Assembly: GCA_030550555.1 (NCBI GenBank)
Contig: JAUQPD010000035.1
Coordinates: 32,576 to 96,575 of the forward strand
From: Thermodesulfobacteriota bacterium
Lineage (GTDB): Bacteria > Desulfobacterota > Thermodesulfobacteria > Thermodesulfobacteriales > Thermodesulfobacteriaceae
Reading direction: 5' to 3'
Length of the DNA stretch: 64,000 bases
Under the pieces are notes generated by a model. That model had not been told where the DNA came from. It worked only from the letters and a program-made list of their open reading frames with translations, and searched no databases. Shown in pieces: positions 1 through 64,000 of this stretch. Every line of letters starts with the position of its first letter. Positions within the stretch are counted from its first letter, which is position 1. A program made the translations under genes and the position numbers.

Positions 1-918
1 GTCAATTTTGAGTTCCTTAAGTCTTTCTAAGTGGAATTCTCGTTCTTTTAATTTTCTCAAGAGATAGATACGAGTTCTAAGTTCCTCAATCTTTGCTCTA
101 CTTTGCTCAAGGACCTTTAGTTCTTTTTCTGTCCTCTGCTTTTCCTCTAAAAGTTTTATTATGGTTTCCAAATCTTTTAATTCCTCTTCAGTCTTTCTAA
201 GAGTCCCTGAGACTATATTCAATTCAGCGGTTAACTGTTCCTTTTTTCTTTCAGCTGTTATCAGCTTCTCCTTTAGCTCTTCAAGGGAACTGACTTCTGC
301 AAGTTTAAATAGTTCTTTTTCTCGCTCTATGAGCCCTTTTAGTTCTGCTTCTTTTTCCTTAAGCGAGTTTTCTAAATATTTCTGAAGGTCTGTAAGGATT
401 TTGGTGTCAAATAGGTGTTCAAAAAGGGCCTTTTTTTCTTCAGGTTTTGCAAGGAGTATCCTTCTATATTCGCCTTGGGGGATAATGAAGACTTTTTTGA
501 ATTGAGGGCCTGCAAGCCCAAAAAGTTCACGAATTATTGCGTCAGCTTCCTTAGCGTTGGAAGAAGTAAGTTTATTGTCTACCCAGAGAGACAGGCTCGA
601 TGGTAAGGAGCCAAATTTGTGGCGTCTAACGATACGATACACGCGATTTTGAAGAAGAAATTCGAAAACCACTTCAGGTGGAGTTGAAGAGTTTGGAGGA
701 AGGAGATGGGAAATAAGGTCTGCTGGGGAACGCTCAGGAAAGGAAGTTTCTCCAAAGAGGGCAAAAACGATTGCATCAAAGAGGGTGGTCTTGCCAGCAC
801 CAATTTCTCCACTTACTAGAAATAGCCTTTCTTTGTTTATAATCTCAAAGGTCTCTCTCGGTATCTCTGCATTGAGAAAGGGCCCAAAACCACGAATCTT
901 GAGATAGAGAGGTTGCAT
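1..918 (-). CDS. sbcC: SbcC-like exonuclease / SMC-type ATPase, N-terminal part (runs off window edge)
   Basis: Minus-strand frame from ATG at 918 reads MQPLYLKIRGFGPFLNAEIPRETFEIINKERLFLVSGEIGAGKTTLFDAIVFALFGETSF (Walker A), followed by coiled coil; open to the window edge, so absent from the ORF track. Confidence 0.85.
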   Translation of the reverse strand, partial: MQPLYLKIRGFGPFLNAEIPRETFEIINKERLFLVSGEIGAGKTTLFDAIVFALFGETSFPERSPADLISHLLPPNSSTPPEVVFEFLLQNRVYRIVRRHKFGSLPSSLSLWVDNKLTSSNAKEADAIIRELFGLAGPQFKKVFIIPQGEYRRILLAKPEEKKALFEHLFDTKILTDLQKYLENSLKEKEAELKGLIEREKELFKLAEVSSLEELKEKLITAERKKEQLTAELNIVSGTLRKTEEELKDLETIIKLLEEKQRTEKELKVLEQSRAKIEELRTRIYLLRKLKEREFHLERLKELKID

Positions 919-927
919 GAAGGCAAT

Positions 928-1404
928 CTACTTGATTCTTCCCTTGTATTTTCTCTTGAGCTCCCGTTCCATCTCTCTACGCTTTATGTCCTCTCTGCGA
1001 TCAACGACCTTTTTACCCTTGGCAAGAGCAAGTTCAACTTTGGCTATACCTCTTTCATTGAAATATACCTTAAGGGGAATCAAGGTGTAACCCTTCTCTT
1101 GAACCTTTCCCGCAAGTCTCTTGATTTCAGATTTTTTTAACAATAATTTTCTAGTTCTGGTGGGGTCAAGGTTTTTGGCTTCATGGCTATGGGGATAGGG
1201 ACTAATATGAAAATTATAAAGATATACCTCTCCATCCACAATTCTTGCAAAGCTGTCAGAGAGATTAGCTCTTCCCTCTCTGAGAGACTTCACTTCGCAT
1301 CCAAGAAGCTGAATTCCTGCTTCATAGGTGTCTTCAATCTCATAAAGATGATGGGCCTTTCTATTGGTGCAGACTATTTTTTGATGCATCTTCTTAGACT
1401 CCAA
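928..1404 (-). CDS. smpB: SsrA-binding protein SmpB
   Basis: [42 protein letters not shown]; basic C-terminal tail. Confidence 0.97.
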
Positions 1405-2737
1405 AAAGCCGTCTTATGAAGCTTTGCATCCTTCCAGAACTTCTAAACTGCTTCATAAGGGCCTTCATTTCCTCAAAGCTTCTCAGGAGTTTGTTGACAT
1501 CCTGAACAGTTGTGCCTGAGCCTCGGGCAATCCTGCGTTTTCTACTGGCATTAATTATATGAGGATTTCTTCTCTCTTGAGGTGTCATTGAATTTAAAAT
1601 TGCCTCCATCTTTATAAGTTCCTTTTCATCAATTGGGAGACTATCAATTTTCTTTCCAATTCCTGGTAAAAATCCCAAGATATCTCTTAGAGATCCAAGT
1701 TTTTTCATCTGTTGGATCTGCTCACGCAGATCTTCAAGGTCAAAATCCAATTTTTTAATCTTTTTTTCCAATTCTTTAGCTTTTTTTAGATCAAAGGCCT
1801 CTTGCGCCTTTTCAATGAGAGTAAGCATATCTCCCATGCCGAGGATTCTTGAGGCAAGGCGATCAGGATGGAAGACCTCAAGGGCATCAATCTTTTCTCC
1901 AACACCGAGAAACTTTATCGGACAGCCAGTGACCTCCTTAATAGAAAGGGCTGCTCCTCCTCTTGCATCTCCTTCGATTTTTGTAAGTATTACTCCTGTG
2001 AGATTTACCCTCTCATGAAAGGTCTTGGCAACATTCACTGCATCTTGTCCCATCATAGCATCAGCTACAAGAAGGACCTCACTAGGCTTGAGAAACTCCT
2101 TAAGACTTATGAGCTCCTCCATAAGAGCTTCATCAATGTGCAGACGTCCTGCGGTATCAACTATGAGCACATCTCTTCCTGTCTCCTTTGCCTGCTTTAA
2201 AGCCCGCTCAGCAATCTGAAGTGGTTTCTCCGAAGGGTCCGCTTCTACAAAGGGCACATCAATTTTACTTGCAAGAATCTTCAGCTGTTCAATAGCAGCA
2301 GGACGATAAACATCAGTAGAAACAAGAAGGGGATTGTGTCCCTTCTTTTTCAGGTATCTTGCAAGCTTTCCTGCAGTGGTAGTTTTTCCAGATCCCTGAA
2401 GACCAGCAAGAAGAATAACCGAAGGTTTGCCAGTTAGGTTTAGTCCTTGGGCCTTACCTCCAAGGGTAGTAACAAGCTCATCATAAACTATTTTTACCAT
2501 CTGCTGAAAGGGAGTTAAACTTTCAAGGACCTCTGAAGAGAGAGCACGGGCTTCAACGCGGGAGAGAAAATCTTTAACTACGCGATAATTAACATCTGCC
2601 TCAAGAAGGGCAAGCCGAATCTCTCTCAGCCCCTTCTTAACATCATCAGGACTGAGTTTCCCCTTGTCCTTAAACCCTGAAAGGGCCTTCTCTAATCGCT
2701 CACTTAAACTCTGAAACATACCTATAAAGTAGCACAT
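1394..2737 (-). CDS. ffh: Signal recognition particle protein Ffh (SRP54)
   Basis: [23 protein letters not shown]-terminal M domain; 447 aa. Confidence 0.97.
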
Positions 2738-2834
2738 CTCAAGACTAAATCAAGGGAATCCTTCCACGCAGGTCTATTGACAAGCTTCAAAGGCCAAATA
2801 TAATCGTCATAAAAAGAAAATATATTTTCGTCAA

Positions 2835-4664
2835 ATGATTAATAAATTTAAAGATCTACTTGCAGGATCCACATATGGTGCCAAATTCTTTAGATCAATA
2901 ATCCTCATATTTTCACTATGGCAAATTACAATAATTTTTGCTGTCGGTATATATTTTTATTATAATGACTTAACTTTAAGAAGGGAAATTATCAAAAACT
3001 TATCAGCTAATATAAATCTAATGCTTGAAACGAAATATGCCTATTATCTTGAACATCGAGGTCACATTCCTGAAGTACTAGAAGAGGAGTTTTATTTTAG
3101 TATCTTAAAAAATACAAAGGATGAAGTTTTTGATTATTTTTATAAGTCAATTTATACGTTTATTGGACCAAAACCTATATTAAGTACAACTCCTGAAAAT
3201 TTAGAACTATATCAAGAAATAGATTTCCCAGCCTTTAATATGAAATATTATGTTGGATTTTTTAAAGGGGCACTTTTTATATGGCATATTAAGTTGCTTT
3301 TTCCCTTAGTGGTATTTACAGTTTTAATTACTACCTGTGGTTTGTTTATTTTATATCGTTTATATAAATCTTTCAAAAAACCAATGGAAGATCTTGTCTT
3401 GTCATTAAGTATGGGTAAGGTACCAGAATATACAGGTTATACTGAATTAGATAAGGTAGTTCAAGCTATCAATGAGCATGTAGAAAGAGAAAAGAAATTG
3501 ACTGAGGATAGGATAAAGCTTCTAAAGGAGTTAGAAAAGAGTCAGAGGCTTTCAGCAATCGGCACCCTGGCAGGTGGTTATGCTCATGAGTTTAATAATC
3601 TACTTCAGGCAGTTCTAATTAACACTGAACTTGCAAAGAGAGCCCTGAAAGAGGGAGACTATGCAAAGGCAGAGATGCATCTCGGTCAAGTGGAAGCGGT
3701 ATCTTCGCGTGGGCAAAACCTTGCAAAGCGAATTCTTCATATGACAAAAATCGTTCCAGGAGAGGAGGCCTCATTACGAGAAGTTCTCATTGAACTTCAG
3801 GACGTCCTCAGAGTCTTAATACCAAGAGATATTGAGTTAGAAGTTAGTATTGATGAAGACCCCCTCTATGTTCCTACTTCTCCAGATGCCCTTCATGAAA
3901 TCATTATTAACTATGTGAAGAATGCAGTTGATGCTATAGAAGCTGTCAGAGACTACAAGAGGGGATTTAAAATTCTAATAAGGGCCTATAAAAAGGGAGC
4001 CCTTGCGGTGCTTGAAGTTGAAGACAATGGGTGCGGAATGACAGAAGAGGTAAAGGAGAGGATTTTTGAGCCTTTTTTCACAACAAAGAAAATTCCAGAA
4101 GGGACTGGCCTTGGGCTCTACGTAATTTATAACATAGTTACCCAGGCAGGAGGATACATTGAGGTTGAAAGTACACCAGGACTGGGAACGGTCTTTAAAA
4201 CCTTTTTACCTCTAAGGGAGAGGTCTTTCAGAGCCAAGGAAGATGAACATCCTCGTTCAGATGATAAGGTTTCAGCCCAGGTCCCCTTAAAACGGGTCCT
4301 CATAGCAGATGATGAAAAAGAAATTGCAGAAGCCTTAGGGGAAATTTTTGCCACATACAGCATTGAAGTCACTATTATTCACGATGGCAACAGTGCTTAC
4401 GACCTTATAAGCAAAGAGAAATTTGATCTTATTCTCCTGGATCTATATATGCCGGGACTAAATGGTGTAGATTTGATTAAGAAATTGAGAGAAGCTCAGG
4501 TACAACTACCTCCAATTGTGCTTATGACTGGCTTTGTCGGAGATGCTGGGGCCCCTCTCACAGACCTACTTGAAAAAGGCGTAATAAAAAGGATCCTCAG
4601 AAAACCCTTTTCCCTTGAGGAGATTGAAAGTATAATAAAAGAATACAAAAAGGTGCCAAGTTGA
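2835..4664 (+). CDS. Membrane hybrid sensor histidine kinase with C-terminal receiver
   Basis: N-terminal TM segments, GYAHEFNNLLQ phosphoacceptor region, DNGCGM / GTGLGL ATP-binding boxes, receiver VLIADDEKEIAEAL...LILLDLYMPG. Confidence 0.92.
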   Translation: MINKFKDLLAGSTYGAKFFRSIILIFSLWQITIIFAVGIYFYYNDLTLRREIIKNLSANINLMLETKYAYYLEHRGHIPEVLEEEFYFSILKNTKDEVFDYFYKSIYTFIGPKPILSTTPENLELYQEIDFPAFNMKYYVGFFKGALFIWHIKLLFPLVVFTVLITTCGLFILYRLYKSFKKPMEDLVLSLSMGKVPEYTGYTELDKVVQAINEHVEREKKLTEDRIKLLKELEKSQRLSAIGTLAGGYAHEFNNLLQAVLINTELAKRALKEGDYAKAEMHLGQVEAVSSRGQNLAKRILHMTKIVPGEEASLREVLIELQDVLRVLIPRDIELEVSIDEDPLYVPTSPDALHEIIINYVKNAVDAIEAVRDYKRGFKILIRAYKKGALAVLEVEDNGCGMTEEVKERIFEPFFTTKKIPEGTGLGLYVIYNIVTQAGGYIEVESTPGLGTVFKTFLPLRERSFRAKEDEHPRSDDKVSAQVPLKRVLIADDEKEIAEALGEIFATYSIEVTIIHDGNSAYDLISKEKFDLILLDLYMPGLNGVDLIKKLREAQVQLPPIVLMTGFVGDAGAPLTDLLEKGVIKRILRKPFSLEEIESIIKEYKKVPS

Positions 4665-5344
4665 ATTATATACTGTTTTTAATCTTAATAGTTTTAAATA
4701 TTTTCTTATATAATAATACCTTTGCAGGGATACCAATTTATGGAGAACTTTCTGAGCTTTCTCACTTTAAGAGAGTAACGGATGAGGAATTATGTAGACA
4801 CCCAAAGGTGGTAATTCATGGTGTTAGAAATTACCTGAGGATGAGACACCTATGTGGAAAAGACCAAATAAAAATTGTTACAGGTGTTCTTTATATTAGT
4901 GAGTTTTATTCAGAAGATCATATATATGTATCTCCTCTACCATCAACTTCGACATTAAGAAAACATGGTAATACATTTCATATAATCTATACAAAATTAC
5001 TTTCTTTTTATGTCAATGACTTGCAAAAAGATTTACGTATAATTCATAGAGAAGTATCTTCCGTTTTTGAACTTGATACTGTTTTGCCAGAAATTCTGAG
5101 AGAGGCAGAGATATTAATCTTGCTTCCAGATCCCATTTTCTATAACGTTAGAGGCTTATCAGTGCTTAGATATTGGATAAAAAGATATCCCAAAGTCAAA
5201 ATTTTAGACCTTGCCAATTTAAATATAGATCATCCCAGATTAACAAGAATTAACCTGGAAAAGAGAAAATATCTTCAAACGGTAGTGGATGTTTTTTATA
5301 GAGACAATTTGGTGAGAGGTAGTATTTTCTATGTGGATTATTAG
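4661..5344 (+). CDS. Putative exported protein of unknown function, possibly a periplasmic substrate-binding/sensor-like protein
   Basis: Signal-peptide-like N-terminus MNYILFLILIVLNIFLYNNTFAG; 4-bp overlap with the upstream kinase gene and 14-nt overlap with the TonB receptor gene. Confidence 0.55.
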   Translation: MNYILFLILIVLNIFLYNNTFAGIPIYGELSELSHFKRVTDEELCRHPKVVIHGVRNYLRMRHLCGKDQIKIVTGVLYISEFYSEDHIYVSPLPSTSTLRKHGNTFHIIYTKLLSFYVNDLQKDLRIIHREVSSVFELDTVLPEILREAEILILLPDPIFYNVRGLSVLRYWIKRYPKVKILDLANLNIDHPRLTRINLEKRKYLQTVVDVFYRDNLVRGSIFYVDY

Positions 5345-7274
5345 GATTCTATTAATTAATTTGGTGTTGTCCCTGTTACCACCATTTATATCGGGAACAA
5401 TGAGAGCTCAGGAGCATCTTGACTTAAGGGAGATTGCAAGAGAGGAGCTAGAGTATACGAAAGGGATTTACATGAAAGAGATGCCTCTTCTTGAAAGTCC
5501 AGTTCCTATTTCAGTTTACAGCAGGGAATATCTTGAGCGATTTGGCTTTAGAAATCTCAGAGAATTCCTAGATTTTATGCCCTCCTACTATCTCGTTCCA
5601 GGAATAGGAGAGCTGGCTATAACATATAGAGGATTCAGATCCATGACCTCTGCAAGTGTCCTTGTTCTTGAAGATGAAGCAAGGATTGTGACCCCTGATT
5701 ATGAGTCATTCCCTGTCAACAGGGCCTACACTCTTCAGGATATATCTCGCATAGAACTCTTTCATGGAGCAGGTGGAAGTATCTATGGCTCTGGTGCCTT
5801 TAGCGGGATTGTGTCCTTAGAGAGAGCCCATTTGCCTGGGGAAAAAAGACTTGACTTTTCTCTTGGCACTAACGATCAAAAGGGCCTTTCATTTAGCTTT
5901 CATGGAGAAAATCATTATCTCTTTGTGAGGACCTACAAGGAAGACTCACCCCTCAAAGATTATGGCAGATCTTATGAGACAGATCAAACAAATTCCCTTG
6001 TTTTTCGCTATATCTGGGGCGGAGGCGATTTATCTTTACACTACTTTAAAGAAAAGACCTACCATTCTTTAACACTAGATGGTGCAAAGGTGGATAATAA
6101 TTTGCTTAAATATGTAGATGATTTACTTAATGTAGAATTTTTGAATTTTAATTTACGAAAGTATTATGTTTTTTCAAACTATAAATTAGTATTGAATCCC
6201 TATTTTACTAAAGCTAAAGTAGACTCACCTTTCTTCACAAGGATTACACCTTTTCCTGCTTATACTATAGATATTTCTCCACTAAGGTTTGGTTTAAATT
6301 TCTATCTATTGTTTCCATTTCTTGGTGGAGATCTTCTAAGTGGTGGAGAAATTCAATATAAGTATTTAAAAGATTATAAATTAACTTTTGTATTACCGAT
6401 GAGCTCTCAGTTTATTAGATTTTCTCATGTATTCAGAAGTGACGAAGACCTTCTTTATGCCCTATATTTTAGTTATGTCTACAATTTTAAGAATTTTGGA
6501 CTCCACTTGGGGACTCGTTTCGAGAAACATGAGGATTATATGGGTGCTTTAACAAATCGCCTTGGAATTGCCTATAGAATCCATCCCAATCTTTCGTTTT
6601 TAATTAGCTATACTGAGGGTTACAATACGCCCTCTCATTTTCACAATGAAGAGGGCCAGATATTTTGGGGGAAGACTCCTATCTATTCCTTTTCGAGGCT
6701 TAAGCCTGAGAAGGAGAGGTCTTTTCAATTAAGCTTACTCTATCAAAGGGGAAGGGAAGCCTATTTCCGCAATACTATTTATCTCCAAGAGCAAAGAGAA
6801 CGTATATGGCATGATCCATTACGGATAGCAGAGAGAAATCTTCCGCCCTATAAGGTTTGGGGCTTTGAGAGTGAACTCATTAGAAACTTTGGGGAACATC
6901 TTCTATTTGTGAATCTCTCCTCTCTTAGAGTTGCTGAGGGGAAAGACATACCTTACATAGTGGAGGGTAAGTATATCGCTGGGATTCCAGAGTTTATGCT
7001 CAAAGGTGGAGTAAGCCTTAGACTTCCTTTTGCAAGAGAGGTCTATCTTTCTCCACTTATTAGATTGATTGGATCTGCAAAAGACAAGGATGGGAAGCGT
7101 ATATCAGGCTATACAGTTACGGATCTAAATCTACTACTTAAACCTGTCAAAAGGCTTGAAATAAATTTTAGAATTGATAATCTCTTTGATAAGACCCACT
7201 TCAGGGCAGGAACAATTTCTGCTATTCCCTTTGGAGGTAGAAGAGTGAGTTTAGATCTCAGGTTTTCTTTTTAG
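5331..7274 (+). CDS. TonB-dependent outer-membrane receptor
   Basis: Plug-like region (PVPISVYSREYLERFGFRNLREFLDFMPSYY; GAGGSIYGSGAFSGIVSL), beta-strand-rich C-terminus ending RVSLDLRFSF. Confidence 0.85.
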   Translation: MWIIRILLINLVLSLLPPFISGTMRAQEHLDLREIAREELEYTKGIYMKEMPLLESPVPISVYSREYLERFGFRNLREFLDFMPSYYLVPGIGELAITYRGFRSMTSASVLVLEDEARIVTPDYESFPVNRAYTLQDISRIELFHGAGGSIYGSGAFSGIVSLERAHLPGEKRLDFSLGTNDQKGLSFSFHGENHYLFVRTYKEDSPLKDYGRSYETDQTNSLVFRYIWGGGDLSLHYFKEKTYHSLTLDGAKVDNNLLKYVDDLLNVEFLNFNLRKYYVFSNYKLVLNPYFTKAKVDSPFFTRITPFPAYTIDISPLRFGLNFYLLFPFLGGDLLSGGEIQYKYLKDYKLTFVLPMSSQFIRFSHVFRSDEDLLYALYFSYVYNFKNFGLHLGTRFEKHEDYMGALTNRLGIAYRIHPNLSFLISYTEGYNTPSHFHNEEGQIFWGKTPIYSFSRLKPEKERSFQLSLLYQRGREAYFRNTIYLQEQRERIWHDPLRIAERNLPPYKVWGFESELIRNFGEHLLFVNLSSLRVAEGKDIPYIVEGKYIAGIPEFMLKGGVSLRLPFAREVYLSPLIRLIGSAKDKDGKRISGYTVTDLNLLLKPVKRLEINFRIDNLFDKTHFRAGTISAIPFGGRRVSLDLRFSF

Positions 7275-7286
7275 AGGAGTTATGCT

Positions 7287-9035
7287 ATGAAAGTTGCGGT
7301 CCACATAACCCATGAGGCTCTTTACAAGATAGGCGGAATAGGAGAGGTCCTAAACGGGCTTTGTACCGCAGAGGCCTATCAGGGATTTTTTGAGCGCACT
7401 CTCCTCTACGGTCCTCTTTTTGAATATATAGGATCTGCTACAACTAGGCTTGGCAAAGATGGTGTAGTCTACTATTCAAGTAAAGATCACTATGATACAG
7501 GAAGATTTCATGAATTATTTCGCTCAATTCTTGAGAAGTATCAAATAGATATTGTCTATGGTAAAAGACGACTTGCTAGTGAACTTAACCCACAAAAGAG
7601 TGCAACAGTTGATGTTTTACTTATAGATGTCACTCGTATGAAAAAGGAAATTGTTGATTTACAAAAATATCTCTTTTGGGAGCGTTTTGGTATTCCATCA
7701 GATAGATATGAAAATGATTGGGATTATGAGCAATATTTCCGTCTTGCTATACCTTACTTTGAATTGATTTCAACTCTTTTTTCTCGTGCAAGTAAAATTT
7801 ATCATTTTAGTCATGAATATATGGGTGTGCCAAGTTTACTTTTTCTTGAATTTTCTCCTGATTTTATATCGGGAAAACATATACGAATCTTTTATGCCCA
7901 TGAGATTGCTCCTGTAAGAAGAATAGTTGAGAATCATCCAGGACATGATATAACTTTTTACAATCTTCTTCTACGGGCGAAGGAAAAGGGAAAGAATCTG
8001 GAGGATTTGTTTGGCTCTCAGATGGACTGGTATAGAACCGCTTTAGTTAAAGCAACAGCACGGTTTGACAGGATCTTTGCGGTAGGAGATTGGGTGGCTG
8101 AGGAGTACAAATTTCTCCTTGGAAGGGAGGTAGATGAAAGAAAAATAAAGATTGTCTATAATGGCCTGCCTCTTGATCATATTACCCTTGAAGAAAAGGA
8201 GGATAGCAGACAGAAGATAGAATACTGTCTTAATAGCAAAGGTTGTAGCAGAGTTGATCTTATCTTTTCGCATACCTGTAGACTGGTAAAGAGCAAAGGG
8301 ATTTGGCGCGATCTGATACTCCTCTCTATGTTGGATCCTCTTCTCAGGAGGGATAATTTAACAGGCGTTTATATTCTCCTTGCATCCCAACTTCCCCAGG
8401 GTAGACCTCCTGAACTAATTGAGGCCATGGTGAGGGAATATGGTTGGCCTTTTAATCACAGGGTTGGTTGGCCAGATCTTGTGGGGTATGAAGTAGAGAT
8501 ATACCGTCTTATTGAGAAATTTAATGCTCGCTCTAAAGCCATTAGAGCTATCTTCATAAATCAATATGGACTCTCAAAGAGAAAGTGTGGGCAAGATTTT
8601 CCAGCAGATATCACTACAAGAGATCTAAAAGTTGCATCTGATGTGGAGTTGGGCCTTTCTATCTATGAGCCCTTTGGAATTTCCCACATTGAGGTTCTAC
8701 CCTATGGAGGCCTTAGTGTGCTTTCAACCTCCTGTGGAGTCTATTTTCTTCTAAAAGAGACCTTTACGGGGGATATAAGGCCCTACTTTGCGGTTGACTT
8801 TATCTCCCCTGCAAGTTACCTCCCTGATGACCTACTCATGGGATTAACCTCAGAAAAGAGGGAGATGCTGGAAGAGCTTTCCATCGGGAAGGAAATAGAG
8901 CAGATTTATACGCTCATACCCAAAACCCCTCAAGAGAGATTTATTATTTTTGAAAAAGTTCAAAATTATGTAAAAAAACTTGATTGGGAAAGTGTTGTAA
9001 GAAATTATTTTCTACCTGCTCTTAAAGAAACTTAG
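7287..9035 (+). CDS. Glycogen/starch synthase-like glycosyltransferase
   Basis: N-terminal KIGGIGEVLNGL motif of GT5-like proteins; C-terminal SIYEPFGISHIEVLPYGGLSVLSTSCG donor-site-like motif. Confidence 0.7.
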   Translation: MKVAVHITHEALYKIGGIGEVLNGLCTAEAYQGFFERTLLYGPLFEYIGSATTRLGKDGVVYYSSKDHYDTGRFHELFRSILEKYQIDIVYGKRRLASELNPQKSATVDVLLIDVTRMKKEIVDLQKYLFWERFGIPSDRYENDWDYEQYFRLAIPYFELISTLFSRASKIYHFSHEYMGVPSLLFLEFSPDFISGKHIRIFYAHEIAPVRRIVENHPGHDITFYNLLLRAKEKGKNLEDLFGSQMDWYRTALVKATARFDRIFAVGDWVAEEYKFLLGREVDERKIKIVYNGLPLDHITLEEKEDSRQKIEYCLNSKGCSRVDLIFSHTCRLVKSKGIWRDLILLSMLDPLLRRDNLTGVYILLASQLPQGRPPELIEAMVREYGWPFNHRVGWPDLVGYEVEIYRLIEKFNARSKAIRAIFINQYGLSKRKCGQDFPADITTRDLKVASDVELGLSIYEPFGISHIEVLPYGGLSVLSTSCGVYFLLKETFTGDIRPYFAVDFISPASYLPDDLLMGLTSEKREMLEELSIGKEIEQIYTLIPKTPQERFIIFEKVQNYVKKLDWESVVRNYFLPALKET

Positions 9036-9817
9036 ACTATCTCATAGGGAGTGTGATTTTTTTTCCACTCCTGGAAAAATCTATCCTCAAGTGCTTTGAG
9101 AGTTTTTTCATATTCTTCAACAGAAATCTTTGCCCCCTTTATTCCACCCTTGAGGTTTATCTCTACAAGATAGGGGCCATTCCCCGCGACGTAGGCAAGG
9201 TCAAGATGGGCGTAGGGGAATCCTCCTCTATTCATAACTGCCTGACAAAAAGCGATCTCTTCTGGAGATAATTCATAGGGCTTAGCCTTTCCACCGAAGA
9301 AAAGATTTTGTCTGAAGTTTCCTCTGTTTTCCCTTGTATAAGCCTCTAAATAGAGCTCTCCAAGGAAGACTACTCTAATATCCTGCCATTCCTCATAAAA
9401 AGGCTGTAGCACAAAGGGAAACTCAAGGGGAGGAGCTCCAGCTTGTCTAAAGATTTCCTCTAAGTCATTCCAGAGAAAGATACCAAGACCACAATTGGCA
9501 AAGTCCTTCTTAGTGACAAATTTTTTGAATGGAGGAGGGGCTTCCATCACCTGAAGGAGAGAGGTTCGATTTTTAATCACATAGGTATAAGGCAACATAT
9601 AGTCGGAGAGAATTTCTGCTTGTGCGGTTTTTGATTTGCTTAGAATTTGAGATATAAAGGAGGGATATGCAAGAACTCCTCTCCAGAGGAGATCAATAAC
9701 TAGAGGAAAGTCCTCTTTTTTAAGAGGAAGACGAGTTAGTATTAAATCTCCACATTTAAGCTGAGAATAATAATTTTTAAGACCTCTTAAGGTGGTTACA
9801 ACATAGAAAGGATTCAT
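9032..9817 (-). CDS. ATP-grasp domain protein (RimK-like)
   Basis: FVLQPFYEEWQDIRVVFLGE...RENRGNFRQNLFFGGKA...YAHLDLAYVAGNGPYLVEINLKGG. Confidence 0.75.
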   Translation of the reverse strand: MNPFYVVTTLRGLKNYYSQLKCGDLILTRLPLKKEDFPLVIDLLWRGVLAYPSFISQILSKSKTAQAEILSDYMLPYTYVIKNRTSLLQVMEAPPPFKKFVTKKDFANCGLGIFLWNDLEEIFRQAGAPPLEFPFVLQPFYEEWQDIRVVFLGELYLEAYTRENRGNFRQNLFFGGKAKPYELSPEEIAFCQAVMNRGGFPYAHLDLAYVAGNGPYLVEINLKGGIKGAKISVEEYEKTLKALEDRFFQEWKKNHTPYEIV

Positions 9818-9822
9818 GTAGA

Positions 9823-10089
9823 CTATTTTTTTAAGAAGGATAGATCTGCATTACAAGACCCACAGAAGAATTTGAGGGGACCAAGGATTTCAACTTCTTC
9901 TTCAACCGGTTCCAGGGCTCCTTCTTCTGTCTGGAGATAGTGAATGTAGAAAGTGGCATTTTCAATGATTTCATAAAAGTCCTCGTGATTTCCACAGTAG
10001 GGGCAAGTTATTTTCTCTTTGTGGGGAATATAGAGGGGTTTTTTGACTTTTATTTTGTGAGTCTTAGCACTGGTAAATGCTTTGTCCAT
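9823..10089 (-). CDS. Small zinc-ribbon protein
   Basis: CPYCGNHEDF...FFCGSCNADL paired CxxC motifs. Confidence 0.6.
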   Translation of the reverse strand: MDKAFTSAKTHKIKVKKPLYIPHKEKITCPYCGNHEDFYEIIENATFYIHYLQTEEGALEPVEEEVEILGPLKFFCGSCNADLSFLKK

Positions 10090-10104
10090 TGGGTTCTCCT
10101 CTTA

Positions 10105-11529
10105 CTATTTTTTTCTCTCCTCTTTCCTTTCAAAGGTCTTTACTTTTTTTTCTGCCTCTGAATACATTTTAGTGTCTTTTGGTAAAAAGGAAAGGGCTCT
10201 GCGATAGTGAAATAGGGCAACTCTCAGATCACCTTTGTTTTCATAATGTTTCCCGAAATAGAAGTGAGCCTCCCCCATTAAGTCAAGTCTCGAACAGAGG
10301 ATCCCAAAAAAGTAAAAAAATGTTGGCTCTTGCTCTAAAAAGTTTTCATCTTCAAGACTTTTAAAAATGCTATAGCTTTCCTTTAGCATGCCGACCTCAA
10401 GAAGGGCTCTTGCAAGAAGGAGTTTCCTTTTGAGTTCAAGAGGCCTATTGAGTGGAGACCCTTCAAAGCGCAGAGTTTCAAGTATTCTTAGGGCTTCTTC
10501 ATATCTACCCTGAAGAAATTTGAGTTCTGCAAAGTCAAGTTTGAAATATAATCTTTGAGGAAGGGCCCTCAGTGCCAGATCAAGTTCTTTCTCTGCATCA
10601 GAGAAGAAGCGGGCCTGAAGAAGGGCTATTGCAAGGGTATATCTAAGCCAGGGATCCTCTTTTTCTCGTAGTTGCAGTCGAAGAGAAGGAATAAGGTCTG
10701 ATGACTCTTCAGATAGAGCTCTCACCCGTGCTCTTATTCTTTTGTAGTAATCTGGATCTTGAGAGACAAGATACCTATCTCTTAGGGGAACTCCTGCGCG
10801 CTCAACGAGATTCTGAAGATAATTCAATCTTTCTTGAGGAAGGGGATGGGTGAGAAGATATCGGTAGTTAAGCTCTATGGAGAAGGAACTCTCTCTTGAG
10901 AGTTTTTCAAAGACTCGGACCATAGCCTGGGGGTTGTATCCTGCCTTTGTAAGGATTTCAAAACCAATTCTATCTGCCTCCTCTTCATCTTGTCGACTGT
11001 AGGCAAGTAGCTTGGTTTGGGCAAGAGCTGTTCCTGTAGCTCCTACAATTTGAGCTGTTTGAGGGCCACCGAGAATAAGGGCAGTGAGGGTTGCAGTCGT
11101 TGTTGCAATTTGCATGCGTCTTATGGTTTCAAGTCTTTTGGCTACATGTCTTGCCAGATTGTGGGCCATTTCGTGAGCTAGAACTCCTGCAAGCTCATCC
11201 TCACTTTCCAAAAATAGAAAAAGGCCAGTGTTTAAGAAGATGTACCCACCAGGAACTGAAAAGGCATTGAAGGTCCGATCCCTTACTACATAAAAGCGGA
11301 AATTAAAGGGTGAAAAAGTGACTCCCCTTTTAACAAGGGTCTCGCCTATGAGATTGACATAGGCAATGACTTCAATATCTTTGATAAACTCGACATTCCG
11401 GACAGCCTCTTGTAGAATTTCTCTGCCAAGTTTTTCTTCCTCTTCTAGGGAGAGGAGGGCAAATGCAGAGCTTTTGAGAATGAGGAAGGAAAGAATAAGA
11501 ACTACTGAGACGAGTTTTTTAAGTGGCAT
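10105..11529 (-). CDS. M48-family metallopeptidase with TPR repeats (BepA/YfgC-like)
   Basis: Signal peptide; HEMAHNLARH zinc-binding motif; EEADRIGFEILTKAGYNP; C-terminal TPR-like helices. Confidence 0.9.
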   Translation of the reverse strand: MPLKKLVSVVLILSFLILKSSAFALLSLEEEEKLGREILQEAVRNVEFIKDIEVIAYVNLIGETLVKRGVTFSPFNFRFYVVRDRTFNAFSVPGGYIFLNTGLFLFLESEDELAGVLAHEMAHNLARHVAKRLETIRRMQIATTTATLTALILGGPQTAQIVGATGTALAQTKLLAYSRQDEEEADRIGFEILTKAGYNPQAMVRVFEKLSRESSFSIELNYRYLLTHPLPQERLNYLQNLVERAGVPLRDRYLVSQDPDYYKRIRARVRALSEESSDLIPSLRLQLREKEDPWLRYTLAIALLQARFFSDAEKELDLALRALPQRLYFKLDFAELKFLQGRYEEALRILETLRFEGSPLNRPLELKRKLLLARALLEVGMLKESYSIFKSLEDENFLEQEPTFFYFFGILCSRLDLMGEAHFYFGKHYENKGDLRVALFHYRRALSFLPKDTKMYSEAEKKVKTFERKEERKK

Positions 11530-11550
11530 TTAGATCTATATTAGTTAAGG

Positions 11551-11644
11551 TGGCGGAGGCGTATGGGAATTGAACCCACCCACTCCTTTTGGGGAGTGCA
11601 CCGGGTTTGAAGCCCGGGAGAGGCACCAGCCTCCTCACGCCTCC
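11551..11644 (-). tRNA. selC: tRNA-Sec (anticodon TCA)
   Basis: Minus strand GGAGGCGT...ACGCCTCC gives an 8-bp acceptor stem, then G + encoded CCA; anticodon arm CCGGG-CTTCAAA-CCCGG with TCA at 11608-11610; long variable arm CACTCC-CCAAAA-GGAGTG. Confidence 0.96.
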
Positions 11645-11652
11645 ACTATTTA

Positions 11653-11752
11653 GGGGCTGGGGAAAACCTGTAGCACCCGGAGAGCCTGGCTACCGTTGCT
11701 CCCTTTCGGGCCTGGCGGGGTTCACCAGGATCCGTCGCACAGGACCCCAGCC
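11653..11752 (-). ncRNA. ffs: Signal recognition particle RNA (4.5S-like, small bacterial type)
   Basis: Minus strand contains GGTGAACCCCGCCAGGCCCGAAAGGGAGCAACGGTAGCC domain IV core, flanked by complementary GGCTGGGG/CCCCAGCC ends. Confidence 0.95.
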
Positions 11753-11916
11753 TTAACATATATTATAAATCCTCTTTCTTAAAATTCACCCCCCTACCTC
11801 TAAGAAACTCTACAACCCTTCTTAGGATAGAGGAGCTAAAGGATACCCAAGAGGCCTTGTCCTAAGGGACTTAATAGCCTAAAATACAGTAAAATCTACC
11901 TATTTAGGAGGTCAAG

Positions 11917-13209
11917 ATGAAGGTCCTGCTTTCCCAGGATGATCTGCCAAGAGTGTGGTTCAACATTTCCCCCTATCTACCAGAACCTCTTCCTCCACCG
12001 CTAGACCCCGTTACACGTGAGCCTGTTTCGCCAGTAAAACTTCTGGACATCTTTCCTGACCCCATAGTAGAACAGGAAGTATCTCAGGAGGAGTGGATAC
12101 CAATTCCAGAAGAGGTATTACAGGTCTATGCTCTTTGGAGACCTTCTCCACTTGTTAGAGCTGTAAATCTCGAGAGGGCCTTAGATACACCTGCTCAGAT
12201 CTACTACAAATATGAAGGGGTCTCCCCTCCAGGTAGCCACAAGCCAAACACTGCTGTTGCCCAGGCCTATTACAACAAGATCTCAGGAGTAAAGCGTCTT
12301 ACAACTGAAACAGGAGCAGGTCAATGGGGAAGCTCTCTTGCCTTTGCAACACAATTTTTTGGTCTTGAATGTGAAGTGTATATGGTTAGAGCAAGTTATA
12401 ACCAGAAGCCCTATAGAAGAATCCTTATGGAGCTTTGGGGTGCCAAGGTTTACCCCTCACCATCAGACAACACAAAGGCAGGAAGGACCTTTTTAGAGAG
12501 AGATCCTGAGCATCCAGGAAGTCTTGGAATTGCCATTAGTGAGGCAATTGAAAGAGCCCTTGAGGACAAATCCACAAAGTATTCTCTTGGAAGTGTTCTA
12601 AACCATGTGCTTCTCCACCAAACAATCATTGGACTTGAGGCAAAACGACAGATGGAAATACTTGGCATCTATCCAGACTATATTGTTGGTTGTGTAGGTG
12701 GGGGGAGTAATTTTGCTGGGCTTGCCTTTCCATTTTTGAAAGACAAAATAACCGGTGACAAACCTGATACCGAATTTTGGGCAGTTGAGCCTACCGCTTG
12801 TCCCACTCTTACCAAGGGTGAATATCGTTACGACTATGGAGATACTGTAGGGTTGACACCACTTATTAAAATGTATACCCTTGGAGCTGATTTTGTTCCC
12901 CCTCCAATTCACGCTGGAGGTCTCCGCTACCATGGAGATGCCCCTCTCCTCTGTGCCTTCTATCACCACCGCTATATTAAGGCCTGTGCTTATGATCAGA
13001 AGGAGGTCTTTTCAGCAGGGGTTCTCTTTGCAAGGACTGAGGGAATTGTTCCAGCACCGGAGTCTGCTCACGCAGTTAAAAAGGCAATAGACCTTGCTCT
13101 GGAGTGTAAAGAGAAGAAGGAAAAGAAAATCATTCTTTTCAATCTATCTGGTCATGGTTATTTTGACCTTTCTGCCTATGATAGCTATCTGAAAGGAGTG
13201 CTTGCATAA
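11917..13209 (+). CDS. trpB: Tryptophan synthase beta-like protein, TrpB2 type
   Basis: PLP Lys region [41 protein letters not shown]-terminal extension typical of TrpB2. Confidence 0.93.
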
Positions 13210-13247
13210 CTTTTTTTATGACTTTTTAAGTGCAGAGGGGGAAGCGG

Positions 13248-13653
13248 ATGGACCTAAGATTGCCTTTTCTTGAACACTTAGGGGTTGAGGTTGAAAAGCT
13301 TGAAGAGCATTATGCGGTTCTAAGATTAGATGTAAAGGACTATCATCTTCAGCACCTCGGTTGTGTCCATGATGGAGTAATCTCAAGTCTTGCGGATAAT
13401 ACCGGCTGGTATGCAGTAATGATGAGTCTTCCTGAAAATCATACGACGGTGACAATTGAGATTAAGGTTAATTACCTAAAACCATCTCTCAGAGGGATTT
13501 TAGGGGTGCAAAGTAGAGGACTCCGTCTTGGCAAAAGGGGTCGCTTTTGCAGTAGTTGAGGTGACGCAGGACTCTGAGCTGATCGCCTATGCTACGGGCA
13601 CCTATGCGGTTTTACCACTTGCCCCTGAAGGAAAGCAGAAGGATAACCTCTAA
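13248..13653 (+). pseudogene. PaaI-like hotdog thioesterase interrupted by a frameshift
   Basis: Frame 0 runs to LGKRGRFCSS*; the +1 frame continues the fold as VAFAVVEVTQDSELIAYATGTYAVLPLAPEGKQKDNL*; junction at GGCAAAAGGGGTCGC (about 13530-13543). Confidence 0.75.
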
Positions 13654-13679
13654 GGAGACAACTTTAAAGGGAGGAAGTT

Positions 13680-15134
13680 ATGTCTACTCCAAAAAATCTT
13701 CAAGAGTTTATTGAAATTTTAGATAAGAAGGGTGAACTTTTGAGAGTAAAAGAGGAAGTTTCTCCAGAACTTGAGATAACGGAGTTTACCGATCAGGTTG
13801 TTAAAGCTGGAGGACCTGCTCTCTTATTTGAGAAGGTTAAGGGTCATAAGATGCCAGTTGTCACTAATTTATTTGGCAGTTTCACAAGGATCTGTCTTGC
13901 CTTAGGGGTGAGTTCGCTTGATGAACTGACAGAGAGGTTGGAAGATTTTATTGAGATAAAGCAGGCTGAAGGTCTTTTGGGAAAGCTCAAGCTACTTCCG
14001 AAGCTCTGGCAGGCAAAGAATGTTTTTCCCAAGATTGTGGACAAGGCTCCCTGTCAAGAAATTGTGTTAAAGGGCGATAAGGTAGATCTTTACAGACTAC
14101 CAATTTTAAAATGTTGGCCCAAAGATGGAGGTCCTTACATTACTCTTCCCTGCGTAATCACAAAAGATCCTGAGACAGGGGTCAGAAATGTGGGTATGTA
14201 TCGGATGCAGGTTTTTGATAGGAATACAACAGCAATCCATTGGCAGATTCATAAAGTAGGTGCCAAACACTATCGTAAGTCTGAAGCTCGGGGGGAGAGG
14301 CTTCCCGTTGCAGTAGCTCTCGGACCAGAACCGGTTGTAATCTATTCAGCTACAGCCCCTATGCCAGAAGATGTGGATGAGTTTGTTCTTGCAGGATTCC
14401 TGAAAGGATCGCCAGTTGAGCTTGTCAGATGCATAACAGTCCCCCTGGAGGTACCTGCTGAGTCTCAGATTGTCCTTGAAGGCTATGTAGAGCCCTATGA
14501 GAGAAGAATTGAAGGCCCCTTTGGAGATCACACAGGATTTTATACTCCTCCAGAGCCCTATCCGGTCTTTCACGTGACCTGCATCACTATGAGAAAAGAT
14601 GCTATTTATCCAGCAACTATTGTTGGTAAACCTCCTCAGGAGGATTGCTATCTTGGCAAGGCGACTGAAAGGCTCTTTCTTCCACTTATAAAAAAGATTC
14701 TTCCAGAAATAGTAGATATCAATCTTCCCTGGGAAGGAGTTTTTCATAATCTTGCTTTTATTTCCATAGATAAGAGATATCCTGGGCACGCATTTAAAGT
14801 AGCTTCTGCCATCTGGGGCTTAGGACAGCTTATGTTTACTAAAATCGTCGTAATATTTGACAAGGAGGTAAACGTTCAAAATTTGAGTGAGGCACTGTTC
14901 TATCTTTGTGCTAACGTGGATCCTGCAAGAGATATCATGATTGTAAAGGGACCTGTTGATGTATTGGATCATGCAAGCCCAGAAGTAGGATTTGGATCAA
15001 AGATGTGCATAGATGCTACGAAGAAATGGAGAGAAGAGGGCTACTCCCGTCAATGGCCCGAAGAAGCTGTAATGAATGAGGAGGTAAAGAAGAAAGTAAA
15101 GAGCTTGCTCAGAAAAATTTTTAAAGAAAAATAA
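13680..15134 (+). CDS. UbiD-family decarboxylase
   Basis: MSTPKNLQEFIEILDKKGELLRVKEEVSPELEITEF...EGPFGDHTGFYTPPEPYPVFHVT...PPQEDCYLGKATERLF. Confidence 0.93.
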   Translation: MSTPKNLQEFIEILDKKGELLRVKEEVSPELEITEFTDQVVKAGGPALLFEKVKGHKMPVVTNLFGSFTRICLALGVSSLDELTERLEDFIEIKQAEGLLGKLKLLPKLWQAKNVFPKIVDKAPCQEIVLKGDKVDLYRLPILKCWPKDGGPYITLPCVITKDPETGVRNVGMYRMQVFDRNTTAIHWQIHKVGAKHYRKSEARGERLPVAVALGPEPVVIYSATAPMPEDVDEFVLAGFLKGSPVELVRCITVPLEVPAESQIVLEGYVEPYERRIEGPFGDHTGFYTPPEPYPVFHVTCITMRKDAIYPATIVGKPPQEDCYLGKATERLFLPLIKKILPEIVDINLPWEGVFHNLAFISIDKRYPGHAFKVASAIWGLGQLMFTKIVVIFDKEVNVQNLSEALFYLCANVDPARDIMIVKGPVDVLDHASPEVGFGSKMCIDATKKWREEGYSRQWPEEAVMNEEVKKKVKSLLRKIFKEK

Positions 15135-15228
15135 TTCATTTACGTCTCCTCCTTACTTTGTTTTTAATATTTTTTAAAATATTCTATAGCTTGTTGCCCT
15201 AGGTATTTGATTTATAATAAGAATAGCT

Positions 15229-15318
15229 ATGAAGAGGAAGCTTCCTTTAGGGATTCAAAGCTTTGTTGAGATTAGAAGTGAGCCCTATTATTATGTGGAC
15301 AAGATACCTTTATATTAA
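15229..15318 (+). pseudogene. 5' remnant resembling AAA-ATPase-like / PD-(D/E)XK nuclease superfamily proteins
   Basis: Translates to MKRKLPLGIQSFVEIRSEPYYYVDKIPLY*, resembling the family N-terminus (LPIGIQ-F-x-IR-x-YYVDKT), with nothing homologous following. Confidence 0.5.
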
Positions 15319-15328
15319 GGGGTTTACT

Positions 15329-15823
15329 ATGAAGGTTGCTATTGTGAGTGACTCCCACGATAGGATTGATCACCTTGAATGGGCAATTTTTGAGGCTCAC
15401 AAGAGAGGAGTTCAAAGGCTCTTTCATTGTGGAGATCTTATTTCACCCTTTATGGTGCTTAGCCTTGCTAAGTTTCAGGGACAGGTGGACCTAATCTTTG
15501 GCAATAACAGAGGAGATGTCTTTCTTCTATGCAAAATTTTAAAAGATTATTCCCAAATAACCCTTCACGGAGAGGAAGCCTTTCTTGAGATTGATGGACT
15601 TAAAATTGCCATGGTTCACTATCCTAAGGTAGCTGAAAAACTTGCCAAATCTGGAGACTTTGACTATGTCTTCTGTGGACACACTCATAAGTTTAAAGTT
15701 TGGGAAGTCGGGAAGACACTCATTATAAATCCTGGCGAGCTCATGGGTAAAGAAGGACTACCATGTTTTGTAATTCTTGATTTAAAAAGTAAAGCTTGGG
15801 AAAAGATTGAATATAATCCATGA
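15329..15823 (+). CDS. YfcE/MJ0936-type metallophosphoesterase
   Basis: MKVAIVSDSHDRIDHLEW...HCGDLIS...VFGNNRGD-like...VFCGHTHKF...INPGELM. Confidence 0.92.
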   Translation: MKVAIVSDSHDRIDHLEWAIFEAHKRGVQRLFHCGDLISPFMVLSLAKFQGQVDLIFGNNRGDVFLLCKILKDYSQITLHGEEAFLEIDGLKIAMVHYPKVAEKLAKSGDFDYVFCGHTHKFKVWEVGKTLIINPGELMGKEGLPCFVILDLKSKAWEKIEYNP

Positions 15824-15875
15824 ATAGGAAAAAAGAGAGAAGTTTCTACTCTGGTGGACTATATAGAAATAATTA

Positions 15876-16276
15876 ATGGTTAATTTTGTCATTGCGGAGA
15901 GCTATCTGAAGAGAGCTAAAATAAAATTTGAATTGTTTTATTATTTTATGAAACAAAAAGAATATACAGATGTAATAAAAGAGTCTCAAAAAATTGTAAA
16001 GTTATGTCAAAAAAGAATACCAATTAAAAGCGGGGTTAAAACTCCTAAGTGTCCAGATAGCACTTGTTTAATTTTTGAAAATAGGGGAAAATTGCCTGAG
16101 GATCTAATCAATAAGATTGTCTCTTTATGTAGACAATACATTTGGCTTAGAAGTTAAAAATAATTAGTCTTTTATGGAAATATGGACCTTATTTCGTTTG
16201 GAGCTTATAGTGAAAAAAAGACGAAAAAGTAATTAGAATTGCAAAACAGTTATTAAAGGTAAGAGATAACTTTTTT
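15876..16276 (+). pseudogene. HEPN-domain protein, decayed at its 3' end
   Basis: ORF 15876..16157 (MVNFVIAESYLKRAKIKFELFYYFMKQKEYTDVIKESQKIVKL...) stops; downstream other frames encode FYGNMDLISFGAYSEKK and KVIRIAKQLLKV, matching a typical HEPN C-terminus. Confidence 0.6.
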
Positions 16277-16296
16277 GAGAGGGGGATAGCGGGGTT

Positions 16297-18003
16297 ATGA
16301 GATTAACCAGATTTCTTATGCCCACCTTGAAGGAGGATCCTTCTGAAGCAGAAACAATTAGTCATAAGCTTCTTCTTCGTGGAGGCTTTATACGTAAGGT
16401 AGCTTCAGGAATCTACAATTTTCTACCCCTTGGATTCAGGTCACTTAAAAAGATTGAAAACATCGTGCGGGAGGAGATGAACAGGGCTGGGGCTCTTGAG
16501 ATTTTGATGCCCCTTGTGCAACCTGCTGAGCTGTGGAAAGAGACAGGCAGATGGGATGCCTATGGGAAGGAGCTTCTTCGTTTTAAAGACAGAAAGGAAC
16601 ATGACTTTTGTCTTGGACCAACTCATGAGGAAGTGGTTACAGATCTGGTAAGAAAAGAGGTAAAATCATATAGACAGCTACCTCTAATTCTTTACCAGAT
16701 TGCTCAAAAGTTTAGAGATGAAATAAGGCCTCGATTTGGCCTCTTGAGAGGCAGAGAATTTATTATGAAAGATGCCTATTCCTTTGATGCAGATGTAAAA
16801 GGCTTAGAGAAAAGTTATGAGCTTATGTATGAGACCTATGAACGTATTTTCAAAAAGTGTGGGTTAAGATTTAGAGCAGTTGAAGCCCACACTGGAGCTA
16901 TTGGTGGTGATGTATCCCATGAATTTATGGTCCTTGCAGAAACAGGCGAAGATACTATATCTATATGTGAGCACTGTGGCTATGCATCAAACATTGAACT
17001 AACGCCTGCTATATCCTCTGAAAGCTATCCAGTTGAAGCTCCTAAGCCTCTTGAAAAAGTCTATACCCCCGGTGTTCGTTCTGCTGAGGATGTTGCCAAA
17101 TTTCTTGGGTTTCCCTTAGCTAAAATTACCAAAACTTTGATCTACATTGTGGAAGAAAGGGAGCCTATTGCGGTTGTGCTAAGAGGAGATCATGAATTAA
17201 ATGAGGTCAAACTTGATAAAGCACTTGAGGGGAGACCTTTTAGGATGGCAAAAGAAGAAGAGATACTTGCTCTAATCGGTGCCCATCCAGGTTTTCTTGG
17301 CCCAAGAGGACTTAAGATAAAGATCTTTGTAGATAGAGCTCTTGTTAATTTCCCTAATTTTGTTATCGGTGCTAACGAGGACGAATATCATTACCTAAAC
17401 GCAAATCTCGGAGACACGTTTCAGGCAACTCTAATTGCTGACCTAAGGAAGGCAAAGGAGGGAGACCTCTGTCCCAATTGTGGTAAGCCTCTTAGTTTTA
17501 CTAAAGGGATTGAAGTTGGACACATTTTTAAGCTTGGGACAAAGTATAGCTCAGCCATGAAGGCGACTTTTCTTGACAGAGATGGGCAAGAGAAGCCATT
17601 TGTTATGGGATGCTATGGTATAGGTGTTAGTCGGCTTCTTTCTGCAACTGTTGAGCAAAACCATGACAAAGATGGAATTATTTTCCCCTGGGCACTTGCT
17701 CCCTTTCAAGTCGCTCTCCTACCTCTGAACAGAGAGTTTATAGATAAGGCAGAAGTCCTTTATTACAAATTAAATAGCCGATGGGAGGTCCTACTTGATG
17801 ATCGGGATGAAAGGCCAGGAGTAAAATTCAAAGATATGGATCTCGTTGGGATTCCTCTACAGGTCATTCTCGGAAAAGCTTTCCAAGAAAAGGGAGAATT
17901 TGAGATCAAGGTGCGCAGAACTGGTGAGCGTATTCTAGTTACTGAAGAGCGTCTTGAAGAGGTTATAAGTAAAAAGGCTGAAGAACTCCAAAGAGAATTG
18001 TGA
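16297..18003 (+). CDS. proS: Prolyl-tRNA synthetase (bacterial type with editing domain)
   Basis: [54 protein letters not shown]...[20 protein letters not shown]. Confidence 0.97.
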
Positions 18004-18021
18004 TACAGAGGTGAAAGCGTT

Positions 18022-19047
18022 GTGAAGAGGAGCTTTCGTCTAACTGAATTAGCCCAGATTATTGGGGCTAATCTTCATGGAGAAGATCTTGAGATAAAAG
18101 GCATCAATGCTTTGCCTTTGGCAAAGGAGGATGAACTTACCTTTGTAGACTCTCTGAGGAGAGTTGATGCAGGCAAAAAAAGCAGAGCAGGTGCCCTTCT
18201 CGTACCCTTAGGACTTTCAGAATACTTTCCCGAAAAAAGTGTCCTCGAAGTAAAGGATGTCCGTGTCGCCCTTGCAAAAATAAGTAAATTATTCTATGAT
18301 CCAGGGACCTTTTCACCTGGGATCCATCCTTTTTCTGTGGTGGCAAAATCTGCTAAAATCCATCCCACTGCTACAATTGGCCCCTTTACCTACATTGGAG
18401 AGGGTGTAGAAATCGGTGAGAAAGTTATTGTTTATCCCTTTTGTTTCATAGGGGATTTTTGCAGGATTGAAGAAGAGACAATACTTTATCCTCATGTGGT
18501 CCTTTATCCTGGGACGATTGTTGGAAAGAAATGTATCTTACATGCAGGAGTTGTTTTAGGAGCTGATGGTTTTGGCTATGCTCAAGAGCCAGTTGATGGA
18601 GGTTATCGAAATTTAAAAATCTTCCATTTTGGAAGAACACGTCTTGAGGATGAAGTCGAGGTTGGAGCAAATTCAACAATTGATAGGGCAACCTTTGGTG
18701 AAACTTTGGTTGGAGCTGGAACGAAAATAGATAATCTGGTGCAGATTGGCCACAATGTTCGGATTGGAAAGGAAAATATCCTTGTGTCTCATACAGCCAT
18801 AGGGGGAAGTGCTATACTTGAAGATTATGTAATGCTTGCTGGACAGGTGGGTGTTGCTCCTCAAAGTATCATCAGAAAAGGAGCTCGAGTAGCTGCCAAA
18901 TCTGGTGTAGTTGGAGAAGTCCCAGAAGGCACAGAAGTTGCTGGAATTCCTGCAATTAAGTCAAGTGTCTGGAAAAGGGCTGTTGTAATCTTCGAGAAAC
19001 TGCCAGAAATATACAAGGAACTAAAAAAATTATTGGGGCGATCTTGA
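18022..19047 (+). CDS. lpxD: UDP-3-O-acylglucosamine N-acyltransferase LpxD
   Basis: Hexapeptide repeats, GADGFGYA, HNVRIG, AGQVGVAPQS. Confidence 0.95.
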   Translation: MKRSFRLTELAQIIGANLHGEDLEIKGINALPLAKEDELTFVDSLRRVDAGKKSRAGALLVPLGLSEYFPEKSVLEVKDVRVALAKISKLFYDPGTFSPGIHPFSVVAKSAKIHPTATIGPFTYIGEGVEIGEKVIVYPFCFIGDFCRIEEETILYPHVVLYPGTIVGKKCILHAGVVLGADGFGYAQEPVDGGYRNLKIFHFGRTRLEDEVEVGANSTIDRATFGETLVGAGTKIDNLVQIGHNVRIGKENILVSHTAIGGSAILEDYVMLAGQVGVAPQSIIRKGARVAAKSGVVGEVPEGTEVAGIPAIKSSVWKRAVVIFEKLPEIYKELKKLLGRS

Positions 19048-19061
19048 ATCTGTGTATCCTT

Positions 19062-19967
19062 CTACAATAGTGGTATTTCAAGTTTTCTTAGATGACTTTC
19101 TCTTTCACGCCAACCCTCAAGGGTTTTCACCCAAAGTTCTAAATAGATACGTTTATTTAGAAGAAACTCAAGTTCCTCTCTAGCAAGGGTGCCAATCTTC
19201 TTGAGCATTCTTCCGCCTTTACCAATTATTATACCCTTCTGAGAATCTCTCTCTACAAAAATTGTTGCCTGAATATGGAGCAGATTTTTTTCAGGGATTT
19301 CCTCTATGGAGTCAACCTTTACCGCAACCGCATAGGGAACCTCTTGATAGGTATTCATAAAGACCTTTTCTCTTATTATTTCCGCAATTAGGAGCTTTAA
19401 TGGTATATCTGTAACATATCCTGGGTCATAATAAAAAGGCCCCTCTGGAAGAATTTTTTCGAGCTCCTGAATAATTCTATCAAGCCCATCTCTCTCTAAA
19501 GCTGATACAGGGATTATTGCTGAAAAATCATAGGTTTTAGAAAAGTAATCAATAAGAGGTAACAGTTCATTTTTATTTTTAAGTAAATCTATCTTATTCA
19601 TCACAAGGATTGTAGGTTTTGAAGTTTGCTTGATAATCTCAAGTATTTTTTCCTCTTCAGGCACTCTATTGGTTACATCCATTACCCAGAGAATTGCGTC
19701 TACTTCCTCAAGAGCTTGTAAAGCTTGCCGAACCATGAGTTGATTAAATAGTGATTTAGCTTCATGAATACCAGGAGTATCTACAAAAATAATTTGAAGA
19801 TTATCCTTTGTATAGATACCTCTTATGTTAAAACGTGTGGTCTGTGGTTTTGGACTAACTATGGAAACCTTGGTTCCAAGAAGATTATTTAACAACGTTG
19901 ACTTACCCACATTTGGAAGACCAATAATTGCTACAATTCCAGATTTAGTCCCGGAAGTATTACTCAT
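19062..19967 (-). CDS. era: GTPase Era
   Basis: GLPNVGKSTLLN, DTPGIHEA, NKIDL, C-terminal KH domain GIIIGKGGRMLKKIG. Confidence 0.96.
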   Translation of the reverse strand: MSNTSGTKSGIVAIIGLPNVGKSTLLNNLLGTKVSIVSPKPQTTRFNIRGIYTKDNLQIIFVDTPGIHEAKSLFNQLMVRQALQALEEVDAILWVMDVTNRVPEEEKILEIIKQTSKPTILVMNKIDLLKNKNELLPLIDYFSKTYDFSAIIPVSALERDGLDRIIQELEKILPEGPFYYDPGYVTDIPLKLLIAEIIREKVFMNTYQEVPYAVAVKVDSIEEIPEKNLLHIQATIFVERDSQKGIIIGKGGRMLKKIGTLAREELEFLLNKRIYLELWVKTLEGWRERESHLRKLEIPLL

Positions 19968-20265
19968 ATCAATCTCCTCTTTTTGGATTTACTTTTATTG
20001 AACCTTTCAGTTCACTCTTACTCCTTACACTTTAAATCCTTACATTTATAAAATTTATATGTGACAAGTGTTGAGGATTCTAATTGTTTATCATTCAAAA
20101 GTTAATTCCCATTTCGTAATTTACAAGGGTTTTGATGTATTGCGGATCTGGTTATTTTGGTCATTTATGTTCCATTTTTATGAGAGAGCCTCTGTGAAAG
20201 GTGGGGTGTTAAACTTGAAGGTTTTGGGGTTTGGGGGTAGCTTTTAAGGCTTAGGGGAGGGGGCC

Positions 20266-21855
20266 TTGAGAGAGATTTGGCTAACTGAGATTGATCCTCT
20301 GAATAATCAGGTTCTGTCAAGTTTGGTCGCTTTAGTGCCAGTGGTTTTTCTTTTCTGGGCTATTCTATGGAAGAGGATGAGTTTATTAAAAGGGCTAATC
20401 TTTGCAAACCTTCTTGCCCTTCTACTTGCCCTTTTGGTTTTTCGAATGCCCTTTGATAAGGCAATTTTTTCTATTTTATATGGCATTCTCTTTGGGCTTT
20501 TTCCTATTTCCTACATTGTTCTTGGGGCTCTCTATTTTTTCAATCTTCTGAGCGTTTCAGGTAACTTCAACAATATTAGGACATCGATTACAGGGGTTTC
20601 TGAGGATCTGAGAGTTCAGGTTGTTCTAATTGCATTCTGTTTTGGATCTTTTCTTGAGTCAGCTTCAGGATTTGGAACTCCTGTTGCGGTTACCGTTGCT
20701 CTCCTGAAGGGACTTGGGCTTGATTTCAAACTTGCATCCACCGTTGCTCTTTTAGCGAATACCGCCTCAGTTGCCTTTGGAGCTCTTGGTATACCTGTAA
20801 TTGTCGGTGCTCAGGTATCAGATGTCCATTTAACAGAACTTACAAGACTTGTTGGAATCCAGATCGCACCCCTTAGTTTTCTAATACCTTTTTATCTTGT
20901 CTTCCTAATTTCAGGTTTTAGAGGAGTCTTTGAGCTTCTGCCTTTCCTTTTTGTGGTAGGCTCAGCCTATGCCCTTACAAAACTACTTGTTGCCTATTTT
21001 TTGGGACCATACTTGCCTGGTCTATTAGCCTCCCTTTCTGCAACAATTTTTGCTCTCCTTTATCTCAAATTAAAGGACAAAACTATAAACAATAGAACAA
21101 AGACATTAAAGTCAAAAATTGATTCCATTAAACCATGGAGCACAATTTTTATACTTTGTTTTTTTCTACTCTTTTGGGGGCTACAGAAAACAAGAGAATT
21201 TTTGGATGCACTTTTCTACGTTGAAATAGCAATACCAAGGATTCATAAGGAGATCCTCGATCCAGATGGCAATCTCAGAACTGCAATTTTTAAATTTAAC
21301 TTACTCAGCTCTGCGGGAAGTGCTCTAATCTTGTCCACCTTAATTTCTGCTCCGCTTCAGGGAGTTAATCTGAAAACTGCTTTTAAGACCCTAATTAACA
21401 CTGTAATTAGTTTAAGTAGACCCGTTTGTGTAATTTGTGCTGTTTTGGCCTTCGCATTTCTACTTAACTATTCAGGACTTGCCTTTTCCCTGGGTTTGCT
21501 TTTAGCCTACACAGGGCCTATCTTTCCTATTATTTCTGCCTTTCTTGGCTGGCTTGGAGTATTTCTTACAGGTTCAGATACTTCTTCTAATGCCTTGTTT
21601 GGCAAACTTCAGGCCTCTGCAGGAAGACTTTGTGGTATAGATCCAACTTTGGCTGTTGCCACAAACACTGTAGGAGGTGTTATGGGAAAAATGATTTCTC
21701 CTCAGTCCCTTGCAATTGCCTGTGCCTCCGCAGGAGCAACTGGCAAAGAACATGAGATTCTTAGATTAACTATAAAACATTCTGTTTTACTTACATTCTT
21801 AGTTGGGCTATATGCCCTATTGCTTACAAATTTTTTAAATAGTTTTTCTGGTTAA
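20266..21855 (+). CDS. L-lactate/glycolate permease family transporter
   Basis: Polytopic protein; FGSFLESASGFGTPVAVTVALLKGLG; TGSDTSSNALFGKLQ. Confidence 0.9.
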   Translation: MREIWLTEIDPLNNQVLSSLVALVPVVFLFWAILWKRMSLLKGLIFANLLALLLALLVFRMPFDKAIFSILYGILFGLFPISYIVLGALYFFNLLSVSGNFNNIRTSITGVSEDLRVQVVLIAFCFGSFLESASGFGTPVAVTVALLKGLGLDFKLASTVALLANTASVAFGALGIPVIVGAQVSDVHLTELTRLVGIQIAPLSFLIPFYLVFLISGFRGVFELLPFLFVVGSAYALTKLLVAYFLGPYLPGLLASLSATIFALLYLKLKDKTINNRTKTLKSKIDSIKPWSTIFILCFFLLFWGLQKTREFLDALFYVEIAIPRIHKEILDPDGNLRTAIFKFNLLSSAGSALILSTLISAPLQGVNLKTAFKTLINTVISLSRPVCVICAVLAFAFLLNYSGLAFSLGLLLAYTGPIFPIISAFLGWLGVFLTGSDTSSNALFGKLQASAGRLCGIDPTLAVATNTVGGVMGKMISPQSLAIACASAGATGKEHEILRLTIKHSVLLTFLVGLYALLLTNFLNSFSG

Positions 21856-22898
21856 GTTATCCTTATAATCTGTCTTGGGACCCTTTCAACAGAGGCAACA
21901 CCTGTTAAAAGCATAGCTTGAGTTAGTTCGTTTTTGAGACGTTGATAGAGAAGTTTGAGCCCTTCTCTACCACCTCCAAAAACTGCCATTATCACAGGTC
22001 TTCCTATTAACACTGCATCTGCTCCAAGGGCAAGGTATTTGAGCACATCAACTCCTGATCGCACTCCTCCATCTGCGAAGATTAGGAGTTTCCCTTTGAG
22101 TTCATCTGCAATTTCAGGAAGGACCTCTGCAGATCCCGGAGTATGATCCAAGACCCTTCCACCGTGGTTAGACACAACAATGGCTGAGACACCACATTCG
22201 TGAGCGATGCGAGCATCTTTTACGGTCATTATTCCTTTTAGTATAAATGGAAGACTTGTTGCCTTGACGAGTTCTTCTATCTGTTTTGGGGTTTTTGGTT
22301 CAACAGGCTGACCTTTAATAGCCATGGTGATGAGTCCAGCTCCATCTATATCTACACCCACTGCGAGAGCCCCTGCTTCTTCTGCTATGCGAATTCGCTT
22401 GATTATTTCCTCCTGGCTTCGGGGTTTGATGATGGCAATACCCTTACCTTGATGCTTCTTTATAGCTCTAATTCCACTTTCAAACATAGTGGGATCTGCT
22501 CCATCTCCAGTCCAGCCTATGGTGCCAGATATAAGAGATCCTGCAATTACTTCTTCAACGTATTCATCCTCTGTAAGAGCCCCTCCCATGTTATAGGTCG
22601 TCCCAGTAATCGGAGCAGACATTACAGGTAAGGATAGTTCTAAACCGAAAATCTCTAATGAAAGTTTGGGATTTTTTACTTCATGTAAGGCAGAAAGATT
22701 AAACTTTATCTTTTCTAAAGCTAAAATGTTTGCACGGAAAGAGGAACCTGATCCAATACCTCCCATTCCAGGGACTTCACCAGCACAGGCCACTCCATCA
22801 CATTTCGGACAGACCCTGCAGTAACCTCTAAGTTTTTCACGAGCAGATTTCAACACTTCTTGCCAATCCATTAAAAGCCCTCCTGAGTCTATCATCAA
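21852..22898 (-). CDS. FMN-dependent alpha-hydroxy-acid dehydrogenase/oxidase family protein
   Basis: LPVMSAPITGT, FILKGIMTVKDARIAHECGVSAIVVSNHGGR, ADGGVRSGVDVLKYLALGADAVLIGRP; likely start MDWQEV inside the ORF. Confidence 0.9.
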   Translation of the reverse strand: MMIDSGGLLMDWQEVLKSAREKLRGYCRVCPKCDGVACAGEVPGMGGIGSGSSFRANILALEKIKFNLSALHEVKNPKLSLEIFGLELSLPVMSAPITGTTYNMGGALTEDEYVEEVIAGSLISGTIGWTGDGADPTMFESGIRAIKKHQGKGIAIIKPRSQEEIIKRIRIAEEAGALAVGVDIDGAGLITMAIKGQPVEPKTPKQIEELVKATSLPFILKGIMTVKDARIAHECGVSAIVVSNHGGRVLDHTPGSAEVLPEIADELKGKLLIFADGGVRSGVDVLKYLALGADAVLIGRPVIMAVFGGGREGLKLLYQRLKNELTQAMLLTGVASVERVPRQIIRIT

Positions 22899-23188
22899 AA
22901 AAGTCCTCTCCTTTCAAGATTAACAAAATTTTTAGATCTTTTAGGTCTTGGAGCAAACTTTCACAAGCTCATTACTAAAAGGATCTCTGGTCTTGGCCTG
23001 CACATGATATAAGGTATCCACAGCTCTAACCTACTAAGTTTAGAATCCTCCTTGTCCGGTCCAAAGACTTGCCGATTGAGTTTCTCAATGGGATATTCCT
23101 TTAAGCTCGTAACTTTGGGTTATTTTAGGTGGATCTGGCTCTTGACAAAGGAGATAACGCAATTAATATTATATTTAGCTTCTAAGGT

Positions 23189-23262
23189 GGGCCCGTAGCT
23201 CAGTTGGTTAGAGCCACCGGCTCATAACCGGAAGGTCCCAGGTTCGAGTCCTGGCGGGCCCA
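23189..23262 (+). tRNA. tRNA with CAT anticodon (elongator Met, or Ile2)
   Basis: GGGCCCG...CGGGCCC-A acceptor; anticodon arm CCGG-CTCATAA-CCGG; T arm CCAGGTTCGAGTCCTGG. Confidence 0.93.
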
Positions 23263-23271
23263 TTAACCTCT

Positions 23272-24075
23272 ATGTCTATTAAAGTCGGAGATATTCTCAA
23301 TTTACTAGAGACCTTAGCTCCAAGTTTTATTGCTGAACCAAATGACTCTAATGGCCTTCAAATTGGCTCAAACACATCAGACATAAGAGGTATTCTTCTT
23401 ACTATTGATCTTACTTCAAAGGTTCTTAAATACGCAATTGAAAATAACTATAACCTCATAATTTCTCACCATCCCCTCATCTATCAACCTCTAAAAAGAA
23501 TAGAGAAGGAAACCTATATAGGAAAGATTATTTATCAGGCAATCTCTAATGATCTAAATATAATTTCGTGGCATACTCCATTTGATAAGGTATCCTGGGG
23601 TGTAAGTTCAGCCCTTGTAAGAGAATTAGGTTGGAAATATGAGGAGTTTATCCTCACTGAAAGAGGGGAATTTGGGTTAGGTAGAGTGGTAAAATTTGAA
23701 AGTTATGTTAAACTCCATAGCCTTGCAAAGGAGATTGCTGAAAAGTTAAAGACCTGGGTAATGATAGTCGGAGACCCGAGTAGTGAAATTGATAAATTAG
23801 GTGTCTGTGGAGGCTCTGGTGGCCATCTCAAAAAAACTCTTCACTCTAAGGGCATTACTACGCTTCTCACATCAGATGTTAAGTATCATCTTGCAAGGGA
23901 GTCGGAAGAAGAGGGATTTAATTTTCTCATAATTGATCACGGAATAGGAGAATCACTCTTTCTAAAAGAACTCAAGATTAAAATTGAAGAATTTTTAAGA
24001 GATAGAGACCCATTAATTCCTGTTGATACATTTTATCACGAAAGTCCCTATAAAATTATATTTAAGGGGGATTGA
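23272..24075 (+). CDS. Nif3-like dinuclear metal center protein (YbgI/YqfO family)
   Basis: ISHHPLIYQPLKRI, VCGGSGG, TSDVKYHLA, IIDHGIGESL. Confidence 0.92.
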   Translation: MSIKVGDILNLLETLAPSFIAEPNDSNGLQIGSNTSDIRGILLTIDLTSKVLKYAIENNYNLIISHHPLIYQPLKRIEKETYIGKIIYQAISNDLNIISWHTPFDKVSWGVSSALVRELGWKYEEFILTERGEFGLGRVVKFESYVKLHSLAKEIAEKLKTWVMIVGDPSSEIDKLGVCGGSGGHLKKTLHSKGITTLLTSDVKYHLARESEEEGFNFLIIDHGIGESLFLKELKIKIEEFLRDRDPLIPVDTFYHESPYKIIFKGD

Positions 24076-24076
24076 T

Positions 24077-24823
24077 ATGCAGGAAGATATCGCACGTCTT
24101 ATAGAATTACAAAAATATGATCTTGAGATCTTAAGACTAGAGAGGGCAATGGCAGAAATCCCCCAGAGTCTTCAAAAGGCCAAAAAGGATAGTGAGATAT
24201 TGGCAGAAAAATTAGGAATCCTTCAAAAAAGTCTTGAAGAAAAAGAGAAACAGAAGCGTCTCTTTGAAGAGGAGCTTCAAGAGGAACAAAAGCGTCTTAA
24301 GCAAACTCAAGCTAGACTTACCCAAATCAGAGGCTCCCGTGAATACCAAGTTCTTCTAAAGGAACTTGAAGAGACAAAGAAAACCATCAAACAAAAGGAA
24401 GATGAAATTCTCAAAATGATGGAAGAGATTGAGGCTTTGCAAAAAGAAAAGGAGCGTATTGAGAAGGAGCTTGAAGAGACACAAAAAATCTTTGAAGAAG
24501 AAAAGCAAAGATTTGAAGAATACTGTAGAGCCCTAGAAGAGGAAAAGAAGCGTTTTGAAGAAAAGAGGATGCAAATAGCTTCAAGGATCTCAACACAAAT
24601 CCTCAAGAAATACGAGCTCATTGCTAAGAAAAAGGGAGGTATTGGTATTGCAGGAGTAAAGGCAGGAATTTGTGAAGGTTGCTACATGGCAATACCTCCT
24701 CAGCTTTACAATGAACTTCAAAAGGACAATCGCTACTATGAATGTCCCCACTGCAAGAGATTAATCTACTTCAAAGACAAATATCAGCCTGAGGAGAAGG
24801 AACAAACTCCAGAAAAGGCCTAA
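24077..24823 (+). CDS. Coiled-coil zinc-ribbon protein (DUF164-like/CdsZ-like)
   Basis: Long coiled coil, then AGICEGCYMAIPPQLYNELQKDNRYYECPHCKRLIYF. Confidence 0.85.
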   Translation: MQEDIARLIELQKYDLEILRLERAMAEIPQSLQKAKKDSEILAEKLGILQKSLEEKEKQKRLFEEELQEEQKRLKQTQARLTQIRGSREYQVLLKELEETKKTIKQKEDEILKMMEEIEALQKEKERIEKELEETQKIFEEEKQRFEEYCRALEEEKKRFEEKRMQIASRISTQILKKYELIAKKKGGIGIAGVKAGICEGCYMAIPPQLYNELQKDNRYYECPHCKRLIYFKDKYQPEEKEQTPEKA

Positions 24824-24836
24824 AAATTCTCTTCTA

Positions 24837-25469
24837 ATGTATATCAAATTTCCCTCTGATCCACAAGAGCAGGAGAAGATTCTAAGGGAGATTAGTAGGC
24901 TCCTTTCGGAGGACAAAGTAGGAGCAATTCCAACAGAGACAATCTATGGACTTGCCTGTAATCCCTTTTCAGAGAGAGCCCTTGAAAGACTATTCCAATT
25001 AAAACAGCGAGAACACAACAAACCCATCTTACTTCTTCTTGGCAAGATGGAAGATCTTTCCCTTGTGGTCAAATGTATTCCACCTAAAGCTTACAAACTT
25101 ATGAAGCGTTTTTGGCCAGGTCCCTTAACTATTGTGCTTCCTGCAAGGAGATCTCTTCCCAAACTCCTCACAGGTGGGCTTGACACCATTGGAGTTAGAC
25201 TTACATCAAGTGATATCGCTAGGAGTATAGCGAGGACTTTTGGGAAACCGATTACTGGAACAAGTGCCAACATCAGCGGTGAACCTCCTTGTAGAAGTGC
25301 ACAAGAGGTGCTTAAGGTATTTCCAAATATTGATTTTGTTGTTGATGGAGGTGAAAGTAAAAGTTTAACTCCTTCAACGGTGGTGGAAATTATAGACAAT
25401 GAGGTTAAACTTATTAGAGAAGGAGTGATAGCTTTTACAGAAATTCTTCGGGTCTTAGAAGAGGAATAG
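24837..25469 (+). CDS. L-threonylcarbamoyladenylate synthase (Sua5/TsaC family)
   Basis: AIPTETIYGLACNPF, KQREHNKPILLLL, WPGPLTIVLPA, TSANISGEPP. Confidence 0.94.
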   Translation: MYIKFPSDPQEQEKILREISRLLSEDKVGAIPTETIYGLACNPFSERALERLFQLKQREHNKPILLLLGKMEDLSLVVKCIPPKAYKLMKRFWPGPLTIVLPARRSLPKLLTGGLDTIGVRLTSSDIARSIARTFGKPITGTSANISGEPPCRSAQEVLKVFPNIDFVVDGGESKSLTPSTVVEIIDNEVKLIREGVIAFTEILRVLEEE

Positions 25470-26216
25470 GTGAAGATAGCAGTTAGTGGTAAAGGGGGAG
25501 TTGGGAAAAGTTCCCTCGCCTCCCTTCTCATTCTGGCCTATTTAGAGAGGGGATTTAAGGTCCTTGCCATTGATGCGGATCCCAGTCCTCATCTTGCTCG
25601 CTTACTTGAAGTCCAGGGAGAAATAACTCCTATCGCGGAGATGACAGATCTGCTTGCAGAGCGAGCTCAAAAGTCAGGTCCTTATTATACACTCAATCCC
25701 AGGGTTGAGGATCTTCCAGAGAAATTCATGACAATTAAAGATGGATTAAAGCTTATGGTCCTAGGGGCTATAAAGAGTGCAGGCACTGGTTGTGCCTGTC
25801 CTGAACAGACAGTGCTTAGGCGTCTTCTAACATATCTCTTGCTAACTGCCCAAGAAGTTGTCATTGTTGATATGGAGGCAGGAGTGGAACATTTTGGAAG
25901 AGGAACTGTTGCACCTATTGATGTCCTTTTTGTGATAACTCAACCATTTAGAGGAAGTATTGAGACCACAAAACAGATTCTAAAACTTGCAGAAGAATTA
26001 AATTTAAAGAATGTGTTAGTGATTGGAAACAAGGTTAAAGAATCACAAGAAAATCTATTGAAAGACGAATTTGGGGAGAGATTCATAATTTCTTTTCCGC
26101 CCGATGAAGAAATTGAAAGAAGAGAGCTTGAAGGAAGGGGATTGTGGGATTACAGGGGGCAATTATTTCAGAAAGCTCTGGAGTTGGTAGACTTTGTTGA
26201 GGATCTCAGAAAGTGA
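25470..26216 (+). CDS. CooC-like MinD/ParA-family ATPase
   Basis: SGKGGVGKSSLASLL deviant Walker A; IDADPSPHLARLL; ACPEQTVLRRLLTYLLL; DMEAGVEHFGRGT. Confidence 0.85.
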   Translation: MKIAVSGKGGVGKSSLASLLILAYLERGFKVLAIDADPSPHLARLLEVQGEITPIAEMTDLLAERAQKSGPYYTLNPRVEDLPEKFMTIKDGLKLMVLGAIKSAGTGCACPEQTVLRRLLTYLLLTAQEVVIVDMEAGVEHFGRGTVAPIDVLFVITQPFRGSIETTKQILKLAEELNLKNVLVIGNKVKESQENLLKDEFGERFIISFPPDEEIERRELEGRGLWDYRGQLFQKALELVDFVEDLRK

Positions 26217-27043
26217 AGTCTCGAAAACAAAAACTTCCTGATATTCAGAGTTCACCTCCTGAACAGGAACTTCCAATCGAGAAAGTCGGAATCAAAAATC
26301 TTCGTTATCCCATAAGAGTCTTAGATAGATCAAAGGGATATCAACATACAGTTGGGGAATTCAACTTATATGTGGACCTGCCTGCTCACTTCAAAGGGAC
26401 TCATATGAGTAGATTCATAGAGGTATTGAATGAGTTTAGAGATGAGGTTCATGTAAAGAATATATCTCAAATTCTAAAAAAACTAAAAAAACGCCTTAAT
26501 GCCAGGTCAGCCCACTTAGAAGTTTTTTTTCCCTATTTCATTGAGAAAAAAGCTCCTGTTTCAGGTATTTCATCACTAATGGAATATCAGGCTTTTATGT
26601 TGGCAAGCCTCTTAGAGAGCGAAGAGGACCTCATCCTTGGAGTAAAGGTTCCTGTCATGACTCTCTGCCCCTGCTCTAAGAGTATTAGTCAATATGGAGC
26701 TCATAATCAAAGAGGAATTGTAACAATTGCAGTTAGAAGTAGGAAATTTATCTGGCTTGAAGAGTTGATTGAGATTGCTGAAGAAAGTGCTTCCTCTCCA
26801 GTATATCCTCTTCTCAAGAGACCTGATGAAAAATTTGTTACTGAAAGGGCTTACGAAAATCCTAAGTTTGTTGAGGATGTAGTAAGAGATGTATCAAATA
26901 GACTACTTAGTAGAGAGGGTATTTATTGGTTTCAAGTAGAAGCTGAAAATATGGAATCTATTCATGGACATAATGCCTATGCTTGTATATGCTACCCCTT
27001 TAAGAATTATTCTTCTTCCTCAGAAAGTTCAATTTCTAAATAA
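26213..27043 (+). CDS. folE2: GTP cyclohydrolase IB (FolE2)
   Basis: VPVMTLCPCSKSISQYGAHNQRG; ESIHGHNAYA. Confidence 0.95.
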   Translation: MKSRKQKLPDIQSSPPEQELPIEKVGIKNLRYPIRVLDRSKGYQHTVGEFNLYVDLPAHFKGTHMSRFIEVLNEFRDEVHVKNISQILKKLKKRLNARSAHLEVFFPYFIEKKAPVSGISSLMEYQAFMLASLLESEEDLILGVKVPVMTLCPCSKSISQYGAHNQRGIVTIAVRSRKFIWLEELIEIAEESASSPVYPLLKRPDEKFVTERAYENPKFVEDVVRDVSNRLLSREGIYWFQVEAENMESIHGHNAYACICYPFKNYSSSSESSISK

Positions 27044-27231
27044 GAAAATCCACATTCATAACATTTAACATCTAATGTATTATCAATAAGAGCTACATAA
27101 ATTGTTTCAGCCCCACACTCTTTGCAGGGAGCTTTTATTTGTTCTTCCTCAAGAGTTTGAAGGATTTCTTCTTTGATATCTTCGGGTATATCCGGATCGA
27201 AGACGACTTTCATAGGGCCTCCAGAAGACAT
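27007..27231 (-). CDS. Small zinc-ribbon protein
   Basis: CKECGAETIYVALIDNTLDVKCYECGF; 37-nt convergent overlap with folE2. Confidence 0.65.
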   Translation of the reverse strand: MSSGGPMKVVFDPDIPEDIKEEILQTLEEEQIKAPCKECGAETIYVALIDNTLDVKCYECGFSYLEIELSEEEE

Positions 27232-27292
27232 TGTTTAGATAAAATTTTAACAAGAAAAGAGGATTTTGTAAAGAGAGAAAGGTAAAAAATTT

Positions 27293-28891
27293 TTAAAAAT
27301 TTTTCTTAACGAGGGTATATCTAGCGAAATCTTGAGATTTGTGAGGGTAATCGACAAGAAAATGGGTTCCTCGAGACTCTCTCCTCTGAAGGGCAGAGTC
27401 TACTATAAGTGTTGCAACTGTTCCTAAGGTTTTTAGTTCCATTACATCGAGATCAAGGTAAAGACCATTCCAATTTTCTTCAATTTCACTGAGGATGAGA
27501 TCAAGTCTTTTTTTGGCAAATTGTAACATCTTTAAACTCCTTACAATGCCAACAAAGTCCCACATAATTTTTCGAATGAGGTCCCAATTGTGAGCGATAT
27601 ATATCATTTCTTCGCCTATGTGCTTTATTTCAGGTTCAGTGATTGGTGGAATTTTTTTAGTTGCTACTTCTTTATAGAGGGCAAGGTCTTCACTGATTTT
27701 TAAGTAAGCCTGATGGGCAAAGACGATTGCTTCAAGAAGGGAATTGGATGCAAGACGGTTAGCTCCATGGAGACCTGTGCAGGCACATTCCCCGATTGCA
27801 AAGAGATTGGGAATATCAGTCTGGCCCCACTTATTAGTGAGGATTCCTCCACAAAGATAATGAGCTGCGGGAACAACTGGTATTGGTTGACTCGTAATAT
27901 CTATTCCATACTTTAGACAAGTTTCATATATATAGGGAAATCTTTTTTTTACATAATCAGATGGCAAATGAGTTATATCCAGATAGACACATTCGCCACC
28001 TGTTTTTTTAAGTTCCATATCTATAGCTCTAGCAACTATGTCTCTTGGGGCAAGTTCTCTTCTAACTGGATCGTATTTGTGCATAAAGGGTTTACCTTCA
28101 GGATTAAGCAGAATCCCCCCTTCACCTCGCAGGGCTTCGCTAATAAGGAAATTTTTTGCCTTTGGATGATAGAGACAGGTAGGATGGAATTGAAAAAATT
28201 CCATATTAGCGATGGTGCAACCAGCTGAGTAGGCAAGGGCAATTCCATCACCTGTTGCGGTATCCGGATTGCTGGTATATAGATAGACCTTGCCAGCACC
28301 ACCAGTACACAAAGCAACAACCGGAGCAAGAAAAATCTTTACCTCAGATTTTGTATGATCTACAGCATAGAGACCTTTGACGATAGGCCTGTTTGATTCT
28401 CTTTCCACTATTAACTCAAAGGCAAAATGGTTTTCAAGGATTGTTATCTTGGAGGAGTTTAATGCCTGTTTGACTAAAGCGGTTTCAATTGCTCTTCCTG
28501 TATAATCACCGACATGAAGGACTCTCTTTTTTGAATGTCCACCCTCAAGAGTCAGATGGAATTTTCTTGGATCTTCAGGATCCCTGTCAAAGGCAACACC
28601 CCATCTTATTAAATCCTTTATTCTCTCTTGGGCACTTCTCACAACCAGATCTACGATTTCTGGATCGCAAAGTCCATCTCCAGCTATTTCTGTATCTCTC
28701 TTATGGAGCTCCACATGATTGTCCTCGCTTAGCACGCAGGCAATTCCTCCCTGAGCATAGGCAGTTGCAGTGTCAAAGATCCTCTTCTTTGTAAGGACAA
28801 TTACCTCACCCAGTTCCTGAAGTTTTAGAGCTAAAGATAGACCTGCAATGCCAGTTCCGACAATCAAAAAATCAGTCTTTAAAACTTCCAT
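27293..28891 (-). CDS. nadB: L-aspartate oxidase
   Basis: DFLIVGTGIAGLSLALKL, TAYAQGGIACV, HPTCLYHP, GLHGANRLASNSLLEA, ESRGTHFLVDYP. Confidence 0.94.
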   Translation of the reverse strand: MEVLKTDFLIVGTGIAGLSLALKLQELGEVIVLTKKRIFDTATAYAQGGIACVLSEDNHVELHKRDTEIAGDGLCDPEIVDLVVRSAQERIKDLIRWGVAFDRDPEDPRKFHLTLEGGHSKKRVLHVGDYTGRAIETALVKQALNSSKITILENHFAFELIVERESNRPIVKGLYAVDHTKSEVKIFLAPVVALCTGGAGKVYLYTSNPDTATGDGIALAYSAGCTIANMEFFQFHPTCLYHPKAKNFLISEALRGEGGILLNPEGKPFMHKYDPVRRELAPRDIVARAIDMELKKTGGECVYLDITHLPSDYVKKRFPYIYETCLKYGIDITSQPIPVVPAAHYLCGGILTNKWGQTDIPNLFAIGECACTGLHGANRLASNSLLEAIVFAHQAYLKISEDLALYKEVATKKIPPITEPEIKHIGEEMIYIAHNWDLIRKIMWDFVGIVRSLKMLQFAKKRLDLILSEIEENWNGLYLDLDVMELKTLGTVATLIVDSALQRRESRGTHFLVDYPHKSQDFARYTLVKKNF

Positions 28892-28892
28892 T

Positions 28893-30239
28893 TTACGCTA
28901 GTTCCTCTTCTTCAATTCTTGGCTTTCTCTCTATAAAATATTCAAAAAGAGCAGGTCCACTTGCAAAGAAAAGATTTGATTGATAAGCAACTCTCTCACA
29001 AAATTTCACATCCTTTTTCTTTACCCTATCTCTTTGAGAGTCGAAAATTGCCCAAGGTACTGGTTTAGAAGAGTGCGTTCTGATGGGAATTGGGGTCAAG
29101 TGATCACAGCAGACAAGAATTCGGTAATTATTTGTGACTTCAGGTATTCTCTCAAGAAGATATCTAACTACCCGTCTATCAAACTCATTAATTGCGCGTA
29201 TCTTAAGTGCAAGATCCCCTTCATGACTAGCTTCATCAGGAGCTTCCACATGGATTAGCACAAAGTCGACCTCTTTTAAGGCAGACAGGGAATATTCAAC
29301 CTTTCCTTCATAGTTAGTATCTATATATCCAGTTGCACCAGGTACCTCTATTACTTCAAGCCCAGAGAGAACCGCAAGCCCCTTTATGAGATCGACAGCA
29401 GAAATCACTGCACCTTTAAGCCCCCACTTTTCCTCAAAAGACTCAAGATCTGGAGTTCTACCTTGTCCCCAGGGCCATATGGCATTTGCAGGGCGTTTAT
29501 TTTCCATTTTTCTCTTTTGATTGATCGGATGTTTTTCAAGTATCTCTATAGCTTTTAGAATAAACTCCTTTAGATATGGTTCTTCATCATAGCTCTGAAA
29601 GGCAAACCAGACGTTCTGTCCCAGCAGGTCATGAGGAGGATAGGTGTGAAGTCCCCCTGAGCCACCTCTCCAAAGGAGTATGTGACGATAACTAACTCCA
29701 GGTATAATTTCAATCTTATCTGTTGCTGCCTTGAGATTTATACTATTAATGAGCTCAACCGCCTCTTCTGTAGATATATGTCCAGCAGAATAGTCTTCCA
29801 TGATTAGATCATTTCCATCAAATCGTAGAGTCACCAGATTACAGCGATAGGCTACATCCTCTGGCTTGAGCTCAATGCCTCTTGCTGCAGCTTCAATAGG
29901 CCCTCGTCCTGTGTATTTCTTTTCAGGAGGATAGCCAAGAAGCCCCATGATAGCAACATCTGATCCGGGATTCATCCCTGCTGGTATTGTTTGACAGGCC
30001 CCAATCTCTCCAAAACTTGCGATAAAATCCATTCCTGGTGTTATTGCCACCTCAAGAGGAGTCTTCCCATCAAGCTCCTTGAGGTAAAAATCACCCATCC
30101 CATCACCAATTAGCATGACATATTTTCTTGGGCCAAGAGATTCATCAATGCTCTCTACAGATACCTCTGCCTTGGTTGCCCGCTTCTTTGTACCCTTTTT
30201 CTTACTAACCTTTGCTTCAGATTCCTTAGTTTCAGCCAT
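28893..30239 (-). CDS. apgM: Cofactor-independent phosphoglycerate mutase, archaeal (ApgM) type
   Basis: LIGDGMGDFYLKELDGKTPLEVA, MNPGSDVAIMGLLGYPP, TGRGPIEAAARGI; Lys-rich N-terminal extension. Confidence 0.92.
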   Translation of the reverse strand: MAETKESEAKVSKKKGTKKRATKAEVSVESIDESLGPRKYVMLIGDGMGDFYLKELDGKTPLEVAITPGMDFIASFGEIGACQTIPAGMNPGSDVAIMGLLGYPPEKKYTGRGPIEAAARGIELKPEDVAYRCNLVTLRFDGNDLIMEDYSAGHISTEEAVELINSINLKAATDKIEIIPGVSYRHILLWRGGSGGLHTYPPHDLLGQNVWFAFQSYDEEPYLKEFILKAIEILEKHPINQKRKMENKRPANAIWPWGQGRTPDLESFEEKWGLKGAVISAVDLIKGLAVLSGLEVIEVPGATGYIDTNYEGKVEYSLSALKEVDFVLIHVEAPDEASHEGDLALKIRAINEFDRRVVRYLLERIPEVTNNYRILVCCDHLTPIPIRTHSSKPVPWAIFDSQRDRVKKKDVKFCERVAYQSNLFFASGPALFEYFIERKPRIEEEELA

Positions 30240-30276
30240 AATCTAACCACCCCCATCAGGGTTTGTAAAACTTAAA

Positions 30277-31020
30277 TTACTTCCTTCCCAAAAACTTGGC
30301 TAGAGGAAAGGATATCTTTAAAAATAAGTAAAAAAATAAAGTAAGCAAGACTTGGCTAAAAAAATCTGTAGGCACAAGGAGCAAGGCGAGTAAATACATA
30401 GCACCTAAAAAATAGAGGCGTCTTTTTTTGTAAAGCTCCTCAGTGATAATCTCCTCTCTTATAAATAGGGCAAACACAAGCGGTAACTGAAAAACAATGA
30501 CAGAAAAAAGACAAACCTTCAGAAGAAAAAAGAGAAAGGCATGAATTCTTAAGTTGTTTTCAAAATTTTCACCAAAATACAGAAAGATCTTTAGAAGAAA
30601 AGGAGTGAGTATAAAATAGCCCCCAATTATACCAAAAATCCCCAAAAAAAATGAAATAAAAAATATTTTTTTTAGTAAATTTTTTTCGTAGTCATAAAAC
30701 TCCGAGGAGAGACTTTTCCAGAGTCTGAACACAAGAAGTGGTAAGGTTAGGACAAGAGCAATGTAAAAGGATGCTCTAATCACTACCATCAAAGCCTCTT
30801 CAAGGCTAATGAAAACAAGAGATTTCTCAGATAGAAAGTTGAAGTAAGGATAAAGAAGGTAAGGAAAGATTTTGGGGAAGAGGAGAAAGGTTGTAAGCCA
30901 GGTAAAAAAGAGAATTCCTGTATAAATTATGAGTTCCCTGCGGATACGAGTTAAGATTCCTATTTCAAGAAAGTTTGGTAGGTTTAGTTTGCTCATTTTC
31001 TTTTTTGTCAAAATTTTCAA
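30277..31020 (-). CDS. tatC: Sec-independent translocase TatC
   Basis: RIRRELI start, multi-TM, YEKNLLKKIFFISFFLGIFG; adjacent to tatB. Confidence 0.9.
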   Translation of the reverse strand: MKILTKKKMSKLNLPNFLEIGILTRIRRELIIYTGILFFTWLTTFLLFPKIFPYLLYPYFNFLSEKSLVFISLEEALMVVIRASFYIALVLTLPLLVFRLWKSLSSEFYDYEKNLLKKIFFISFFLGIFGIIGGYFILTPFLLKIFLYFGENFENNLRIHAFLFFLLKVCLFSVIVFQLPLVFALFIREEIITEELYKKRRLYFLGAMYLLALLLVPTDFFSQVLLTLFFYLFLKISFPLAKFLGRK

Positions 31021-31258
31021 GAAGTTTCAGGGGATCAGTAGCTTCTTCTTTTAATTTTGAAACCTCGTCTTTTACTTCCTTTATGTCCTTTTCAATTTCT
31101 TCAAGCTCGAGTTCTCTCTTTAATTCATCAATTGCCCTTTTCACCTCTATAGAAAGCCTTCCAAGGAATCTTCCAATCTCTGGCAATTTTTCTGGACCAA
31201 GAACAATAAGAGCGACAAGAAAGATAATTAGAGCCTCTGAAAAACCAATATTAAACAT
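30965..31258 (-). CDS. tatB: Sec-independent translocase TatA/TatB
   Basis: MFNIGFSEALIIFLVALIVLGPEKLPEIGRFLGR. Confidence 0.93.
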   Translation of the reverse strand: MFNIGFSEALIIFLVALIVLGPEKLPEIGRFLGRLSIEVKRAIDELKRELELEEIEKDIKEVKDEVSKLKEEATDPLKLLENFDKKENEQTKPTKLS

Positions 31259-31261
31259 ATT

Positions 31262-32371
31262 TCAAATGTATTTTCGAGGTATACTTTTTCCTAAGTTACA
31301 GAAGAGTTCGTATGAAATGGTATCAGCAAGCTGGGCAAGTTCATCAACAGGGACCTCCTCATTTGGCCCTCCAAGAAGGATTACATCCTCTCCTCTTTGG
31401 GGATCTTCAACGTCCGTAAGATCAAGATATAGGGCTTTCATAGAGATAGTGGCCACAATGGAGACCCTTCTTCCCCTTACCGAGGCAAAACCTCTATTAC
31501 TGAGAATTCTTGGATAGCCATCTCCATATCCAACTGGCACCAAACCAAGGACACTGTCTCTTTTTGCGAAAAATGTGGGACCATAACCTGCACTCTCCCC
31601 TGCTTTCAGCTTCTTAAGCTCTACAACTTTTGACCTCAAAGTCATAACCGGTTTTAATTTTATGTAGGCCCTTGCTCTATTGGAAGGATACCCCCCATAA
31701 AGGGCAATTCCTGGCCTAACTAAATTACCTTTATCACCCTTGTGAAAAATTATGCCTCCAGAGTTGCAAAAATGTATAAAAGAAATATTAAATCCCTCAT
31801 TTTTGAGAAACTCTCTTGCTTTTTCGAAGTTGTCAATTTGAGCTTGAAAAAGCGGGTCTTCCGGTCGTTCAGAACAGGCAAGATGCGTCATAAGACCCTT
31901 TAATTGTAATTGAGGATTTTCTCGAAGTAGTTTAACGACCTTAGGGAGTTCGTTTAGCTCTATCCCAAAGCGATGCATGCCAGTGTCTATTTTCAGATGA
32001 AATTCCATAGAGAGGGCCTTTTTTAAGGTGAAATCAATTAACCATTCGAGACTGACTAAATTTGTTACAGTAGGTATAACTCGCAGTGTTTTTATATCAG
32101 AAAGCCAGTCTTTTTCAAAACCTGAAAGAAGGATTAGGGGATGAATTAGTCCTGCTTTTCGAAGGATCTTTGCTTCATACAATTCCGATATACCAAATCC
32201 AAAGACCTTTTCCTCTGCAAGGGCCTTTGCGGTCTCGATCAAGCCATGGCCATAGGCATCATTCTTAATTACAGGAAGAATCTGGGTCCTTTCGGGAAGA
32301 AGGTTCTTAATGGCTCTAAGATTGTATTTCAAATTTTCAAGATTTATTTCGAGGATCTTAAACCAATAAAT
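31262..32371 (-). CDS. alr: Alanine racemase (5' end extended to a proposed ATT start)
   Basis: PVIKNDAYGHG PLP site; upstream in-frame codons encode the conserved N-terminus IYWFKILEINLENLKYNLRAIK preceded by GGGGAGG; the ORF-track start at 32332 is TTG. Confidence 0.9.
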   Translation of the reverse strand: MYWFKILEINLENLKYNLRAIKNLLPERTQILPVIKNDAYGHGLIETAKALAEEKVFGFGISELYEAKILRKAGLIHPLILLSGFEKDWLSDIKTLRVIPTVTNLVSLEWLIDFTLKKALSMEFHLKIDTGMHRFGIELNELPKVVKLLRENPQLQLKGLMTHLACSERPEDPLFQAQIDNFEKAREFLKNEGFNISFIHFCNSGGIIFHKGDKGNLVRPGIALYGGYPSNRARAYIKLKPVMTLRSKVVELKKLKAGESAGYGPTFFAKRDSVLGLVPVGYGDGYPRILSNRGFASVRGRRVSIVATISMKALYLDLTDVEDPQRGEDVILLGGPNEEVPVDELAQLADTISYELFCNLGKSIPRKYI

Positions 32372-32392
32372 GATTATCCTCCCCTGAGATGT

Positions 32393-33289
32393 TTATCCCT
32401 TTCTGCTTTTGAGGTAGTCAGATGCTGAGAGACCTGCAATGCATCCTTCACCGACTGCCTTTGCAAGTTGTAGGGGAGGCCCTGTGAGATCTCCACAGGC
32501 AAAAACTCCAGGGACATTTGTTCTCATTTTAATATCCACCTTGACATAATTTAAAGTCTCAGGATCCAACTCAATACCAATAGGCCCAAGAAGCTCTAGA
32601 GGCCCTTTCGCACCAAGTTCAATGAAAATACCATCTAATAGGAGCTCTTCACCACTCTCAAGCCGAAGCCCCTTTACCTCTTCCTCACCTATTATCTCCA
32701 AAGGTTTGGTTTTTAATATCTCAACCTGAACCCCCTGAAGTTCTCTCTCCAACTCTGGCTCATCTTTTAAAAGTATTAAATAGACTCTTTTGGCAAACTT
32801 AGTGAGACTAACTGCCCCATGGACTGCAGCAGAACCATCACCAATAACTGCAACTTCCTTTCCCCTGTAAAACCAAGCATCACAGTCTACACAATATGAA
32901 ATCCCCTTTCCCACATACTGGTCCTCATTCTTAAGAAGCTTTTTCTTCTTTTTTACACCCATCGCCAGTATCAAAACAGTGGCCTTAATCTTTTCTCCTT
33001 TCTCAGTCTCCACTAAAAAATCTCCTCCATCAAGGGTTTCAATCTTAACCACGTCTTCCCTTAGAAGATCTACACCAAACCTTGCAATCTGTGTTAATCC
33101 CGCCTCAATAAGGACCTTTCCGTCAACCTTATCTGGAAAACCAAAGTAGTTCTCTATATGAGCGTTATAAAGAGCGCTGTTCTCAGGTTTACCAATGATT
33201 AAAACCTTGTGTCTTCTTCTTCCAGCATGTATTCCCGCCTGGAGTCCAGCAGGTCCAGCTCCTATAATTACTATCTCGTAGTCCTTCAT
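32393..33289 (-). CDS. Thioredoxin-reductase-like FAD/NAD(P) oxidoreductase
   Basis: [58 protein letters not shown]. Confidence 0.88.
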
Positions 33290-33477
33290 AGTTTTTCCTC
33301 CTCTCTAATTGAAAATATTGAAGCCCTAATTTTTACCTTATACTCTTCCGAAAGCCAATTATAGAGATCAGCTAACTTACACTCCTTTGAACAAAAAGGT
33401 CTAAAAGGATTTTCCTTCCAGAGAGTCTTTTTACCACAAAGGGGGCACTTTATCCACTTTTTTATGGAACTAGCCAT
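33286..33477 (-). CDS. YacG-like zinc-finger protein
   Basis: [39 protein letters not shown]. Confidence 0.85.
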
Positions 33478-34397
33478 AGAGCCTCTTTTTCAAGAGTACT
33501 TACAAGCTTTGTAGCCACAGAACCTAGCAAGAGTCCAGTGAATCCGTCTTTACCCCTCTTTCCTGCAATAACTGTGCTAAAGTTATTGCTTCTGACCTCT
33601 TTGAGTATGGCAGAACTAGCACCAAAGATGGCACCTCTAACCTTGATTCTTATGTTGTTTATGGGTATTCCAATTGTTTTTACTCTCTCCTTGATTTCAC
33701 TAAAAAGTTCGTAAATTGGAGAAGATAGTTCCTCTTTTTTGAGATCTGTCAGGGGTCTTTCAATATTTTTTGAAATTAAGGGCCATTCCGCATGGAAAAA
33801 AATTGCCTCAAAATTCCCAAGTTTGGAGAGAACATCTAAAGCGTAGGAAGCTACCTTTAGTCCTGCCTCTCCAGTGTCAACTGCTATTAGGAATTTGCGT
33901 TCAGCTGTTCCTTTTCGTATAATCCAGAGAGGTTGCTGAGAATAGAGGATCATCTTCTGGGTGAAAGAGCCTGCCCATATGGTTGCCAAAGTTCCAAGTC
34001 CCCTTTTTCCCATCACAACGCCAGTAAACTTTCTTTCTTTAAGAAAATTGAGAACATGCTCTGCCTTATTACCTTCAATGACTTCAATTACATAGTGAGC
34101 TGTGAGATCAACAAACTGCCCCAAATCTTTGGAAATCTTTTCAAACTTTTCCAAAGTCTTTTCTCTTCGCTCTTCAATAAATTTCTCCAAAAGTTCCTCT
34201 CTCTCGATTTCTCTGTAGTAATCACTTCTTGGCATGAGCAAAGAGGGAGGTACTTCAATGAGATGGTAGAAAGTTATCTCAAGTGAACAGTCTCTAAAAA
34301 TAGACCTAAGATAGTCGACAATTTTTAGACAATTGGGGCATTCGGTATAACAGAAAAGTAAATGCGGTCTCATGGACTTTTCAATCCTGCCTTCCAT
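33462..34397 (-). CDS. Universal stress protein, tandem Usp-like domains
   Basis: [25 protein letters not shown] and [25 protein letters not shown], two G-x-R-G Usp motifs. Confidence 0.85.
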
Positions 34398-35773
34398 GTT
34401 TCTATTTGTGATTTTAAAGATTGAATATAAGTTTTAACTGTCTGTGGTCCAGTGCCACCTGGAATTTCCCTTCTCAAAAGAGCATGTTCAACTGCCAACC
34501 ACTCGTAAACATCTTCTTCAATTATAGTTGAGAATTTTTTGAATTCTTCCAAGGTTAATTCTTCAAGTTTTTTACCTTGATCCTCTGCAAAACGCACTAT
34601 CTTTCCCGTGATGTGATGGGCCTCTCTAAAGGGAATACCTTTCGTCACAAGATAGTCTGCAAGTTCGGTGGCAAGGAGATAGCCTTCCTTCAAGAGTTGA
34701 GTCAATCTCTCTTTTTTAATTACTAAACCCTCAATCAGTAAGGTTGCCATGAGAAGAGAAGTTTTGGTAGTTTTGATCGCTTGAAAAAGTGGAGGTTTGT
34801 CCTCCTGTAGATCTCGATTGTAGCTAAGAGGTAGATTTTTGAGTAGACTTAGAACTTGAAAGAGATTTCCAAGGACTGAAGAGGCCTTGCCACGAATTAG
34901 CTCTGCAGCATCGGGATTTTTTTTTTGAGGCATAAGGGAACTACCTGTGCAGAATCTATCAGGTAGATCAATAAAAGAGAACTCTGGACTAATCCAGAGA
35001 ATAAGCTCCTCTGCAAGACGCGAGAGATCGAGCATAATCAAAGATAAAATAAAAAGAAACTCGGTAACAAAGTCTCTGGAACTGACTGCATATACGCTAT
35101 GAAGTAGAGGACCATCAAACCCCAAATCCTTTGCAATAAAGGTCCTATCAAGTGGAAAACCACACCCTGCAAAGGCGGAGCTTCCGAGGGGGCAAAGATT
35201 GTTTCTTTTTTCCCAGTCAAGAAGTCTCTCAAAATGCCACCTCAGCCCCTCTGCATAGGTGGTTATCCAATGAGCAAAGAGAACAGGTTGTGCATGCTGT
35301 AAATGAGTGAACCCAGGAAAAACTACATCTAAGTTTTGTTCAGCCTTTGTAAGAATGGCCTCGATAAACCTAAGCATAAGCTCTTTTAGATTTAGCCCTT
35401 CCTCTCGTAGATAGAGTCTCAAATCAGTGACTACCTGTTCGTTCCTACTTCTTCCAGTATGGATCTTATAGGCTACCTCACCTACGCGTTCATAAAGAGC
35501 CCTCTCAATATTCATGTGGACATCTTCTAATTCTTTAGAAAAAGAAAACCTCCCTTCTTTTATATCCCTTGCTATGTCGTTGAGAGCAGTTTCAAGAGAG
35601 GACAGTTCTTCTTCTGAGAGGATTCCTATCTTTTTTAAAGCCCTTGCATAGGTCCTACTTGCCTGTATCTCATATAAAGCAAGAACGTAGTCAAAGGAAA
35701 CAGATTCTGAAAAGTCTTCAAAAAACTTGTCTGTCTCTTCTTGAAACCTGCCACTCCAGGCTTTTCCTTTCAA
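34370..35773 (-). CDS. argH: Argininosuccinate lyase
   Basis: SGRFQEETDKFFEDFSESVSFD, HTGRSRNEQV, GSSLMPQKKNPDAAELIRGK. Confidence 0.97.
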   Translation of the reverse strand: MKGKAWSGRFQEETDKFFEDFSESVSFDYVLALYEIQASRTYARALKKIGILSEEELSSLETALNDIARDIKEGRFSFSKELEDVHMNIERALYERVGEVAYKIHTGRSRNEQVVTDLRLYLREEGLNLKELMLRFIEAILTKAEQNLDVVFPGFTHLQHAQPVLFAHWITTYAEGLRWHFERLLDWEKRNNLCPLGSSAFAGCGFPLDRTFIAKDLGFDGPLLHSVYAVSSRDFVTEFLFILSLIMLDLSRLAEELILWISPEFSFIDLPDRFCTGSSLMPQKKNPDAAELIRGKASSVLGNLFQVLSLLKNLPLSYNRDLQEDKPPLFQAIKTTKTSLLMATLLIEGLVIKKERLTQLLKEGYLLATELADYLVTKGIPFREAHHITGKIVRFAEDQGKKLEELTLEEFKKFSTIIEEDVYEWLAVEHALLRREIPGGTGPQTVKTYIQSLKSQIETWKAGLKSP

Positions 35774-35928
35774 CTGTGCCTCCTAGGAAATTTTTACTCC
35801 TAAACGTAATTTAGCATATCTTCCCACTTTGACCAGAGACTCTTTCAACAGAAGTGTTGACAATTATCAAAATAAAGATAAGAATTATAAGAAATTTAAA
35901 ATTTCACATTTTTGGAGGTAGTTGGGGT

Positions 35929-36342
35929 ATGGAGTTTGGTCTTCTTGAGGACTATGCTGTTCGGATGGTTCTCTATCTTGCAAGGGATCCCCAAAAGGTA
36001 GCTTCAAGGTCAGAAATCGGCGAGGCAATGGATATTCCTCTTAGTGTGATTGCAAGGCTTGGTCAAACACTTGAAAAGGCGGGAATTGTTGAGATCCATC
36101 GGGGAAAGAAAGGTGGCTACAGACTAAGAAAATCTCCTGATCAAATAACTCTACTTGATGTGCTTGAGGGTTTTGTTGGAAAAATCTCCCTTAACAGATG
36201 TGTAGATAATCCTCGCCTATGTTCACGAAACAGGGTCTGTCCTGTACATGCAATCTGGAGGGATATCAATGAAAAGTTTAGAGATCTTCTCAGAGTTAAG
36301 TTCTCTGATATAGTTCGAATGGAGAAGGAGTTACAGAAATGA
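35929..36342 (+). CDS. Rrf2-family transcriptional regulator with Cys cluster
   Basis: MEFGLLEDYAVRMVLYLA...IPLSVIARLGQTLEKAGIVEIHRGKKGGYRLRKSPDQITLLDVLE...CVDNPRLCSRNRVCPVH. Confidence 0.9.
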   Translation: MEFGLLEDYAVRMVLYLARDPQKVASRSEIGEAMDIPLSVIARLGQTLEKAGIVEIHRGKKGGYRLRKSPDQITLLDVLEGFVGKISLNRCVDNPRLCSRNRVCPVHAIWRDINEKFRDLLRVKFSDIVRMEKELQK

Positions 36343-36965
36343 GACATTTTCTTTTTCTCAGACACGGAAAAGTTGCAGAGGAGTATCGAAAGGTCTTTTA
36401 TGGTCAGCTTGATGTGCCTCTCTCAGAGGAAGGGATTAGAGCATCGCAAGAAGTAGTTGAAAAGCTAAAAAAATATCCCTTTAAGGCTATTTATTCAAGT
36501 CCACTTGAGAGAGCCCTTTTTCCAGCAAGACTGCTCTCAGAAAAGACAGGCACTCCTCTTTACATAAGAGAGGAACTCAAGGAAATTCATTATGGAGAAT
36601 GGACTGGAAAGGCTCGGCATATCGTTATGGCTGATCCTCTCTTTTGGGCAAGACTCAAGGATGATACTCTTTCTCCACCTGGTGGCGAGTCCATACGGGC
36701 TCTCAAAGACAGGGCAAAAAAGTTTTGGGAACAAACCCTTATAAATTGTCCTGAAGGCCTCTATGTTATTTTTACTCATGGTGGATTTTTGAGAGCTCTC
36801 ATAAGTGAGCTCCTTCATCTTCCAAGTATCTTCTTTTTTGTTTTCGAAATCCTCCATCTCAAAGGACCGTTGATCTCTTACTTTGATGATGGAAATTTTG
36901 TCATTAGAGGGTTTAATTTTGATGTAGAGATTCTTGGGGATCTATTAACGGAGTCCTATTGGTAA
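36339..36965 (+). CDS. Histidine phosphatase (phosphoglycerate mutase-like)
   Basis: FLFLRHGKVAEEYRKVFYGQLDVPLSEEG, SSPLERA, HGGFLRAL. Confidence 0.88.
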   Translation: MRHFLFLRHGKVAEEYRKVFYGQLDVPLSEEGIRASQEVVEKLKKYPFKAIYSSPLERALFPARLLSEKTGTPLYIREELKEIHYGEWTGKARHIVMADPLFWARLKDDTLSPPGGESIRALKDRAKKFWEQTLINCPEGLYVIFTHGGFLRALISELLHLPSIFFFVFEILHLKGPLISYFDDGNFVIRGFNFDVEILGDLLTESYW

Positions 36966-36975
36966 TTTAGCAAAT

Positions 36976-37034
36976 AAAAACCCCCTCCCGGGAGGGGGAG
37001 CGGGAGGGGGAACTGCAGGGAGGGGGAGGAGGGT
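36976..37034 (-). terminator. G/C-rich rho-independent terminator with extra competing arms
   Basis: Perfect palindrome CCCCCTCCCGGGAGGGGG (36981-36998); on the minus strand followed by TTTTTATTTG; two further GGGAGGGGG copies at 37002-37010 and 37018-37026. Confidence 0.7.
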
Positions 37035-37050
37035 GTGTGGTGAAGGTGCC

Positions 37051-37449
37051 CTATGGGAGCACACCAATTAGTTTAAGAGACAAGTAAGTGCAACCTATCA
37101 CCGCAACCCTCTTTACCCAAATAGGGCTAAGCCTCTTTGAAATCCTGGGAGCAATGAATCCAGCAGAAACAGCGCCAATTGCCATTATTGCAAAGAGGAG
37201 AAGGTCTGTCTGCCCAAAGAAATAGAATCTACTTGAAGCCATAAGAGTGTTAAAGAAAATAGCAAGGAGAGAACTTCCGACAACCACATATATTGGAAGT
37301 CCCATAATAACTGTCATCATTGGAACCACAAAGGGACCACCACCAAACCCACCAAGACTTGCAGCAACCGCTATGATAAAACCACCGATACAACCTATGA
37401 GCATATTTGCCTGAAAGGTTTCTCCCCAAAACTCTATGGTCATTCTCAT
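37051..37449 (-). CDS. TSUP (TauE/SafE) family half-transporter, C-terminal-half-like
   Basis: LIGCIGGFIIAVAASLGGFGGGPFVVPMMTVIMGLPIYVVVGSSL. Confidence 0.8.
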   Translation of the reverse strand: MRMTIEFWGETFQANMLIGCIGGFIIAVAASLGGFGGGPFVVPMMTVIMGLPIYVVVGSSLLAIFFNTLMASSRFYFFGQTDLLLFAIMAIGAVSAGFIAPRISKRLSPIWVKRVAVIGCTYLSLKLIGVLP

Positions 37450-37464
37450 GATTTCACCTCCCCT

Positions 37465-38772
37465 TTAGGATTTTTGTTCCTTTGCAGCCTTAGCTGCAGC
37501 TGCTCTTCTCTTAAATTCCTCAAGAATAGCCTTCTCTTTCTTGGACTTTTCAATGTATCCAGGAGTTGTCTGCCAGAACATAAGGGCAGCAAGAATTAGA
37601 AGTACAATTCCAAAGACAAATTTGTACTCCTCAAGGGTTACGAATTGGTTTAGAAGGGGTCCGAAGAATCCACCAAGGGCCATGAAAATACCTACAGTAA
37701 TTCCAAGTTTCCAGCTGATAAAGCCAATCCTTGAGTAGTTGTATATTCCTGAAGCCTGGCTGAAGAGAACCGTAGGCATAACAGAACCAGCAACAACTCC
37801 ATGTGGAATCTTATAGATTAGGATGAGTAGTGGATTGAGAATAAAACCACCACCTGCTCCCATGAGAACTCCAAAGGTGCATACAGCAAGAGCAAGCGCA
37901 AGTGGTCCGAAGACATTTGTAGAAGTTCCTGCTACTGGAAAGTAAACTTTTGGGAAAGAAACGTCTACCGTAAAATTCACGGGATCACTCTTTACATCCT
38001 TGTTCACAACGGCAACTATAGTATAAGTCCTTGGTGGAGCATTATCAGGCAGTCTAAATGTGGCTTCAAAGGTTCCATCTTCATTAGTTGTAATCTTGGA
38101 AAGACTTGCTATTCTTGGAAGTTCTCTAAATCTTGTTTGGATAAGGCGTGCGGTTTCTCTACGCACCTCCCTTTTATCTGTAAGAGCGGGTTGAGGCTCT
38201 CCTCTCATTCCTATAATTGCCCTTGATACTGTAGTTTTCCAGACCTTGATCTCAGAGACAAGTTGGGGAGGAGTGATAAAGGCCATATCCGCATTTGACT
38301 CTCTGAGAAATTCACCTATTCTCCATCTCTTAGCAGCAAGGAACTTTGCATATACGTCCTTAACAGGCTTCTCTTCAATAGTTCCATTTTTATCAATCTT
38401 AGCTACATAGTCCTCATTAATCACAATGTGATAGAAGGCAGGAATCTCTCTTGAGAGATAGAACATAAAGTCCTTTCTATCTAAACGGGATACTTGCACC
38501 TTTGCATCAACCGCAGTAATCTCGATGAAGTTGACTTTCATACCAGGGGGAACTTGTCCAGTAATTCTGATAGTTTCTCCTCCCCGGTATGTCTGCTTAT
38601 CAACTTTTACCACCACTTTTGGTGCCCCTTCCTCCTTTTTCACCTCCCCAGCAGGAGAGGGAGCTTGCCCTTCCTGTTTCTGCTGAGAAAAGGAAGGGGT
38701 AAAGCTGAATAGCACCAAGAGAAAAACACTAAAAAAGACCAACAAACACTGTTTTAACTTTAACTTACCCAT
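37465..38772 (-). CDS. TSUP (TauE/SafE) family half-transporter with large extracytoplasmic N-terminal domain
   Basis: Signal/TM N-terminus, beta-rich domain (VVVKVDKQTYRGGETIRITGQV), then LALALAVCTFGVLMGAGGGFILNPLLILIYKIPHGVVAGSV; start MGKLKLKQ preferred over ORF start 38835. Confidence 0.78.
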   Translation of the reverse strand: MGKLKLKQCLLVFFSVFLLVLFSFTPSFSQQKQEGQAPSPAGEVKKEEGAPKVVVKVDKQTYRGGETIRITGQVPPGMKVNFIEITAVDAKVQVSRLDRKDFMFYLSREIPAFYHIVINEDYVAKIDKNGTIEEKPVKDVYAKFLAAKRWRIGEFLRESNADMAFITPPQLVSEIKVWKTTVSRAIIGMRGEPQPALTDKREVRRETARLIQTRFRELPRIASLSKITTNEDGTFEATFRLPDNAPPRTYTIVAVVNKDVKSDPVNFTVDVSFPKVYFPVAGTSTNVFGPLALALAVCTFGVLMGAGGGFILNPLLILIYKIPHGVVAGSVMPTVLFSQASGIYNYSRIGFISWKLGITVGIFMALGGFFGPLLNQFVTLEEYKFVFGIVLLILAALMFWQTTPGYIEKSKKEKAILEEFKRRAAAAKAAKEQKS

Positions 38773-38809
38773 ACGCCTCACCTCCTCATTCTTTTTACCA
38801 ATAGTGGCA

Positions 38810-38825
38810 TCAAATTGTATGCCAA
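38810..38825 (-). promoter_or_regulatory. Candidate sigma54 -24/-12 promoter for the TSUP genes
   Basis: Minus strand TTGGCATACAATTTGA vs consensus TGGCAYRNNNYTTGCW; about 24 nt predicted leader before ATG at 38772. Confidence 0.5.
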
Positions 38826-38876
38826 TATCTTGCATTCGATAAGTCCCATTCTGGGTAGATACTCCCTGGAATTGTT

Positions 38877-38924
38877 CTGTTCCTTTTGGAACAGATTGTC
38901 CCGAAACTGTGCCAAAAGGAACAG
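38877..38924. promoter_or_regulatory. Tandem 18-bp palindromes, candidate activator (enhancer) binding sites
   Basis: CTGTTCC-TTTT-GGAACAG (38877-38894) and CTGTGCC-AAAA-GGAACAG (38907-38924), centres 30 bp apart. Confidence 0.6.
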
Positions 38925-38999
38925 AAGGGGCAAACCTCTATCTCGTGTTGGTAATCTCTCTGCCTTCTATTTCACAATGGCCGTGGAGAGCGTTAGTTT

Positions 39000-39015
39000 G
39001 GGCATAAAAATTGTA
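39000..39015 (+). promoter_or_regulatory. Candidate sigma54 -24/-12 promoter for the molybdopterin oxidoreductase gene
   Basis: GGGCATAAAAATTGTA aligns to TGGCAYRNNNYTTGCW with correct GG/G spacing; weaker than the minus-strand match. Confidence 0.35.
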
Positions 39016-39070
39016 AAAAACCATATTCAAGACAACCCCATTTTGGGGGCACTACACTAGGGAGGGATCT

Positions 39071-41152
39071 ATGGCAGAAAAGAGAGTTGTTTACAGTCTC
39101 TGTTGTATGTGCTCAGGAAGATGTCCCATTATGGTTGAAGTGGAGGATGGGGTTATCAGACATATTTGGGGAAATCCCCATGTATTTGGGGCAAAGAGTC
39201 TCTGTCCAAGGGGGGCAGCAGGGGTTGCTTTTGAATATGACAATGAGAGACCACAATATCCAATGATTCGCGATGGAGAGCGAGGATCTGGCAAGTGGAG
39301 ACGAGTTAGTTGGGATGAAGCTCTTGATTTTATAGCGGAGAAGTTAAAGAGGATTATTGAAACACATGGAGCAAAGGCTATAGCCCTTAGTGACAGGGGT
39401 GGCCCCCACACAGAACTTCATAAACTCTTTTTGAGAGCTGTTGGTTCTCCAAACTACTTTACTCATCACGCAACCTGCTCAAATAGTGCCCTTAATGCCC
39501 TTATGAGCATTGCAGGGTATGCTGGAGATACAGTAGGTTATGACTATAGAAACTGTAAATATCTCGTTGTCTTTGGAAGGAATCTGCTTGAAAGTTTAAT
39601 TACAGGTGAAGCACGAAATGTTATTGAGATGATCAACTCTGGTGGGAAACTTGTCTACATAGATGTTCGTTGGACCTATACAGCATCAAAGGCCTATAAA
39701 TTCTTTCTTATCAATCCAGGCACTGACTATGCATTAGCACTTGCATTGATAAATTATATCATAAATAATCAGCTTTATGATGTAGAGTTTGTAAACAAAC
39801 ATGTGGTAGGACTTGACTATTTGAGATCCTTTGTTCAGCCCTATAATCCGGAGTGGGCAGAGAAGGAGACAGGAATTCCAGCGGAGGAAATAAAAAAGAT
39901 AGCCATAGAGGCTTCAGAGGCAAAGCCTGCAGTAATCTTTCATCCAGGATGGATGACAGCCTGGAATGAACAGGACTTCTATCTAAGACGTGCAATTTAT
40001 GCTTTAAACGCTTTAATGGGAAGCTATGAGGCAAAGGGAGGAATCTTTGTTGCCAAAGGAGCAGGAGATGCAGGTTATAAGATAAAGCAACCTACTTCTC
40101 TTGCACCCAAGGTCACAGAGGAGAGATGTGATGGAGCAGGGACAAAGTATCCATGGATCAGAGCTCAGTGGGGACTTCTTCAGGTCCTTCCCGAAGTTAT
40201 TGAGACTGGGAAACCCTATCCGATTAAGGCCTACATTGCTATGAGGCATGATCCTCTTGCCAGCATGCCTGATCCTGATGTTTGGATTAGAGCTTTTGAG
40301 AAGCTTGATCTTCTTGTAGCTATTGATGTTAACTGGAGTTGGACATCCTGGTATGCGGATGTAATTTTGCCAGAGGCAACTTATCTTGAAAGAACTGACA
40401 ACGTCATCGTCAGAAGAGGTCTCAGACCGCAACTTGCCTTAAGACAAAAAGTAATTGAACCTCGTTTTGATGCAAGAAGTAGGTTTCAGATATTCAAGGC
40501 CCTTGCGGAAAGACTTGGTAAGGGAGAGTATTTCCCTTGGAAGGATGAAATTGAGATGGTCAATTGGCAATTAGAGGGGACGGGCTTTAAATTTGAAGAT
40601 TTTAGCAAGAAGGGGATAATAGATCTCACCAATGAGCCCATTTGGTATGATAGAAACAATCTCAAATTTGATACCCCCTCAGGAAAGATAGAATTTTATT
40701 CTGAAACCTTAGAAAAAGCGGGGATACCTTCCTTTGCACCCTATCATAGTCCAACAAAACCACCTGAGGGAAGCCTAAGGCTCATCTCAGGCAAGGTTGC
40801 TGTTCATACTCAAGGTAGGACCACAAGTAATAATCCGATCTTAAATGAACTTTGTCCGGAAAATCACCTATACATCCATCCCTCTTTTGCTAAGAAAATG
40901 GGTATTAAGGATGGTGACCTTGTGGAGATAAGTGCTGATGGGGTGGTGGAGCAAATTCGTGTTAGAGTTTCACCCTACGTTCATCCGGAGATAGCCTTTA
41001 TGCTTCATGGTTTTGGAGATGCAGTACAGGTTAGAACCCGCTCTTTCGGTAAAGGAGCAAATGATGTGAGATTGATGAAAGGGAAATTAAAGGTTGCTGT
41101 AGGTGGGAATTGTCCTCTTTTTGAGACCTTTGTTACTTTGAGAAAAATTTAG
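39071..41152 (+). CDS. Molybdopterin oxidoreductase catalytic subunit, PsrA/PhsA-like, without an evident Tat signal
   Basis: N-terminal Fe-S motif CCMCSGRCP; HHATCSNSALNALMSIAGY; C-terminal molydopterin-dinucleotide domain GRTTSNNPILNELCPENHLYIHPSFAKKMGI. Confidence 0.85.
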   Translation: MAEKRVVYSLCCMCSGRCPIMVEVEDGVIRHIWGNPHVFGAKSLCPRGAAGVAFEYDNERPQYPMIRDGERGSGKWRRVSWDEALDFIAEKLKRIIETHGAKAIALSDRGGPHTELHKLFLRAVGSPNYFTHHATCSNSALNALMSIAGYAGDTVGYDYRNCKYLVVFGRNLLESLITGEARNVIEMINSGGKLVYIDVRWTYTASKAYKFFLINPGTDYALALALINYIINNQLYDVEFVNKHVVGLDYLRSFVQPYNPEWAEKETGIPAEEIKKIAIEASEAKPAVIFHPGWMTAWNEQDFYLRRAIYALNALMGSYEAKGGIFVAKGAGDAGYKIKQPTSLAPKVTEERCDGAGTKYPWIRAQWGLLQVLPEVIETGKPYPIKAYIAMRHDPLASMPDPDVWIRAFEKLDLLVAIDVNWSWTSWYADVILPEATYLERTDNVIVRRGLRPQLALRQKVIEPRFDARSRFQIFKALAERLGKGEYFPWKDEIEMVNWQLEGTGFKFEDFSKKGIIDLTNEPIWYDRNNLKFDTPSGKIEFYSETLEKAGIPSFAPYHSPTKPPEGSLRLISGKVAVHTQGRTTSNNPILNELCPENHLYIHPSFAKKMGIKDGDLVEISADGVVEQIRVRVSPYVHPEIAFMLHGFGDAVQVRTRSFGKGANDVRLMKGKLKVAVGGNCPLFETFVTLRKI

Positions 41153-41166
41153 TAGGGGAGGCAAAA

Positions 41167-41685
41167 ATGAGTAAATATGTGATTACTCAGGATCAAAGGA
41201 GGTGTATAGGTTGTCTTGCTTGCATTGTGCACTGTAAGGTGGAGAATAATGTAGGTAAAGGCGCAAAATTCTGTGACATCCTTCCAGTAGGACCAAAGGA
41301 CATTAATGGGGTCCCAAGAATTCTTTTCGTATATATCAATTGTTTCCATTGCGAAGAGGCTTTTTGTATGAAGGCCTGCCCCACTGGGGCTATGACAAGA
41401 AGAAGTCAAGATGGGATTGTTTTCGTGAAAGATGAGTTGTGTATTGGTTGCAAATCCTGTATGAAAGCCTGTCCCTGGGGCATTCCTCAGTGGAATGAAG
41501 AAACAGGTAAAGTTTTTAAATGTCATCTCTGCAAGCATAGAATTGATAAAGGTGAAAAGCCTGCCTGCGTAGAGGGATGTACAACGTCCTGTTTAACATT
41601 TACAGTTCCAGAGGATGCAACTCATAAAGTCAGAAAGGACTATGCGGAAAGGATTGCAGAAAATCTAAGAGCAATGCTCTGGTAG
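41167..41685 (+). CDS. 4Fe-4S ferredoxin-type electron-transfer subunit (DmsB/PsrB-like)
   Basis: CIGCLACIVHCKVEN, CFHCEEAFCMKACPTGAM, CIGCKSCMKACPWGIP, CHLCKHRIDKGEKPACVEGCTTSCL. Confidence 0.92.
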   Translation: MSKYVITQDQRRCIGCLACIVHCKVENNVGKGAKFCDILPVGPKDINGVPRILFVYINCFHCEEAFCMKACPTGAMTRRSQDGIVFVKDELCIGCKSCMKACPWGIPQWNEETGKVFKCHLCKHRIDKGEKPACVEGCTTSCLTFTVPEDATHKVRKDYAERIAENLRAMLW

Positions 41686-41697
41686 TTAAACTTTAAC

Positions 41698-41727
41698 GGG
41701 GCCTCCTCTGTTTGAGGAGCCCTTTTC
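41698..41727 (+). terminator. Rho-independent terminator between the psrAB-like genes and the nuo operon
   Basis: GGG-C-CTCCTC-TGTTT-GAGGAG-CCC followed by TTTT. Confidence 0.7.
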
Positions 41728-41785
41728 GTTGTTTAAAAGAAAAAGTTCAAAGTTATATAAAATTATATTAAATGGAGAAAGGGTA

Positions 41786-42262
41786 ATGGAAATCCTCCTT
41801 GGGAAACTTGATGATCTAATAAACTGGGCGAGGGCCGGCTCTATCTGGCCTGTAACCTTTGGGCTTGCCTGATGTGCTATTGAAATGATGGCTGCAGGTG
41901 CAGCCAGAAATGATTTAGACAGATTTGGCATAATCTTCAGGGCTTCACCGCGTCAGGCTGACTGTCTGATTGTTGCAGGAACTCTTACTTATAAGATGGC
42001 TCCTGTTCTCCGAAGAGTCTATGATCAAATGAGTCATCCTCGTTGGGTTATTGCTATGGGTAGCTGTGCCTGCACTGGAGGAGTTTTTAGGACCTATGCA
42101 ACTGTTCAGGGGGTGGATCAGATTGTGCCTGTTGATGTATATGTCCCTGGATGTCCGCCAAGGCCTGAGGCTCTTATTGAGGGATTGTTAAATCTGCAGA
42201 AAAAAATCAGAGAAGAGAAAAAGAACTGGGGTCCCTATGTCAGAAAAGAGCTTAACTACTAA
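41786..42262 (+). CDS. nuoB: NADH-quinone oxidoreductase subunit B with in-frame TGA, proposed selenocysteine at residue 29
   Basis: ATG 41786 with upstream [92 protein letters not shown]...MGSCACTGG...[14 protein letters not shown] at 41870-41872 replaces the first Cys of the CC motif. Confidence 0.88.
41870..41905 (+). promoter_or_regulatory. Candidate bacterial SECIS element downstream of UGA in nuoB
   Basis: TGA (41870-41872), 17-nt spacer, perfect stem GGCTGC (41890-41895), loop AGGT, GCAGCC (41900-41905); loop GU 26-27 nt after the UGA. Confidence 0.75.
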
Positions 42263-43466
42263 GGAATATATCTATACGACTGAGGATCCCTTTTTCTCGC
42301 CTCTGACAATTCAAATGGGTCCTCAGCATCCCTCAACTCACGGTGTTCTAAAGTTAAATCTGGTCCTCGAAGGAGAGAAGATTATTGATCTCGAGCCAGA
42401 AATAGGATTTCTCCATCGAGGACTTGAAAAGCTTGCAGAAAGTATGAATTATGCTCAGGTCCTACCGCTTACCGATAGATTAGACTACATAAGCGCTATG
42501 AATAACAATACTGGCTATGCTTTAGTCGTGGAGAGACTCCTTGGAATTGAACCCCCTCCCAGAGGTAAATACTTAAGGACGATGGTCTGTGAACTTGCAA
42601 GAATTGCTAGTCACCTACTTTGGCTTGCAACTCATGCCCTGGATATCGGTGCTATGACAGTATTTCTCTATTGCTTTAGAGAGCGAGAGAAGATACTAGA
42701 CTTCTTTGAAATGATTTGTGGTGCAAGGCTTACAGTCAGTTATCCAAGAATAGGTGGAGTTAGGGTTGATGTAGAAGAGAAAGTCTTAGAAGAGATATAT
42801 AACTTTATTCCCTATATGTATGAAAAAATAGAGGAATATGAAGGGCTTCTTTCGCAGAACAGAATCTGGCTTGATAGAACTGTTGGGGTTGGAGTTATTT
42901 CAGCAGAGGAGGCAATAGCATATGGTCTTACCGGTCCTTCTCTTAGGGGTTCTGGCGTTGCCTATGATATAAGAAAACACTTTCCCTATGATGCTTATCC
43001 CGAATTAGACTTTGAAGTTCCTGTTGGGAAAAATGGCGATACCTATGATCGTTATTGGTGTAGGCTTCAGGAAATGCGTCAGTCTCTAAGGATAATAAAA
43101 CAGTGCATAGAGAAAATGCCTGATGGGCCAGTCTGTGCCGAAGTTTCCCCAGATCTCGATATGCAGGTCTTTAAGAGAGCCTTTAGAGCAGAAGCTTGGG
43201 GAGAAAAAACCTTTATTGCCTTTTTGAATGAAGGAGTTGAACTTGTCCCCAAAGGTGAGCTATATTCAGCAGTTGAGGGAGCCAAAGGAGAGCTAGGATT
43301 TTATCTGGTAAGTGACGGCTCTGGAAGACCCTATCGCCTCCACATAAGAGCACCCTCCTATGTACACATTTCTGCCTTGCCCAAACTTTCAAGGGGGCAC
43401 ATGGTTGCAGACCTAGTCGCCATAATAGGAACACTTGACATTGTAATGGGAGAGTGTGATAGATGA
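42237..43466 (+). CDS. nuoD: NADH-quinone oxidoreductase subunit D
   Basis: [45 protein letters not shown]; ends DIVMGECDR. Confidence 0.97.
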
Positions 43467-44020
43467 GAAGAAACCCTTATTATCTTCTCTTTAGAGATCT
43501 CCTCGGTGGACTGCTTATCACTCTGAAAACTCTCTTTAGGAAGCCTGTCACAGTCGAATATCCCAGGGAGAGAGTAAAGGTATATCCATCCTTCAGAGGT
43601 AGACATGCTCTTGTTCGAGATCCCGAGACTGGTGATGCAAGATGTGTAGCTTGTTTAAAATGTGTGCAGGTTTGTCCATCAAGATGTATAGATGTAAAAT
43701 ACGAAATAGATGAGAAAACGGGTGCTAGGATAATGACACAATATAATATTGAGGCTTTAAGGTGTATATATTGTGGATATTGTGAAGAGGTTTGTCCAGT
43801 TGGTGCTATAGTATTAACTGAGTATTTTGAATATTCAGTAAGAACAAGAGAGGAGGCATTTTTTGATAAAGAAAAACTTTTGAAAAATTGGGATGAATTT
43901 ATTGCAAAGTATACAGAGAAAGTATATACAAATAAATTTTGGAATCTTAAAGGTATACCTGATGTACTAAAGCCTGCACCAAAAAGAAAACAACTTGAGG
44001 TTCCAGTTAAGAGGGGTTAG
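43463..44020 (+). CDS. nuoI: NADH-quinone oxidoreductase subunit I
   Basis: CVACLKCVQVCPSRCI and CIYCGYCEEVCPVGAI; GRHALVRDPETGDARC. Confidence 0.95.
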   Translation: MRRNPYYLLFRDLLGGLLITLKTLFRKPVTVEYPRERVKVYPSFRGRHALVRDPETGDARCVACLKCVQVCPSRCIDVKYEIDEKTGARIMTQYNIEALRCIYCGYCEEVCPVGAIVLTEYFEYSVRTREEAFFDKEKLLKNWDEFIAKYTEKVYTNKFWNLKGIPDVLKPAPKRKQLEVPVKRG

Positions 44021-44409
44021 TGATGGTGGGACCAGATAGTTATGTTCCCTCTGCCTATCTACCAGTTTTGATAATGTTAATTGTTGCTCTACTTTTTGGA
44101 CTCGGAGGTTTAATATTCGGTGCTCTTGTTAGACCGAAGGCATATTATTCTCTAAAGTTACTTCCTTATGAATGTGGAAATGAACCTAGTGGGTTGCCTT
44201 GGCAGAGGATAACGATTCGTTATTTTCCAATTGCTATTCTCTTTGCGGTTTTTGATGTTGAGATCGGATTGTTATATATCTGGTGTGTAGGATTTTCACA
44301 GCTATCAGTTATTGGTTTTTGGATAATGATAGTTTTTCTACTTATAATCCTTATTGGCTTTGTTTATGATATGAAGAGAGGATTACTTGATTGGCAGAGG
44401 GTTCTATGA
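44020..44409 (+). CDS. nuoA: NADH-quinone oxidoreductase subunit A
   Basis: LLPYECGNEPSGLPWQRITIRYFPIAILFAVFDVEIGLLYIW. Confidence 0.95.
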   Translation: MMVGPDSYVPSAYLPVLIMLIVALLFGLGGLIFGALVRPKAYYSLKLLPYECGNEPSGLPWQRITIRYFPIAILFAVFDVEIGLLYIWCVGFSQLSVIGFWIMIVFLLIILIGFVYDMKRGLLDWQRVL

Positions 44410-44936
44410 AAGAAAGATTGAGAGAAGTTCTTGAAAGGTTTAAAGTTAACTTTAGTGCCTACATAATAGATATCAATGAGTTTCGTGGGCAGACTTTTGT
44501 AATCCTTGGAGATGGATCTCCCATTAGAGATATTGTAGGATTTCTAAAAACAGAAGGGTTTAATCATCTCCAAACACTTACAGCTGTAGATTATCTGCAA
44601 AAGAGTGGTGTTCCTAGATTTGAAGTAGTCTATCAATTTTATAGCATAGATCAAGGGATATCTTTAAGGCTTAGACTCCAGGTCTCAGAGGACAAGCCTG
44701 AGGTTGAGAGTATTGTAGATCTGTTCCCCTCTGCCAACTTTTTTGAAAGAGAGGTCTACGACCTTTTTGGAATACGATTTATGGGGCATCCTAATCTCAA
44801 GAGGATTCTCTTGCCTCAGAACTGGGAGGGGCACCCTTTAAGAAAGGACTATCCTCTTATGCCTGAGGATAAACCGAGGGACTTCCTTGAACTTGTTGAA
44901 TTAAAGGAGAGGTTAGGAGGATATGGCATTAGGTGA
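44406..44936 (+). CDS. nuoC: NADH-quinone oxidoreductase subunit C
   Basis: PSANFFEREVYDLFGIRFMGHPNLKRILLPQNWEGHPLRKDYPL. Confidence 0.95.
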   Translation: MKERLREVLERFKVNFSAYIIDINEFRGQTFVILGDGSPIRDIVGFLKTEGFNHLQTLTAVDYLQKSGVPRFEVVYQFYSIDQGISLRLRLQVSEDKPEVESIVDLFPSANFFEREVYDLFGIRFMGHPNLKRILLPQNWEGHPLRKDYPLMPEDKPRDFLELVELKERLGGYGIR

Positions 44937-45945
44937 GAGTTTACCCTTACATCTTGAGATTCTTATTGTTTTGATCAAGATTGCCATAGTATTAGGAGTG
45001 TTTTTATTTCACGCAGCCTATACGGTCTATGCGGAGAGAAAGATTCTTGGAAGAATGCAGGCGCGACTTGGGCCAAGAGAAGTTGGTCCCTACGGACTTC
45101 TTCAACCAATTGCAGACCTTGTAAAACTTCTCTTTAAGGAGGATATAGTTCCCGCAGAAGCCCACAAGACGCTATTTAAAATTGCTCCCCTTCTTGTTCT
45201 GACTTTTGCAATTGTTAACCTGAGTGTCATCCCCTTTCATCCTTCATTTATTATAGCGGATGTAAATCTGGGGGTTCTTCTAATTCTAGCCTTTGCAGGT
45301 CTTGGAACTTATGGCATCATCCTTGCAGGTTATTCATCTGGCTCTAAATACTCCCTTCTTGGAGGTCTCCGCTCTGCATCTCAAATTCTTAGTTATGAGA
45401 TTCCCTTAAGCCTTAGCTTAGCAGGGGTCATACTATATGCAGAATCGTTCCATTTGAGAGACATAGTTGAAGTCCAAGTAAATTCCCTTTTTGGGATAAA
45501 TGTCTTTCCCCAGATCTTGGGATTTATTGTCTTCTTAATTTGTGCTTTTGCAGAGACGAATAGAGCACCTTTTGATCTTCCTGAGGCTGAAAGTGAGCTT
45601 GTAGCTGGGTACATTACAGAATATTCAGGATTTCGTATGGGACTATTCTTTTTAGGTGAATACATTTCTATGTATGTTATGGCTCTTTTAATTTCTATTT
45701 GTTATTTTGGTGGCTGGGCTTTCCCTTGGTGGTTAGCAAATGCGCTACCCTTTTTGAAAGCAATTCCCCCCACACTTGTCTTAGCATTAAAGGTTTATTT
45801 CTTTATCTTCCTATTTATATGGGTTAGAGCAACATTTCCTAGATATAGGTTTGATCAACTTATGAGTATGAGTTGGAAGATTCTTATTCCTCTTTCTCTT
45901 ATTAATTTTTTGATTGTTGCCCTTATTAAGTGGTTGGGGGTTTAA
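44923..45945 (+). CDS. nuoH: NADH-quinone oxidoreductase subunit H
   Basis: AERKILGRMQARLGPREVGPYGLLQPIADLVKLLFKED; ETNRAPFDLPEAESELVAGYITEYSG. Confidence 0.97.
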   Translation: MALGESLPLHLEILIVLIKIAIVLGVFLFHAAYTVYAERKILGRMQARLGPREVGPYGLLQPIADLVKLLFKEDIVPAEAHKTLFKIAPLLVLTFAIVNLSVIPFHPSFIIADVNLGVLLILAFAGLGTYGIILAGYSSGSKYSLLGGLRSASQILSYEIPLSLSLAGVILYAESFHLRDIVEVQVNSLFGINVFPQILGFIVFLICAFAETNRAPFDLPEAESELVAGYITEYSGFRMGLFFLGEYISMYVMALLISICYFGGWAFPWWLANALPFLKAIPPTLVLALKVYFFIFLFIWVRATFPRYRFDQLMSMSWKILIPLSLINFLIVALIKWLGV

Positions 45946-45948
45946 ATA

Positions 45949-46461
45949 ATGATTGAACGTGCTATAAGTCTTTTGATAATATCTAGCCTTTTCTTTTTCT
46001 TTCTACTATTGACTTATTATTTCAGGCATTTTATCTATCAATTTTTATCTATACTTGTTTTAATGGTCCTACAAGGTGTTCTATTTCTTTATTTAAATGC
46101 AGAATTTCTTGCTGCTGTTCAGATTATTGTATATGTAGGAGCTATCTTAATTATGTTTCTGTTTTCCCTTTTTCTATTTCCTGAAGAAGAGTTGAAGGGA
46201 ATAAAAACTGACGTTTCAAGGATTAGCTATAAGACCTTTATTCCAATTGGTTTATTAGTTCTTTTATTGGTTATTTCATTATATAGAGCAGTTCCTGAAA
46301 ATTATTCTAAACAAGAATTTCTTTCCGATATCAAAGTTATCGGAAATTTTTTGTTTAATGAATACTGGTTTTTGATTTATCTTCTTGCCTTTATATTAAG
46401 CTTGCCAATGGTTGCTTTATATATTTTCTTTAGGAGGGAGGATGCTTCAAGAAATAATTAA
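45949..46461 (+). CDS. nuoJ: NADH-quinone oxidoreductase subunit J
   Basis: VLYLNAEFLAAVQIIVYVGAILIMFLFSLFL-type motif, position between nuoH and nuoK. Confidence 0.93.
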   Translation: MIERAISLLIISSLFFFFLLLTYYFRHFIYQFLSILVLMVLQGVLFLYLNAEFLAAVQIIVYVGAILIMFLFSLFLFPEEELKGIKTDVSRISYKTFIPIGLLVLLLVISLYRAVPENYSKQEFLSDIKVIGNFLFNEYWFLIYLLAFILSLPMVALYIFFRREDASRNN

Positions 46462-46780
46462 TTTCTTTGCCAAAGAGTATATCTTTTATCTTATATCAGG
46501 TATGCTTATTTTTCTTGGAATATCACTTTTTCTTCTTCGTAAGAATCTTTTAATTGCAATTCTTGCTTTAGAGGTTGCTTTTAATGGAGTTAATTTAGCC
46601 TTTGCAACAGCTAGTCATTATCTTGGTGATCCCAAGGGAAAGATGGTTGTCCTTGTAACTCTTGCTATAGCTGCAGGTTCCTTTTCAATTGGACTAATAT
46701 TAGTTGTAAACTATTATAGGCTAAAGAGAAGTCTTTCTTTTGATGAACTAAAGCTCCTAGGGGAGAGAGATGAAGAGTGA
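46442..46780 (+). CDS. nuoK: NADH-quinone oxidoreductase subunit K
   Basis: MLIFLGISLFLLRKNLLIAILALEVAFNGVNLAF; start MLQEII at 46442 after TAGGAGGG. Confidence 0.93.
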   Translation: MLQEIINFFAKEYIFYLISGMLIFLGISLFLLRKNLLIAILALEVAFNGVNLAFATASHYLGDPKGKMVVLVTLAIAAGSFSIGLILVVNYYRLKRSLSFDELKLLGERDEE

Positions 46781-48284
46781 GGCTTTATTTCCACTTCTTG
46801 CAATTTTAGTATCTGCTATAGCTGTTCCATTTATTATATACTTTGGAGATAAAAAGCCCAATCATCGCGAAGCAGTATCTGTGATTGCTGGTATACTTAA
46901 ATTTTTATTCGTTTGCTTATTAATTCCTATAGTGCTTGAAAAAGGTTCATACACTGTTGAACTTATAAAGCTTTATGAAGGCATATCAATAAAGCTTCTT
47001 GTGGATCCCCTTGGGCTACTTTTTGCATTAGGTGCTTCCTTCCTTTGGATTTTGACTACTTTTTATTCCATAGGATATATGAGAGGCACTCACGCTATAA
47101 GGCAGACGAGATATTATGTCTCCTTTGCACTTTCGCTTACCGCAACTATGGGAGTTGCCTTTGCTGGAAATCTCCTGACTCTCTTTTTGTTTTATGAACT
47201 CATGTCAATTGTCACTTATCCTTTAGTTGCCCACAAGGAGGATGAGGAGGCCCTTGAGGGAGCTAGGAAATATGTAATATACCTACTTGGCACCGCAAAG
47301 CTCTTCCTAATTCCTGCAATGGCCATTACATATTTTGTTGCTGGAACGCTTGATTATACCCCAAGGGGAATTTTTACTCAGGACATGCTTGAGCAACATC
47401 GCCTATTGCTACAGATAGCACTTATCCTCTATCTTTATGGTTATAATAAGTGTGCCATAATGCCACTTCATAGCTGGCTACCTTCAGCGATGGTAGCTCC
47501 AACACCTGTTTCTGCTCTCCTTCACGCAGTTGCAGTAGTAAAGACAGGTGCCTTTGCAAATGTTAGGGTATTACTTAACATCTACGGAAAGGATGGAGTA
47601 ATTGGACTTGGTCTCCAAGAGTTTATACTTTTTATTACTGCCCTCACGATAATTGTTGGATCCGCAATAGCACTCACCCGTCAGAACTTCAAGGCAAGAC
47701 TTGCCTTTTCAACAGTTAGTCAGCTTTCTTATATAGTCTTTGGAACTGCCCTCTTTACACCTCTTTCAGTCATTGGTGGAATTCTTCACATTACTGCACA
47801 CGCCTTTTCAAAAATTACACTCTTTTTTTCAGCAGGCTCAGTATATGTCTCCACTCATTACACCGAAATACCTCAATTTGATGGCTTAGCAAGAAAGATG
47901 CCTTTAACTTTTACTGCTTTCTTTCTTGCTAGTTTAAGTATGATAGGAATTCCCGGATTTATCGGTTTCTGGAGTAAATTTAATTTAGTTAAGGGCTGTC
48001 TTACCGCAGGATTAATTAGTGGAGCCCTTGTCTTCTTAATAAGTTCCTTTTTAAATACTGCCTATTTTCTGCCAATTGTCTTTAGAGCACTTCTAAAGGA
48101 TCCTTATCAACCAAGTAAGGAAGAACAACATCATCATCACTACACACCTTATGAAAAGATAAAAGAAAATTATTTTTGTGCTATACCTTTATTTATAACA
48201 GCTATTCTTACAATAGTTCTTGCAAGTCAAATAGAGCATCTTTACAAGCTATTGAAGTTAATAGAGGTGCTATATGTGGACTAA
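46770..48284 (+). CDS. Complex I / Mrp antiporter-like subunit (first of four)
   Basis: FLFYELMSIVTYPLVAHKEDEEALEGARKYVIYLLGTAKLF; LHSWLPSAMVAPTPVSALLHAVAVVKTGAF; antiporter-family motifs. Confidence 0.88.
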   Translation: MKSEALFPLLAILVSAIAVPFIIYFGDKKPNHREAVSVIAGILKFLFVCLLIPIVLEKGSYTVELIKLYEGISIKLLVDPLGLLFALGASFLWILTTFYSIGYMRGTHAIRQTRYYVSFALSLTATMGVAFAGNLLTLFLFYELMSIVTYPLVAHKEDEEALEGARKYVIYLLGTAKLFLIPAMAITYFVAGTLDYTPRGIFTQDMLEQHRLLLQIALILYLYGYNKCAIMPLHSWLPSAMVAPTPVSALLHAVAVVKTGAFANVRVLLNIYGKDGVIGLGLQEFILFITALTIIVGSAIALTRQNFKARLAFSTVSQLSYIVFGTALFTPLSVIGGILHITAHAFSKITLFFSAGSVYVSTHYTEIPQFDGLARKMPLTFTAFFLASLSMIGIPGFIGFWSKFNLVKGCLTAGLISGALVFLISSFLNTAYFLPIVFRALLKDPYQPSKEEQHHHHYTPYEKIKENYFCAIPLFITAILTIVLASQIEHLYKLLKLIEVLYVD

Positions 48285-48519
48285 AGAAGATAAGAAAAAC
48301 ATAAGCTTATCATTAGTGCTATTTATAATTTTCTTAGTGCTTTCTATTGTTGGGTATTTCTTTTTTCCAAAGGAAAAGCACTTTAGTTTTGAAAAAATAC
48401 CTTTTTTTGAGGGATTGTTTGGATTAGTAGGAGCTCTATTCTTAACACTTGTTGTTAAGATAACGGGAAAGCTTGTTTCTCGTAAGGAGGAAGATTATGA
48501 TAGATATTATACCTCCTAA
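48274..48519 (+). CDS. Small two-TM protein of unknown function within the complex I operon
   Basis: Hydrophobic 81-aa ORF overlapping both flanking antiporter genes by about 11-23 nt. Confidence 0.6.
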   Translation: MWTKEDKKNISLSLVLFIIFLVLSIVGYFFFPKEKHFSFEKIPFFEGLFGLVGALFLTLVVKITGKLVSRKEEDYDRYYTS

Positions 48520-50257
48520 TCTTCCTGCTCTTCTACTTGGGCCGATAATATATTTCTTTTACAGAAAAAGTCTGAATTATTTAGCTCTTGCTACAGCTTT
48601 GCTTACTTTTATTTTGACAATAAAACTAGAACCTGGTATTTATGGTGGTTTCAAAATTTTAGGATACGAATTTCTCCTTAAGGTTGATGCCTTGTCCCTA
48701 TTTTTTGCTTATGTCTTTTCAATGTTTGGTTTTATAGGACTACTTTATGCATTACATGTAGATGACCGTATACAGATAACTGCAGGTTTAATGTATATGG
48801 CCTGTGCAGTTGGAGTAGCTTTTGCTTATGACATTCTTAGTTTTTATCTCTTTTGGGAAGGGCTCGCAATATTTGCAGTGTTGCTTATTATATCAGCAAG
48901 GACAAAGGTTGCCTATTTTTCCTCAATTAGATATATCTTGGTTCATGTTATTAGTGGACTTTCTCTATTTCTCGGTATACTTATGCTTTGGATTGACTAT
49001 TCTATAATTACCTTAGAGAATTATCGTGAACTTTTTGGAACAATACCTTACTTTTTAATACTGCTTGCCTTTGTGATAAATGCAGCTGTTCCACCGCTAA
49101 ACGCATGGCTTCCTGATGCCTATCCGAATTCTACGATTTATGGATCTGTTTTTCTCTGTGCCTTTACAACTAAAAGTGCAGTTTATGCACTAATTAGAGT
49201 CTTTCCTGGAGACATGCTCTTAGCTATTGCAGGTGCTCTAATGGCTTTTTATGGTGTTATCTATGCAATCCTGGAGAATAATCCTCGCAGGCTTTTATCT
49301 TATCACACAATAAGTCAGGTTGGTTTTATGGTATGTGGGGCTGGATTAGGAAGTTATGAGGCATTAAATGGGGCTTCAGCTCACGCTTTTGCCCATATCA
49401 TCTACGAGGGACTTCTTTTTATGTCAGTAGGAGCTATAATTTACGCAACTGGAATTGAGAGAATTCATCAGCTTGGTGGTTTCGTAAGAAAAAATCCTTG
49501 GATAACACTCTATTTCTTTGTAGGAGCTCTCTCGATCTCAGGTGTGCCTCTGACATGTGGTTTTGTCTCAAAGAGTATAACAATACACTCTGCTTCAGCT
49601 CTTCACCGGCCTTTTGAATTTCTACTGATGGAACTTGCCTCCATTGGAACCTTTTTCAACATTGTATTGAGGATGGGCTATCATATCTTCTTCGGTGAGG
49701 AGAAACCCTATACAGCAAGACCTGTTCCATGGAATATGCATGTTGCCATGATTATTGCTTCAGCTCTTTGTATTCTTATTGGGCTTTTTCCTGGTATTTA
49801 CTATAAATTTTTACCCTATCCCATCCATTATGAACCTTATACTTATGGTCACATAGTAGGTATGCTTGCACTCTTTTCTGGTGTTACAGTAATTTTCTTT
49901 TTTGTCCGACCTTTAATAGCACCAAAGCCTAAAATTAATCTTGATACAGATTGGTTTTATATATCAATATCAAGAGTTATATATCGATTTGTGGTAAAGG
50001 TGCTTGAACCTTTTGAATATAAATATGTTGGAGAATTCTATAAATCTCTTGTTGACAAGTTACTTGCCAATTTGAGGAATACTTTATTTTTATTTAATGA
50101 TGGACTATTAATCTCTCTAAACAAGGAATTTCCCTTGCGTATTAATTCGATTCCTAAAAAAATAGCAAACATATTTGATGGTAGTTTGCTAAAATATCTA
50201 CAAATTTTTATTATTGCTATTATAATTTTTTATCTTATGTCATTAATAAGTTTTTAA
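48497..50257 (+). CDS. Complex I / Mrp antiporter-like subunit (second of four)
   Basis: MIDIIPPNLPALLLGP; VDALSLFFAYVFSMFGFIGLLYALH; LNAWLPDAYPNSTIYGSVFLCAFTTKSAVYALIR. Confidence 0.88.
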   Translation: MIDIIPPNLPALLLGPIIYFFYRKSLNYLALATALLTFILTIKLEPGIYGGFKILGYEFLLKVDALSLFFAYVFSMFGFIGLLYALHVDDRIQITAGLMYMACAVGVAFAYDILSFYLFWEGLAIFAVLLIISARTKVAYFSSIRYILVHVISGLSLFLGILMLWIDYSIITLENYRELFGTIPYFLILLAFVINAAVPPLNAWLPDAYPNSTIYGSVFLCAFTTKSAVYALIRVFPGDMLLAIAGALMAFYGVIYAILENNPRRLLSYHTISQVGFMVCGAGLGSYEALNGASAHAFAHIIYEGLLFMSVGAIIYATGIERIHQLGGFVRKNPWITLYFFVGALSISGVPLTCGFVSKSITIHSASALHRPFEFLLMELASIGTFFNIVLRMGYHIFFGEEKPYTARPVPWNMHVAMIIASALCILIGLFPGIYYKFLPYPIHYEPYTYGHIVGMLALFSGVTVIFFFVRPLIAPKPKINLDTDWFYISISRVIYRFVVKVLEPFEYKYVGEFYKSLVDKLLANLRNTLFLFNDGLLISLNKEFPLRINSIPKKIANIFDGSLLKYLQIFIIAIIIFYLMSLISF

Positions 50258-50274
50258 AGAGAGGGGATTGAAAT

Positions 50275-51663
50275 ATGTTGCTAAAGGAATATGCAGTTAT
50301 TTCACTCTTAGGGTTTATTTTAGGACTAATGTTTCTCGGAAAACGCCAAACTACCTCATTTCCCAATATTTTCTTTAAAATTTTTATACTTCTAAATCTT
50401 CCTTTTCTCTTGATGTTAACTGAAAAATATCTTCAAGATGGTGTTTTTGAAGTAACTTATTTTGAAGGATTGGGTATAAGGCTAAAGCTTTATTTAGATC
50501 TTGCAGGATTATCTTTTCTTTGGTTAAACTATCTACTTTTTGCCTTTCTTGTAATTTTTATCAATAAAATTAATCAGTCAAGTTTAATGAATACACTTTT
50601 ATTAATGCTTTTCTCAGTAAATAATTTGTTTTTCATTGCAGGAGATTCCCTGACCTTTTTGATTTTTTGGGAGGCAATGCTAATTCCAGCCACTCTTTTA
50701 TTGTGGTATTTTTCAGCAGGTGATAGAATGAGAAATGCCTTAGAATTTATTATTTATAATTTTGGTTTTAGTATCTTTCTTATTTTGGGAGTACTTTTAA
50801 TTTTCAAATTTAAGGGTGCTTTTGAGTATAATTTTAGTGGCATCTCTCATGATTATATAATTGCTCTTTTATTGTTTATTGGAATTATGGTCAAAACACC
50901 AGTATTCCCTTTACATGGATGGCTTATCAATACTTATTACAACTTGCCTTCACCTATCACTGCAATATTTTCAGGAATTCTTAGTAAATACGCCATTTAT
51001 GCATTCTATAGGCTTTTTGCTGATGTTTCTATGATATATGGTTTTTTACTTTTAGTAGTTATTTTGTCCTCCATCATATCGTCATTTCTTGCATGGTCTC
51101 AGAGGGATTTAAAAAAGATTTTTACCTACATGAGTATGAGTCATTTGAACATTATGTTAGCAGGTGGATTAGCATTAGCTCCCTATGGTGGTATAACTAT
51201 TTTAGTTCCCTTTTCTCTCTTTCACGGACTATTAGCTTTTATTCTATTTCTTTACTGCTACCATCTTGAACTCTATGGTAAATCTCTTATCATTAATGAC
51301 TATGGTGCCCTAACTTTAACTCATCCTTTTTTTACCTTTTTCTTCACGTCATATCTATTAATCCTTGCTGGTTTTCCATTATTTGGTTACTTTTATCTTG
51401 AATTTATTGTTGTTTCTTCAGTTTTTAAGTATTCCCTACTTTTTGGGTTTTTATTAATCATTGCTATGTCAATTAATCTTATTTACAAATCTGTAGTGTT
51501 TTACAAATTGGTCTTCTCAAAGCAAAGTGGAAGTGGGTCTAAAACCTTAATAGATCTTTCTTTTTCTCAAATTTTGTTAAGTTTTATAATTCTTCTAATT
51601 GTTTTAATATTAACGTTTTATCTATATGAATTTCTTAAGCTCTTCACTTCAGGGGGTGTTTAG
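50275..51663 (+). CDS. nuoM: NADH-quinone oxidoreductase subunit M-like
   Basis: DLAGLSFLWLNYLL; FLIFWEAMLIPATLLLWYF; KTPVFPLHGWLINTYYNLPSPITAIFSGILSKYAIYAFYR. Confidence 0.9.
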   Translation: MLLKEYAVISLLGFILGLMFLGKRQTTSFPNIFFKIFILLNLPFLLMLTEKYLQDGVFEVTYFEGLGIRLKLYLDLAGLSFLWLNYLLFAFLVIFINKINQSSLMNTLLLMLFSVNNLFFIAGDSLTFLIFWEAMLIPATLLLWYFSAGDRMRNALEFIIYNFGFSIFLILGVLLIFKFKGAFEYNFSGISHDYIIALLLFIGIMVKTPVFPLHGWLINTYYNLPSPITAIFSGILSKYAIYAFYRLFADVSMIYGFLLLVVILSSIISSFLAWSQRDLKKIFTYMSMSHLNIMLAGGLALAPYGGITILVPFSLFHGLLAFILFLYCYHLELYGKSLIINDYGALTLTHPFFTFFFTSYLLILAGFPLFGYFYLEFIVVSSVFKYSLLFGFLLIIAMSINLIYKSVVFYKLVFSKQSGSGSKTLIDLSFSQILLSFIILLIVLILTFYLYEFLKLFTSGGV

Positions 51664-53100
51664 ATGGGAGTTTTTTCAGCATTCTTTCCAGAATTCTTTC
51701 TTTCATTATCATCAATTGTTTTACTCGTCTTTAATATATTTTTTATAAATAATTTTAAAAATAGATATTTAATATGGCTGTCCTTTTTTTTGATTTCTAC
51801 CTTTTTATTTTTAGTCACTCCGTCAACTTTACAGTTACATAACATAGATGGAAATTTTATAAACAGTTCAGGACTATTCTATCTTAGGATATTTATTTTC
51901 TTTTCACTCTGTTTGATATATCTAAGTTCTTATAATATTCTTATTAAATCTCCATATTTAAATGAATTTTCTTTCTTTTTAGGAATTACTGTATCCTTCT
52001 TGTCTTTTTTACTCTCATCTACTAATTTTCTTATAGCTTTTGTTCTTATTGAATCTATATCTTTTGCATTTTATCTACTTGTAAGCTTCTATAGAAATAA
52101 TCTTTTATCTGTTGAAGCAGGTTTAAAATATTTTTATTTAGGAACTTTTTCATCTTTAATTTTCCTTACCGGACTTTTTTTAATTTATTACTCGACTCTT
52201 TCCTTCTCATTCGGGTCAATTTCAGAAATTCTCTCTTCCACTTCGAATAGTAATATTTATACGATAGGACTATTGCTTATTTTTCTTTCTTTGGTTTTTA
52301 AATTAGGAGGAGCACCGCTACAATTCTGGTTGCCTGAGGTTTATCAGGGATCTCCATTTATTGTTTTCCCACTTCTCATTTCTATTTCTAAATTAGCTTT
52401 TGGCGTTTTTCTCGCAAACGTTTATTATCTCTTTCTCGTTCCTAATGCTTTTTATATTAACATGTCAAATATAAAAATTCTCTTTTTTATAGTAAGCTTA
52501 TTATCAATGCTTATAGGTAATCTTTTAGCACTTAAACAAAATGAAGTCAAGCGACTCCTTGCCTATTCCTCAATAGCACATGTTGGATATTTTATGTCTC
52601 TCTTAAGCTTAGATCCGAATCCAATGAATTATCATCTGCTCTGTGGATATCTTTTTATTTATGCTTTAACAAATTTAGCTCTATTAGTTACATTACAACT
52701 TAATAATATTAATCAATTAGTCAAAATTTCTTTTAACCAATATGAACAAATGCTGCCAGAGTGTCCAATACTTCTTTTTTCTCTATTAGTGTTTATTTTT
52801 TCTCTAGCTGGTCTTCCTCCTACCGCTGGATTCATTACTAAGCTTTTTATCCTTCTTGAACTGATAAAAAATGGTGCTTATTTATTATCATTCGTCTTTC
52901 TTCTAACTTCAATCCTAGCAATTTATTATTATTTTAGATTAACTAGACCTATTCTAAAAATAATTGCTAATAGACAAGATATATTATCATCAGAAAGAAA
53001 AATAGAACTTCGTGATGTAATATTAAAAATTATACTATTGATTTGTAGTCTTTATCTTATCCTCTCTGTATTTAAGCCAAGTTATATTTTCTTTATGTAA
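51664..53100 (+). CDS. nuoN: NADH-quinone oxidoreductase subunit N-like
   Basis: GLKYFYLGTFSSLIFLTGLFLIY; FKLGGAPLQFWLPEVYQGSPFIVFPLLISISKLAFG; NEVKRLLAYSSIAHVGYFM. Confidence 0.9.
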   Translation: MGVFSAFFPEFFLSLSSIVLLVFNIFFINNFKNRYLIWLSFFLISTFLFLVTPSTLQLHNIDGNFINSSGLFYLRIFIFFSLCLIYLSSYNILIKSPYLNEFSFFLGITVSFLSFLLSSTNFLIAFVLIESISFAFYLLVSFYRNNLLSVEAGLKYFYLGTFSSLIFLTGLFLIYYSTLSFSFGSISEILSSTSNSNIYTIGLLLIFLSLVFKLGGAPLQFWLPEVYQGSPFIVFPLLISISKLAFGVFLANVYYLFLVPNAFYINMSNIKILFFIVSLLSMLIGNLLALKQNEVKRLLAYSSIAHVGYFMSLLSLDPNPMNYHLLCGYLFIYALTNLALLVTLQLNNINQLVKISFNQYEQMLPECPILLFSLLVFIFSLAGLPPTAGFITKLFILLELIKNGAYLLSFVFLLTSILAIYYYFRLTRPILKIIANRQDILSSERKIELRDVILKIILLICSLYLILSVFKPSYIFFM

Positions 53101-54456
53101 ACCGTACTTCTTTATCTTGTTTATAAGTTGTTTTCTTGATATTCCTAAATATTGAGCTGTTTTTGTTTGATTCCAATTATTTTTAATTAAGGCATGTAAA
53201 ATGACTTCTTTTTCAATATCATTAAGAGATTTATGGCTATTACTCAATAGTGTTAAATCATGATTAATTAACTCCTTTTGATTGATTAATTTATGTTCTT
53301 CAGACTTTTTAATGTAACCTGGTAATAGATCTTCTGTAAGGTAACCGTCCTTTGCTAAGATTAGGGCTCTTTCAATCAGGTTTTGTAACTCTCTTACATT
53401 TCCAGGCCAGCTGTAGTTCATTATAGCCTCAAGGAATCCCTTTGAGAATCCTTTAAAGTCCCTGCCAATTTCTTTGGTTTTTACTTTTATAAAGTGTTCG
53501 AGTAACAGGGGAATATCCTCTTTACGCTCTCTGAGGGGAGGAATTTCGATTATCAAAGTATTTAGTCTGAAATAGAGATCTGATCTGAAGTTTCCCTTTT
53601 TGACTTCTTCTTCTAAGTTACGGTTAGTGGCAGCAATAAGGCGGACATCTGCCTTTAATAGTCTAGTTCCGCCAACTCTCATAAAGGTTTTTTCTTGAAT
53701 AAATCTTAGAAACTTCTTTTGGAGAGGAAGGGGGAGCTCACCAATTTCATCAATAAATAGGGTTCCTCCATCAGCAAGTTCAACAAGTCCTTTTTTGCTG
53801 GCTATTGCTCCAGTAAAGGCACCTTTTTCATATCCAAAGACCTCACTTTCAAAGATTGTTTCTTGAAGAGTCGTGCAATCCAGTGTGATAAAGGGTCCGT
53901 ATCTACGTGGTGAAAGCTGATGAATAACTCTGGCTAAAAGTTCTTTTCCAGTTCCAGTTTCACCAGTGATTAGGATGTTACAGTTAGTTTCAGCAATAGT
54001 TGGTAAAAGGGCTTTTATTTTTTGTATTGGTTTACTTTTACCAACGAAGAGATTTGTTGGATCATTGGACATGTTCTGTGAACTGACGTAGGACTCAGCT
54101 AATTCATTGATAAACTTACAAAGACAAAATTTATCAATTTCAGTTGTTAGATAGTAAGTTACACCTGAAGCAAAAAATTGCATAGCTTTATCAACATCTT
54201 GAGGAGCATTTGTAATTAATATTTTTGCTTGCGGATTAATATTCTTTATGATTCTAGTAAAGCTTAAAACTTCATCTCCAAAACTTTCATAGTCAATTAC
54301 TGCAACTATATTATCTTTATTGCTAAATGTAGAACTAATAAAAGATAGATCTAATTTATCAAAAATATAAAATTCAATATTTAATTTAACAAATAATTCT
54401 TCAAAACAAATGTAGATACTACAATCTTCTTTTTTTGTAAAAACAACAAGTTTCAT
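53035..54456 (-). CDS. NtrC-family sigma54-dependent transcriptional activator with divergent N-terminal receiver-like domain
   Basis: [26 protein letters not shown] motif ([34 protein letters not shown]), C-terminal Fis-type [30 protein letters not shown]. Confidence 0.94.
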
Positions 54457-57400
54457 CTTTCTGAAAACCTAAGTTTTAAACTATTAAAAGTTTCAGAAAA
54501 CATCTGCAAATAAGGCAGAGAAAGGGGTTGTTTTATCCCGTTTATTTCAAAATAGACTCTTGTATCAGGATACTGCAAAATTAGCATAACTGGAAGACCC
54601 TCATCATCCTTTAGGGAAAACCAGAAACTCTTGAGATTATTTATAAACTCTGGAGTTGCTTCATTCCAAGGGACATAGACTCTAAAGATCCCTTCTTTGA
54701 AAAACTTGAAATCATCAAAACGGGTTATTTCTTCAACGAGGAGAGTTATATTTTCCTCCTCTATCTCTAACTCTCCTTTGAACCAAAGGAGTAGAGAGTC
54801 CTTGAGAAGGTTACCGTGTTCCTTAAAAAGGTCAGGAAAGAGAAGAGCCCTTATAGCAGTATGTTCATCCTCTATTTTTAGAATAGCAATCTTATTTCCG
54901 CTTTTTGTGGTTTTGGTTTTTATTTCGGAGACGATTCCTGCAACGATAATCTTATCGCCACTGGATAGATTTTTTAGATTATCTAAATTATAGGGGGTGA
55001 ATATATCTATTATTGGTCTAAATCTGCGAACTGGATGATCTGAGAGATAAAATCCAAGGGCTTCCTTTTCAAATTTTAATTGTTCTTCCAGGCTCCAAGG
55101 AGGAACTTCATCCATTTTTATGGCTTGTGCAATATTGATATTTAGGAGATTATTTTGACCAAATAGCATTGATGATCTTGATTCATGAGTGATTGCAAGA
55201 ACCTTTTGGAGATTTGACAGAAGTTTTGCTCTGTTTGGCTCAAGGCTGTCAAAGGCACCAGCCTTTATTAAGGCTTCAATTGTTTTTCTATTTACCTTTT
55301 GGGTATCTACTTTCTGACAAAAATCTAAGAAACTTTTATATGGTCGTTTTCTTATTATTTCTTGTACCGCCTCTTCACCAACATTTTTGATCGCCTGAAG
55401 TCCAATTCTAATGGAGCTATTTTCAACAGTAAAACCTCCTGAACTAAGATTTATATCTGGCGGAAGAATCTTAATTCCCATTCTATCTGCAAGAGATAAG
55501 TACTTAGAGACTTCATCACTCTTATTGACTTCGTAAGTAAGTATTGATGCGAGATAGTAAAGAGGATAATGGGCTTTTAAATAGGCAGTTTGATAGGAAA
55601 TTAGGGCATAGGCTGCTGAGTGACTTTTATTGAAACCATATTCTGCGAATTTTTCCATTAGATCAAAAACTTTTTCTGCAATATCTCTCGGGATGTTTCG
55701 GGCAACGGATCTTTCAACGAAGTCATCTTTGAGCCTTTGCATTAGTTCTTTATCTTTTTTACCCATAGCTCTACGGAGGAGATCTGCTTCTCCAAGGGTA
55801 TATCCTGCAAAGGCTCTAGCAATTTCCATAACCTGTTCCTGATATACAAGAACACCGTAGGTTTCCTTGAGAATGGGTTCAAGAAGGGGATGAAGATATT
55901 CAGGTTTTCTTTTGCCGTGTTTAGTTTCAATGTATTGATCAACTAATCCGCCACCAAGGGGACCAGGTCTATAGAGAGCAAGGACCGCAATTAGGTCATT
56001 AAAATCTGTAGGCTTGAGCCTTCTCAGTAGCTCTTTCATGCCTTCAGATTCAAGTTGGAATACTCCGTCAGTATTTCCTTCCTGAAGGAGTTGATAGGTC
56101 TTTGGATCGTCAAGGGGTATTTTTTGTAAGTCGATTTCGATGCTCTCGTACTCTTTAATGGTTTTAAGAGTTTTGTCTATAATAGTTAAGGTCTTTAAAC
56201 CAAGAAAATCAAATTTGATGAGTCCTAGGGCTTCGCAAGCCTTCATGTCAAATTGAACAACTGCTTCTCCTTCATCTCCTTTCATCAAAGGGGCAATTTC
56301 ATCAAGAGGTATGGGACTAATAATTACTCCTGCAGCATGTTGACTTGCATGTCTTGGTAGCCCTTCAAGTTTGAGAGCGAGCTCGAAAAGTTCCCTAACT
56401 TTTGGATTCTTTTCAAGAAGTTCTGCGATTTCTCTTCTCTTGATTTCCTCTTTGAGAGATACGTCTACTCCTGGGGTAATCATTTTGGTGATTGTGTCGA
56501 TTTCTTTAGCCTTAAAACCAAGAGCGCGTCCAACATCCCTTAAGACTTGTCGTGCTTTCATCTGTCCGAAGGTCGCTATTTTTGCAATATGGGTTTCACC
56601 ATAAGTCTTAGCTACGTATTCAATAATCTTATCTCTACCCTCCATGCAAAAATCTACATCGATGTCAGGAAGGCTTGGCCTCTCTTTATTCAGGAATCTC
56701 TCAAAGAGGAGACCATATCTTAGGGGGTCTAAGGCAGTTATTCCGAGAGCATAACTTGTCAAGGCTCCGGCTGCAGATCCTCTTCCTGGCCCCACAGGGA
56801 TTCCCTGTTTTTTGGCCCACTCACAAAAGTCAGAAACAATTAGAAAATATCCTGCATAACCTTTTTCAGTTATGACTTCAAGTTCCATCTCAAGTCGTTT
56901 CCAATATTCCTCTTCACTGGTATAGAGTTCTCCAGTTTCTTTGAGAGTTTTTAAAATCTTTGCTAGCCCCTCTCTAGCCCTTCTAATAAAGTAGTCTTTT
57001 TCGTCTTCACCCTCTGGAATCTTTGCATGAGGGAAGAGAGGATTGCCTAGAGGAAGTTCAAGTTCCACTTTTTCAAAAACTTCAAGGGTATTTGTCAGGA
57101 CTTCTTTGGGGAAATCGGAAAACCGTTCATACATCTCCTCAGAACTTGCTAAATAGAGTTCTTGTGTATCAAACTTAAATCTGTCTGGATCTGTAATCTT
57201 ATGTCCAGTCTGTATGCAGAGAAGAATCTCATGAGCAAAGGCATCATCTCTATTCAAATAGTGACAGTCAGCAGTAGCAACTACCTTTATGTCAAGATCT
57301 TCAGCTATCTCCAAAATAGCGGTATTGACTTTTTCTTGATGGGGTAGACCATTTTTTTGAACTTCAAGATAAAAGTCCTCTCCAAAGAGTTCTTTATACC

Positions 57401-57887
57401 ATTTTGCAGTTTCCTTGGCTTTATTAATTTGTCCCTGTAAGATCAATTGGGGAATTTCTCCTTCAAGACAGGCACTCAAGCAAATAAGACCACTTCTATG
57501 TTCTTTTAGGAGTTCTTTGTCAATCCTTGGTCGGTAATAAAAGCCTTCCAAGAAGGCCTTAGTCCCAAGTTTCACTAGATTTTTATATCCCTCGAGATTT
57601 TTAGCAATTAGTATGAGGTGAAAGGCACCTGCCTCACCGCGTTTGGAGGCTTTTTTGAGAAAGCGCGACTCCTCAGCAACATAAAATTCACAGCCAAGGA
57701 GTGGTTTTAGACCAGCATCTCTGAGTTTTTGGTAAAAGTGAATTATTCCATGGAGAGTGCCATGATCAGTGATAGCACATCCCTTCATTCCATACTCTTG
57801 AAGTTTACGCACAAGATCCTCAATTCTTATGGCACCATCAAGGAGACTCCACTCGGTGTGAAGATGAAGATGAACAAAATCAGACAT
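54453..57887 (-). CDS. dnaE: DNA polymerase III subunit alpha
   Basis: MSDFVHLHLHTEWSLLDGAIRI, GRGSAAGALTSYALGIT, PDIDVDFCMEGRDKIIEYV. Confidence 0.98.
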   Translation of the reverse strand: MSDFVHLHLHTEWSLLDGAIRIEDLVRKLQEYGMKGCAITDHGTLHGIIHFYQKLRDAGLKPLLGCEFYVAEESRFLKKASKRGEAGAFHLILIAKNLEGYKNLVKLGTKAFLEGFYYRPRIDKELLKEHRSGLICLSACLEGEIPQLILQGQINKAKETAKWYKELFGEDFYLEVQKNGLPHQEKVNTAILEIAEDLDIKVVATADCHYLNRDDAFAHEILLCIQTGHKITDPDRFKFDTQELYLASSEEMYERFSDFPKEVLTNTLEVFEKVELELPLGNPLFPHAKIPEGEDEKDYFIRRAREGLAKILKTLKETGELYTSEEEYWKRLEMELEVITEKGYAGYFLIVSDFCEWAKKQGIPVGPGRGSAAGALTSYALGITALDPLRYGLLFERFLNKERPSLPDIDVDFCMEGRDKIIEYVAKTYGETHIAKIATFGQMKARQVLRDVGRALGFKAKEIDTITKMITPGVDVSLKEEIKRREIAELLEKNPKVRELFELALKLEGLPRHASQHAAGVIISPIPLDEIAPLMKGDEGEAVVQFDMKACEALGLIKFDFLGLKTLTIIDKTLKTIKEYESIEIDLQKIPLDDPKTYQLLQEGNTDGVFQLESEGMKELLRRLKPTDFNDLIAVLALYRPGPLGGGLVDQYIETKHGKRKPEYLHPLLEPILKETYGVLVYQEQVMEIARAFAGYTLGEADLLRRAMGKKDKELMQRLKDDFVERSVARNIPRDIAEKVFDLMEKFAEYGFNKSHSAAYALISYQTAYLKAHYPLYYLASILTYEVNKSDEVSKYLSLADRMGIKILPPDINLSSGGFTVENSSIRIGLQAIKNVGEEAVQEIIRKRPYKSFLDFCQKVDTQKVNRKTIEALIKAGAFDSLEPNRAKLLSNLQKVLAITHESRSSMLFGQNNLLNINIAQAIKMDEVPPWSLEEQLKFEKEALGFYLSDHPVRRFRPIIDIFTPYNLDNLKNLSSGDKIIVAGIVSEIKTKTTKSGNKIAILKIEDEHTAIRALLFPDLFKEHGNLLKDSLLLWFKGELEIEEENITLLVEEITRFDDFKFFKEGIFRVYVPWNEATPEFINNLKSFWFSLKDDEGLPVMLILQYPDTRVYFEINGIKQPLSLPYLQMFSETFNSLKLRFSER

Positions 57888-57914
57888 TTTTATAATCCCC
57901 CTCCTTTGCTTTTA

Positions 57915-60431
57915 TTATTTTTCCAACAACTCAAGGAGTTGTTGAATTGTAAAAGGTTTAATTAAGGCTCCATGTAGTCCAGAGTGGTTAAGATCTTTAA
58001 CAATAGACTTATCAAAGTAACCTGAGATAAGGATAACTTTAAGTGTTGGATCGTATTCTTTTAGTTTTTGAAAGGTTTCTATGCCATTAAGTCTACCAGG
58101 TACAAGTAAATCAACAATGGCAAAATCAAAGGGTTTGCCGGAGCGCCTTGCTCGAAGATAAACCTCAACCGCAGAATCTCCGTTAGGTGCAGTTTCGACT
58201 TCGTAATTGAATTGTTCAAGAAGTTCCTTCAAGGTATCTCGCACAAGATCATCATCATCAACAAGAAGGATTCTTGGCTTTTTCTGAACGGAACTGTTTA
58301 TTTTTTCAAGGATTTGCTTTTCGTCTAATGCAGGAAGTTCTATGGTAAAGGTAGTTCCCTTTTCAGGTTTAGATTCAACTGATATATTTCCTGAGTGGGC
58401 TTTTACAACCTCTTTAACTACATATAGTCCAAGTCCTGTTCCTCCAGGTTTTGTTGTGAAAAAGGGTTCAAAGATTCTATCTTTATATTTTTCTGGAAGC
58501 CCTATGCCCTGATCACTTATGGAAAGTTTGATATAATTTTTCATAGACCTTGTCACAGGTTCAAGAGTTATCTCAATAACTCCTCCACGAGGCATGGCTT
58601 CAATAGCATTTAAGACTAGATTCATCCACATAATGGAGATTAACTCCTTATCGACTTCAACAAGGGGAAGAGGCCTCTTTATTTTGTAGTGCACCTCATA
58701 ATTCCATTTCCCTGCAAGCACAATAGATGTATAGTGCCTTATTAATTCCTCGAGATCCACTTTTTCCTTAACAGGTTCTTCACCTCTAACGAGAGTCAGT
58801 AACTCCCTACCCAGGAGTCTTACCCCCATAAGCGAGTCCTGCAAAGAGAGAAAAAGGGCTCTTACCTCGGGTGTAAGCTTTCTTCTCGGAAGTTTTGCCT
58901 TAAGTAATTCTAATTGATTCATCACCGCAAATAACTTATTGTTGAAATCATGAGCAAGGCCACCTGCAATGTTTCTAAGGAGATTAAGTTTTTCTAAGAA
59001 AAGCTTCTGACGCTCAAGAATTACCTTTTCTGTTACATCTCTTAAGAAGAAAAGAACTCCCTTTAGTTGATTGTCCTTTCTTATTGGTATCAATTCTCCC
59101 TCAAAAGTTCTCTCTCTGTCGCCCTCTTGGATAGTCTCGATAAAACCAAGTGGATCTCTGTTATGCTTTATCATTTCAAAATAGCTCTTTAGATTTTTAA
59201 TTGCACTGATTGAGGGGCACATTTCCCAGAGGGCCAAATTAGAGTTGCTATTTCCTTCAAAACAGACCTTCTCGCCTTTTTGATTTACCCATATGACCTG
59301 TCCCTCAGGATTTAGATAGTAGACCATAAAATCACTGTATCTTAAAACAGTATCGAGAAAGGTCTTTTCTCTCTCTAAGGATTCCTTTGTCTCTTTCAGT
59401 TGTCGGTTTTTAATAAAAAGGGAGTAAGACATAACCACGAGGATGAGTAGAAAAATGAAGAGCACGATTGAAATGAGGGGTAGGTATTTTTCTTTAAATC
59501 TTTTAAAATAAAGTTCACCAAGCTCAGCGTAAGGGCCCTTCATGAGATCAAGTAAAAGTTTTTCCACTGGTGTATAGTCAAGAGGCAGATAAAAGACTGC
59601 TTCCATTTGCCTTGCAAGGTCAGAGTTAGGAGGAATCTCGAGGAGAGTCTGGGCAAGAGCCTTTATTTTTTCATGAGGAGTTCCCTCAAGGGCAAGAACA
59701 GGCCATTCAGGATAGAGTTCTGAGCTTACAAGAAGAGGAAAGCCTTCATAGGTCCTTCTATTGAGAATCTTTATATCATTCAGGGATATCTGTCCTTCAG
59801 AACTTAGACGTTCTAAAATTCCTGTCCTTATAGTTCCAGCACTGACTTCTCCCCTCAATACTGCCCATACTACTTCGTCATGAGTACCATAGAATCTGGG
59901 TTTTATGTGATCCTCTCTGATACCTACTTTATACAACTCGTAGAGGGCAATCAGATATCCACCAAAGGATTCTGGATCTACCGCTCCAAACTCTTCACCT
60001 CGAAGATCCCGAAGTTCTTCAATAGGGCTGTCCTTTCTTGCAAAAATTACCCCTCCAAAAAAGGGATAGTAATCAGTAAGTTCATATTGACTTAAACTCA
60101 GGATGATACGGTAATTTAGATTGTCTCTTTTCCCTATTTCTCGGATGAGCATGGCTTGGTAAGGGTTAGTAAGAATAAAGTTCAGTTTGCCCTCAAGAGC
60201 CTGTTTTTTTAGTTCTTCAAAAGGTAAAAAGCGAAAATCAATTGAAAAGGAAAGTCTTTTTTCCAAGTAATTTTTTAGGGGATAAAACCTATTCTTTTCA
60301 ATCCTTTCCCCTCTTTTTGCAAGGATACCAAATACTAAAGGCTTCTCAAGGCTGTCCTTACAGTTCCCCTTTAGTGACAAAATAGAGAGTAGTAAGATAA
60401 TTAAAAGGAGGATTAAGATTGACCTTGTCAC
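57915..60431 (-). CDS. Hybrid sensor histidine kinase with PhnD-like periplasmic sensor domain, PAS and receiver
   Basis: KPLVFGILAKRGERIEKNRFYPLKNYLEKRLSFSIDFRFLPFEELKKQALEGKLNFILTNPYQAML; GGLAHDFNNKLFAV; GGTGLGLYVVKEVVKAHSG; receiver ILLVDDDDLVRDTL. Confidence 0.92.
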   Translation of the reverse strand: MTRSILILLLIILLLSILSLKGNCKDSLEKPLVFGILAKRGERIEKNRFYPLKNYLEKRLSFSIDFRFLPFEELKKQALEGKLNFILTNPYQAMLIREIGKRDNLNYRIILSLSQYELTDYYPFFGGVIFARKDSPIEELRDLRGEEFGAVDPESFGGYLIALYELYKVGIREDHIKPRFYGTHDEVVWAVLRGEVSAGTIRTGILERLSSEGQISLNDIKILNRRTYEGFPLLVSSELYPEWPVLALEGTPHEKIKALAQTLLEIPPNSDLARQMEAVFYLPLDYTPVEKLLLDLMKGPYAELGELYFKRFKEKYLPLISIVLFIFLLILVVMSYSLFIKNRQLKETKESLEREKTFLDTVLRYSDFMVYYLNPEGQVIWVNQKGEKVCFEGNSNSNLALWEMCPSISAIKNLKSYFEMIKHNRDPLGFIETIQEGDRERTFEGELIPIRKDNQLKGVLFFLRDVTEKVILERQKLFLEKLNLLRNIAGGLAHDFNNKLFAVMNQLELLKAKLPRRKLTPEVRALFLSLQDSLMGVRLLGRELLTLVRGEEPVKEKVDLEELIRHYTSIVLAGKWNYEVHYKIKRPLPLVEVDKELISIMWMNLVLNAIEAMPRGGVIEITLEPVTRSMKNYIKLSISDQGIGLPEKYKDRIFEPFFTTKPGGTGLGLYVVKEVVKAHSGNISVESKPEKGTTFTIELPALDEKQILEKINSSVQKKPRILLVDDDDLVRDTLKELLEQFNYEVETAPNGDSAVEVYLRARRSGKPFDFAIVDLLVPGRLNGIETFQKLKEYDPTLKVILISGYFDKSIVKDLNHSGLHGALIKPFTIQQLLELLEK

Positions 60432-60461
60432 AGCTAATAATATTTTAGAAATTCTCAGAAC

Positions 60462-61574
60462 TTAGTCAAGAAGGACGAGGTTGTCTCTATGAATAACCTC
60501 TTTGTCAGGACGTCCTTTATCTGAGAGAAATTTTAGAAGGTCTTCAGAGGAGTAATTGGTTAGCCCTTTACCTAAGAGTTTATTGGCTTCTCCATATATC
60601 TCTACGCAGGCACCTTTTGGAAAGGTTCCCTCAATACTGATTATTCCATTTAAAAGAAGGCTTTTTCCAGTCTGCAGAATAGCATTTTCAGCACCATGGT
60701 CTATGTAGATCTTACCTTCAGGTTTTAAGTAATATTTTATCCAGATTTTTCGCATTGAAAGTTTTCGTTCCTGAGGAAGGAAAACAGTACCGATGTCTTC
60801 TCCTGAGAAAAGTCTCTCCAGTACAAGAGGGGTGCGACCAGGAAGAATTGCCATGGGTATACCAGATGAGGTCACCATTTTTCCTGCAAGGAGCTTAGAA
60901 TACATACCACCTCTACCGAGTTTACCAGGTTTTTTGCCTGCCATCGAAAAGATAGTTTCGTCCACTTTTTCAACAGCCGAAATCCTCTCAGCTTGAGGAT
61001 TATCTCTTGGATCTTCCGTGTAAAGGCCATCAATATCAGAGAGAATTAAGAGACCATCTGCAGGTAAAGCAAGAGTGACAAGGGCAGAGAGAATATCATT
61101 ATCACTGAATCGGATTTCTTCAGTAGCTACCGTATCATTTTCATTAATCACAGGTATTATGCCCCATGTCAAAAGAGTGTGAAGAGTTTTTCTGGCATTT
61201 AGATAGCGATTTCTTTGAGAGAGATCTTCAGAGGTCAGTAATATTTGGGCAACTTTCAACGCATATTGCTCAAAAACCTCTTCGTAGGCCCGAATAAGAT
61301 CTGCTTGTCCACAGGCAGCAAGGGCCTGTTTCTCTGAAAGAGAAAGCGGACGCTTGTAGAATTTTAGCTTTGCTCGCCCACAAGCGATGGCACCTGAAGA
61401 GACTATCACGACTCTTTTGTCGCTCTTAAATAACCTCTGAACCTCATAAGCAATATTTGAAAGAACACCATAATTAAGGCCCTCATCGTCTTTGGTTATA
61501 ACAGCACTACCAATCTTAAGAACAATAACTTTTGCCCGACTTAAATATTGAAGAAAGGATTCTCTTGCGTCCAT
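60462..61574 (-). CDS. proB: Glutamate 5-kinase
   Basis: AKVIVLKIGSAVITKDDEGLNY, VSSGAIACGR, NENDTVATEEIRFSDNDILSALV, GRGGMYSKLLAGKM; start MDARESF preferred over ORF start 61667. Confidence 0.95.
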   Translation of the reverse strand: MDARESFLQYLSRAKVIVLKIGSAVITKDDEGLNYGVLSNIAYEVQRLFKSDKRVVIVSSGAIACGRAKLKFYKRPLSLSEKQALAACGQADLIRAYEEVFEQYALKVAQILLTSEDLSQRNRYLNARKTLHTLLTWGIIPVINENDTVATEEIRFSDNDILSALVTLALPADGLLILSDIDGLYTEDPRDNPQAERISAVEKVDETIFSMAGKKPGKLGRGGMYSKLLAGKMVTSSGIPMAILPGRTPLVLERLFSGEDIGTVFLPQERKLSMRKIWIKYYLKPEGKIYIDHGAENAILQTGKSLLLNGIISIEGTFPKGACVEIYGEANKLLGKGLTNYSSEDLLKFLSDKGRPDKEVIHRDNLVLLD

Positions 61575-61715
61575 AGAGTAAAAATATACTCCCTGTGAAT
61601 TAAAATACAATCTATCAATGAAAGTTTTTAAGAATGAAATCTCTTGAAATTTTACAAAGTTTAGCATAATATCCCTCTAGAGTAAGAACAGTTTCCCACT
61701 GCTTAGTCTTTTAAA

Positions 61716-62525
61716 ATGTTGAGATTTCTATACTTACCAAAGGAGAATCTAAAGGCACCTGAAGTCTTTCTAAAGATAGTTGAAGACTTTAGGATTGAGC
61801 TTATCCCTCTTAAAGAGTGTGTTAAGGAGTTAGAAAGTGAGCTAGCCCGAAACACTGCATCTTTTAATGGAATACTTGTTCTCGGAGGGGATGGTACACT
61901 TTTAAAAGCAGTGCCCTATGCCTATGATTTAAATCTTCCAATCCTCGGTGTCAATATGGGCAAGTTTGGTTTCCTCACAGAGGTTACTCTTGAAGAGCTT
62001 TCTTTGGTTTTTGAAAAGTGGATAAAAGGTGAAGTTCACCTTGATGAAAGAGCTGTCTTAAAGGTGAGTTATGGAGCTAATGAAGAGATTGTCCTCAATG
62101 AGGGTGCAATTCTTAAGGGACCCCTCGGCAGAATTATAACCTTAGAGGTCACAGTAGTTGAGGAGCAAGATACCTTTCAATTTAGCGGTGATGGCTTAAT
62201 AATAAGTACTCCTACTGGCTCAACTGCCTATAATCTCAGTGCTGGTGGTCCTGTCGTTCATCCCCGCACTTCAGCTACTGTCCTCACACCCATTTGCGCC
62301 TTTCGGCCCCAGATAAAACCACTTATCCTACCTGATAGCTTTTCCCTTGAAGTAAAATTAGTCGAGGGAGAGGAGGAAGTCCACCTCCTCCTTGATGGAA
62401 GGACTAATTGGTTCCTCTCAAAGGATCATCCTGTCCGCTTTAAAAAAGCAGAAAAAAAGATAAAGCTTGTTGCCTCACCCTCAAAGAGCTATCTAAAGAT
62501 ATTGCGAGAAAAATTTAAATGGTAG
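61716..62525 (+). CDS. nadK: NAD kinase
   Basis: LGGDGTLLKAVPYA, GVNMGKFGFLTE, STPTGSTAYNLSAGGPVVHP. Confidence 0.96.
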   Translation: MLRFLYLPKENLKAPEVFLKIVEDFRIELIPLKECVKELESELARNTASFNGILVLGGDGTLLKAVPYAYDLNLPILGVNMGKFGFLTEVTLEELSLVFEKWIKGEVHLDERAVLKVSYGANEEIVLNEGAILKGPLGRIITLEVTVVEEQDTFQFSGDGLIISTPTGSTAYNLSAGGPVVHPRTSATVLTPICAFRPQIKPLILPDSFSLEVKLVEGEEEVHLLLDGRTNWFLSKDHPVRFKKAEKKIKLVASPSKSYLKILREKFKW

Positions 62526-62531
62526 GGATTG

Positions 62532-62894
62532 TTAAGCTTTTTCCTCCTCCTCTTTTTTGAAAAATTTTTCCGTAAGTTCTTCCTTAGTTTCTTTGACCAC
62601 TTCTTTTGCTTTCTCGAGAGTTTCTGCTAAAACTCCTTTTTTCTCTTCAATAAGCTCTTTGGCCTTGTGGGTAACTTCTTCAAGTTTTTCACCTGCTTTT
62701 TGTTTTAAGGTAGAGACCTTTCCTTTGATCTGTTGGGTTTCCTCCTTTAATTTTTCAGCCTTTTCCTCAGCTTCTGCCCTAAGACGTCTTCTAAGTTCAG
62801 CACCACTTGTTGGTGCATAGAGAAGGGCAACCAGAGCCCCAACCGCTGCTCCTGCAACAAAAGCAAGCAAAAGAGAAGTTTTGTTTTCTGCCAT
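62532..62894 (-). CDS. YtxH-domain protein
   Basis: Single N-terminal glycine/alanine TM LLLAFVAGAAVGALVALLYAPTSGAELRRRL followed by Lys/Glu helices. Confidence 0.75.
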   Translation of the reverse strand: MAENKTSLLLAFVAGAAVGALVALLYAPTSGAELRRRLRAEAEEKAEKLKEETQQIKGKVSTLKQKAGEKLEEVTHKAKELIEEKKGVLAETLEKAKEVVKETKEELTEKFFKKEEEEKA

Positions 62895-62965
62895 AACATT
62901 ACCTCCTATAGTTTAGTGTATTTCAAACTCGTAATCTTTTTTTAATCTTTCAAGAAGTTCTCTAA

Positions 62966-63323
62966 TTATATGCCTGAATCTAATTTTAAACTCTCATTGT
63001 ATAAATCTGCTATAAACAGTTTTCCTTTATCAGTAATTTTTATACGATAAATCCTATTGAATTCATCGGCTTCTATTATGATTAAACCGTAAGTAAACAA
63101 TCTTTCTAATGCTTCTAAAATCATTTTGTATTTTTACGACAGATACATATACTGGAGAGGCCATTCGTGGATTAGCATAACCCAAAGATGGGTCACCATG
63201 CTTATGAGATGCCTTTCCGATTGCTTTTAAAATTGCATCAGCACTGTTGAACTTTTTATTCCCTATGATAATTTCTTTTATCCAAGGATATTTTACTCTA
63301 TCATTTTTCGAGGGCACTTGCAT
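62966..63323 (-). pseudogene. Frameshifted small ORF with winged-helix-like C-terminal part, function unknown
   Basis: ORF 63063..63323 (MQVPSKNDRVKYPWIKEIIIGNKKF...) and a second frame MILEALERLFTYGLIIIEADEFNRIYRIKITDKGKLFIADLYNESLKLDSGI* overlap at an A-rich junction. Confidence 0.4.
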
Positions 63324-63550
63324 AACTTTGCAGAAAGCTAAGCTTTTTCTAGAATTTTTATTTTATGAAATTTTTGCCCAAAGTCAAGTAGAATTTTCGT
63401 AATTTCTCTTGAGCAGGTCAGATTCTAGAATCATCTTAATATTAAACCAAGATTTACTGAGAAGAGGCGAAAGGGTGTATGAGGTTGGAAGGTAGGTTTG
63501 TTTTTTAAACCATTAAGATGAAAGTTTTTTTTGATTCTTTTTGAATTTCT

Positions 63551-64000
63551 TCAAGCGAATTTATGCGAATCGTTAGCTTGAGTATTTTCTTTAAAATCTC
63601 TATTGTTAATAGTTCTCACCTTTTCCATAATATCCTCCTCCACCCTCCCGACCCTTTCCTCCAGAGCCTCAAGCACCATCTCCTGAGCACTAAGTAATAA
63701 ACCCTGCTGTAGCCCCTGTTGAAGCCCTTCTCTCAAAGCCTCTTCTCTTATGTCGTCCCAAAAGGTTCTTATCTCCCTCTCCCCCTTCTCACCTCCCCCC
63801 TCCCCCCTCAATAATTTTATTTATCACTATTCTATCGTCAACACCACAAACCACCGCCACATACCTTACCCTAAACCCAAAACAAATTCTTCCCCCTCTC
63901 ACTGAGCATTATCCCAAGCTCTATCGTCCTCCTAAGCACCTCTATCACCTCATCAAAACAAACCCGCTCCACATTCTTCTGCAACCAAAGAAATCTATAC
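63551..64000 (-). pseudogene. Degraded Rpn/PD-(D/E)XK transposase-like protein, C-terminal part
   Basis: Minus-strand pieces YRFLWLQKNVERVCFDEVIEVLRRTIELGIMLSERGKNLFWV* and, in other frames, REEALREGLQQGLQQGLLLSAQEMVLEALEERVG; typical EGxxxGxxxG C-terminus. Confidence 0.5.

Follow-up and report, generated by a model that had tools for sequence, protein, structure and literature searches.

A candidate thiosulfate/polysulfide-reductase-type head for the headless complex I of a Caldimicrobium-type bacterium

Thiosulfate and polysulfide reductases of the PhsABC/PsrABC type combine a Mo-bisPGD-type catalytic subunit, which has a Cys ligand and an FS0 cluster, with a four-cluster B subunit and a C anchor (NrfD or cytochrome b). 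Thiosulfate reduction by menaquinol through PhsABC is reported to consume proton-motive force. Pairs that lack the anchor are found in sulfur disproportionators. For example, PhsA-1, PhsB-1, Nuo and NuoB of Desulfolithobacter dissulfuricans carry consecutive tags (GF1_30490-30520). Both Nuo proteins were detected only under thiosulfate disproportionation, NuoB ranked within the ten most abundant proteins detected only in that condition, PhsA-1 was detected in both growth modes, and the authors remarked that Phs is without subunit C (PMC9751629). The Desulfobulbaceae PhsAB papers noted the missing anchor and a possible loss of quinone contact, and drew no link to the adjacent nuo genes as membrane partner (PMC9751629, PMC13047784). 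In Desulfurivibrio dismutans, sulfur disproportionation went with strong upregulation of a headless Nuo, which may rely on 'some unknown electron-donating oxidoreductase' (PMC12142623). What feeds the headless complex I and how anchorless PhsAB exchanges electrons are both stated as open questions (PMC12142623, PMC9751629, PMC13047784). Another CISM enzyme of sulfur disproportionators, MolyABC of the MOLY cluster, has a predicted extracellular MolyAB and a TorD-type chaperone (PMC12998232). Leaderless MopB proteins with a ferredoxin-type subunit also sit on complex-I-like or NuoEF modules in formate hydrogenlyase-type and NAD-linked formate dehydrogenase systems, which may offer an analogy. 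The Archaeoglobus thiosulfate reductase was rejected as a model, since it is Tat-exported and so not comparable.

The two puzzles come together in one gene cluster of the window analysed here, a 64-kb stretch of a Caldimicrobium-type genome (Table 1). The cluster encodes a leaderless, anchorless PsrAB pair followed directly by a headless complex I. We think it reasonably probable, from sequence evidence, that this pair is a Mo/W and Fe-S module of the thiosulfate/polysulfide-reductase type, docked on the complex and handling a sulfur substrate. The Desulfobulbaceae PhsAB is probably the same pair, and PhsA-1 of D. dissulfuricans, judged from gene order and not from sequence, would be the orthologue of PsrA. 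Joining anchorless PhsAB to headless Nuo is new relative to the earlier reports (PMC9751629, PMC12142623, PMC13047784).

Table 1. Features of the psrAB-nuo region and related elements of the window.
Feature	Coordinates	Strand	Basis
TauE C-half	37051..37449	-	PF01925; recurrent psrAB neighbour
TauE N-half fused to N-terminal extra domain	37465..38835	-	PF01925; recurrent psrAB neighbour
psrA, leaderless PsrA/PhsA-like molybdopterin oxidoreductase catalytic subunit, 693 aa	39071..41152	+	profile and PDB matches, leaderless clade
psrB, four-cluster [4Fe-4S] protein, 172 aa	41167..41685	+	DmsB profile, 2vpw_B, conserved cluster Cys
Terminator-like hairpin in the 100-bp psrB-nuoB gap of the Caldimicrobium-type genome	41703..41719	+	T-rich tail 3'
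nuoB, in-frame TGA (putative selenocysteine) at first Cys of N2-cluster CC motif, 158 aa	41786..42262	+	translation through TGA
TGA codon, probably read as selenocysteine	41870..41872	+	recurrence across genomes, translation
SECIS-like hairpin UGGCUGC-AGGU-GCAGCCA, 3' of TGA	41889..41906	+	z -2.0; Sec vs Cys orthologue comparison
nuoD	42237..43466	+	NuoD 512.5 bits, above cut-off
nuoI	43463..44020	+	profile search
nuoA	44020..44409	+	profile search
nuoC	44391..44936	+	profile search
nuoH	44923..45945	+	profile search
nuoJ	45949..46461	+	position and conserved synteny
nuoK	46412..46780	+	position and conserved synteny
Antiporter-like subunit 1, MrpD-like, extra vs canonical L, M, N	46770..48284	+	profile search
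81-aa membrane protein, kept in operon across genus	48274..48519	+	synteny
Antiporter-like subunit 2, MrpD/NuoL-like, 594 aa	48473..50257	+	PRK12668 579 bits, above cut-off
Antiporter-like subunit 3, NuoM-like	50275..51663	+	profile search
Antiporter-like subunit 4, NuoN	51664..53100	+	profile search
tRNA-Sec	11551..11644	-	genome decodes selenocysteine

The fold of the 693-aa PsrA (39071-41152, + strand; MAEKRVVYSLCCMCSGRCP) is assigned unambiguously by sequence. The best PDB match is Thermus PsrA (2vpw_A, E 2.9e-109), followed by acetylene hydratase, and the top NCBIfam profile is PhsA at 548.5 bits, under the equivalog cut-off of 694; a PhsA family search of the genome itself and of control genomes gave no match above that cut-off. 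The ligands are intact: the Fe-S site CxxCxxxC-x26-C is formed by C11, C14, C18 and C45, the Mo ligand C136 aligns with C173 of T. thermophilus PsrA, and all five residues are invariant across 92 leaderless sequences. With the first cluster Cys already at residue 11, there is no space for a Tat leader. Upstream of the ATG and its ribosome-binding-like GGGAGGG, the open frame extends over just 18 codons (KTIFKTTPFWGHYTREGS), in which a frame scan found no ATG, GTG or TTG and no RR, so a leader from a usual start is impossible and an alternative upstream start was rejected. The lack of a Tat leader, reported in a first-pass annotation of this DNA, is thereby borne out, and the upstream exported start that would have spoken against it was searched for and not found.

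Leaderless relatives are not confined to this genome. In a FastTree phylogeny of 92 such sequences with exported relatives and reference enzymes (SoeA not among them), the ~92 leaderless proteins form a single clade with local support of 0.958, whose sister is the enterobacterial PhsA of E. coli and Proteus. PsrA is thus placed beside PhsA and not within an unrelated substrate clade, the outcome that the first-pass annotation had named as contrary to its view. None of the ~92 members has the usual twin-arginine leader, even if translation is taken from the farthest possible upstream start, whereas in PhsA and in those exported relatives whose leader can be measured the cluster is preceded by 46-55 aa with an SRRxFLK-type (SRRDFLK) twin-arginine motif. 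A state shared by the whole clade, set against exported paralogues with such leaders, is above chance. An ordinary exported PsrA-NrfD-PsrB set in the same genome, on contig C47 (L163, 4994-9111), has a Tat leader, an NrfD-like anchor and a B subunit, and can serve as a natural control for leaderless psrAB.

The active site of the clade is also distinctive. The position of Arg332 in Thermus PsrA is occupied by Trp in 89 of the 92 leaderless sequences, which means that the clade may act on a different substrate from PsrA or PhsA. R109, H132, R307, R392 and H638 do not vary within the clade and, R307 excepted, are mostly replaced by other residues in exported relatives. By its sequences, the clade forms a subgroup of its own within the PsrA/PhsA type, for which an identical substrate is not to be assumed. 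Acetylene hydratase and other enzymes perform non-sulfur chemistry within the same superfamily. The Trp, the five invariant residues and the rank of acetylene hydratase among the structure matches could accordingly be read as signs that PsrAB acts on a non-sulfur substrate, such as a carbon compound. We regard this as quite improbable, given that the clade is sister to PhsA, occurs in sulfur-cycling lineages and has TauE neighbours, and that the linked Nuo subunits' proteome is specific to disproportionation. A sulfur compound (thiosulfate, polysulfide or sulfite) is the likely substrate, a reading supported by the PhsA sister position, the recurrent TauE neighbour and the proteomics of a disproportionator (PMC9751629).

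The gene that follows psrA encodes a DmsB/NrfC-like protein. It matches the DmsB profile at 130 bits (under cut-off), its best structure match is 2vpw_B (E 6.5e-30), and it has four cluster-binding Cys groups with conserved cluster Cys; the PsrB/DmsB-like ferredoxin proposed earlier is confirmed by these matches. No NrfD/PsrC anchor gene lies 3' of psrB, where the nuo genes come next, again as had been proposed. Of the further proposal that a terminator separates psrB from nuoB, the first part stands, in that a terminator-like hairpin is present. However, the psrB-nuoB gap is 100 bp in the window and 10-24 bp in six relatives, so the genes are not terminator-separated in general. With no leader in the clade, no anchor, and NuoEF or NAD(P)-type flavoprotein neighbours elsewhere, the suggested cytoplasmic location of PsrA is well supported, and PsrAB is a cytoplasmic redox module. 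It differs in these respects from PhsABC/PsrABC, from which the Arg332 replacement, the score under the PhsA cut-off and a partner that is complex I or a flavoprotein also set it apart. Unlike MolyAB it is leaderless, and no TorD-type gene was recognised beside psrAB in the window or among its recurrent neighbours.

Linkage to complex I is conserved well beyond the window. A complex I operon directly follows psrAB in at least 35 non-redundant loci of Thermodesulfobacteriota and Nitrospirota. With the window proteins as tblastn queries, psrA-psrB-nuo was found in Caldimicrobium, Thermodesulfatator, the Thermodesulfobacteriaceae genus g6 (G011) and a third family (G025), and also in named members of Desulfobulbaceae, Desulfocapsa, other Deltaproteobacteria and Nitrospirota. 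Of the named loci, 64 extend more than 2.5 kb downstream of psrA, and 24 of these have nuoA or nuoB there; in about 60% of loci psrAB has no adjoining nuo. PsrA and NuoD distances are correlated over 40 loci (Mantel r 0.82, 0/5000 permutations), a set that includes some duplicate assemblies and a result that vertical co-inheritance alone could also give. In the first-pass annotation the headless complex I was no more than a gene neighbour; conserved synteny marks it as the likely partner. Two nuo orders occur: Caldimicrobium and Nitrospirota have B-D-I-A-C-H-J-K, and the other loci A-B-C-D-H-I-J-K.

Caldimicrobium psrA groups in the tree with Nitrospirota sequences (L069, L076, L077) and not with Thermodesulfatator, and the nuo order of the 39071-44409 cluster likewise matches that of Nitrospirota, unlike that of Thermodesulfatator. 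A transfer of the whole psrAB-nuo cluster between the Caldimicrobium and Nitrospirota lineages is possible on this basis. In Thermodesulfatator-type operons (L094, L028, L031), psrB and nuoA are separated by a further gene for a PsrB-like ferredoxin, the second of the operon.

The complex I of the window comprises NuoABCDHIJK and L/M/N-type subunits, and absence of the NADH module was judged on NuoF, a family that was not detected in this genome (G000). Across the Thermodesulfobacteriales genomes searched, no full NuoF was found, with weak partial matches in five. The NuoD translation contains PQHPSTHG and DRLDY, which we take to be the quinone-site motif. NuoBCDI, a membrane arm and the undetected NuoF liken the complex to the 11-subunit (headless, Fpo-like) and 2M forms, from which it differs in the 5' molybdoenzyme pair and, in many members, a probable selenocysteine in NuoB. 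Besides the 81-aa membrane protein, four antiporter-like subunits are encoded in 46770-53100, which suggests that ion stoichiometry may be altered; four such subunits recall the 2M type. For Nitrospira, a role in reverse electron transport has been proposed for the 2M complex I, which has an extra NuoM (PMC6606698). A second headless complex I is encoded in the same genome (L162, G000:C42), with the order A-B-C-D-H-I-J-K, three antiporter-like subunits and no psrAB; a gene for a 138-aa PsrB-like ferredoxin precedes it.

The first nuo gene of the psrAB-linked operon has an unusual feature of its own. Its start is 41786, and not the 41885 of the ORF caller, because the frame is interrupted by a TGA where the N2 motif has its first Cys. 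The gene reads GLA-TGA-TGT-GCT, and translation through the TGA gives GLA-U-CAIEMM. The same TGA occurs in other Caldimicrobium (G002, G004, G006), in six genomes of the Thermodesulfatator family (f3), in one Nitrospirota locus and in deltaproteobacterial loci. A sequencing error or pseudogene was rejected, as the codon recurs in many genomes, including that of the isolate Thermodesulfatator autotrophicus. Selenocysteine NuoB was also rejected as a marker of psrAB linkage: the TGA is present in psrAB-less complex I operons of other Desulfobacterota families (loci L182-L197) too. The second NuoB of the window's genome (L162 operon) is without it.

Set against its synonymous recodings, the 24-nt segment after the codon has the stronger fold in 26 of the 29 Sec sequences and in 1 of the 21 Cys sequences (p 9e-9 by rank test, for sequences that are not phylogenetically independent). 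The window's own hairpin reaches only z -2.0 against dinucleotide shuffles, so the SECIS case rests on this comparison of Sec and Cys orthologues; an Rfam scan of the nuoB region gave no match. Selenocysteine machinery is encoded in the genome, namely tRNA-Sec, SelB (G000:C47) and SelA (G000:C52). Since TGA and hairpin recur across Desulfobacterota, NuoB is a probable selenoprotein, and likely a new family. It is unlisted in two reviews of prokaryotic selenoproteins, whose 'NADH:ubiquinone oxidoreductase subunit E' is NqrE and not NuoB. If confirmed, a selenocysteine ligand at N2 would define a new family of selenoproteins and provide a naturally occurring variant at the most-studied cluster of complex I.

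Taken with the gene order, PsrAB is most likely the electron-exchange head of the headless complex I, a reading with which the D. dissulfuricans proteome is in agreement (PMC9751629). We infer that it docks at the place of NuoEFG, which would account for the missing membrane anchor. Electrons would pass between the Mo-bound sulfur substrate, the PsrA [4Fe-4S] cluster, the four PsrB clusters, NuoI, the N2 cluster of NuoB (with its putative selenocysteine) and menaquinone, and the membrane arm would couple this exchange to ion movement. Two features of the window's genome count against such docking, namely the hairpin between psrB and nuoB and the second headless complex I without psrAB. Also against the model are the loci in which psrAB lacks a nuo neighbour, the Trp in the pocket and the detection of PhsA-1 in both growth modes of D. 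dissulfuricans. The proposed head also departs from the formate hydrogenlyase and formate dehydrogenase analogues, being PsrA-type and not FdhF, with quinone-binding NuoD in place of the hydrogenase.

The most likely reaction would be thiosulfate <-> sulfite + sulfide, or sulfane sulfur <-> sulfide, in the cytoplasm. In a thiosulfate-reducing mode, electrons would come from menaquinol at the expense of proton-motive force; in the opposite mode, sulfur compounds would be oxidised and complex I would pump. The relevant potentials lie near -402 mV for thiosulfate/(sulfite + sulfide), -516 mV for sulfate/sulfite and -75 mV for menaquinone. By these values, menaquinol-driven thiosulfate reduction would cost proton-motive force and sulfite oxidation would permit pumping, but depending on cell concentrations the potential of the thiosulfate couple can move by hundreds of millivolts, and the direction of PsrAB is therefore not fixed by potentials. 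If the model is true, cytoplasmic thiosulfate (or sulfite) chemistry would be coupled to ion translocation by a novel complex I. The broadest form of this proposal, a new complex I type with a cytoplasmic thiosulfate/sulfur molybdoenzyme as head, N2 held by selenocysteine and a central role in energy conservation during sulfur disproportionation, is tentative, and we would put it at slightly under even.

Pumping driven by sulfite is the core of another account, in which PsrAB-Nuo would be the missing sulfite oxidoreductase of disproportionators, oxidising cytoplasmic sulfite to sulfate (about -516 mV) while complex I pumps and menaquinone is reduced. We consider it unlikely. The nearest named family of PsrA is PhsA, a thiosulfate reductase, and SoeABC, the known cytoplasmic sulfite dehydrogenase, has an NrfD anchor. 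In its favour, the cytoplasm is where sulfite is made, a TauE sulfite-exporter-family gene adjoins psrAB, and the change of the pocket Arg to Trp suggests changed chemistry; moreover, a sulfite oxidoreductase has been proposed for disproportionators, yet its gene was not found in D. dissulfuricans (PMC9751629).

Loci without nuo point to other partners for PsrAB. A gene for a Fer4_20/Pyr_redox (NAD(P)-type) flavoprotein often lies 3' of psrAB in these loci, forming a cluster of 27 neighbours. In Nitrospirota, NuoE and NuoF come after psrB at locus L065, and a NuoF-like/Pyr_redox fusion at L080. None of 26 nuo-linked loci has the Fer4/Pyr_redox neighbour, and neither NuoEF nor an NAD(P)-type flavoprotein was seen after psrAB in any nuo-linked locus. 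Since these downstream proteins act in the cytoplasm, PsrAB looks like a movable cytoplasmic head for either a pyridine-nucleotide flavoprotein or a headless complex I. The many clade members that lie away from nuo with such neighbours would also suit a soluble cytoplasmic thiosulfate/polysulfide reductase that draws electrons from ferredoxin or NAD(P)H flavoproteins, the nuo adjacency being incidental. That adjacency, however, recurs in both phyla and under both nuo arrangements, and the flavoprotein never occurs in nuo-linked loci, which makes a purely soluble enzyme improbable and favours PsrAB as the head of complex I.

On its other side, psrAB borders the TauE genes. The halves adjoin psrAB in many loci, and in Nitrospirota they lie directly upstream on the same strand. 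TauE is split here into two genes (37051-38835), the first with an extra N-terminal domain, and the pair recurs beside psrAB. At two further loci (L038, L039) the neighbours are two-component regulator genes, and the protein encoded next door appears by eye to be PhnD-type periplasmic sensor-like, reminiscent of tetrathionate or thiosulfate sensing.
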